Positions 1-37,519 of a DNA stretch of 37,519 bases are shown here, piece by piece. The first letter of the stretch is position 1, and each line of letters opens with the position of its first letter. The position numbers and the translations under genes were made by a program. The DNA comes from an uncultured bacterium. Lineage in GTDB: Bacteria > DUMJ01. The notes beneath the pieces were generated by a model, which did no database searches, was not told the origin of the DNA, and saw only the letters and a program-made list of their open reading frames with translations. The stretch is taken from contig CALGNK010000045.1 of the NCBI GenBank assembly GCA_937958695.1, forward strand, positions 1 through 37,519, in the 5' to 3' direction.

Positions 1-272
1 AGGAACCTTTTAAGTATGTTTTTAAGAATCTGTATGCTGATTTTATTTAAGAATCTTTGTATGGCTTTATAGTTAGTCTCATCTATCTTATCTGCATTAT
101 TACCCTTTTTGCGTGAGATACTGCCCATAGAATTAGCTATGTCAGATATACGAAGTCTTTTAGCTTGTAGATATGCTATAATAATTTTAGTGAAGGAATC
201 TAGGTATGATTCTTCGAAAGGAACTAGCTCTTTTAGAAATTTTTTGATAGAATAAGTTTTTATGAATGTCAT
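1..272 (-). CDS. Transposase N-terminus, cut by window edge
   Basis: An open frame starts at ATG 272-270 and stays open to base 1, giving about 90 residues that begin MTFIKTYSIKKFLKELVPFE. A strong ribosome site (AAGGAGGTGATC, minus strand) lies just upstream. The helical, basic, Leu/Ile-rich N-terminus resembles DNA-binding N-terminal regions of DDE transposases, but the catalytic part lies outside the window, so the IS family cannot be named. A terminal hairpin immediately upstream and a decayed gene beyond it support a mobile-element reading. It could instead be another DNA-binding protein. Confidence 0.55.
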   Translation of the reverse strand, partial: MTFIKTYSIKKFLKELVPFEESYLDSFTKIIIAYLQAKRLRISDIANSMGSISRKKGNNADKIDETNYKAIQRFLNKISIQILKNILKRF

Positions 273-283
273 TTGATCACCTC

Positions 284-329
284 CTTTCTGTAGTGTTTTT
301 ATCTAATAATATGATAACACTACGGAAAG
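284..329. repeat. Inverted repeat at presumed IS end
   Basis: CTTTCTGTAGTGTT at 284-297 is mirrored by AACACTACGGAAAG at 316-329, 13 of 14 positions pairing, with an AT-rich loop. It sits directly upstream of the transposase ribosome site, so the right arm in the minus-strand transcript abuts the Shine-Dalgarno sequence. It could be the element's terminal repeat, or a hairpin that limits translation of transcripts entering from outside. Confidence 0.6.
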
Positions 330-436
330 GGGGTATCTTTATCTGAATCCAGATGTCCGAACTTCAGCTTGTATATATTACATCTCTTGACTTGAAGTTA
401 GATCCAGCAATTAAGGTATGGAAAAACAGAGGTATA

Positions 437-594
437 CAGCATATAAAATTAGGAAGATCTGGGTTAGATGTATCAAGAATATGTCTTGGATGTATGGGCT
501 TTGGAGATAAAGAGGCGAAGAAATACTGGGAAAAGAAATGAAAAACTTTGCAAAGAGAAAGTATAACTCTACCGCAGAAGTGGATAATAATTGA
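437..594 (+). pseudogene. Aldo/keto reductase remnant
   Basis: Two fragments of an aldo/keto reductase N-terminus lie in different frames. The first (437-508) reads QHIKLGRSGLDVSRICLGC and on to MGFGD, the typical start of the family. The second (517-594) reads EEILGKEMKNFAKRKY, which matches the family segment EEILG-x-ALKDFAKR that normally lies some 50-60 residues further on. So an internal deletion plus a frameshift separates the pieces, and the rest of the gene is missing. The intact frame from 353 to 541 is therefore not a functional gene. Decay fits its position between a mobile element and the structured element at 645-836. Confidence 0.75.
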
Positions 595-644
595 TAGAGT
601 AGGAGAAATCGTCCAAAATCTTAATAAATGGCTAAAAATAGTAA

Positions 645-836
645 GCCGTAGGTCCCAACGAATCTTTGAAAACCCGCCCCAAAGTCCCTTAAGCGGTTTG
701 CCCATCTACCTTTAGGGTTCCTTACTAAATTCTGGAATGGACTCCAGAATCTTAGCAGGTTTCCCTTAGTAGCCTAGGCTACCAACCTAAGTTTCTTTGG
801 TTTCAAGGTCTTCTAGACCCCTCAGAAACCTACGGC
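645..836 (-). ncRNA. Unidentified structured RNA, about 192 nt
   Basis: On the minus strand the segment begins GCCGTAGGT (836-828) and ends ACCTACGGC (653-645), a perfect 9-bp closing stem. Inside are a 12-bp hairpin (725-755, ATTCTGGA/TCCAGAAT core, extended by CTAA/TTAG), a 14-bp palindrome (769-782), a GGTC/GACC hairpin (807-819) and a possible second long-range stem, CTTGAAACC with GGTTTTCAAAG. A TTGACA-N17-TATTAT promoter at 843-871 would start transcription at about 836, the first base of the closing stem. A T-rich stretch (TTACTATTTTT) follows the last stem base. No protein frame explains it. It matches no riboswitch, SRP RNA, tmRNA or RNase P consensus I know. A 6S-like RNA, or an RNA/MITE derived from an IS200/IS605 element, are possibilities. 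Confidence 0.55.
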
Positions 837-837
837 A

Positions 838-866
838 CTTATATAATACTCCCCTTATATAATACT
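838..866. repeat. 13-bp direct repeat with TATAAT cores
   Basis: CTTATATAATACT occurs at 838-850 and again at 854-866. Both copies lie within the promoter region of the structured RNA, and both contain a TATAAT on the plus strand and TATTAT on the minus strand. The duplication may create alternative -10 elements. Confidence 0.8.
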
Positions 867-871
867 GTCAA
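843..871 (-). promoter_or_regulatory. Sigma-A-type promoter of the structured RNA
   Basis: The minus strand carries a perfect -35 box TTGACA (871-866), a 17-bp spacer and a -10 box TATTAT (848-843). The predicted start is near 836. This is one of the best sigma-A matches in the window, and no protein gene lies downstream in this orientation. Confidence 0.7.
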
Positions 872-887
872 TACCCGCTGGGGGTAT
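871..887. repeat. Short hairpin ATACCC/GGGTAT
   Basis: A 6-bp stem with loop GCTGG lies between the minus-strand ncRNA promoter and the plus-strand glucuronidase promoter. Its role is unknown; it may insulate or regulate either promoter. Confidence 0.4.
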
Positions 888-948
888 ATTATTCAGTTTA
901 TGCAACTCTCCCTTTTTAGGAATAGAGTATGAAGAGGCTGACATAGGG

Positions 949-954
949 TATAAT
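949..954 (+). promoter_or_regulatory. Candidate -10 box of the glucuronidase gene
   Basis: A consensus TATAAT lies 35 bp before the start codon, but no recognisable -35 box lies 16-18 bp upstream. An activator may be needed. A ribosome site AAGGAGGT at 973-980 precedes ATG 989 by 8 bases. Confidence 0.45.
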
Positions 955-988
955 AATTACAAATAGTTTTATAAGGAGGTGCTTTTCT

Positions 989-2770
989 ATGCTTTATGTA
1001 ACTGATACAGAGACAAGAGATGTAAAAGAGCTTTCAGGAGTATGGAGATTTAAAGTGGACAAAAATAACGAAGGACTAGAAAAGGAGTGGTTCAAAGCAC
1101 CACTAAAAGGCACAGTCTTAATGCCTGTTCCATCTAGCTATAATGATATAACTCAAGATCCAAGGATAAGAGATCATATAGGGATGGTCTGGTATGAGAG
1201 AGAATTCTTTATACCAAAAAGTTGGCTAGGTAAGAGGATTTTTGTAAGGGTAGGTTCTGCATCACATACCGCTATGGTTTTCATAAATGGAAATAAGATA
1301 GTAGAACATAAAGGTGGTTTTTTGCCCTTTGAGGGAGAGATTACAGACTTTGTGAGTTTTGGCAAGGAGAATAGGATTACTATAATGGTCGATAATACGC
1401 TAACCTGGGATATACTTCCACCAGGAGAAGTAAGACTTATCGAAGACCAGATACATCCAAAAGGATATAGGGTTCAAGAGTATTTCTTTGACTTTTTTAA
1501 CTATTCTGGGATCCATAGGCCGGTAAAGATATACGCTGTTCCTCAAGATTATATAAAAGATATAACGGTAAGGACTAAAATTCAGGGTAAACAAGGGATT
1601 ATTGAGTATGAAATAGACTACTCTGGTAAAGGAGATATAGATATCTCTGTAATGGATGAGGATAATAACAAAATTGGAGAAGCAAAATCAGTAAAAGGCA
1701 CAATAGTAATTGATAACGCAAGATTCTGGGAGCCAGGTAATCCTTATCTATACTCTTTTCAGGTTAGGACCTTTGTAGATGGAGAATTAGAAGATTCGTA
1801 TACCCTACCCATAGGTATTAGGGAGATCAAGGTAGAGGGCAAAAGGTTTCTCATAAATGGAAAGCCATTCTACTTCAAAGGCTTTGGGAAACATGAAGAC
1901 TCTAATATCAGAGGGAAGGGGTTAGATCAGGTAATAAATATAAAAGACTTTAATCTATTAAAGTGGATTGGGGCAAATTCGTTTAGGACATCTCACTATC
2001 CATATTCAGAGGAGATATTGTATCTTGCAGATATGTATGGCATTGTAGTTATAGAAGAAGCTCCGGCGGTTGGTATGAATGCGTTTATGGGAAGAATGAA
2101 GATATTCACCGAAGAAAGAGTAGGGAAAAAGACATTGGACCATCATCTTAAGGTAATGGAAGAACTTATAGCTAGGGATAAAAATCACCCCTGCATTGTG
2201 ATGTGGAGCGTAGCAAACGAACCAGCATCCTTTGAAGAAGAATCTGAAGAATACTTTAGAAAGGTTATAGAGAAAACAAAGGAACTTGATCCAACAAGGC
2301 CAGTAACATTAGTGGAAAGTTCTAGGTATGAAGAGACTAAAGCTAGTAAATATGTCGATGTAGTCTGTGTAAACAGATATTACTCTTGGTATACAGATTC
2401 TGGAAACTTAGATGTCATTGAAATCCAACTAGAGAAAGAACTAAAGGGATGGTATGAGAAGTTTAAGAAACCGATAATTTTATCTGAGTTTGGGGCAGAT
2501 TCTATAGTTGGATTCCATAGTGATCCACCATTAATGTTTACCGAAGAGTACCAGAAAGAGATGATTGAGAGATTTGTAAAGGTCTTAGATAAACTCGATT
2601 TTATAATTGGAGAACATATATGGAACTTTGCAGACTTTGCAACAAAACAACAGGTCTTTAGGGTTTTAGGTAATAGAAAAGGAGTATTCACTAGGGAAAG
2701 ACAACCAAAATTTGTGGCACACTTTCTAAAGGAAAGATGGCATAATATAAAAGACTTCTGGGATAAATAA
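989..2770 (+). CDS. uidA: Beta-glucuronidase (GH2)
   Basis: The 593-residue product is colinear with E. coli UidA (603 residues). It has the GH2 sugar-binding domain (about 15-185), an immunoglobulin-like domain (about 187-277) and the TIM-barrel catalytic domain (about 279-590). The acid/base glutamate is E411 in the motif ANEP and the nucleophile is E500 in LSEFG. The N562-x-K564 pair in the motif NRKG, known to bind the uronate carboxylate, separates it from beta-galactosidases. It hydrolyses beta-D-glucuronides or a related uronic-acid conjugate. No signal peptide is visible, so it acts in the cytoplasm on imported substrate. It stands alone, with no transporter or uronate pathway nearby, next to mobile DNA, so acquisition by transfer is possible. 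The start is set by a strong ribosome site. Confidence 0.93.
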   Translation: MLYVTDTETRDVKELSGVWRFKVDKNNEGLEKEWFKAPLKGTVLMPVPSSYNDITQDPRIRDHIGMVWYEREFFIPKSWLGKRIFVRVGSASHTAMVFINGNKIVEHKGGFLPFEGEITDFVSFGKENRITIMVDNTLTWDILPPGEVRLIEDQIHPKGYRVQEYFFDFFNYSGIHRPVKIYAVPQDYIKDITVRTKIQGKQGIIEYEIDYSGKGDIDISVMDEDNNKIGEAKSVKGTIVIDNARFWEPGNPYLYSFQVRTFVDGELEDSYTLPIGIREIKVEGKRFLINGKPFYFKGFGKHEDSNIRGKGLDQVINIKDFNLLKWIGANSFRTSHYPYSEEILYLADMYGIVVIEEAPAVGMNAFMGRMKIFTEERVGKKTLDHHLKVMEELIARDKNHPCIVMWSVANEPASFEEESEEYFRKVIEKTKELDPTRPVTLVESSRYEETKASKYVDVVCVNRYYSWYTDSGNLDVIEIQLEKELKGWYEKFKKPIILSEFGADSIVGFHSDPPLMFTEEYQKEMIERFVKVLDKLDFIIGEHIWNFADFATKQQVFRVLGNRKGVFTRERQPKFVAHFLKERWHNIKDFWDK

Positions 2771-2804
2771 AAAATTAGGGGGGCAAGGATCTCTTGCCCC
2801 CTAA
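2771..2804 (-). terminator. Rho-independent terminator between convergent genes
   Basis: The stem TTAGGGGGGCAAG / CTTGCCCCCTAA (2775-2804, one bulged G) is followed on the minus strand by a run of six T. It terminates the flagellin transcript and the strong stem may also stop the glucuronidase transcript. Confidence 0.85.
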
Positions 2805-2821
2805 GAGAAAGGTGATGAGTC

Positions 2822-4687
2822 TTATCTTAGTAGCTGTAGAACTGTCTGTGGAACAGTATTTGCCTGAGCCAGCATTGCGGTGCCAGCCTGGAGCATAATC
2901 TGGTTCCTTGTAAATTCCATCATCTCTTGAGCTAGGTCTGCATCTCTAAGTCTAGACTCTGCAGATGTCAGGTTCTCCTTTGCTACACCTAGATTCTGTA
3001 TTGTATGGTTCAATCTATTCTCATATGCACCAAGCTTACCACGTTCTGTTACTACTAGCTCTATAGCATTATCTATAGTCTGTCCATCTATAATTGCCTG
3101 TGCTGATGCCTGATCTGTTACATTAATGCTACTTACCCCTAGGGCACTCGCGCTCATATCATTAATAGAGATCTCCATCCTGTGGTCTGTTCCAGCATTT
3201 GGACCTATCTGAAGTGTAATAGAACCTTTGCTTAGGTCAAATGCAAAGTAAGTGCTAGTAGATTTAGCTGCATCGCTTGTAAGTGTAAATGTAATTCCAC
3301 TTATACCACTAGCATCGACGTTTACATATGGACCACCTGTTCCAGCCTTAAAGTATCTACTAGTAGAGGTTACATATCTTACCGTAGATCCTACAGGGTC
3401 TGTAACAGCAATAGTAACATCATTTGCAGCTATGCTTACTTTATCTGCTGCATTAAAGTCAAATGTACCAACAGTACCAGCAGTTAATGAACCACCAGTA
3501 GCAGAAACACTATAGGAGACCACCTTTGTTGAGCCTGCAGCATAAGCAAATACAAGAGCATCATTTGGATCATCAAATGAAACAGTCACATTAAATCCTC
3601 TGCCACTATTATTTAAAGCATCCTGTATATTAGTAACTAATTGACCAACTTCTAGAGTATCGGCAGCTGTTAGAACAACAGTACTTCCATCTGCCAAACC
3701 AAAAGTGAAAGTATAAGTCCCACTGCCACCAAAAGCAACATCTAGAGTGTCACCTTCAGTTACCGCATTCAAGCTAACGCTATTAAGCTGATATGCTGCG
3801 CTAAATCCGTAACTAGTGGCTATACTGTTACTCTCAGACCAGGAGATGTTGTACTTTGTTCCAACCTCTGTTGAAGTAAGATTTATCTGATTATAATTCT
3901 CATCAAAGGTAGCCCTTATTTTCATCCCAGCATTAGTAAATGCAGTATTTAACTTATTAAGAGTGGTTTCTATAGTGTCTCCAGTATTTGAAATATCAAG
4001 CGTTACGGTAGCTGATTTCCCATCTGCTTGGCTAATAATTAGAGTCTTAGTATAAGCTTCAGTACTTGTCTCATTCAAAGCATCTCTTAGAGTGGTCCCT
4101 AAAGTAGCATTAGTATCCCTTAGTCCAATAGCAGTCAAGTTTTCCCTTCCTGCAGTATAGACAGAAACCTGATAAGTACCAGTAGCCCCAACAGTTCCTG
4201 AGATACCGATAGCATTATTTTCAACTATACCACTATACGTTGTTGTATCTATAGTAGCCTTTGTCCCTAACTGCCCATTTAGTAGCTTCTTAGTGTTATA
4301 CTCAGTTGTCGTTGAGATCCTATCTATCTCTGCTATAAGTTGGTTTATCTCGTCTTGATACTTTTGTCTATCCGCATCTGTCTTATCACCGTTGGCTGCC
4401 CATCCAACTAGGTCTCTCATCCTCTTTAGTATGGCATTTACCCTATCTAATGCCCCTTCTGCTGTCCTTATTAGGGAGATACCATCGTTGGCGTTATCTA
4501 TAGATACACCTAAACCACTCACCTGAGCTCTTAACTTTTCAGAGATTGCAAGCCCAGCTGCATCATCAGATGCCCTATTGATCCTTAACCCAGAGGATAG
4601 TCTCTCTAAGGAGACTGCTAATTTATTATTTGTAATCTGCAGGTTCCTCTGAGCATTCAATGCATAAATATTTTGGTTGATTCTCAT
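2822..4687 (-). CDS. fliC: Flagellin
   Basis: The gene encodes the flagellar filament subunit, 621 residues. The N-terminal D0/D1 region starts MRINQNIYALNAQRNL and contains SLERLSSGLRINRASDDAAG; the C-terminal D1/D0 region contains SRLRDADLAQEMMEFTRNQI and ends VLQLLR. Both are classic flagellin. The roughly 390-residue centre is rich in Thr, Ser, Ala and Gly and beta-prone, resembling flagellin hook IN repeats (around the GTTLRDALNETS segment); it forms the exposed D2/D3 domains. It is longer than minimal flagellins of about 270 residues. No signal peptide is present, as expected for type III flagellar export. A sigma-28 promoter at 4816-4842 and a long leader precede it. Neighbouring glycosyltransferases suggest that the Ser/Thr-rich surface is glycosylated. 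Confidence 0.97.
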   Translation of the reverse strand: MRINQNIYALNAQRNLQITNNKLAVSLERLSSGLRINRASDDAAGLAISEKLRAQVSGLGVSIDNANDGISLIRTAEGALDRVNAILKRMRDLVGWAANGDKTDADRQKYQDEINQLIAEIDRISTTTEYNTKKLLNGQLGTKATIDTTTYSGIVENNAIGISGTVGATGTYQVSVYTAGRENLTAIGLRDTNATLGTTLRDALNETSTEAYTKTLIISQADGKSATVTLDISNTGDTIETTLNKLNTAFTNAGMKIRATFDENYNQINLTSTEVGTKYNISWSESNSIATSYGFSAAYQLNSVSLNAVTEGDTLDVAFGGSGTYTFTFGLADGSTVVLTAADTLEVGQLVTNIQDALNNSGRGFNVTVSFDDPNDALVFAYAAGSTKVVSYSVSATGGSLTAGTVGTFDFNAADKVSIAANDVTIAVTDPVGSTVRYVTSTSRYFKAGTGGPYVNVDASGISGITFTLTSDAAKSTSTYFAFDLSKGSITLQIGPNAGTDHRMEISINDMSASALGVSSINVTDQASAQAIIDGQTIDNAIELVVTERGKLGAYENRLNHTIQNLGVAKENLTSAESRLRDADLAQEMMEFTRNQIMLQAGTAMLAQANTVPQTVLQLLR

Positions 4688-4809
4688 CTATAATCCCTCC
4701 TTGTTTATAATTTTTTTAAGGCTTCCCTGCCTTATCTCCTCATCTCTACTCCCCTTCAATTCTAATTTTTTTCTAGAATTTATTATTCTTCCCTTTATAT
4801 CACCTCCAA
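4688..4809 (-). promoter_or_regulatory. Flagellin mRNA leader with two hairpins
   Basis: The predicted 5' leader is about 122 nt, unusually long for this compact genome. It contains an AATTCTA/TAGAATT hairpin (4758-4780) and, nearer the start codon, AAGGC-AGGGAA-GCCTT (4733-4718), a stem with GGA in its loop. The Shine-Dalgarno ACAAGGAGGGA (4706-4696) holds a second GGA. A looped GGA plus a GGA in the ribosome site is how CsrA-binding leaders of hag genes are built in Bacillus. No csrA or fliW is in the window, so regulation by CsrA is inference only. Confidence 0.45.
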
Positions 4810-4815
4810 TATCTT

Positions 4816-4842
4816 ACATCGGATAGTTTTACAAAAACTTTA
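4816..4842 (-). promoter_or_regulatory. Sigma-28 promoter of flagellin
   Basis: The minus strand reads TAAAGTTT (4842-4835), 11 bases, then TCCGATGT (4823-4816). This fits the flagellar sigma factor consensus TAAAGTTT-N11-GCCGATAA, with a perfect -35 and five or six of eight bases in the -10. It lies in the short gap between the stop codon of the glycosyltransferase gene (4847) and the flagellin leader. Confidence 0.85.
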
Positions 4843-4846
4843 GAGG

Positions 4847-6595
4847 TTAAACCTGAACCTTTAAAACCTCAAGGGTATCTCTCATTCGAGATAGAAGTTC
4901 ATTCATATCACCGCTATGTGAAAGCAGAGTGATTATATTCATCCTAAATTTGGTATTATTTGGGTCTAACTCTATAGCCTTCTCAAAACATCTCTTAGCC
5001 TCCGATAAAATTCCAAGATTTGCATAGGCAATACCGAGGTTATTAAATATATCAGGATTGTCCTGGGAAATCCTAAGAGCATTTTCACCATAGATAATTG
5101 CTTCAGAGTACTTCTTCAATTCTAAAGCACACGCTGTAAGCATTATATATAATGGCAAACCTCTTATTTGAGAATTAAAGACTAAACCATAACTCTTCAT
5201 AGGATCAACCTCTAGGACTTTCTTCAAGGCAGAATAAGCTTCAGAATAAGATTTCAACGTAACATATATATTACCAAGTAGAAAATAACTATCTGGAAAG
5301 TTAGGATCTTCATTTACAGCCCTCAATGCATAAAGCTCTGCTACTTTTAAGTCACCTTGTAAAATATATATCTTTGCTAAATTCAATAAAGAGGTTACCT
5401 TTACATATTTATGTTTTATATCCTCTTTAGCTGTTTCTACAACTTTATTATAAAACTCAATACTCTTTTCAATTTCTCCCTTTAAGAAATATATATCTCC
5501 TATATACCTTAGAATTCCAGGATCATTAGGATTAGCCTTAACTTCTTCTTCCAATATCTTAGAGTTTCTCTCTATCTTTTTCCTAAGTGTATCTTGCGAT
5601 TCATACCCTCTATGTTCTATAAATATATCTGTTAATCTTAAAACCTTCCCGTTCAGCTCATGAATAGAATAATCTACAACCTCATGAATTCTTCTCCTAA
5701 ATCTTATATCTTTTCTATTTCTAAATAGTCTTATGAGGTAGTTTATAATCTCTGTATTATCAGAACTCTTACTACGTATAGGTAATGCCACACCTAAAAA
5801 ATCATCATCAAGACTCTTTAATATCTCTTTAAGTCTTAAGATATCTTCTCCACGCATCTCATCATCGGCATCCATTGAGAGAATCCAATCACAGGTAGCA
5901 TATTTTAATCCTTCATTCCTCGCAGAGGCAAAATCATCGTTCCACTCATAATAGTAGACCTTTGCACCAAAAGACTTAGCTATTTCAACTGTCCTATCGG
6001 TAGAACCGGTATCAACAATAATAATCTCATCTACCGCTTCCTTTACAGGATTTAGCGCTTTAGCCAGATTCTCTTCCTCATTCTTTACAATCATACAGAG
6101 GCTTATAGTTGGGATTTTACTTGAATTTTGTATCTTTTTAGAATTTCTACTTTTAATATCATCTTTAATACCTTTACCATCCATCATCTTACCAGTGCCT
6201 AACTTTAGATTACTCTCTAAAAGATCCAAGTTTTCTTTAGCCTTTTCATAGTTTGGATTTATAGCCAAGGCCTTTCTAAAAGAATCTCTAGCTTCAGTAT
6301 ATTTCTGTCTATTACAGTACGCCACTCCCAAGTTATTATAAGCCTCAGCATTATTAGGATCGTATCTTATTGCTAATTTAAACTCCTTTATCGCCTCGTC
6401 TAATCTATTCTGCTGGAGATACACTGCTCCTAAATTATTATGCCCCTTAGAGTATTCAGGCTTTTTTTCAATAGCCCTTTTAAATTCTAGTTCAGCCTCA
6501 TTTAGCATTCCCTTTAAAAGGTAAGTCATCCCCAAATTATTTATCTGTGCTACAGTTTCTTCATTCTTTTCACCCTTAACTATCTTTATAGGCAT
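4847..6595 (-). CDS. TPR-flanked family 2 glycosyltransferase
   Basis: The product has about 582 residues. Three or four TPR units (about residues 15-125) come first, then a GT2 GT-A domain (about 165-290) with ISLCMIVKNEEENL, VDTGSTD and the metal-binding motif DADDE, then further TPR units (about 350-560). I place the start at ATG 6595: AGGAAGG (6610-6604) sits 8 bases upstream, whereas the GTG at 6604 overlaps that ribosome site. It is a cytoplasmic enzyme transferring a nucleotide-activated sugar. TPR-GT2 proteins of this layout are often found beside flagellin genes and modify flagellin or surface glycans. Its sigma-28 promoter (6621-6647) ties it to the flagellar regulon, so flagellin glycosylation is the favoured role. 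The exact sugar is unknown. Confidence 0.85.
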   Translation of the reverse strand: MPIKIVKGEKNEETVAQINNLGMTYLLKGMLNEAELEFKRAIEKKPEYSKGHNNLGAVYLQQNRLDEAIKEFKLAIRYDPNNAEAYNNLGVAYCNRQKYTEARDSFRKALAINPNYEKAKENLDLLESNLKLGTGKMMDGKGIKDDIKSRNSKKIQNSSKIPTISLCMIVKNEEENLAKALNPVKEAVDEIIIVDTGSTDRTVEIAKSFGAKVYYYEWNDDFASARNEGLKYATCDWILSMDADDEMRGEDILRLKEILKSLDDDFLGVALPIRSKSSDNTEIINYLIRLFRNRKDIRFRRRIHEVVDYSIHELNGKVLRLTDIFIEHRGYESQDTLRKKIERNSKILEEEVKANPNDPGILRYIGDIYFLKGEIEKSIEFYNKVVETAKEDIKHKYVKVTSLLNLAKIYILQGDLKVAELYALRAVNEDPNFPDSYFLLGNIYVTLKSYSEAYSALKKVLEVDPMKSYGLVFNSQIRGLPLYIMLTACALELKKYSEAIIYGENALRISQDNPDIFNNLGIAYANLGILSEAKRCFEKAIELDPNNTKFRMNIITLLSHSGDMNELLSRMRDTLEVLKVQV

Positions 6596-6620
6596 TTCTA
6601 TCACCTTCCTCTAAGATTAA

Positions 6621-6647
6621 AAATCGGAATGAATATAAAAAACTTTA
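6621..6647 (-). promoter_or_regulatory. Sigma-28 promoter of the TPR glycosyltransferase
   Basis: The minus strand reads TAAAGTTT (6647-6640), 11 bases, then TCCGATTT (6628-6621). The -35, the spacing and the TCCGAT core are identical to those of the flagellin promoter. The predicted leader is short, about 20 nt, with the ribosome site at 6610-6604. Confidence 0.83.
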
Positions 6648-6660
6648 GAACCGCACTTTA

Positions 6661-6669
6661 TGGTATAAT
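6661..6669 (+). promoter_or_regulatory. Extended -10 promoter of the GT4 gene
   Basis: TGG-TATAAT (6661-6669) is an extended -10 element 13 bp before ATG 6683. The predicted start near 6676 gives a leader of only about 7 nt with no Shine-Dalgarno, so the message may be nearly leaderless. It diverges from the sigma-28 promoter 14 bp away. Confidence 0.55.
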
Positions 6670-6682
6670 ACAGTAAGATAAT

Positions 6683-8374
6683 ATGAATGAGAATGAGATA
6701 CTATTCAGATTTATAGATGGCACATTAAATGATATATCTACATTTGATTATAGCGCCATTAGTTCTATTTGGAATAAAGCCGTATTACTAAGAGCTAAAG
6801 GAGAGTATAGAAAAGCTATTAATCTCTTAAAACCTTATATAGATAAGCCTATCTTTAGGGCTCTCTATGGAGAGATGCTTCTATTTACAGAAGATTTTGA
6901 AGATGGAATTAACATCTTATCAAATATAAATGATGCTACAAGCCTACCACTATCATTAAAATTATCTATAGTACTTTCTTATCTTAAAAGGATAGATGGG
7001 ATTCAAGATGAAGCCTCACTAAAGGTTTTAAAAAAAGAATTTCTTGTTAATGAAAATATTAAACTAAACATACTTTTCCTAGCCTTACACAATAATCTAA
7101 CTGGTGGGGCTAGAATATTTTTTGAGTATGCAAATAGATTGGCATACTTAGGCCATAATGTTTGTATTAGTGGAAAAGTTCCACCTCCAGACTGGTATAA
7201 GATAAACGTTCCTTGGATAATGAATATTGAAAAGATACCTAGATTTAAAATAACATTTCCTGATGTTGTCTTTTCTATGTTCTGGACTCTAGTTCCTAAC
7301 TCTTTGTTTATAGATGCACCTGTAAAGATACTTCTAGAACAGGGAGATCCTACCATCTATGAACCAGAGAAATTCCCCAAAGAACAGATTCAACGTATGG
7401 ATAGGTGTTATCTTTCACCTATAAGAATCTTTGTAGTATCTAAAAATCTAAGAGAATTAATAAAGATTAGATATGGTAGAGAGGCATTTTATGTACCAAA
7501 TGGGATAGATACAGATCTTTTTAAACCTCTCCCCTTAAAAGATAATAATATTCCCATAATAATGCTTGTAGGAGCAGATGAGATATACTTTAAAGGGTTT
7601 AAAGAAGTCTTTGAGGCTCTTCAGATACTTAGAAATAGAGGCTATGAGTTTAGAGTAAGGCAAGTTAGCCCAACTGGAAAGATTATCTATAAGTTTGATA
7701 GAGATGTCATAACAAGACCACCCCAAGAAGAACTAGCATACCTATACGCCAGTAGTGATATATTTGTATCTGGATCTTATTTTGAAACATTTCATCTTAC
7801 ACCTATAGAGGCTATGGCCTCTGGTACCGCAGTGATAACTACCGATAATGGAGGCATAGAGTACTGTGTTAATGGTGTAAACTCACTTATAGTACCGCCA
7901 AAAGACCCAATGGCAATGGCAGAGGCGATAGCAAAACTTCTACTAGATAAGAATTTACGAGATAAGATTGCACAAGAAGGGCTAAGAACAGCCAGAAATT
8001 ATTCATGGGATAAGATTATAAAGTTAGTAGAAGATGAGCTTTATAACGAAGTTTCGGATATCAATATATTTACCGCCGAAGGACAAAATTTTAGAAGTCT
8101 ATTAGAGTTAAAGGACAGAAATTATCTATTACTTAATGCAAAACCAATAACCCTTAAAGAGATTGTAAAGAGATATTTAGAACTATTTTTAGGAGACAAC
8201 TCGGCAAATTTAATCATTGCGAATTCCCCAGAGATTAAGGTCGAGGAGATTCAAGAAATAGTAGAAGAACTAGATGTTTCACAAGAAGAAGTACCAGATA
8301 TAATACTCTTAGAAGAACCACTTTCAGATCTTGATATCTGGTCCATCAAACAGTATGTAGACCAATTAATGTAG
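6683..8374 (+). CDS. Family 4 glycosyltransferase with N-terminal helical region
   Basis: The 563-residue product has an N-terminal, TPR-like helical part (1-120) and a GT-B fold GT4 domain (about 128-450). That domain shows the acceptor-side glycine motif LTGGARIFFEYANRLAYLGH, VPNGIDTDLFKP, and the E-x7-E donor-binding motif E368-TFHLTPI-E376 followed by AMASGTAVITTDNGG. The C-terminal 110 residues are acidic and unrecognised. It is a retaining transferase using a nucleotide-sugar donor, cytoplasmic or peripheral to the membrane. Its position between the flagellin-linked TPR-GT2 and the GT/methyltransferase fusion suggests a role in the same glycan. Its stop overlaps the convergent gene at 8366 by 9 bp. 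The start has no Shine-Dalgarno but is the only upstream in-frame ATG. Confidence 0.85.
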   Translation: MNENEILFRFIDGTLNDISTFDYSAISSIWNKAVLLRAKGEYRKAINLLKPYIDKPIFRALYGEMLLFTEDFEDGINILSNINDATSLPLSLKLSIVLSYLKRIDGIQDEASLKVLKKEFLVNENIKLNILFLALHNNLTGGARIFFEYANRLAYLGHNVCISGKVPPPDWYKINVPWIMNIEKIPRFKITFPDVVFSMFWTLVPNSLFIDAPVKILLEQGDPTIYEPEKFPKEQIQRMDRCYLSPIRIFVVSKNLRELIKIRYGREAFYVPNGIDTDLFKPLPLKDNNIPIIMLVGADEIYFKGFKEVFEALQILRNRGYEFRVRQVSPTGKIIYKFDRDVITRPPQEELAYLYASSDIFVSGSYFETFHLTPIEAMASGTAVITTDNGGIEYCVNGVNSLIVPPKDPMAMAEAIAKLLLDKNLRDKIAQEGLRTARNYSWDKIIKLVEDELYNEVSDINIFTAEGQNFRSLLELKDRNYLLLNAKPITLKEIVKRYLELFLGDNSANLIIANSPEIKVEEIQEIVEELDVSQEEVPDIILLEEPLSDLDIWSIKQYVDQLM

Positions 8375-9988
8375 ATTAATAGTTTCTAGAAAATCTCTCA
8401 GATCAAAATTGGCTTTACCCTCTTTCTGAGAGAAAGCCTGAAGTATTCTTCCGTAATCCCTAGGCAAATAGGCAAATAACTTGTCAAAATAATCCTTCCA
8501 AAGCTTAATTATATCAAAGCTTTTAATTTCTAACTTTCTATCCTCTATAGTAAGAACTATATTAGGAGGTACGGATAAACCTTCTAGAGAAAAGATAACA
8601 TTAAAGTGCGGTTTAGTGCCAATCACTTTATAAAAATACCAGGGATATCCGCCAAGAAGATATTCTAGAGTCTTTTTCTCCCACCTAGTTAGATGATGTG
8701 GAGGATTATCCATAATGCCTATATTACCGTGTTTTGCCCCAATCCTATTTCTATTAGGAAGACATAAGATTAATATGCCTCCAGGCTTTAGATGAGAGTA
8801 AACAAAGTTCATAAAAAGTAATGGATCTTCTAGATGCTCCAAAACCTCAAAGGCGGATATTACATCATACTTCTCTGGCCAGTTGTACGGAATTTCAAAA
8901 CCCTTAGAAGATATAAAATTTCCGATAGGAATTCTTTCCTTTACTATCTCCACCGCAACATCTGATGCCTCTATACCATAGACATCAAAGCCCATTTCAT
9001 ATGCATCATAGAGGAATAAACCTTCCCCAAATCCTACTTCTAAAAGGCTTGGTGACTCGTTAACTTCGGCTAAATTTTTAATGACTTCTATCGGAATAGA
9101 ATAATAACCCTCTATATAGTTAGGGTCTCTATGAATTGCATATAGATTATTCCAGTTTTCTAATCTATGCCTATAATCTTCTGCAGACTTCCATAACAAA
9201 CTGTAATCAGGAGCATTCATAGGATTGGAAAATTCTAACCCACAATTCAGGCATTTATAGATATCGTATTCCCCTATACTTTCTGTAAAATGGATATCTT
9301 TACTAGAGCACAGTATACAGCGCTCTACAGTTGGATTAATATTATACCTTCTTATTATTAGATTCCTATCAATCTGGACGGTATCTTCCTGATAAAAAAT
9401 GATATCATCCTGTGGAAATGGATATAATTCCTGCCTCTTAAGTACCACATTTCTATCTTCTCTTATTAGAACCGCTTTTGGATTATAAAGTGGTCTAATC
9501 CCCTTTTTATTTAATAAATAACAGATTCTTAATGTTTCAATAGACGGATCTGCCTCTATATCAAACCATCCAACATCTTGCAAGACGTCCCTTCTTATAG
9601 CCATTCCCTCATAATAAAGACAGTTAAAATACCTATACTTATTAGCCCCATAGAAATCTTTATCTAATCCGGAATAGATAAAGTATGGATTAAAATCCTT
9701 ATCAAAGACTATTCCTGCATGTATTATCTTCCCGTTATTATCTATTATCTTACTACCAGTAAGCTTTACACTACTATCAGTAAAAGGTTCCAATATATTT
9801 TTAATCCAGTCTTCTTTGGGTAGATCAATAGAAGAAAGAAATACAACGATGTCACCGCTAGACATCTTTGGGTCTTCTATAAATTCTAACTCAAATCCTT
9901 CATCTAAAGAAGAAATAAGTATATCTTTTATCAACTTAAAATTCTCTTCAGGCAAAGATGGCAGTGTAACTACCGATACTTTAGTCAT
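8366..9988 (-). CDS. GT2-like / zinc-ribbon / methyltransferase fusion
   Basis: The product has 540 residues. Residues 1-190 resemble a family 2 glycosyltransferase (KIIDNNGKIIHAGIVFD, EGMAIRRDVLQDVGWFD), but the position of the usual DxD motif reads SSID, so this half may be inactive or divergent. Residues 224-249 form a four-cysteine zinc ribbon (C224, C227, C246, C249). Residues 310-430 are a class I SAM-dependent methyltransferase with motif I LLEVGFGEG (315-323), the ribose-binding acidic residue E340 and AFEVLEHLEDP (379-389). A sugar O- or N-methyltransferase acting on the glycan built by the neighbouring transferases is the likely role; methylated sugars are known on flagellins. The ribosome site GGAGGG supports the start. 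Confidence 0.82.
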   Translation of the reverse strand: MTKVSVVTLPSLPEENFKLIKDILISSLDEGFELEFIEDPKMSSGDIVVFLSSIDLPKEDWIKNILEPFTDSSVKLTGSKIIDNNGKIIHAGIVFDKDFNPYFIYSGLDKDFYGANKYRYFNCLYYEGMAIRRDVLQDVGWFDIEADPSIETLRICYLLNKKGIRPLYNPKAVLIREDRNVVLKRQELYPFPQDDIIFYQEDTVQIDRNLIIRRYNINPTVERCILCSSKDIHFTESIGEYDIYKCLNCGLEFSNPMNAPDYSLLWKSAEDYRHRLENWNNLYAIHRDPNYIEGYYSIPIEVIKNLAEVNESPSLLEVGFGEGLFLYDAYEMGFDVYGIEASDVAVEIVKERIPIGNFISSKGFEIPYNWPEKYDVISAFEVLEHLEDPLLFMNFVYSHLKPGGILILCLPNRNRIGAKHGNIGIMDNPPHHLTRWEKKTLEYLLGGYPWYFYKVIGTKPHFNVIFSLEGLSVPPNIVLTIEDRKLEIKSFDIIKLWKDYFDKLFAYLPRDYGRILQAFSQKEGKANFDLRDFLETINLH

Positions 9989-10046
9989 TATACCCTCCCT
10001 ATTTTAACTAAATATATAAAGATACTACCCCCCTAGATTATATGAA

Positions 10047-11876
10047 TTACTCTACAGTAACAGATTTTGCCAAATTCCTAGGTTGATCTATATCACAACC
10101 TCTTTCTTTAGCCATATAGTAAGCAATAAGCTGTAGAGGAATCACTGTTATAACAGAAGCATAGATGTCATTAACCTTTGGGATGTAGAATACTTCATCA
10201 CATACGTTCTTAAGGTCTTCTGTCCCTTCTATGCCAAAACCTATAGCTATAGCCTCTCTAGCCTTTACCTCTTTTATATTGCTTATCATTTTATCCAACA
10301 GATACCCTTGAGTAGCAAGACATATTACAGGGACGCCTTCTTCTAATAGAGATAATGGCCCATGCTTAAGTTCTCCTGCAGCATATGCCTCCGCATGGAT
10401 ATAGGATATCTCCTTGAGCTTAAGAGCTCCTTCTAAACTAAGTGCATAATCTAAACCGCGTCCTATGAAAAATACATCATGAGCCTTATAGTACCTCTTA
10501 GAGAAATCAATAATAGCAGGTTCTAGACCTTTTAAGACTTCAGAAGCAATATCTGGTATCCTTCTAAGATCATCTACAAAATCTCTAATCTTATCTAGAG
10601 GTAGAGTCCCCTTTACCTGGGCTAAGAGCAACATCAGAAGATAGATAACCATTAATTGTGATGTATATGCCTTAGTAGATGCAACAGCAATCTCTGGCCC
10701 CGCATAGGTATATAACACATCATCAGACTCTCTAGCTATAGAACTTCCAACAACGTTACATATGGCTACAACCTTAACCCCATTCTCTTTAGCCATCCTC
10801 AGGGCAGCCAAGGTATCAGCTGTCTCTCCAGACTGACTTATAACTATCATCAGACTATCCTTCTCAAAGATAGGATCACGATATCTGAATTCACTAGCTA
10901 TATCTGCCTCTACTGGTATTCTAACAAACCTCTCTATAAGATACTTACCTACAAGACCTGCATGGTATGCGGTTCCACAGGCTACAAAATAGAGTTTCTT
11001 AAGATTCTTCAGCTCTTCGACAGTAATATTTTTGAAATCTAACCTAACCAGTCCATCAGTTCCTACTCTACCTCTAAATGTTTCTCTAAGGGCATTTGGC
11101 TGCTCGTGAATCTCTTTAATCATAAAGTGCGGATATCCACCCTTCTCTGCCATAGAGATATCCCAAGAGACAACCATAACTTCTTTCTTTCTCTCGTTTC
11201 CTTCTAGGTCGTAGACCTTACAACCAGATGGGGTAATCTCTCCTAATTCCCCATTTTCAAGGATCCAGATATTACGAGTATAATTCAAAACCGCAGGTAT
11301 ATCTGAAGCAACAAAATATTCCCCTTCTCCTATCCCTAATATTAGGGGGCTATCTTTTCTAGCAACAACTATTCTCTCTGGTTCTTTTGAAGAGACAACA
11401 GCTATAGCATAAGAACCCTCTAATCTTTTAACAGCAGACCTTACCGCTTCTAAAAGATCACCCTGATAGGATTCTTCTATAAGGTGAACAATTACTTCTG
11501 TATCGGTTTCTGAAAGAAACTTATGCCCTCTATTTATAAGTTCCTCTTTTAACTCAAGATAATTCTCTATAATTCCGTTGTGAACAAGTGCTATCTCTCC
11601 CTTGCAATCTGTATGAGGATGGGCATTGATATCTGAAGGTTTTCCATGTGTTGCCCATCTGGTATGACCTATACCAATAGTTGAAGGATAATCTTTTGGC
11701 ATAACCATTGTCTCCAATTTAGATAGCTTTCCAACACTTTTTTCTACAACTAAAGATGAATCCTTTATTATAGCTACACCAGCAGAATCATACCCTCTGT
11801 ATTCCAGTCTTTTTAGGTTATCTACTAATATAGGAACAGCCTTCTTTTTACCCAAATATCCAACAATTCCGCACAT
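10047..11876 (-). CDS. glmS: Glutamine--fructose-6-phosphate aminotransferase (isomerizing)
   Basis: The product is full length at 609 residues. The class II glutamine amidotransferase domain begins MCGIVGYLG with nucleophile Cys2, and two SIS sugar-isomerase domains follow (about 285-415 and 455-590). The typical segments VACGTAYHAGLVGKYLIER, SQSGETADTLAALR, AYAAGELKHGPLSLLE and the terminal PRNLAKSVTVE are all present. It makes glucosamine-6-phosphate, the first step to UDP-GlcNAc for peptidoglycan and surface glycans. It is the last gene of the long minus-strand run, 12 bp after the TRAP homologue. AAGGAGGAG precedes the ATG. With only 12 bp upstream there is no room for a glmS ribozyme. 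Confidence 0.97.
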   Translation of the reverse strand: MCGIVGYLGKKKAVPILVDNLKRLEYRGYDSAGVAIIKDSSLVVEKSVGKLSKLETMVMPKDYPSTIGIGHTRWATHGKPSDINAHPHTDCKGEIALVHNGIIENYLELKEELINRGHKFLSETDTEVIVHLIEESYQGDLLEAVRSAVKRLEGSYAIAVVSSKEPERIVVARKDSPLILGIGEGEYFVASDIPAVLNYTRNIWILENGELGEITPSGCKVYDLEGNERKKEVMVVSWDISMAEKGGYPHFMIKEIHEQPNALRETFRGRVGTDGLVRLDFKNITVEELKNLKKLYFVACGTAYHAGLVGKYLIERFVRIPVEADIASEFRYRDPIFEKDSLMIVISQSGETADTLAALRMAKENGVKVVAICNVVGSSIARESDDVLYTYAGPEIAVASTKAYTSQLMVIYLLMLLLAQVKGTLPLDKIRDFVDDLRRIPDIASEVLKGLEPAIIDFSKRYYKAHDVFFIGRGLDYALSLEGALKLKEISYIHAEAYAAGELKHGPLSLLEEGVPVICLATQGYLLDKMISNIKEVKAREAIAIGFGIEGTEDLKNVCDEVFYIPKVNDIYASVITVIPLQLIAYYMAKERGCDIDQPRNLAKSVTVE

Positions 11877-11888
11877 TAAAACTCCTCC

Positions 11889-12125
11889 TTATACATCTCC
11901 ACTAGTTATCTTTCCAAACTTCGTATATATCTCAGCCTTACCTTCTATCTTTATTGCAGACACATTCTCTGTAAACTGAGCAAACATAACTTCTCCGGCA
12001 TCTAGCTTTTCAGTATGGCTTATCTTGGTCTCTTTTCCTCTTGTAAGACCTATTATGGTAACTCCATTTTCTAAGGCCTTTACACCAATAAAATCTGCTA
12101 ATCTCCAGTCATTATTCTCACCCAT
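11889..12125 (-). CDS. mtrB: TRAP (trp RNA-binding attenuation protein) homologue
   Basis: The 78-residue product aligns without gaps to Bacillus TRAP (MtrB), sharing VKALENGVTIIGLTRG, HTEKLDAGEV and AQFTENVSAIKI. TRAP forms an 11-subunit ring that binds tryptophan between subunits and GAG/UAG repeats in RNA. Relative to B. subtilis numbering, Trp-pocket residues T25, R26, G27, H34, Q47 and T49 are kept and T52 is Val. Of the RNA-binding triad, K37 and K56 are kept (here K40 and K59), but R58 is Glu (E61) and the base-stacking F32 is Ile (I35). So the ring and ligand site look conserved while RNA contacts differ. No trp gene or mtrA is nearby; it lies between rnfA and glmS. GGAGGAGAG precedes the ATG. 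Its RNA targets are unknown. Confidence 0.88.
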   Translation of the reverse strand: MGENNDWRLADFIGVKALENGVTIIGLTRGKETKISHTEKLDAGEVMFAQFTENVSAIKIEGKAEIYTKFGKITSGDV

Positions 12126-12144
12126 CGCTAATCTCTCCTCCTTT

Positions 12145-12729
12145 CTATAATCCGAATAGTCCCTTGAAACCTAAAAACGCAAGGGACATAAGACTTGCGG
12201 TTATAAATGCAATTGGATAACCTTGAAAGGCTTTAGGTATAGGCGCAGAACTCATCCTCTCTCTTATACCGGCAAACATCACTATCGCTAAGGTATAACC
12301 ACCACTCACCCCTATGGCATACACTATTGCATCTATAAAATTAAAATTATTTAATACATTTAAGAGAGCTACCGCTAGTATTGCACAGTTTGTAGTGATA
12401 AGTGGAAGATATATACCCATAGCCCTATATAGAGTAGGACTGTTCTTCTTAAGGAACAGCTCAACAAATTGAACAAGAGACGCTATAGTAAGGATAAAGG
12501 CAGATATCTGTAAAAACTCAAGATGTAAAGGAACAAGGATAAAATGCCACAAAATCCAACTTACAGAAGAAGCCAGGACCATAACAAATGTTACCGCCAT
12601 CCCCATTCCGATAGAAGTACTCATCGAGTTTGAAACACCAAAGAATGAACAGAGGGCAATAAATCTTATGAGTAAAATATTATTTACTAATAAAGCACCT
12701 ATAAAGAGAAGGAGGAAATGACTCATCAT
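12145..12729 (-). CDS. rnfA: Rnf electron transport complex subunit A
   Basis: The 194-residue integral membrane protein has about six helices, the usual length. RnfA and RnfE are inverted homologues that hold a [2Fe-2S] cluster between them within the membrane. The expected cysteines are seen at C27 (IALCSFFGVS) and C115 (TTNCAILAVAL). In the complete Rnf complex electrons pass between ferredoxin and NAD coupled to Na+ or H+ transport. The gene starts 2 bp after rnfE and is followed 19 bp later by the TRAP homologue, with no rnfB, which often follows rnfA. Confidence 0.95.
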   Translation of the reverse strand: MMSHFLLLFIGALLVNNILLIRFIALCSFFGVSNSMSTSIGMGMAVTFVMVLASSVSWILWHFILVPLHLEFLQISAFILTIASLVQFVELFLKKNSPTLYRAMGIYLPLITTNCAILAVALLNVLNNFNFIDAIVYAIGVSGGYTLAIVMFAGIRERMSSAPIPKAFQGYPIAFITASLMSLAFLGFKGLFGL

Positions 12730-12731
12730 TG

Positions 12732-13325
12732 CTAACTTTTACCTCCTCTATATCTCTGTAAAGCTTGTAGAAAACCTATGGTCAAAAAGGCTCCTGGGGG
12801 TAGTATCATCAGTAAAACGGGTTTAAAACTTACCGGCATAACCTGAAAACCAAAGAGAGTTCCATTACCTAATAACTCCCTTATTCCCCCTAAGACTACT
12901 AAGATGAGAGTAAAGCCTAACCCCATTCCAATGCCGTCACCTATTGAATCTATCACGCTGTTATGATAGGCAAATGCCTCTGCCCTGCCTAAGATTATAC
13001 AGTTAACTACAATCAAGGGGATAAAGATACCTAAGATATTATACATATCAGGTGCGTAGGCATGCATAACCATATCTACTATAGTAACAAAGGTGGCAAT
13101 AATAGTAATAAAGATAGGTATACGGATCTGGTTAGGTACAAATTTTCTAATGATTGAGATAATGAAATTAGATCCAACAAGGACAAAGGTAGCAGCCAAA
13201 CCCATATATATACCATTTATTGCTGCACTAGACACTGCTAGAGCAGGGCACAGACCTATCATAAGGACTAATATTGGGTTCTCTCTAAGGATACCATTAA
13301 TAAAGGGACGAAAGAACCTCTTCAT
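12732..13325 (-). CDS. rnfE: Rnf electron transport complex subunit E
   Basis: The 197-residue membrane protein has about six helices and the family features NPILVLMIGLCPALAVSSAA (C26) and VNCIILGRAEAFA (C109). These two cysteines pair with those of RnfA as ligands of the intramembrane [2Fe-2S] cluster, so all four ligands are present in the RnfA/E pair. NqrD of the sodium-pumping quinone reductase is a paralogue, but absence of nqr neighbours and the sequence favour RnfE. The start ATG overlaps the rnfD stop (ATGA), with GGGAGG upstream, showing tight translational coupling. rnfG, which usually separates rnfD and rnfE, is missing. Confidence 0.94.
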   Translation of the reverse strand: MKRFFRPFINGILRENPILVLMIGLCPALAVSSAAINGIYMGLAATFVLVGSNFIISIIRKFVPNQIRIPIFITIIATFVTIVDMVMHAYAPDMYNILGIFIPLIVVNCIILGRAEAFAYHNSVIDSIGDGIGMGLGFTLILVVLGGIRELLGNGTLFGFQVMPVSFKPVLLMILPPGAFLTIGFLQALQRYRGGKS

Positions 13326-14275
13326 GCATTCCTCCCTAAAGTTTTATATCCAAATGGTTTTGGTATAGTCCACCTATCTAATAGAGGTGTCATAGCATTC
13401 ATAAAGAGGATACTAAAAGAAACCCCTTCAGGATAACCACCAAATAGCCTTATAAGGATTGTAATGACACCACAGCTTATCCCGAATACTATCCTTCCAA
13501 GTTTAGTTATAGGGGTAGTGGTATAATCAGTAGCCATAAAGAAGGCCCCAAGAATTAATCCTCCAGCCATCATATGGAATAATGGATCCTGCCTAAAAAC
13601 TATAGCCAAAACACCAACTGTAATTACATATGGTATAGGGATCTTCCAGTCTATTACGCCCTTAAAGAATAGATATCCAGCTCCAATAAGAAGGGCTAAA
13701 ACTGAGGTTTCCCCTATACACCCACCCCTATTACCCAAGAAGAGATTTATATATGGTGTATATGTATGTTGTAACTTTAGAAGGGTAAGAGGTGTAGCCT
13801 GTGTTATACCACTAAGGGGGGTAGCTTGGTTTATCCCTATATATGGAAACATCCAGGTAGTCATCTCCATAGGCCAAGAAACTAAAAGAAAAGCCCTTGC
13901 TATAAGAGCAGGGTTAAAGATGTTAAATCCTAATCCTCCAAATAGTTCTTTTGCTAGTACTATAGCTACAAATGTTCCTATAATAGGCATCCACCAGGGT
14001 ACTAGTGGAGAAAGATTTAAGGCTAAGAGAATGCCTGTTACAACTTCACTACCATCCAAAACCCTTCTCTCACCCTTTAAAAGTAGAACCAGTCTTTGCC
14101 AGAGGATAGAACTTAGTATGGATATGATTAAGATCAAAAAAGCTCTAAAACCGAAGATAACTATACCAGCTATCGTAGGAGGTATAAGAGCTATAGTTAC
14201 CTGACGCATCATATACCTAGCATCATACTTTGTCTTAATATGTGGTGGAGCAGAAACATAAAATCTCTCATTCAT
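13322..14275 (-). CDS. rnfD: Rnf electron transport complex subunit D
   Basis: The 317-residue, roughly ten-helix membrane protein belongs to the RnfD/NqrB family. Diagnostic segments include DGSEVVTGILLALNLSP, GGLGFNIFNPALIARAFL and FFMATDYTTTPITKLGR. The covalent FMN site of the family is a threonine in an S/T-x-ATP motif. Here there are two such motifs in tandem, T152 (NQATPL) and T161 (TQATPL), from a local duplication (13787-13837). Flavin attachment needs an ApbE-type transferase, which is not in the window. The gene starts 16 bp after the NuoF-like diaphorase gene, where rnfC normally stands, with ribosome site GGAGGAG. Confidence 0.95.
   Translation of the reverse strand: MNERFYVSAPPHIKTKYDARYMMRQVTIALIPPTIAGIVIFGFRAFLILIISILSSILWQRLVLLLKGERRVLDGSEVVTGILLALNLSPLVPWWMPIIGTFVAIVLAKELFGGLGFNIFNPALIARAFLLVSWPMEMTTWMFPYIGINQATPLSGITQATPLTLLKLQHTYTPYINLFLGNRGGCIGETSVLALLIGAGYLFFKGVIDWKIPIPYVITVGVLAIVFRQDPLFHMMAGGLILGAFFMATDYTTTPITKLGRIVFGISCGVITILIRLFGGYPEGVSFSILFMNAMTPLLDRWTIPKPFGYKTLGRNA
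13787..13837 (-). repeat. Tandem duplication of flavinylation-like motif in rnfD
   Basis: Two 24-bp units, 13787-13810 and 13814-13837, separated by one Ser codon, encode GITQATPL and GINQATPL. They agree at most positions, with mainly third-base changes. The second unit in the protein (T161) aligns best with the known RnfD FMN-attachment context. Confidence 0.8.
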
Positions 14276-14291
14276 ATCTTAGCTCCTCCAT

Positions 14292-16103
14292 TTAACTCTT
14301 CTCAAGAAATATATCCACCTTTTCTATAGCTCCAAAAGGACACTTAGCAAAACAGTCTCCGCACTTTATACAGAGATTTTTATCTATAAAGTGAATCTCT
14401 CTAGGCTTACCTTGGGCAGCACCAACGGGACAAACTCTAGCACATATTCCGCAGGCTCTACATTTATCAGGTATAACTTGATATGCTATAAGAGCCCTAC
14501 AAGACTTAGCAGGACACCTTTTTTCATTTATATGCGCCTCATACTCATCTCTAAAGAATCTTATTGTGCTGAGAACAGGATTAGGAGCAGTTTGACCTAA
14601 ACCGCATAGAGAATCTTGTCTTACCTCATTACCGAGCTCTATAAGTCTCTCTATATCTCCTTCCTCTCCTTCTCCATTAATAATCCTTTCTAATATATCA
14701 AGCATCTTTCTTGTTCCAACTCTACATGGGGGACACTTACCACAGGATTCGCTCTGCGTAAATTCTAAGAAGAATCTAGCTACATCAACCATACAGGTAT
14801 CCTCATCCATAATGATAAGTCCACCAGAACCGACAATTGCACCAATCTGTTTCAAGGATTCATAATCTAATGGAATATCTAGATATTCGGCAGGGATACA
14901 TCCGCCAGAGGGACCACCAGTTTGAGCAGCCTTGAACTTTTTCCCTCCTGGTATACCTCCACCAACTTCAAAAACAATCTCTCTAAGAGAGGTACCGAAT
15001 GGAACCTCTATAAGGCCTGTATTATTTACCTTACCAGCAAGTGCAAATACTTTAGTTCCTTTACTCTTTTCTGTTCCTATACTACTAAACCAATCAGCAC
15101 CATTTAATATAATAGGAGCTATATTGGCTAAAGTCTCTACATTATTTATAACAGTAGGTTTGTCCCATAGACCTTTGTTAGCTGGGTATGGAGGTCTTGG
15201 TCTAGGTTCTCCTCTTCTACCTTCAATAGAAGCGATAAGAGCTGTTTCCTCTCCGCATACAAAAGCCCCTGAACCTCTCCTAAGTTCTATATCGAAAGAG
15301 AAATCTGTTCCTAAGATATTCTCTCCTATAAGCCCATAGTTTCTTGCCTGCTCAAGAGCTAATTCGAGTCTTTTTATTGCAAGAGGATACTCTGCTCTAA
15401 CATAGAAGAAACCTTTGCTGGCTCCAATAGCATATCCAGCTATCATCATACCCTCTATAACACTATGAGGGTCACCTTCTAGAATACTCCTATCCATAAA
15501 AGCACCAGGATCACCTTCGTCACCATTACATATCACATACTTGGGATTTCCTTTTGCCTTGCGTGCAAGTTCCCACTTTAGTCCAGTAGGGAAACCAGCA
15601 CCACCACGTCCTCTTAAACCAGACCTTTTTACTGTATCGATCACCTCTTCTGGGGTCATAGTAAGGGCTTTTGCCAATGCCTCATATCCCTCTCTTGCTA
15701 TGTACTCTTCAATACTTTCTGGATTTATGATTCCCATATTCCTTAGGACGATCCGTTTCTGTCTAGCAACAAAATCTATCTCTGAGAGGGAAGGAAAGAC
15801 CTCTTTTGTCATAGGTTGTTGATAGAGGAGTCTATTTACAACACGACCCTTCAATAGGTGCTCATTAACAATAGTAGTAGCATCTTCAGGTTTTAACTTT
15901 ACATAAAACACACCATCGGGATACACTATAGCTACAGGACCTAAATCACAGGTCCCTACACATCCAGTATCAACAACATTTACTTCCGCTCTTATGCCAG
16001 CCTCTTCTAATGCCTTTAATAGGGCATCCTTAAACTCGTAGGCCCTAGAAGATACACAGGCGCTTCCAGCACATATAAGGACATTAGCTCTAACTATAGC
16101 CAT
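14292..16103 (-). CDS. hydB: NuoF/HydB-like NADH-binding iron-sulfur flavoprotein
   Basis: The 603-residue product has the domain order of the beta subunit of NADH-linked multimeric [FeFe]-hydrogenases. A thioredoxin-fold [2Fe-2S] domain comes first (C11, C16, C48, C52), then the FMN/NADH-binding 51-kDa domain with [27 protein letters not shown] and [17 protein letters not shown]. An SLBB domain and a [4Fe-4S] site ([13 protein letters not shown] plus DSLCGLGQ) follow, and finally two [4Fe-4S] ferredoxin motifs ([24 protein letters not shown]). It oxidises or reduces NAD(H) and passes electrons through the clusters. Normally hydA, the hydrogenase catalytic subunit, follows; here rnfD follows 16 bp later. 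RnfC is a known homologue of NuoF, so this protein may replace it, though it might equally serve a hydrogenase or another partner encoded elsewhere. Confidence 0.93.
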
Positions 16104-16106
16104 TTC

Positions 16107-16478
16107 TTATACACCTTCTTCTGTGCTTAATACCCACTCATTTATAACCTGATCATTTACTATATGACTGGCTATAATCTGTCTAGCCCTTTCTGGTGTT
16201 ACCTTCATATAAGTAATCTTAGGCTGTCCCGGTTTTACAACATTAACCAAAGGTTCATATTCGCAAAGGCCTACACAGCCAGTTTGGGTAACTACTACGT
16301 CTTGGATATTCCTCTTTGCTAACTCATCAAGAATCGCCATTAGGGTCTCTCTAGCACCGGCTGCTATACCACATGTCCCCATCCCCACAATTATCTTGGT
16401 ATTAGTCTCTTGAGTTCTAAGCCTTATCTGGGCTTGTGCCTGTTCTCTTATACGCCTTAAATCTTCCAATGATTTCAA
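16107..16478 (-). CDS. Thioredoxin-fold ferredoxin-like protein
   Basis: The 123-residue protein matches the [2Fe-2S] thioredoxin-like ferredoxins that sit between nuoE-like and hydB genes in hydrogenase operons (VGMGTCGIAAGARETL, TQTGCVGLCEYEPLV). Only three cysteines are visible (C36, C68, C72), so a fourth cluster ligand is not evident and cluster binding is uncertain. The N-terminal 25 residues are helical and charged. The start is a TTG overlapping the upstream stop, with GGAGGTGA 9 bases before; no better start exists. The gene ends 3 bp before the diaphorase gene, so it is probably an electron-transfer or assembly partner of it. Confidence 0.82.
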   Translation of the reverse strand: MKSLEDLRRIREQAQAQIRLRTQETNTKIIVGMGTCGIAAGARETLMAILDELAKRNIQDVVVTQTGCVGLCEYEPLVNVVKPGQPKITYMKVTPERARQIIASHIVNDQVINEWVLSTEEGV

Positions 16479-17017
16479 ATTAATTCACCTCCAGTAAACT
16501 CTTTGTAACTATTATACAATACTTCTTTTATTTTTCCTAACCAGGCATAGTCCTCTAATAACCCTTCTACATCTTTGGAATTAAACTCCCAAGCTTTTCC
16601 ATTGCGAGTCTCCCTATAAATTATCCAAACCTGAGGGTTAGTTAAAAGTATAGTTATAAGGGTAGATATAATATCCCCTAAAGGGGGCCTATCTGGATGG
16701 TCAAGTGGAAGTTTTAACTGAACAGTGGTTCCTAAACCTAGCTTAGATTCAATATTCAGCTCTCCACCTGTAAGTTCTGCTATCTCATCTAAAAACGAAA
16801 CGCCTAATCCAACCTTACGTGTAGTTCTGGTTGTAAAAAATGGATTCCTTACATTCTCTAAAGTTTTACTATCCATCCCTTTACCATTGTCAGTTACCCT
16901 TATTGTTATAAGATTCTCTTTTTTATCTATATCAACATCTATATCTACTCTAGTAGCCTTTGCATTTATACTATTTTCAACTATATCTAGGATATGTAAT
17001 GAAAGTTCTTCCATCAT
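16475..17017 (-). CDS. HATPase-domain protein of hydrogenase cluster
   Basis: The 180-residue protein consists mainly of a GHKL ATP-binding domain: N-box HILDIVENSINAKAT (N16 region), G1 box DNGKGM, and G2 box GLGVSFLDEIAELTGG with GLGTTVQL. It has no histidine dimerisation domain, sensor or membrane segment, so it is not a complete sensor kinase. Such stand-alone HATPase genes recur between nuoE-like and hydB-like genes in Firmicutes and Thermotogota hydrogenase operons; their function is not established. It overlaps both neighbours by 4 bp (ATGA and TTGA), so translation is coupled and stoichiometric production with them is likely. Confidence 0.85.
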   Translation of the reverse strand: MMEELSLHILDIVENSINAKATRVDIDVDIDKKENLITIRVTDNGKGMDSKTLENVRNPFFTTRTTRKVGLGVSFLDEIAELTGGELNIESKLGLGTTVQLKLPLDHPDRPPLGDIISTLITILLTNPQVWIIYRETRNGKAWEFNSKDVEGLLEDYAWLGKIKEVLYNSYKEFTGGELI

Positions 17018-17475
17018 TTCAGTGATTTAATAAGCTGTAAGACCTTTTCAGAGTTCATTCGACCGTGGACCTGGTCATTTACCATAATAGCAGGTGCATG
17101 GCTACAGGCACCTATGCATCTTACACTCTCTATAGAGAACTTACCATCTGGGGTGACCTCTCCTACCTTTATACCTAATACTTCTTCAAACTTCTCTAAA
17201 ACCCTCTTTGCACCCTTAACATAGCAGGCAGTCCCTTCACATACTTGAATCTTATACTTACCCTTAGGTTTTAAAGAGAAGAAGTGATAAAATGTTGCCA
17301 CTCCATATATCTCAGTTAGAGGAATATTTAAACACCTAGAAACCTCTTCCATAGCATCAGACGGAAGATATCCTAGCTTCTCTTGAATCTCTTGTAATAC
17401 AGGCATCAATGCCCCTGGTTTATCCTTCCAATTAGCTATTATCTCATCTACCAATCTTTTCTGAACAGGATCCAT
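17014..17475 (-). CDS. hydC: NuoE/HydC-like [2Fe-2S] subunit
   Basis: The 153-residue protein is of the 24-kDa NADH dehydrogenase subunit family, the usual length for HydC or HndA. The thioredoxin-fold cluster ligands are C79 and C84 (VCEGTAC) and C120 and C124 (RCIGAC). A helical N-terminal domain carries PVLQEIQEKLGYLP and EIYGVATFYHFF. It pairs with the NuoF-like protein encoded downstream to form an NADH-oxidising module. AAGGAGGG precedes ATG 17475, and a 19-bp gap separates it from the PHP gene. Confidence 0.93.
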   Translation of the reverse strand: MDPVQKRLVDEIIANWKDKPGALMPVLQEIQEKLGYLPSDAMEEVSRCLNIPLTEIYGVATFYHFFSLKPKGKYKIQVCEGTACYVKGAKRVLEKFEEVLGIKVGEVTPDGKFSIESVRCIGACSHAPAIMVNDQVHGRMNSEKVLQLIKSLK

Positions 17476-17494
17476 ATTCCCTCCTTATTAACAT

Positions 17495-18220
17495 TTAAAA
17501 TTTATAGTTTCTTAAGGCTTCCTTCAAAGCATCAAAACTCTTTTCTTCTAAATCTAAGAAGGTTCTTGGTTTGGTGATATCATCTAGAAAATGCGCATCA
17601 CTTGAGAATATAATGGGCACTCTATAAGGAATAGATGTGCTAATAAGCTCTATGTCTTTCTCTGTAGCAAATTTAGAGACCTCAACAGCATCAACCTCAA
17701 GATTAGGTGGGAAAAAACCCAAGGTATAGATAAGACCAAATGATTCTCTATCTATATGAGCAGGGATAACTAACCCATTAAAAGAGTGAACTAGATTTGA
17801 TATGTCCTCTACAGAAAGATCGGTTGCTCCTAACAAAAAATCCTCTTCGTATTTAATAAAATTGGCATCTTTATCCACAATTAACTGTTCAGTTATATAA
17901 TCCCTCTCTGGAACTTTACTTAGATGCCTATGGATTATAGCCTCCAACTCTTTAGCCGATTCTAAATTTGGCAATATACCCAAGATATGAACCTCTTCTC
18001 TAGATGTAATCTCCATCCCTGGCAAGACCTTTAATTCTGGTGCATATATCTTGGCACAATCTATTACGCTTGACACATTTCCTACCGCATTATGGTCTGT
18101 AATAGCGATCATATCTATCCCTAACTCCTGAGCTCTTGTTACTATATTTATAGGTATCATCTCTATCCCAGCACAGGGAGACAGCAAGGTATGTATATGC
18201 AAGTCTAAAGCAACTTTCAT
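17495..18220 (-). CDS. PHP-domain phosphoesterase
   Basis: The 241-residue PHP-family protein has metal-ligand motifs HIHTLLSPC (H8, H10), ITDHN (D42, H43), PGMEITSREEVHILG (E70, H78), VIPAHIDR and SSDAHFLDD. PHP proteins hydrolyse phosphoester bonds with a trinuclear metal site; the substrate here cannot be deduced. The same gene occurs next to DRTGG and hydC genes in other hydrogenase clusters, including Thermotoga. The start ATG overlaps the stop of the DRTGG gene upstream. A regulatory nucleotide phosphatase is one possibility; this is inference from context. Confidence 0.88.
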   Translation of the reverse strand: MKVALDLHIHTLLSPCAGIEMIPINIVTRAQELGIDMIAITDHNAVGNVSSVIDCAKIYAPELKVLPGMEITSREEVHILGILPNLESAKELEAIIHRHLSKVPERDYITEQLIVDKDANFIKYEEDFLLGATDLSVEDISNLVHSFNGLVIPAHIDRESFGLIYTLGFFPPNLEVDAVEVSKFATEKDIELISTSIPYRVPIIFSSDAHFLDDITKPRTFLDLEEKSFDALKEALRNYKF

Positions 18221-18552
18221 CTAATTCCTAACTCATATATTTTACCACATAATGTAAAGGCATCTAATTCTGTAGATAAGATTGCTATATGCTCCTCTTT
18301 TGCTTTAGCAATAGTCTCCTCAGGAGGCTTTACACCGCAAGGAAATATAACACAGCTTACACCTATCAAAGTTGCTACAGCTATCACATTTATATGGGTC
18401 TGTACGGTAATCCATATATTACCTTCTTTAGCAAATCTCATTACATTACTCAATAGATCCCCTACATATCCTCCCTTAGGGGTCTTTTCTAGATCAGACT
18501 CATTACCCAAATTAGTTAATGGTAAAACATCCAATAGCTCTCTCAAGGTCAT
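18217..18552 (-). CDS. DRTGG-domain protein 2
   Basis: The 111-residue product is a DRTGG-type domain, related to the regulatory domain of some phosphotransacetylases and CBS proteins. It is a diverged paralogue of the product at 20700-21038: both share G-x(1,2)-PPEETI/L near residue 75 and a C-terminal CGKIY. It lies 2 bp after the hydrogenase-like gene and overlaps the PHP gene by 4 bp. The family probably binds a small molecule or nucleotide; no catalytic motif is seen. AGAGGAAAG precedes the ATG. Confidence 0.8.
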   Translation of the reverse strand: MTLRELLDVLPLTNLGNESDLEKTPKGGYVGDLLSNVMRFAKEGNIWITVQTHINVIAVATLIGVSCVIFPCGVKPPEETIAKAKEEHIAILSTELDAFTLCGKIYELGIR

Positions 18553-18554
18553 AG

Positions 18555-19820
18555 TTATCTTTCCTCTCTTATCATTTTTATTAAATTCCTAGCATACTCT
18601 TCGATATTATCTTTAAGTTTAAAGATACAATCAGTAATTCTCGCTTCTCCATTTACTATATCTTCAGCCAATGCCCTACAGTTTGGAGCACCACAAGATC
18701 CACAGTTAATACCAGGTAGTTCTTGAAGCATCTCCTCTAATCTTCTCATCTTATCTATAGCAGTAGTAATATCACTATCTAATTTATATGGAGAGGATTC
18801 TGTCTTAATAGGCTCTCTGAAGAAATAATTGTTAGACTTTAGAAAATCGTATGTAGAGAGATCTATCTTTCCGGTTCCTGTCTCTTCTAGCATTCTAATC
18901 TTTACTCTAGATAGATAAGGATTCTGAACGTTCAGTGGGCCTCCTACACATCCGCCACTGCACATTCGGCCTTCAACAAAGTTGATTCCCTTTAATTTGC
19001 CTAAGTCTAAATCGTCTAGGACCTTTAATACATTTTTTACCCCATCTACCACTAAATAATTTAGTATACCAAGACTCTTTGCCTCTCCACCATCCCTTAC
19101 CCAACTAATACCTTCCCCTAAAACAGGTTCACTGTGATCTTCCTCTACACCTTTTATAAATCTTATAATATTCCTATAAGCCTCCAATACACTTATACTT
19201 CCATTTACGTAGTGTATGCCTCTTCCTCCCTTTATATCAGATATCTTAGCGGTACAAGGAGTGATCAAGAATATTCCTATCTCTTCATTCCTATATCCAT
19301 CTCTTATAAGTTTTTCTCTTACATATCTAGCAGAAATCTCTTCTGGGGATGGAATAGGTGTAAGGTAATCTACCAAAGATGGAAATCTAATCTGTATCAA
19401 CTTGACAACCGATGGACACATAGAAGATATATATAACCTATCAGGGTTTTTCTTTATAAGCTCTCTAAGATACATACTAGAAGCTGAAGCCCCGAAAGCC
19501 ACATCCATAACAAAATCAAAGCCCATTCTTTTTACCGCCGACCTTATAAGGTAAGGAGAGATATCTAATCCAAACTGGGCATACAATACAGAACTTACCA
19601 AAGCTATCTTTATTTTATATCGAGACATATCTTTAAGTTCTTCTAAAATTGCCTCTATGGCATGCTCAGGGCATACAGTTATACACTCACCACAATCTAT
19701 ACATCTATCCTCTAATAGAATAGCTTTTCCTTGTCTTACTCTTAACGCTTCAGTAGGACAAACCCTTATACAATCTATACACCCCTTACAGAGTTCTCTA
19801 TTAATCTTTATCATACTCAT
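18555..19820 (-). CDS. Sensory-type [FeFe]-hydrogenase homologue
   Basis: The product has 421 residues. Two [4Fe-4S] ferredoxin motifs (C11/14/17/21 and C40/43/46/50) precede a [FeFe]-hydrogenase large-subunit domain (about 70-325) and a C-terminal [4Fe-4S] domain (C373, C376, C381, C398). All four cysteines that hold the H-cluster are kept: C135 in SSMCPS, C189 in TPCTAK, and C287 and C291 in MCSGGC. The proton-relay cysteine of L1 (TSCCP in catalytic enzymes) is Met134, and the L3 end GGGQP reads GGPLN. These changes are typical of sensory or uncharacterised groups rather than H2-producing enzymes. Its neighbours (CBS-HATPase, DRTGG, PHP) fit a redox or H2-sensing role. It lacks the NuoG-like domain of HydA, so it is not the missing catalytic subunit. 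Confidence 0.88.
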   Translation of the reverse strand: MSMIKINRELCKGCIDCIRVCPTEALRVRQGKAILLEDRCIDCGECITVCPEHAIEAILEELKDMSRYKIKIALVSSVLYAQFGLDISPYLIRSAVKRMGFDFVMDVAFGASASSMYLRELIKKNPDRLYISSMCPSVVKLIQIRFPSLVDYLTPIPSPEEISARYVREKLIRDGYRNEEIGIFLITPCTAKISDIKGGRGIHYVNGSISVLEAYRNIIRFIKGVEEDHSEPVLGEGISWVRDGGEAKSLGILNYLVVDGVKNVLKVLDDLDLGKLKGINFVEGRMCSGGCVGGPLNVQNPYLSRVKIRMLEETGTGKIDLSTYDFLKSNNYFFREPIKTESSPYKLDSDITTAIDKMRRLEEMLQELPGINCGSCGAPNCRALAEDIVNGEARITDCIFKLKDNIEEYARNLIKMIREER

Positions 19821-19830
19821 CTTATCGCCC

Positions 19831-20703
19831 CTATTTTATATATATTATTGAGGTCACCTCTGTCCCTACCCCTACGTTACTCTTTATATCAAACTCATCA
19901 GAGCAGGAGATAATGTTAGGCAATCCCATTCCTGCCCCAAAGCCCAATTCTCTCACTTTTGGAGATGCAGTAGAATATCCAGGCTGAATTGCTTTATCTA
20001 CATCTTCTATCCCAGGACCTTCGTCTATAGCCTTTATTATAATCTTATCAGAAGATATCTCTACTATTAGCTTGCCCCTATACGCATGGATAACTATATT
20101 CATCTCCATCTCATAGCTAGCTACAGCAACGCGCTTTATAATATCTTTAGACAAACCTAAATTTTGTAAATATCTCTTTATCTTGCTAGAAGCCTCTCCA
20201 CCATTAATAAAATCTCCACCCTCTACCGAAAATTCAAGTCTTATTACCTTAGTCGCTTCCCCTCTACCCTCTTTTATCTCTTCTCTTTCCTCTTTTAAGA
20301 TAGGTAACCTTATAACTATATCTAAAGGTGTCACCATACCTAAAAAAACTCTGGCCCCATCTACTACAGGAAATCTTCCATATCCATAAACCCTAAAATA
20401 CTCTATAGCGTCAGCCAATGTGTGACTTGGAGAAAGAGTAACAACATTCTTAGTCATGATATCTTCAACAAAAGCATCCCTTTTATCCTCTTCTATTGCT
20501 TTAAGCAAGTCGTACATTGTAACTATTCCAACCAATCTCCCATCCTCATCTGTTATAGCCACCCCATCTAGCTGATTTATCTTAAGTATCTCTCTAACCT
20601 GGAATACTTTTCTATCTGGTAAGACCTTTGGCATATTAGCATTCATTATAAGAGTAACTGGAAGTTTTAATAGATTATAAAAATCCCTATCTATCTCTCT
20701 CAC
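19831..20703 (-). CDS. CBS-pair protein with C-terminal HATPase domain
   Basis: The 290-residue product has two CBS motifs (about 20-75 and 84-140) and a GHKL ATPase domain of the RsbW/SpoIIAB anti-sigma kinase type (about 150-290): N-box SYEMEMNIVIHAYRG (E198, N202), G1 DEGPG (227-231), G2 GFGAGMG (254-260). CBS pairs bind adenine nucleotides or SAM, so ATP-dependent kinase or anti-sigma-like activity may respond to energy state. The GTG start overlaps the stop of the DRTGG gene (GTGA). It precedes the hydrogenase-like gene by 10 bp, an arrangement known from other hydrogenase clusters. Its partner protein is unknown. Confidence 0.86.
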   Translation of the reverse strand: MREIDRDFYNLLKLPVTLIMNANMPKVLPDRKVFQVREILKINQLDGVAITDEDGRLVGIVTMYDLLKAIEEDKRDAFVEDIMTKNVVTLSPSHTLADAIEYFRVYGYGRFPVVDGARVFLGMVTPLDIVIRLPILKEEREEIKEGRGEATKVIRLEFSVEGGDFINGGEASSKIKRYLQNLGLSKDIIKRVAVASYEMEMNIVIHAYRGKLIVEISSDKIIIKAIDEGPGIEDVDKAIQPGYSTASPKVRELGFGAGMGLPNIISCSDEFDIKSNVGVGTEVTSIIYIK

Positions 20704-21038
20704 TTTTTATTCAATGCCAGATATATTTTCCCACAAGTCTCGAACATGGAATACTTTGTGGACATTATCAAGATCTCATTAGACCTAGCCAAGCTTAACG
20801 TTTCCTCTGGAGGGACCTTACCATTTACAAAAATGATACCTATAAGGTCTAACATCTGTGTTGTTCTTACTACTTGAGGCTGAACCATAGCAGTAATTAG
20901 AATACCCGGCTCTTTAACAGTAGCTAGTATATCACTCATAAGATCAGAGGCATAAAAATATTCAACATCTCTATCTAACATACACTCACCACATAAGACT
21001 TTAGCAGACAATAGTTCCTTAACTTCTTCTAACTTCAT
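20700..21038 (-). CDS. DRTGG-domain protein 1
   Basis: The 112-residue protein contains KVPPEETLSLARSNEI and ends FETCGKIYLALNKK, paralogous to the product at 18217-18552. I place the start at ATG 21038, because GGGGTGA (21050-21044) is a correctly spaced ribosome site for it and overlaps the alternative GTG at 21047. Two DRTGG copies flank the CBS-HATPase and hydrogenase-like genes, so they may act as paired ligand-binding partners. Cys18 and Cys21 in LCGECM could be redox active; this is inference. Confidence 0.8.
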   Translation of the reverse strand: MKLEEVKELLSAKVLCGECMLDRDVEYFYASDLMSDILATVKEPGILITAMVQPQVVRTTQMLDLIGIIFVNGKVPPEETLSLARSNEILIMSTKYSMFETCGKIYLALNKK

Positions 21039-21059
21039 TATATTCACCCCAGCATAGGT

Positions 21060-22361
21060 TTAATCTTTCTCTACTTCATTCAAAAGAGATTCTCTAGCCT
21101 CAGCAACTGTATAGAGAGACCCCATAACACATATGAACTCCTTTTCTAAATCTAATCCAACCCTTATGGCTTCCTTTACATCTGGAACTATAATAGGCCT
21201 TCCTCCTAACTCCTCAACTACTCTGCCAAGGATTGCAGGATCTAACGCCCTGTTAGTCTTAGGGGAGGTGACAATTATACTATCCTTCACATAGGGAATC
21301 ATAGAGCTTATTATCCCATACGCATCTTTATCTTTAAGCATACCAACAATAAGTGTGGGTTTTAGATCAAAAAGCAATGAGATAGACTTAGAAAGTTTCT
21401 CTGCACCACCTCTATTATGTGCACCATCTAAAAGGATCGTAGGATTTTTAGATATTATCTCTATCCTGCCTGGCCAAAAGGTATCTCTAAGTCCATCTAT
21501 AACGTTCTCTTCAGAGATACTGAGCCTATCTCTTAATATCTCTAATGCCATAAGAGAGACAGCCATATTATCTACCTGATATATCCCCCTAAGACTACTA
21601 AAAAACTCTTTTTGGCTCTTTTTACTCCTAAAACCTATCTCAGTTCCAACTTGAGACAAGACATACCAATCCACAAAAAAGTCTCTACCTAATATATAAA
21701 TTGGAGCATCCAAGGACTTGGCAGTATCTAAAATTACATCTAATCCCTCTCCGCTAGCCCCAGTAACTACAGGAACCCATCTCTTTATAATCCCAGCCTT
21801 TTCTCTACCTATAAGAGAAAGGGTGTTACCAAGCCTATCCATATGGTCCCAATCTACATTAGTAATAATAGAAACCAGAGGATTATCTACAACATTAGTG
21901 GCATCTAACCTTCCTCCCAAACCAACCTCCAAAACTACTACATCTACCTTAGATCTGTAAAAGTATAGAAACGCCATTGCAGTAAGAATCTCAAACTGTG
22001 TAAGGTAAAAGTCACTATATCTATCAGTAAGATCTTCTATGATTGGCAGAACCTCGTTTAATATATTAACAAAAGATTCTTTACCTATAAGATTATTATT
22101 TATCTGAATTCTTTCACGCACTGAATGGAGATGGGGAGATGTATAAAGTCCTACTTTATAACCAGCCCTTATAAGGACAGAGGAAATCATCCTAGAGACA
22201 GAACCCTTGCCATTCGTCCCACCTATATGTATAACTGGAATCTTATCCTGAGGATTATCTAACTCAGAAAGTAACGTCTTAATCCGCTCTAATCCTAACT
22301 TAGAGCCAAACCTAGAAAGACCTTCTATAACATCCAATGCATCCTGATAAGAGGTGATCAT
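21060..22361 (-). CDS. folC: Folylpolyglutamate / dihydrofolate synthase
   Basis: The 433-residue product is a Mur-ligase-like enzyme with P-loop GGTNGKGS (47-54), the folate-binding region GLYTSPHLHSVRERI, VLEVGLGGRLDATNV, NVDWDHMDRLG and LLDGAHNRGG. It adds glutamate to folates and, if bifunctional, to dihydropteroate. Length is normal. It starts 4 bp after the valS stop with no clear Shine-Dalgarno, so it probably depends on translational coupling. The valS-folC order is common in bacteria. Confidence 0.95.
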   Translation of the reverse strand: MITSYQDALDVIEGLSRFGSKLGLERIKTLLSELDNPQDKIPVIHIGGTNGKGSVSRMISSVLIRAGYKVGLYTSPHLHSVRERIQINNNLIGKESFVNILNEVLPIIEDLTDRYSDFYLTQFEILTAMAFLYFYRSKVDVVVLEVGLGGRLDATNVVDNPLVSIITNVDWDHMDRLGNTLSLIGREKAGIIKRWVPVVTGASGEGLDVILDTAKSLDAPIYILGRDFFVDWYVLSQVGTEIGFRSKKSQKEFFSSLRGIYQVDNMAVSLMALEILRDRLSISEENVIDGLRDTFWPGRIEIISKNPTILLDGAHNRGGAEKLSKSISLLFDLKPTLIVGMLKDKDAYGIISSMIPYVKDSIIVTSPKTNRALDPAILGRVVEELGGRPIIVPDVKEAIRVGLDLEKEFICVMGSLYTVAEARESLLNEVEKD

Positions 22362-22365
22362 ATAA

Positions 22366-24975
22366 TTAAGATGAGAGTAAAGATAATCTATAAAGTAATC
22401 TTTCCCTTTCCTTCATAAGAGTTTCTCTTCTTATTCTCTCCTTCTCTTTAGCCTCTTCTTTAGCCTTCAATAAAAAGTCTCTATTCTGTAGTCTTTCTTC
22501 TATTCTTGATATCTGCTTATCCAGCTCTTCTAGTTTTACTCTTATTCTTCTAATCTCCTCATCTACATCTACAATATCCCCTATCTTTACATATGCATCA
22601 AAATCTGACTTGACTGTAGAGATAATCCCTTTCTGTGGAGGAAGAACATCAGTAATAATCTCTAAAGGTTCAATCTTAGACAAAGAAGAAATAATATCTT
22701 TATGACTTAAAATAAGTTCTCTATAAGCCTCACTGTGGACAAACCCTGGAGCTTTCTTTTCAAATGGAATGCCCATCTCCTGCTTTAGCGACCTTAGACT
22801 CTTTATAATATCAAAGATGACATTAGCCTCTCTGATACTTATTTCATCTTTAAAGCCTAGAGGAACTGGCCAATCAGATAGAGAGAGTATACTATCCTCA
22901 TCCTTTACATATTCCCATAATTCCTCGGTGATAAATGGCATAATCGGATGTAGAAGTTTAAGATATGTCCTAAACACATAGAGCAAAACCCAACTTATAT
23001 AACTAGGGTTATCCTTTAATAGGAGTTTAGATATCTCTATATACCAGTCACAAAAATGGTCCCAGAAAAAGCTATACAGTAGTTGTGCTATCTCATTAAA
23101 ATCATAGTTATCATAGTAGTATGTTGATTTCTCTATAATCTCATCTGTAAAACTCAATATCCACTTACTAAAGACATCCAAGTTATTGAGAGATTCCGGC
23201 TTAACAGGGTCCTTAATACTCATAAGGATAAATCTACCAGCATTCCATATCTTATTAGCAAAATTCCTAGCACCTTCTAGTTTCTCTTTACCTATATTGA
23301 CATCCTGCCCTTCTGTAACCAGAGAAGTAAGTGCAAACCTTAGACCATCTGCCCCTAACTCTTGGACTATCTCCATTGGATCTATTACATTTCCAAGGGA
23401 TTTACTCATCTTACGTCCCTTCTCATCCCTTACAAGTCCAGTTATATAAACCTCTTTAAAGGGCATCTTGTCTGTAAATTCTAACCCCATCATTATCATC
23501 CTAGCAACCCAGAAATATATGATATCGTATCCGGTTATAAGTAAAGATGTAGGATAAAATATCTCAAAATCTTCAGTATTGTCAGGCCATCCTAAGGTGC
23601 TCATGGGCCAGAGGGAAGAACTAAACCAAGTATCAAGGACATCTTCTTCCTGCTTCAAATTACCGCTATTACATCTTGGACAGTACTTAGGGTCTTCCAT
23701 CTCTACTATAGTCTCTTTGCAATCCAGGCAGTACCATACCGGAATCCTATGGCCCCACCATATCTGTCTTGATATACACCAATCTTTTATATTTAACAGC
23801 CAATCATGATATACCTTTCTCCACCTCTCAGGTATAAACCTTACTTCGCTATCCCTATCTAAAGCCTTTTGGGCTAAAGATTTCATAGAGACAAACCACT
23901 GAGTGGATAAAAGGGGTTCAATAACAGTCCCACACCTTTCACATTGCCCTATGCTATGAGTATACTCTTCTACCTTTTCTAGATATCCCTTCTCCTCTAG
24001 GTGTTTTACTATAAGTTTTCTAGCGGTAAATCTATCGAGATCATTATAATCACTCAGGTTAGGGCAATCCATATTACCATCTAGATCTATAACCTTTACA
24101 CTAGGAAGGTTATGTCTTAGTCCTATCTCAAAGTCTACCTGATCATGAGCAGGCGTAACCTTAAGAGCCCCTGTACCAAAACTCGACTCTACAGCACTAT
24201 CGGCAACTATAGGTAGCTCTCTCCCAACTAATGGGAGTATAGCGGTCTTTCCTATCAAGGATTTATACCTATCATCCTCCGGATTTACCGCAACTGCAGT
24301 GTCTCCAAGCATGGTCTCTGGTCTTACAGTAGCTATAGTTACATAACCTCCATCCTTTATAGGATAACGAATATAATATAGCTTATCATTAACCTCTTCA
24401 TATTCAACTTCTATGTCTGATAGGGCCGTCCTACACCTAGGACACCAATTTATTATCCTTTCTCCTTTATATATAAGTCCCTTTTTATAAAGAGAAACGA
24501 ATGCAGTTCTAACAGCCTTAGAGCAATGTTCATCCATGGTAAATCTCTCTCTAGACCAATCACAACTAAACCCCATCTGTTTAATCTGATTTACTATATT
24601 ATCTCTGTAGATTCTCTTCCACTCCCAGACCTTCTCTAGAAATTTCTCTCTTCCTAGATCGTACCTAGTAATTCCTTCTTTAGCCAGTTCCTTTTCTACC
24701 ACATTCTGAGTTGCTATGCCTGCATGGTCAGTTCCAGGAACCCAAACTGTTATAAAACCCTTCATCCTTTTGTATCTGACTACTATATCATCCAGAGTAA
24801 AGCCTAAGGCATGCCCTATATGGAGGTTACCAGTAACATTTGGAGGTGGTAATACTATAGAAAAGGTTTCCCCTTTTTTATTCGTATTTGGAGTAAATAC
24901 ATCTGAATTAAACCATCTTTCTATCCATTTAGGAGCTATCTCTTTTGGGTTGTATACCTTAGCTAACTCTCTCAA
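22366..24975 (-). CDS. valS: Valyl-tRNA synthetase
   Basis: The 869-residue class I synthetase has HIGH at 52-55 ([10 protein letters not shown]) and KMSKS at 522-526, an editing domain between them ([17 protein letters not shown]), a zinc-knuckle-like CPRC pair, a WHxW-type anticodon domain and a C-terminal coiled-coil arm (about 800-865). It charges tRNA-Val. The start is TTG 24975, supported by AAGGAGGAG directly upstream and by the conserved N-terminus; it lies inside the 3' end of lon, giving a 17-bp overlap. The rare start and overlap may limit expression relative to lon. Confidence 0.96.
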
Positions 24976-27301
24976 TGATCTCCTCCTTATAGAATATTAT
25001 TGGGAAAACTTCATCCATATGAGCAACACTTCTTATAGTCAACTTATCTTTTATCTCATCTGGAATCTTACTCAGGTCATTCTCATTCTCTTTAGGGATT
25101 ATGACCTCTTTTATCCCTGCACTATAAGCAGCCAAAAGCTTCTCCTTTATTCCTCCAACAGGGATTATCCTACCTCTAACAGTAATCTCTCCTGTCATAG
25201 CTATATCCTGTCTTAAAGGCACCCCAGATAAACTCGAAGCTAAAGCAGACGCCATTGTTATACCTGCAGAAGGTCCATCCTTTGGAATAGCGCCCTTTGG
25301 AACGTGAATATGAACATCTATCTCGCCAAAATTATAGTTAATACCAAGTTCTATGCTCCTACTCTTTATAAAGCTAAAAGCGGTCTGAGCAGATTCTCTC
25401 ATCACTTCTCCTAACTGTCCAGTAAGGATAAGGTTCCCCTTACCTTTCATATGGATAACTTCTATAGGCAGTACCTCTCCACCAACTTCTGTCCATGCTA
25501 GACCGTTGGCCAATCCAACCTCCGGTCTTTTCTCTATAAACTCATTCAGGAATTTAGAAGGTCCTAAAAGTTCAACAAGATTTTCTTCGTTAACCTTAAA
25601 TATTCCCCTTTTCCCCTCTAAGAAAAATACCACCGCTTTACGGAATATCCTTGCCAGTTCTCTCTCTAGATTCCTAACGCCGGCTTCTCTGGTATATTCT
25701 CTTATAATCTTTAGCACAACATCTTGTGGTATAGAGATCTTTTTCATAGATATATTATGCTCATTTGCTAATCTAGGTATAAGAAAATACTCTGCAATAT
25801 TTAGTTTCTCCTGCTCAGTATATCCGCTAAGTATCAACGTCTCCATCCTATCTAAAAGGGCAGGTGGAATATTTTGAGTGGTATTTGCAGTCGTTATAAA
25901 GAAAACTTGGGAGAGGTTATATGGTATCTCTAAATAATGGTCACTGAAATTCTTGTTCTGTTCTGGATCAAGAACCTCTAGAAGAGCAGAAGCTGGATCA
26001 CCTCTAAAATCCATTCCAAGCTTGTCTATCTCATCAAGTAAAAATACAGGATTAGAAGATTTTGCCTGTTTCATACCCTGTATAATCCTACCAGGAAGAG
26101 CCCCTACATATGTTCTTCTATGGCCCCTTATCTCTGCCTCGTCTCTTATACCGCCAAGAGAGATCCTAACAAAATTTCTACCAAGGGCACTACTTATAGA
26201 TTGAGCCAAAGAGGTCTTACCTACCCCTGGGGGACCAACAAAACATAGTATAGGACTCTTCTTTGATCCTCCATATTTTTTTACCGCCAAGAACTCTACT
26301 ATCCTCTCTTTTACCTCCTGGAGTCCATAGTGATTCTTATCTAATATATCTCTAACCTTCTTCAGGTCTAATTTGTCTTCGGTATAGATATTCCAAGGAA
26401 GGCCTATCACCCAATCAAGATAGGTCTTTATTACCCCACTCTCTGGTGAAAATGGTGGAACCTTATTAAGCCTTTCCGCCTCTTCTAATAATTTCTCCTC
26501 TATATCTTTAGGAAGAGCTAGGCTCTTAATCTTATCCTTATAGCTAGATGTCTCTGAAAGACCTTCCCTCTCTCCAAGCTCCTCTTGGATAACCTTGAGT
26601 TTTGCTCTTAGATAATATTCCCTTTGTATGTCATCAACCTCTTTCTGGATTTTGTTCTGGATCTCTTCTTCTATCTTTAATATCTTAAGTTCCCTTTCTA
26701 ATATTACAGAAAGTTGAAGAAGTCTCTCCTTTAGAGATAATATTGAGAGTAACTCTTGTTTTAAGGAACTTTTAAGGGGAAGATTAGACGCAATAATATC
26801 TACCAATCTATTAGGGTCATCTTTAATCTCTTCAAAACTCACAGAGGCTTCATCAGGTATCTCGTGATTAAGTCTTATATACTCATCGAACTGGGAAAGG
26901 ACTGTCCTAGATAGAGCCTCTAACTCCAAAGAATCTTCTTTGATATCGTTTAGCCTTTCTATCCTGGCTATAAAAGAAGAAAAAGTATGAGAATAGACAC
27001 ATTCAGTTATCTTAGCCCTATACTTTGCCTCTATAACTACCCTATAACTTCCGTCAGGAAGTTTTATAGTCTGTATAATCTCCCCAACAGTCCCTATATC
27101 GTATAAATCCTTAGTATCTACATCCTCTAACTCGTTATCTTTCTGAGCTACTATAAATATCCTTCTATCATATTCACTAGACAATTCTACAGCCTTTATA
27201 GATATATCCCTTCCAACATATATCGGGACTATGGTGGAAGGGAATACAACCATATTCTTTAAGGGTAATACTGGTAAAACTTCAGTCTTCTTCTTAGGCA
27301 C
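24959..27301 (-). CDS. lon: ATP-dependent protease Lon
   Basis: The 780-residue LonA has an N-terminal substrate domain ([20 protein letters not shown]), a coiled-coil linker, an AAA+ module with Walker A GPPGVGKT (356-363) and Walker B FLLDEIDK, and a serine-lysine protease domain with Ser678 (KDGPSAG) and Lys721 (GGIKEK). It is the cytoplasmic hexamer that degrades damaged and regulatory proteins. The GTG start at 27301 lies within the end of clpX (8-bp overlap) with only a weak AGGG upstream, suggesting coupling. The clpP-clpX-lon order forms a proteostasis block behind trigger factor. Confidence 0.97.
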
Positions 27302-28565
27302 TTTCCCTATTTAACCTCTCTACTTCTTTTTGAGTTAATAATATCGGTGAGCCTTCTCCTCTTATAACATTGGCATCTATAATACACCTAACCACATCGG
27401 GCCTTCTAGGAACCTCATACATAACATCAAGCATAATCTTCTCTATGATACTTCTAAGCCCTCTTGCCCCGGTTCCCTGTTTTAAAGCCTCATCTGCTAC
27501 AGCAGATAGGACATCAGGGGTAAATATCAGTTCAACACCATCTAAGGCTAATAATCTTTGGTATTGCTTAAGAATGGCATTTTTAGGCTCAACAAGTATA
27601 CGTATCAGCTCTTCTTTCGTTAAGCTCTGTAATGTTGATATTACCGGGAGTCTACCAACTAATTCAGGGATAAGGCCAAATTTAATTAAGTCTTCAGGTA
27701 AGACATAAGAGAGTATATCATAAGTATCCTTGTTAGATATAAGTTCACTAGTAAATCCAATAGTCTTCTTCCTTATCCTTGAAGCTACTATCTTCTCTAA
27801 ACCTTCGAATGATCCACCACATATGAATAGTATATTCGTTGTATCTATCTGTATAAATTCTTGATGGGGATGCTTCCTCCCTCCTTGAGGAGGGACATTG
27901 GCTATAGTACCTTCTAATATCTTAAGGAGCGCTTGCTGGACACCTTCACCAGAGACATCCCTTGTTATAGACGGATTCTCTGATTTACGTCCAATCTTAT
28001 CAATCTCATCTATATAAATAATACCCTTCTCTGCCCTTTTTATATCGTAATTTGCCACCTGGATAAGCCTCAAAAGTATATTTTCCACATCTTCTCCTAC
28101 ATAACCAGCCTCAGTCAAAGTAGTAGCATCTGCTATGGTAAATGGAACATCTAATATCTTGGCTAATACTTGAGCCATAAGGGTTTTACCAGAACCAGTC
28201 GGTCCTATAAGTAGTATATTGCTCTTAGTAATCTCAACATCATCTTTACCGGTAGGAGGGGCTAAGATTCTTTTATAGTGATTATATACTGCTACAGAAA
28301 GTATCTTTTTAGTCTTTTCCTGTCCTATCACATACTCGTTGAGTTTTTCATAGATCTCGTGAGGCTTAGGAACTCTTTCCCATGTTATCTCCTTGCCACT
28401 TCTACTAGAAGTATTAGTAGATATATTATCCTCTTCTAATATCTCATTACATATCCTTACACACTGATCACATATATACACACCTGGACCAGCTATAAGT
28501 TTCTTAACCTCATCCTGACCCTTACCGCAAAAAGAACATCTTAGTATCTCTCTTCCTTTCATCAT
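27294..28565 (-). CDS. clpX: ClpX, ATPase subunit of Clp protease
   Basis: The 423-residue product has the zinc-binding domain first (C10, C13, C32, C35), then the AAA+ ATPase with Walker A GPTGSGKT and the [16 protein letters not shown] region, followed by the C-terminal small domain ([19 protein letters not shown]). It unfolds tagged substrates and feeds ClpP. AGGAG is correctly spaced from the two adjacent ATG codons, so the start is either 28565 or 28562. It lies 6 bp after clpP. Confidence 0.97.
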
Positions 28566-28571
28566 TTACTC

Positions 28572-29171
28572 CTATGGTCTTCTCTCTATTATCTCATCTA
28601 TTATACCGTATTCCTTTGCCTCTTGAGGACTCATAAAGAAGTCTCTTTCTGTGTCCCTTTCAATCTTTTCAAGAGGTTGAGAGGTATGTCTAGCTAGTAT
28701 CTCATTAACTATTCTTTTCAATCTGAGGATCTCTCTGGTCTGTATGTCTATATCAGTAGCTGGTCCCTGCAGTCCTCCATAGATAGCTGGCTGGTGTATC
28801 ATTATCCTACTGTGGGGAAGGGCATACCTCTTTCCCTTAGTACCCGCTGCCAAAAGGACAGCACCCATACTTGCCGCTTGTCCTATACATATAGTGCATA
28901 TATCTGGCTTTATATATTGCATCGTATCATAGATAGCCATCCCAGCAGTGATAGATCCACCAGGAGTATTTATGTATATGTATATGTCCTTCTCTGGATT
29001 TTCTCCTTCTAAGAATAAGAGTTGCGCCATTATTAGATTAGCAACCTCGTCCTCTATTGGGCCTCCAATAAAGACAATTCTCTCTTTTAGGAGCCTAGAA
29101 TATATATCATAGGCCCTCTCTCCTCTACTTGTCTGCTCTATTACTATTGGAACTAGATAGTTTCCTGTCAT
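28572..29171 (-). CDS. clpP: ClpP protease subunit
   Basis: The 199-residue product is the normal length for ClpP. The catalytic triad is Ser101 ([11 protein letters not shown]), His126 (RIMIHQP) and Asp173 ([11 protein letters not shown]). It forms the tetradecameric proteolytic chamber working with ClpX. The start overlaps the tig stop by 4 bp and clpX follows 6 bp later, the conserved tig-clpP-clpX arrangement. Confidence 0.98.
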
Positions 29172-30397
29172 TCCTCTTCTTCTCCCTTTTTATTTTTTAC
29201 TAAGTCCAATAAAAATCTTAGAGCTTTATCTTCCTTAATTACATTTATAGCATTGTTTCTAGTCTCTTCGGTTACATCTTTCACCTTCCAAGAGCTAATT
29301 AATCTATCAACCTCTTCTTCTGTCGGCTCTAAAGATTCCTTATCCGCTATATAACGTAATGCTAATGTAGCCTTTACATCATTCAAGGCATACTGATAAT
29401 TCTTATCCTCAAAGTCTTTAGGTGCTTCTCTATTATTATATATTACCCTCTTCCAAGACTCTAGCCTATTCCTTACCATTATATCAGGAATATCTACCTT
29501 TACTTCATCTGCAAGACGATCCTTTATCTGGTGGAACATCTCTTCTTCCTTTTGAGCCAACCTCTCTCTATAGATGACCCCTTTGAATCCATCTCTCATA
29601 GCTTCTACAGACTGATAATTGAATCTCTTGGCAAATTCTTCATCTATAGGGGGAAGCTCAAGTGTCTTTATCCCTTTTATAAGTACGTATAGAGTAATAT
29701 CTTTATTCCTCAAAGACTCATCCCGGTAGTCTTCTGGGAATTTAGTTTTTACTTCCACAGAATCTCCTATCTCTTTTCCTACTAAAGCCTCATCATCTTG
29801 TAAAGATAGAATTCCTTCCCCTATCTTTATAATAGAACCTGTTTCTTTACTCTCGTCAAAAGGCTTGGAAGGATCGTCTTTGATATCTACAAGCACATAG
29901 TCTCCCTTTTCTACGATACTTCTATTTTCTACATCCTTCCATACACCAAACCTATTTCTTATGCTTTCAATGAATCTATCTACATCTTCTTCTGTTACTA
30001 CTGGTTCTTCCCAAGTCAGGTCAGAAATAAGATCTCTATAATTTTCTAACTCTACCTTTGGATAAGTATCGATTACAAAGGTAAAGATTAGAGGCTTTCC
30101 GTCACCTTTTTCAACAAAATCTAAATCCCTAATCTCTACGGGAGTAATATTATGTTCTTCTATAAATTTCTTAATTCCTTCATTAACAAGTCTATCTATA
30201 GCCCTTTCTACTATATACTCTCTACCAATAAAGTTCTCTACTAATCTTAAAGGCGCCTTACCCTTTCTAAAACCAGGGACAGTAACAGAAGATGCACGAA
30301 ACTTCAACTCTTCTTCTATAGCCTTTGTTACTTCGACCTGGTCATAAGATATCTTCCCTTGGACTTTACTTCCGCTTTGAGTGATCTCCTTTTCCAT
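29168..30397 (-). CDS. tig: Trigger factor
   Basis: The 409-residue ribosome-associated chaperone has the N-terminal ribosome-binding domain with signature [10 protein letters not shown], a central FKBP-like domain (about 145-235) and a helical C-terminal domain. I place the start at ATG 30397: GGAGG lies 5 bases upstream and overlaps the codons just after the alternative ATG at 30409, which itself has no ribosome site. It heads the 20-gene minus-strand run. Upstream is the tRNA terminator, so a promoter is expected in 30398-30472, but I see only AT-rich -10-like sequence and no clear -35; readthrough from the tRNA operon is also possible. Confidence 0.95.
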
Positions 30398-30420
30398 TAA
30401 TACCTCCATAAGAATATTTA

Positions 30421-30457
30421 TATAATAAAAAATAACTCGATAGCATACGCTATCGAG
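30421..30457 (-). terminator. Terminator of the tRNA operon
   Basis: A perfect 9-bp stem CTCGATAGC/GCTATCGAG with a 4-base loop (30436-30457) is followed on the minus strand by TTATTTTTTATTATA. It ends the Lys-Leu-Gly tRNA transcript just before tig. Confidence 0.85.
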
Positions 30458-30472
30458 AGTAGTCTTCTATAT

Positions 30473-30547
30473 TGGAGCGGAAGACGGGATTTGAACCCGC
30501 GACCCTCTCCTTGGCAAGGAGATGCTCTACCGCTGAGCCACTTCCGC
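30473..30547 (-). tRNA. tRNA-Gly (GCC)
   Basis: The cloverleaf is complete on the minus strand: acceptor GCGGAAG/CTTCCGC, anticodon loop TTGCCAA with anticodon GCC, T-loop GGTTCAAATCC, and an encoded CCA (30475-30473). It is the last of three tRNAs. Confidence 0.97.
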
Positions 30548-30557
30548 ACTTTATTAA

Positions 30558-30643
30558 TGGTGCGAGGAGCGGGATTTGAACCCGCACGGGTGTTAACCAC
30601 TAGATCCTAAGTCTAGCGCGTCTGCCAGTTCCGCCACCCTCGC
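30558..30643 (-). tRNA. tRNA-Leu (UAG)
   Basis: The 86-nt tRNA has the long variable arm typical of leucine. The acceptor is GCGAGGG paired at the 3' end with CCTCGC, the anticodon loop ACTTAGGA carries TAG, and CCA is encoded (30560-30558). Confidence 0.96.
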
Positions 30644-30651
30644 TCTATTAA

Positions 30652-30727
30652 TGGTGGGTCGTGCAGGATTCGAACCCGCGACAGCCTGATTAAGAGTCAG
30701 GTGCTCTACCAACTGAGCTAACGACCC
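30652..30727 (-). tRNA. tRNA-Lys (CUU)
   Basis: The 76-nt cloverleaf has acceptor GGGTCGT/ACGACCC, anticodon loop CTCTTAA with anticodon CTT, T-arm GGGTTCGAATCC and an encoded CCA. It is the first gene of the operon, about 10 bp after the -10 box. Confidence 0.96.
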
Positions 30728-30737
30728 ACTGCTATAT

Positions 30738-30765
30738 ATTTTATCAAAAATTTCTAAGATTGCAA
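30738..30765 (-). promoter_or_regulatory. Promoter of the tRNA operon
   Basis: The minus strand has TTGCAA (30765-30760), a 16-bp spacer and TGA-TAAAAT, an extended -10 (30743-30738). Transcription would start a few bases before tRNA-Lys. The -35 box is shared with the opposite promoter. Confidence 0.8.
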
Positions 30766-30788
30766 TAGCCTTTTATTTAATGTAAAAT
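30760..30788 (+). promoter_or_regulatory. Promoter of the thiamine operon
   Basis: TTGCAA (30760-30765), a 17-bp spacer and TAAAAT (30783-30788) predict a start near 30795, just at the 5' edge of the TPP riboswitch. The hexamer TTGCAA is self-complementary and also serves the leftward tRNA promoter. Confidence 0.75.
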
Positions 30789-30792
30789 ATAG

Positions 30793-30889
30793 ATAGGCAG
30801 GGGAGCTCCTTAATTGGGGCTGAGAGGAAGGGTTTAACCCTTCGACCCTCTGAACCTGAACTGGGTAATGCCAGCGTAGGGAGCTATAG
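30793..30889 (+). promoter_or_regulatory. TPP riboswitch (THI element)
   Basis: The conserved core is clear: GGGGAGC then a P2 hairpin and GGCTGAGA (30838 region), ACCCTTCGACCCTCTGAACCTG in two parts with the P3 hairpin, and CTGGGTAATGCCAGCGTAGGGA up to 30882. It senses thiamine pyrophosphate. The 3' P1 strand GAGCTATAG (30881-30889) can instead pair with CTGTAGGCTC (30910-30919) of the terminator, so TPP binding should favour termination and turn off the transporter and kinase genes downstream. Confidence 0.96.
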
Positions 30890-30903
30890 CTTATAACTGA
30901 ATA

Positions 30904-30945
30904 AAAGGGCTGTAGGCTCTCTCGCTTACAGCCCTTTATATTTTA
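30904..30945 (+). terminator. Riboswitch-controlled attenuator
   Basis: An 11-bp perfect stem AAAGGGCTGTA (30904-30914) / TACAGCCCTTT (30927-30937) is followed by ATATTTTA. It is the expression platform of the TPP riboswitch; its 5' arm is the target of the antiterminator pairing. Confidence 0.85.
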
Positions 30946-30963
30946 TAAGGAGGTCGAAATATT

Positions 30964-31467
30964 ATGAGTAGATTAAATGCTAAGTTAATAGCAGAGATAG
31001 GGTTAACATTAGCACTGGGTATCGTCTTACACATGATTCCAATATATCAGTTACCCCAGGGAGGACGTATTACCCCTGGAAGCTTAGTTCCTCTGTTTGT
31101 TATATCTCTTAGAAGGGGATACAAGGTAGGTTTAATTACCGGAGCGGTTTTTGGTATATTGGTTTATCTCATAGAACCATTCTTTGTTCATCCTATACAA
31201 TTTATACTGGATTACCCTCTAGCATTCTCTCTTTTAGGACTTTCTGGATTTGTAAGTAACATACCCATTGTTGGTGTATTGTTAGGAGCCTTTGGTAGAC
31301 TTCTAAGTCATATAATATCTGGAGTTGTATATTTCTCATCCTACGCACCTCAAGGTATGAACCCCTGGATTTACTCCATAACATACAATGCCTCTGTAAT
31401 CTTACCAGATGCATTCCTAGCACTAATAATAACAATTGTTATTCTACCGAGGCTTCCAAATAGATGA
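30964..31467 (+). CDS. thiT: Thiamine ECF transporter S component
   Basis: The 167-residue membrane protein has about five to six helices and resembles ThiT: a GGRITPGSLVPLFVISLRRG loop after helix 1 and a C-terminal region with Trp and Tyr residues (SSYAPQGMNPWIYSITYNAS) where ThiT holds its thiamine-binding aromatics. It binds thiamine and works with a shared ECF energising module encoded elsewhere. Placement directly after a TPP riboswitch and in overlap (ATGA) with thiamine pyrophosphokinase supports the substrate. The ribosome site AAGGAGG is about 10 bases from ATG, slightly long. Confidence 0.92.
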   Translation: MSRLNAKLIAEIGLTLALGIVLHMIPIYQLPQGGRITPGSLVPLFVISLRRGYKVGLITGAVFGILVYLIEPFFVHPIQFILDYPLAFSLLGLSGFVSNIPIVGVLLGAFGRLLSHIISGVVYFSSYAPQGMNPWIYSITYNASVILPDAFLALIITIVILPRLPNR

Positions 31468-32111
31468 AAGGACTACTTATTGCTAGTGGAGAATCTTGGG
31501 ATAAGACATTACTAATAGATGAGTTAAAGAGAGATAAATTCTTTATTATATGCGTAGATGGGGGGACAAACTATGCCCATAGGCTAGGAATAGTTCCCAA
31601 TATGATAATAGGGGATATGGACTCCGTTGAGACGTCTATATTAAATAACTATAAAGAACTTAATATACCATTCAAAGAATACCCAAGAGATAAGGATAAG
31701 ACAGACTTTCATCTGGCTTTAGAGGAGCTAGAAAGATTTGGCATAAAAGAGGTAGTGATATTTGGAATAGTTGGGACAAGACTAGACCATACACTCTCTG
31801 CCCTAGGGATAATAAGAAAATTCATAAGAGAAAATAGGATGAACTTTGTCAAGATATCTCTAGGGGAAAGATCTGACGGATATATATTTAATAAGAAGAT
31901 TAAGATATGGGGAAAACCTGGAGAGATAATCTCTCTTATACCAATGACTGAAAAAGTGACCGGGGTAACTACAGATAATCTCAAATATAGACTTGATAGA
32001 GCTGATATCTACCTAGAAGATAGTCTTACTGTAAGTAACGAGATAGAAGAGTCTCCATGTTCTGTAGAGGTAGAGGATGGTGTTATATTAGTCATACATC
32101 ATAGATCTTAA
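31464..32111 (+). CDS. thiN: Thiamine pyrophosphokinase
   Basis: The 215-residue product converts thiamine plus ATP to TPP. Family motifs are VDGGTNYAHRLGIVPNMIIGDMDSV, YPRDKDKTDFHLALEEL and GIVGTRLDHTLSALG, with the aspartates used for metal and ATP binding. The C-terminal beta domain binds thiamine. The start overlaps the thiT stop. Together they salvage external thiamine to TPP under TPP riboswitch control. Its 3' end overlaps the convergent gene by 24 bp. Confidence 0.94.
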   Translation: MKGLLIASGESWDKTLLIDELKRDKFFIICVDGGTNYAHRLGIVPNMIIGDMDSVETSILNNYKELNIPFKEYPRDKDKTDFHLALEELERFGIKEVVIFGIVGTRLDHTLSALGIIRKFIRENRMNFVKISLGERSDGYIFNKKIKIWGKPGEIISLIPMTEKVTGVTTDNLKYRLDRADIYLEDSLTVSNEIEESPCSVEVEDGVILVIHHRS

Positions 32112-33563
32112 TAAGATAGGGACCTCTTTAGCCACCTCTTGAGCTAAGACTCTTTCTTGGCTTTTACTTAAACTGTCTCCAGCTAAGCCATGTATATAGA
32201 CACCTAGGATACTTGCATAAAGTGGTGACATACCTCTAGCTATAAATCCACCTATAAGTCCACTTAAGACATCTCCCATACCACCAGTTGCCATGGAAGG
32301 ATTTCCTGTTGGATTTATATAGGTTATTCCATTTGGAGATGATACTATAGTCCTAGCACCCTTTAGTACAGTAATTACCCCATATTCCTTACTAAAATTA
32401 TTAGCCACCTCTAACCTGTTACTCTGAACAAAACTTGTATCTCTACTTGTAAGTCTAGCCATCTCTCCAGGATGAGGCGTTACAACGATAGGAACCTTAG
32501 AAGATTTAAGTATATCCACCGAGCCAACTATACTATTAAGGCCATCGGCATCTAGGACTATAGGGACTTTACTCATACCTATAATACTACCTATAAAAGA
32601 GGCATCTAGCTTACCAATTCCAGGACCTAAAACCAAAGAGGAAAGATCTGGTAATAAATCTATCCAGTTCTCTCTAGGATAAAGTGTTACCTCTGGGTCT
32701 AAAGAATGGAGCATCTGATACATGTCTGGAGTAACAAAAAGAGTTACAAGCCCTGCACCACTTGCAAGGGCACCCTTGGTAACCAAGATAGATGCGCCAG
32801 GGTAATTGGAAGACCCTGCAATAACTCCAACCCTACCATAAGTTCCTTTATGAGAATCTAGCTTCCTAAGAGGAAGTATAGATCTTATGAAATCTTCATC
32901 GATAAGTTCATATTCATTCTTTACAAATCTATCCAAAGGAAATCCTAGGTTTATAACATAGACTTTACCTACAAACTCTGCACCTGGATAGATAAATAGA
33001 CCTAACTTTGGTAGACCCAATGTAAAGGTATAGTTAGCCTTTACACATTCATTAGAAATCTTACCAGTGCTAGCATCTAACCCAGAAGGAACATCTATAG
33101 AAATAACTGGTATCTTAAGGCTATTCATATACTTTATAGTAGAGACATAAGGCTCTCTCAACTCTCCCTTAAAACCTGTTCCAAAAAGGCCATCTATCAA
33201 GAAATCCCCTATAACTTTTTCTTGTGCAAAATCTATTATGGACTCAGAAGAAACCTCTCTCAGTCTATCGAGCTGAAGTTGAGTGATAGGAGAAGTTTTT
33301 TCACTTTCCTCCTTTACTAGAAAGACTCTTGCCTCTGCACCTTCTAAGATAAGATGTCTAGCTATAGCTATTGCATCTCCACCATTCTTACCCTTTCCTG
33401 CAAAGACCAAAAATCTCCTCCCTCTAATATTACCAAATATTTCTATTAGCTTATCAGTAAATCTTGTAGCAACAACTTCCATTAATAATTCTTCATTTAC
33501 TTTATAAGTTTCCATAACAGTTAATTCAGCTAATCTCATAGTCTCTGAAGTTACTAACAACAT
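32088..33563 (-). CDS. nnr: Bifunctional NAD(P)H-hydrate epimerase/dehydratase
   Basis: The 491-residue product has an N-terminal YjeF epimerase domain (about 1-210; FAGKGKNGGDAIAIARHL, DGLFGTGFKGE, SIDVPSGLDASTG) fused to a C-terminal ribokinase-like ADP-dependent dehydratase (about 220-490; GRVGVIAGSSNYPGA, VLDADGLN, VTPHPGEMARL, GMGDVLSGLIGGFIARG). It repairs hydrated NADH and NADPH. The usual epimerase motif NNGGDG reads KNGGDA, a mild change. The start is supported by AGGGTGA. It ends in a 24-bp tail-to-tail overlap with thiN, with no terminator visible between them. Confidence 0.94.
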   Translation of the reverse strand: MLLVTSETMRLAELTVMETYKVNEELLMEVVATRFTDKLIEIFGNIRGRRFLVFAGKGKNGGDAIAIARHLILEGAEARVFLVKEESEKTSPITQLQLDRLREVSSESIIDFAQEKVIGDFLIDGLFGTGFKGELREPYVSTIKYMNSLKIPVISIDVPSGLDASTGKISNECVKANYTFTLGLPKLGLFIYPGAEFVGKVYVINLGFPLDRFVKNEYELIDEDFIRSILPLRKLDSHKGTYGRVGVIAGSSNYPGASILVTKGALASGAGLVTLFVTPDMYQMLHSLDPEVTLYPRENWIDLLPDLSSLVLGPGIGKLDASFIGSIIGMSKVPIVLDADGLNSIVGSVDILKSSKVPIVVTPHPGEMARLTSRDTSFVQSNRLEVANNFSKEYGVITVLKGARTIVSSPNGITYINPTGNPSMATGGMGDVLSGLIGGFIARGMSPLYASILGVYIHGLAGDSLSKSQERVLAQEVAKEVPILLRSMMYD

Positions 33564-33574
33564 ACAATCACCCT

Positions 33575-34759
33575 CTAACTAAATGCCAAACTTAACATAC
33601 GTGCTATAAGTGGTACCTTTATATGGGTCATAATCTTATATGCTACCCTCCAAGGATGATCTATATTACCAGTAGAAAGTATTATAGATTTCGCCTCTTG
33701 ATTATCTAAAATCTTTAATAAATCTGACCTTTCTTTATTGTTAAGGCCCAAAAAGATCTTTCTCAATCTCAAACCAAGCTTTATCTCTTTACCAACAGAC
33801 TTAATCCAGAGTTTTTGGTATTTAGATAACATATTACTAGAGAAATCTCCCCTATCTAAAGACTCTAAAGCTACTTTGCTACATATAATACCAGCAAGCA
33901 AGCCAAGATATAATCCTCCTCCAGATAAGGGTTTTAACTGTAGTGCAGCATCGCCAACAAGCATAACATTATCTGTATAGCTTTTCTCTATAAGTCCTAA
34001 TGGTATTAGCCCACCCATAACTTTCTTTATATCCAAATCTTTAAAATACCTCAAAGGTTCCCACTTATTGCAAAGCATTTTCAAATAATTCCTAGGGTTT
34101 CCCCTTACATTTATACCTAGACCTATCCTGGCATAATCTCTACTTATAGGAATAATCCAAGAGAACCAACCTGGAGATGTTTCATTATCAACCATAACTT
34201 CTACCTGGTAAGGATTATCACAATCTAATATACCTTCAACCTGAAAACCATAGACAATCTCTTTAGGTAAAGGTAGATTAAAAGACCTTGCAACCATAGA
34301 ATAGGCACCATCAGCCCCTATAACTAAAGAAGTCTTGACTTTAGATCTCTCACCGCTTCTTATAAATATAACATCTACACCGTTATCATTTCTCTCGAAA
34401 CCTATGACCCTTGAATCTCTTAGTAGCTCTGCTCCGCTATTCTCAGCCATCACTGATAATCTTTTATCAAACATTACCCTATCTATAACTAAAGCATAAG
34501 TTCTTTCTCCTAAAAATGAAAGCTTTGTCCCATCATAGGCATATATATTGGCTCCTCTTATTTCATTCAGAATAACATCATCTCCAACCCCACTTATAGA
34601 AAGGACCTCTGGCGAAACAAGCCCTGCACAATGCGGGGGAACCCCTATCTCTCTATGTTCCTCTAGAATGAGGACCTTTCTACCAGCTTCAGCTATATGT
34701 CTAGCTACAAAGCAACCTATGGGTCCTCCCCCAACTATTACAACATCATAATACATCAA
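33575..34759 (-). CDS. Geranylgeranyl reductase family FAD protein
   Basis: The 394-residue flavoprotein starts with the dinucleotide-binding motif DVVIVGGGPIGCFVARHIAEAG, then EHREIGVPPHCAGLVSPE with the family CAG motif, a GWFSWIIP segment of the PxxYxWxFP type, and a second FAD motif MLVGDAALQLKPLSGGGLYLG. The family reduces double bonds of isoprenoid chains, as in chlorophyll, menaquinone or ether-lipid synthesis. The substrate is not evident here; isoprenoid quinone or membrane lipids are possible. It is 8 bp after the UroD-like gene and 11 bp before nnr, so it is co-transcribed with them. Confidence 0.88.
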   Translation of the reverse strand: MMYYDVVIVGGGPIGCFVARHIAEAGRKVLILEEHREIGVPPHCAGLVSPEVLSISGVGDDVILNEIRGANIYAYDGTKLSFLGERTYALVIDRVMFDKRLSVMAENSGAELLRDSRVIGFERNDNGVDVIFIRSGERSKVKTSLVIGADGAYSMVARSFNLPLPKEIVYGFQVEGILDCDNPYQVEVMVDNETSPGWFSWIIPISRDYARIGLGINVRGNPRNYLKMLCNKWEPLRYFKDLDIKKVMGGLIPLGLIEKSYTDNVMLVGDAALQLKPLSGGGLYLGLLAGIICSKVALESLDRGDFSSNMLSKYQKLWIKSVGKEIKLGLRLRKIFLGLNNKERSDLLKILDNQEAKSIILSTGNIDHPWRVAYKIMTHIKVPLIARMLSLAFS

Positions 34760-34768
34760 GCCACACCC

Positions 34769-35890
34769 TCAAGCTCTGAAAGACTTACAATAATTAGATA
34801 TCCACCTTACCCTTTCTATACCTTCTTCCTCTACCCCTTCTGGAATCTCATCAGAGATGCCTAGTACTAATCTGGGATGGAAAAGCCTTATCAATGTCTC
34901 CACACATTCATAAAGTTCCTCTCTCGGATAGATTGGTAAAAAGAGAACTGCCGGAATTCCATCTAGTAGGATCTTATCTCCTATGTGCTCTTTCATTTCT
35001 TCTATGGATACATCTCCCTGTGGTAGCGGAGTTAATGCCTCTAAGCCATCAAATGGAAGGTCTTTTAGATACTTGAGTATAGGTCTAAAATGACCATCTA
35101 GATGCATATGGGTATATATACCCGCCTTTCTAAGTTGATTTGAACGTTTCTCCCAGAAAGGTAAAAGATATTTCTCAAAATACTCTATAGATAATAGATA
35201 GGCATCTATGTTTTCTCCAAAGTTAACTATCTTGACCTTATCCTTATAAGATATGAGCTCTTCATAAAGTCTATCATAAGATTCATCTATAGCAATCATT
35301 AGTTCTTCAACCTCTTTTGGAAAGTCATTAAGTGCATATACTAGATCTTCCAAAGTCATCCAAGAACTATCAACATGTAAAGACTGATATGGGCTTCTAG
35401 GAAGGAAAAATTGAGGATACCCCCTATCGCCAATAAACCTATCTCCTTCGTCAAAATTCTCTCTTATAAAATAGAACTCTGTATGTTTAAATACCCAAGT
35501 AGCTTTTTTTATATCATCTTTAGTCTTTATAAAAGGTTTAGATGTCCTCCAATTCTTATCTGAGGTCAATCTTATTTCTCTTACCATTTCTCCATAAGGG
35601 GTATCTATAACTATTAACCTGTAGTCATCACTCAGTATCTTTTCTTTAACTTTTACTTCATCGTCATACCTTGTGGCTATCAGACTAGGTATACCTGTGT
35701 AATAGGCAATATATCGCATAGATATGTCCAATTCATCATAGAGCTCTAGAAGAGAGTAGTTTTTATATCTTTCAGGCATTACATCAAACTGTTTATGCCA
35801 GTGATACCAGGATTCTATCCTTGGCTGAAACAGAGGATAGGGTATATCCAACCTTTGAAATATTATTAGATTCATTTCCCTTTTAGTCAT
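34769..35890 (-). CDS. UroD-like (methyltransferase-type) protein
   Basis: The 373-residue TIM-barrel protein is of the uroporphyrinogen decarboxylase superfamily, recognisable from HMHLDGHFRPILKYLKDLPFDGLEALTP and the C-terminal LVLGISDEIPEG. It lacks the N-terminal RPVWxMRQAGR signature of true HemE, and no haem gene is nearby. Such proteins are often cobalamin- or CoM-type methyltransferases; the position of the zinc-binding His-x-Cys reads His-x-Asp (HLD), so zinc-dependent methyl transfer is uncertain. AGGAGGAAG precedes ATG 35890, and a promoter is predicted at 35918-35946. The substrate is unknown. Confidence 0.8.
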   Translation of the reverse strand: MTKREMNLIIFQRLDIPYPLFQPRIESWYHWHKQFDVMPERYKNYSLLELYDELDISMRYIAYYTGIPSLIATRYDDEVKVKEKILSDDYRLIVIDTPYGEMVREIRLTSDKNWRTSKPFIKTKDDIKKATWVFKHTEFYFIRENFDEGDRFIGDRGYPQFFLPRSPYQSLHVDSSWMTLEDLVYALNDFPKEVEELMIAIDESYDRLYEELISYKDKVKIVNFGENIDAYLLSIEYFEKYLLPFWEKRSNQLRKAGIYTHMHLDGHFRPILKYLKDLPFDGLEALTPLPQGDVSIEEMKEHIGDKILLDGIPAVLFLPIYPREELYECVETLIRLFHPRLVLGISDEIPEGVEEEGIERVRWISNYCKSFRA

Positions 35891-35917
35891 TCTCTTCCTC
35901 CTGTTAAGAATAATTTA

Positions 35918-35946
35918 ATTATAAATCTCCTAGGCATCTTTGAAAA
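35918..35946 (-). promoter_or_regulatory. Candidate promoter of the UroD-like operon
   Basis: The minus strand has TTTTCA (35946-35941), a 17-bp spacer and a perfect TATAAT (35923-35918), about 28 bp before the start codon. The -35 is weak (4 of 6). Confidence 0.55.
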
Positions 35947-35954
35947 GGTATCGA

Positions 35955-37022
35955 TTAAATTTGAGGAGACTCGGGCTCAGGTCCTGTGTTTCCATATGCA
36001 TCCGTCTTTATCACATAGACATCACTTTTGCCTGCACCAAAAGAATATGTCTCTCCTATAACAATATACCCTCCGTCTTGTGTCTGCTTAACGGAATATG
36101 CTCTATCAATATCACTTCCACCAAGGGTCCTTTGCCACTGTAACTCTCCATCTGCATTAAGCTTTAAAATATAGACATCCAAACTTCCTGTTCCAAATGA
36201 TTGTGTATATCCAGCGATAATATATCCTCCGTCTTGTATCTGCTCAACAGAGTAAGCTCTATCAACATTACTTCCGCCGAATGTCTTTCCCCATATCAAA
36301 TTTCCATCAATATCAAGCTTTAGAACGTATACATCTTCCTTACCCGAACCAAAAGACTTTGTATACCCGGAAACAATGTAACCCCCATCAGCTATTTGCT
36401 GAATAGAACGTGCAACATCGTCCTCTTTTCCGCCAAATGTTTTCTGCCACATTAAATTTCCACTTTCATCAAGCTTTAGAACACAGACATCTTTACCCCT
36501 TTCCTCAAAAGATTTTGTATTTCCAGCAATAATATATCCTCCATCAGTAGTCTGCTGAATAGAGTATGCTCTGTCAGCTTCCATTCCACTGAAGGTTTTC
36601 TGCCAGGTTAAATTCCCTTCTGCATCAAGCTTTAGAATAAACATATGTGCAAGCCCGAACTCGTAGAGCATATATCCTGCAACAATGTAACCTCCATCAA
36701 AAGTTTGTTGAATAGAAGTTGCTATATCAGTGCCATTCCCACCAAAAGTCTCTTGCCACTGTAACTCCCCGTCTGCATTAAGCTTTAAAACATATACATC
36801 CAAACTTCCTGCACCAAAGGAAGCTGTCCCTCCAGCAATAATATATCCTCCATCAGTAGTCTGCTGAATAGAGTTTGCAAAATCTTCGAGTTTTCCACCA
36901 AAAGTCTTTTGCCAAGTTAAAATTGTTGCTGGAGTAGCACTGATAAGAGACTGAATTATAATAAATTCTAAAAAGAGAAAAAAGAAGACTAAAATAGGTT
37001 TAAGAAAAACTCTCCTATTCAT
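35955..37022 (-). CDS. Secreted six-repeat propeller-like protein
   Basis: The 355-residue product begins with an uncleaved- or Sec-type signal (MNRRVFLKP then a 20-residue hydrophobic stretch ending near SATPA). Six repeats of about 51 residues follow, each with W-x-K/R-T-F/L-GG near its start, SIQQTTDGGYIIAG in the middle and S-F-G-x-G-x-x-DVYVLKLNADGEL at the end. This fits one beta-propeller with six blades, or blades of a larger assembly. It ends abruptly after the sixth repeat (GPEPESPQI). It is probably exported or anchored at the cell surface; no enzyme motif is seen. AGGAGG and an extended -10 promoter precede it. Confidence 0.88.
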   Translation of the reverse strand: MNRRVFLKPILVFFFLFLEFIIIQSLISATPATILTWQKTFGGKLEDFANSIQQTTDGGYIIAGGTASFGAGSLDVYVLKLNADGELQWQETFGGNGTDIATSIQQTFDGGYIVAGYMLYEFGLAHMFILKLDAEGNLTWQKTFSGMEADRAYSIQQTTDGGYIIAGNTKSFEERGKDVCVLKLDESGNLMWQKTFGGKEDDVARSIQQIADGGYIVSGYTKSFGSGKEDVYVLKLDIDGNLIWGKTFGGSNVDRAYSVEQIQDGGYIIAGYTQSFGTGSLDVYILKLNADGELQWQRTLGGSDIDRAYSVKQTQDGGYIVIGETYSFGAGKSDVYVIKTDAYGNTGPEPESPQI

Positions 37023-37053
37023 AACCTTTCCTCCTATTTCTCTCTTTGTTTAA

Positions 37054-37062
37054 ATTATACCA
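37054..37062 (-). promoter_or_regulatory. Extended -10 promoter of the propeller gene
   Basis: The minus strand reads TGG-TATAAT (37062-37054), an extended -10 of the same form as at 6661. No good -35 is visible. The leader is about 25 nt with AATAGGAGGAAAGG. Confidence 0.55.
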
Positions 37063-37110
37063 TCTTAAGAAAATTTTAGTTATCTATTAAGCTGAAATTC
37101 AGACAGGAGT

Positions 37111-37122
37111 TAGGATATCCTA
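37111..37122. repeat. 12-bp palindrome TAGGATATCCTA
   Basis: A perfect palindrome in non-coding DNA upstream of the propeller gene. It could be an operator, but nothing nearby identifies a regulator. Confidence 0.4.
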
Positions 37123-37145
37123 TATCTCTATGCTCAAACCAAATA

Positions 37146-37175
37146 TGTAAAAATACCCTACCAGGGTATCTTACA
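37146..37175. repeat. Interrupted hairpin in non-coding DNA
   Basis: TGTAA-AA-ATACCCT, loop ACC, AGGGTAT-C-TTACA forms a 12-bp stem with a small internal loop. There is no T-run on either side, so it is not an obvious terminator. It lies 55 bp before another inverted repeat. Confidence 0.5.
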
Positions 37176-37230
37176 TCAAAAATTTATAGAAATTTTTACC
37201 TCCCAGTAAGGACCTATCAATAAAAAAAGA

Positions 37231-37284
37231 ACCATCCTGTAGCCTGTTCTATATTTATCCTAAAAAAGGAGGCTACAAGATGGT
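37231..37284. repeat. 15-bp inverted repeat overlapping a start codon
   Basis: ACCATCCTGTAGCCT (37231-37245) and AGGCTACAAGATGGT (37270-37284) pair at 14 of 15 positions around a 24-nt loop. The right arm contains part of the ribosome site and the ATG of the frame at 37280. The layout recalls the hairpin at the left transposase (284-329). Confidence 0.7.
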
Positions 37285-37372
37285 ATGTATCATTCCTAAA
37301 GTAGTATACAACATGAAAAGAAGAATATCTATAGTCCTTGAGAATTCTAGTAACTTAAGATACTTCACATAA
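37280..37372 (+). CDS. 30-codon orphan reading frame with strong ribosome site
   Basis: The frame starts MVCIIPKVVYNMKRRISIVL and ends at TAA after 30 codons. AAGGAGG (37266-37272) is 7 bases before the ATG, an ideal spacing, so the start is credible, but a 15-bp hairpin would bury it. I recognise no family. It is most likely the 5' stub of a transposase or other accessory gene truncated by recombination near the CRISPR array, or a genuine small basic peptide. Confidence 0.3.
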   Translation: MVCIIPKVVYNMKRRISIVLENSSNLRYFT

Positions 37373-37414
37373 ATAGAAAGTGTCTAGCATATCTTCTTAG
37401 AAATGCAGGTATTT

Positions 37415-37519
37415 ACCTAAATCCCTTATAGGTTAGCTACAAACAGTTTAGGATTAGATTTGGCGCAGGAATATTCTGATCGTTTCAATCCCTTATAGGT
37501 TAGCTACAAACGTGAAAGC
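37415..37519 (-). CRISPR. Trailer end of a CRISPR array (continues past window)
   Basis: Two 30-bp repeats lie at 37415-37444 and 37482-37511, separated by a 37-bp spacer (37445-37481); a second spacer begins at 37512. The intact repeat starts GTTTCAATCCC and ends GTTAGCTACAAAC. Its reverse complement ends in ATTGAAAC, the usual 5' handle of type I-B and III crRNAs, so transcription should run on the minus strand from a leader to the right. The repeat at 37415 has lost its first bases (ACCTAA instead of GTTTCA), as expected for the last, decaying repeat at the trailer end. No cas gene is in the window. Confidence 0.9.

Follow-up and report, generated by a model that had tools for sequence, protein, structure and literature searches.

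Background and comparison

To our knowledge, Dictyoglomi-1 (RF01703) has remained since 2010 a motif of one poorly sampled phylum, function-less and of uncertain status. It was rated "probably" an RNA, with uncertain cis-regulation (Weinberg et al. 2010, PMC2864571), and this was the only report found in our literature search on the motif. The type-2 CsoR operator has a TAC-N9-GTA form with G-tracts and the consensus ATATACCCCTNAGGGGTATAT (PMC3902906), and the cysteines used by CstR of S. aureus, which senses per/polysulfides, are C31 and C60 (PMC5480029). In CsoR/CstR regulons, a TAC-N9-GTA operator with C/G tracts lies at the promoter and the same site autoregulates the repressor gene, and the described targets are efflux, sulfurtransferase and sulfide-oxidation genes.

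The window analysed here is a stretch of 37,519 nucleotides of an uncultured bacterium (contig CALGNK010000045.1, assembly GCA_937958695.1). At the level of sequence, our analysis establishes a transcription unit at 645-887, its copies, a covarying structure, a basal homology to Dictyoglomi-1 and an operator in common with a DUF156 gene. Similar to Dictyoglomi-1, the window RNA has a sigma-70-type promoter, a start at the stem base, a T-run and more than one copy per genome, as well as a GCCnnAGGY closing stem, an upper basal helix of 4-6 bp, CGUUG on the 3' side, a G opposite G, a GGGUCY helix with G-U pairs and a long apical part that is likewise a rod, though with no sequence alignable to the long members. 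In the other lineage, the stem-base start follows a -10-like box, the end is likewise a T-run, and multiple copies are present. However, the window RNA lies below the RF01703 gathering score, and its closing-stem pairs differ, with compensation. The copies of the window's genus also carry the same kind of promoter operator as CsoR/CstR regulons, whereas RF01703-type copies do not, and the putative target here, unlike those described, is a non-coding RNA. No non-coding RNA was described as a CsoR/CstR target in a coarse word search of the literature.

Promoter and transcription unit

The features of the unit are as follows.

871..887, no strand: palindrome ATACCCCCAGCGGGTAT of CsoR/CstR operator type, in the form TAC-N9-GTA and bearing C/G tracts, directly adjoining the -35 box
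866..871, minus strand: -35 box TTGACA, unchanged in 8/8 full copies
847..854, minus strand: second G-tract and GTA half-site GGGGAGTA between -35 and -10, in variant form in all copies
843..848, minus strand: -10 box TATTAT, from motif search and copy alignment
645..836, minus strand: rod-shaped non-coding RNA of ~192 nt with its 5' end at 836, from fold, eight full copies and covariation
828..836, minus strand: closing stem, 5' arm GCCGTAGGT, with double compensatory changes relative to Dictyoglomi-1 relatives
814..827, minus strand: basal motif, 5' side (upper basal helix, unpaired G 821 opposite G 659, GGGUC helix)
654..665, minus strand: basal motif, 3' side AGATTCGTTGGG, pairing with 814-827
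645..653, minus strand: closing stem, 3' arm ACCTACGGC, from fold, consensus structure and compensated pairs
634..638, minus strand: T-run TTTTT past the closing stem, presumed transcript end with predicted termination

A first-pass annotation of these letters had proposed a near-perfect promoter with a start at about 836, a perfect 9-bp closing stem and a T-rich end, all of which were recovered. TTGACA-N17-TATTAT (871-843, minus strand) agrees with the consensus in 11 of 12 letters and is the sole match in the window, where 0.02 would be expected by chance. The predicted transcription start at 836-837, 6-7 nt past the -10 box, coincides with the first bases of the closing stem, and a near-consensus sigma-70 promoter would drive the RNA from about 836. 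GCCGTAGGT (836-828) pairs fully with ACCTACGGC (653-645), and TTTTT follows at 638-634; in the copy alignment, TTA-T-TTTTT lies 3' of the closing stem in most copies. The same annotation saw no protein in this region, and we agree: the longest internal ORF, which would begin with an ATG at 705, lacks its start codon or changes frame elsewhere, frame-breaking indels in the different copies leaving 16-aa, 10-aa, truncated or run-on peptides, and a coding function was rejected.

Copies and genomic neighbourhood

A nucleotide search for further copies, suggested with the first-pass annotation, found eight full copies across three genomes. Blast located four of them in G000, the genome to which the window belongs, namely the window copy on C45 and copies on C5 (95%), C8 (92%) and C7 (87%), and C8 additionally carries a 45-base piece of the RNA unit. 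A further two full copies lie in each of two other genomes of the same genus, G001 and G002, and one 3'-half copy is additionally present in G001. A covariance model built from the eight copies of this genus only (R1) found no copy beyond these in the three congeneric genomes; under strict filters and at E 0.01, none of 383 other genomes gave a match. Searches of phage, plasmid and viral collections likewise yielded no RNA copy.

Alignment of the copies defined a common unit running from ATACCCCC via promoter and RNA to TTAnTnTTTTT, with unrelated flanks. The two full copies of G001 (G1a and G1b) are 95-97% identical in promoter and 3' arm, whereas the G1a apex matches copies of other species and differs from the G1b apex. 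This mosaic suggests exchange between copies within one genome.

The copy flanks are rich in phage, plasmid and toxin-antitoxin genes. The window copy lies near a GH2 gene (named by eye) and an aldo/keto reductase remnant, the C5 copy near a HepT remnant and DeoR (the latter named by eye), the C8 copy near MntA-HepT and an ADP-ribosylglycohydrolase, and the C7 copy near GH78 (named by eye). A RepA-like replication initiator sits between both full copies of G001. In G002, one copy (G2a) neighbours an MFS transporter and the other (G2b) has a tyrosine integrase gene 51 bp from the RNA 3' end. A phage-type primase/helicase module shares its contig with the partial copy of L014, and such a module also lies beside the 3'-half copy of G001 (G001:C51). 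L012 and the 45-bp piece on C8 are partial, decaying copies. The mobile-element flavour of these neighbourhoods may explain the dispersal.

A 73-bp sequence directly upstream of the C5 copy (L035 9581-9653) recurs roughly nine times in G002, is present in G001 too, and represents a dispersed repeat.

Rod structure and covariation

The 192-nt RNA folds at -90.2 kcal/mol on the minus strand, compared with -56.5 +/- 4.6 for shuffled sequences (z -7.3), whereas the opposite, plus strand folds much more weakly (-59.8, z -3.9). Single copies of G002 and G001 folded alone gave z values of -7.6 and -9.8. The fold is one continuous rod with small internal loops, rather than the region full of hairpins that the first reading had pictured.

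The RNAalifold consensus of the eight copies contains 72 pairs. In the eight-row alignment, 97.9% of pair cells are standard and seven pairs are doubly changed, so that the compensatory changes named beforehand as a check are present. None of 500 shuffles matched the observed pairing, double changes or covariation score, and sliding the alignment by one column destroyed the pairing signal. The eight rows are close relatives and the consensus structure was derived from the same alignment; therefore, these counts are not treated as independent proof. In every row several G-U pairs persist that the opposite strand would turn into A-C, and the minus strand is therefore the RNA strand. The sequence of the apical rod varies among the RNAs, while the basal motif is conserved.

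Relation to Dictyoglomi-1

In an Rfam scan of the window copy at gathering and permissive thresholds, no family reached its gathering score, and matches to GP_knot1, rli38 and SmY were rejected as chance. The first-pass annotation had described an orphan, free-standing structured RNA with its own promoter and no known family. The free-standing structured RNA is well supported, since three genomes carry it, its promoter is conserved and its pairs covary, and no Rfam gathering score is reached; "orphan", however, is wrong because the RNA is a distant relative of Dictyoglomi-1. In the permissive scan, one G002 copy (L020) aligned with RF01703 over its full length at 11.8 bits (gathering score 150 bits), and its closing stem, its AGGGGUC segment and its CGUUG segment all fell in register; the other copies of the genus scored lower, below the reporting limit.

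Across 386 genomes, RF01703 matched three, all of one other family: G351 (171 bits), G222 (138 bits) and G079 (62 bits; loci L093/L091, 61-62 bits). Only G351 exceeds the cut-off, and the G222 and G079 copies fall short of it. Because of these matches, the three genomes are taken as Dictyoglomus or kin; by the ranks assigned in the collection, the only one that its RF01703 genomes share with the window's genus is the domain. The reverse search, R1 against 13.4 kb with filters off, is the stronger test of the relationship. It found both G079 loci, L093 at 35.9 bits (E 7.8e-8) and L091 at 35.4 bits (E 1e-7), with the next-best match at E 8.6e-4, and the alignment to the G079 copies is in exact register from UGCC through GGC. 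The longest Dictyoglomi-1 RNAs (L089) were not recovered end to end by R1, and the link runs via the shorter G079 copies.

When the basal arms of the two lineages were aligned by hand from their helices, 30 of 45 aligned bases were identical and six of 19 basal pairs were doubly changed (G-C/A-U, U-A/C-G, U-A/C-G, C-G/U-A, U-A/C-G and U-A/C-G). The 5' side of the basal motif (814..827, minus strand) is common to the window RNA and its Dictyoglomi-1 relatives, and the G opposite G followed by the GGGUCY helix rich in G-U pairs is found throughout both lineages. The apical rods are all rod-shaped, but the sequence of the window RNA cannot be aligned there with the long RF01703 members; the G079 members deviate from the RF01703 consensus apical rod as much as the window RNA does. 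Since it fails the RF01703 gathering score, the window RNA is called a divergent branch: judged by basal core and anatomy, it is of the Dictyoglomi-1 kind, and formally it is a non-member of RF01703.

The G351 and G222 copies (L089, L094) have a palindrome of their own between -35 and -10, CTTTAAAG (AACTTTAAAGTT in L089), which is possibly another type of operator.

Operator palindrome and candidate repressor

The operator palindrome is present in all seven full copies whose upstream side is kept, and also in the partial copy L014. The copy operators read ATACCCCC-nnn-GnGTAT with a variable centre, matching the form of the type-2 CsoR operators (PMC3902906), and promoter and operator arms are conserved across species. 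The additional G-tract and GTA half-site at 847..854 is a possible second repressor contact.

A search of the three genomes allowing at most one mismatch recovered the sites of the RNA copies and, per genome, one site 5' of a DUF156 (PF02583) gene, located between the -10 box and the ATG in 3/3 genomes. This CstR-type gene is followed by two thioredoxin-like genes and a thioredoxin reductase. Under a simple base-composition model about 0.13 such sites are expected per genome, and five were observed in G000. Since the palindrome is common to the RNA promoters and the DUF156 gene at this expectation, a single repressor very probably governs both the RNA and the thioredoxin operon. The remaining sites are intragenic, except one at G001:C118:5447 (L044 1501-1517), where a perfect operator palindrome is followed by a promoter-like TTGATA...TATATT and no RNA copy; it is possibly a decayed RNA copy or another regulon member.

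The CstR-type DUF156 protein, 78 aa long and encoded on C19 in G000, contains C29 and C58, 29 residues apart, and a tyrosine four residues before the second cysteine, at the position of the copper-binding histidine in CsoR. A second DUF156 paralogue, with the copper-type Cys-His-Cys, is found with copA, and the palindrome was absent from its copA operon. Based on the residues of the CstR-type protein and the content of its operon, reactive sulfur is the presumed signal. The copies of the other lineage are without this operator, and the regulation is therefore lineage-specific at best.

Proposed role and alternative explanations

Our favoured reading, which we consider reasonably probable, is a stand-alone, sigma-70-transcribed rod RNA of a divergent Dictyoglomi-1 branch, with two to four copies dispersed over each genome, induced by stress through a CstR-type link and acting in trans. 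In resting cells, the DUF156 repressor would occupy the palindrome abutting the -35 box and keep RNA polymerase off. Reactive sulfur or another thiol oxidant would modify the two cysteines of the repressor, which would then leave the DNA, and all RNA copies would fire along with the thioredoxin system. More tentatively, the basal motif, with its G opposite G and GU-rich GGGUCY helix, might bind a protein, while the diverging apical rod might serve mainly as a stable spacer. Pairing of the RNA with mRNA appears less likely, because nearly the whole RNA is internally paired. A CsrA-type decoy was also considered and rejected, as GGA motifs, counted by eye, are not above composition chance. A bolder version, which we regard as possible but doubtful, is a family of rod RNAs in two deep lineages that spreads with mobile elements and is, in this genus, inducible by thiols or reactive sulfur, multi-copy and able to titrate a protein via the basal motif; a CstR-type regulon would thereby gain its first non-coding RNA.

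Several other explanations were weighed against this reading. Transfer RNA, tmRNA and some sRNA genes serve integrating elements as attachment sites, and the RNA might likewise be carried by, or be an attachment site for, such elements, the copies then reflecting the elements and not a role in the host. This idea is compatible with the favoured reading and draws on the integrase beside G2b, the RepA-like initiator between the G001 copies and the primase/helicase module on the contig of the L014 copy and beside the G001:C51 half copy; we nevertheless consider it rather unlikely, as the stretches read show nothing of this kind within 5 kb of several copies, the copies revealed no attachment core, and the phage, plasmid and viral collections yielded none. 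A non-autonomous DNA element (a MITE or similar), whose hairpin would matter as DNA and whose transcript would be incidental, would account for the sharp-ended copies at four unrelated sites, for the decaying pieces and for the flanks rich in mobile genes. Dispersed copies flanked by target duplications had been foreseen as a sign of a MITE; dispersed copies were found, but terminal inverted repeats were not: the copied unit spans operator, promoter, RNA and T-run, its outer ends being ATACCCC and TTTTTT, and the conserved operator and promoter lie outside the hairpin. One strand also folds far better with conserved G-U pairs, compensatory changes preserve the RNA helix, and promoter and operator arms persist across species. 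No common target-site duplication was seen in the alignment of copy ends, and syntenic empty sites sought between species around the C5 and C8 copies gave none that was comparable. The window RNA is probably not a MITE, and we give that explanation a small probability. As for the suggested IS200/IS605 guide RNA, the ORFs listed around the copies, part of which were scanned against Pfam/NCBIfam, included no recognisable TnpB or IscB, and nothing in these sequences supports it.

The 6S-like RNA raised in the first-pass annotation would be a second, divergent 6S-type decoy bound by RNA polymerase like an open promoter. Its size, its own promoter and a rod that starts at the base of a long terminal closing stem are shared with 6S RNA (RF00013), and the window copy aligned end to end with that model, but weakly (11.5 bits, the gathering score being 46.4). 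The central bubble characteristic of 6S RNA is absent from the consensus rod, which has small internal loops only; the other copies gave no match to the 6S model, and both G000 (50.5 bits) and G001 (59.5 bits) have a true 6S gene at another place. The suggestion is therefore unsupported, and we hold it to be quite improbable. In G002, no 6S RNA was matched at E 10 or by blast, so replacement in that genome may be conceivable; the absence may reflect an assembly gap or loss. The least probable explanation, to which we give very little credence, is a leader or riboswitch for a downstream gene. A large structured RNA does stand upstream of genes at some places, and Weinberg et al. (PMC2864571) marked cis-regulation by Dictyoglomi-1 as uncertain; at four of the eight copies, however, the next downstream gene is convergent, so that a general leader role is ruled out; the downstream genes are without common function, and the T-run closes the unit.

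Under the favoured reading, a divergent Dictyoglomi-1 branch is now placed in a second lineage with a shared basal core defined by covariation, and the Dictyoglomi-1 kind is presented as a free-standing gene. The promoter, which seemingly answers a thiol-sensing repressor alongside the thioredoxin system, offers a first handle on function, and the role of Dictyoglomi-1-type RNAs therefore becomes testable by simple induction.

Other repeats and palindromes in the window

The left end of an insertion sequence at window positions 276-376 abuts ATACCCCC and the 26-bp ATCTGAATCCAGATGTCCGAACTTCA, which is also found 5' of the L014 RNA copy; the insertion may have cut another RNA promoter. The presumed transposase ORF (272-3, minus strand) runs off the contig and has no Pfam/NCBIfam match. 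At 37154-37168, some 130 bp 5' of the ORF spanning 37022-35955, a TAC-N9-GTA palindrome, TACCCTACCAGGGTA, is a possible further operator. A dispersed inverted-repeat element, ACCATCCTGTAGCC...GGCTACAAGATGGT, occurs at 37220-37300 before a CRISPR array and at L012 1230-1330, adjoining the G001 3'-half copy. Finally, we also identified a CRISPR repeat at the right contig end (37482-37511; RF01315, 44.7 bits), which is preceded by a partial one at about 37423-37451.
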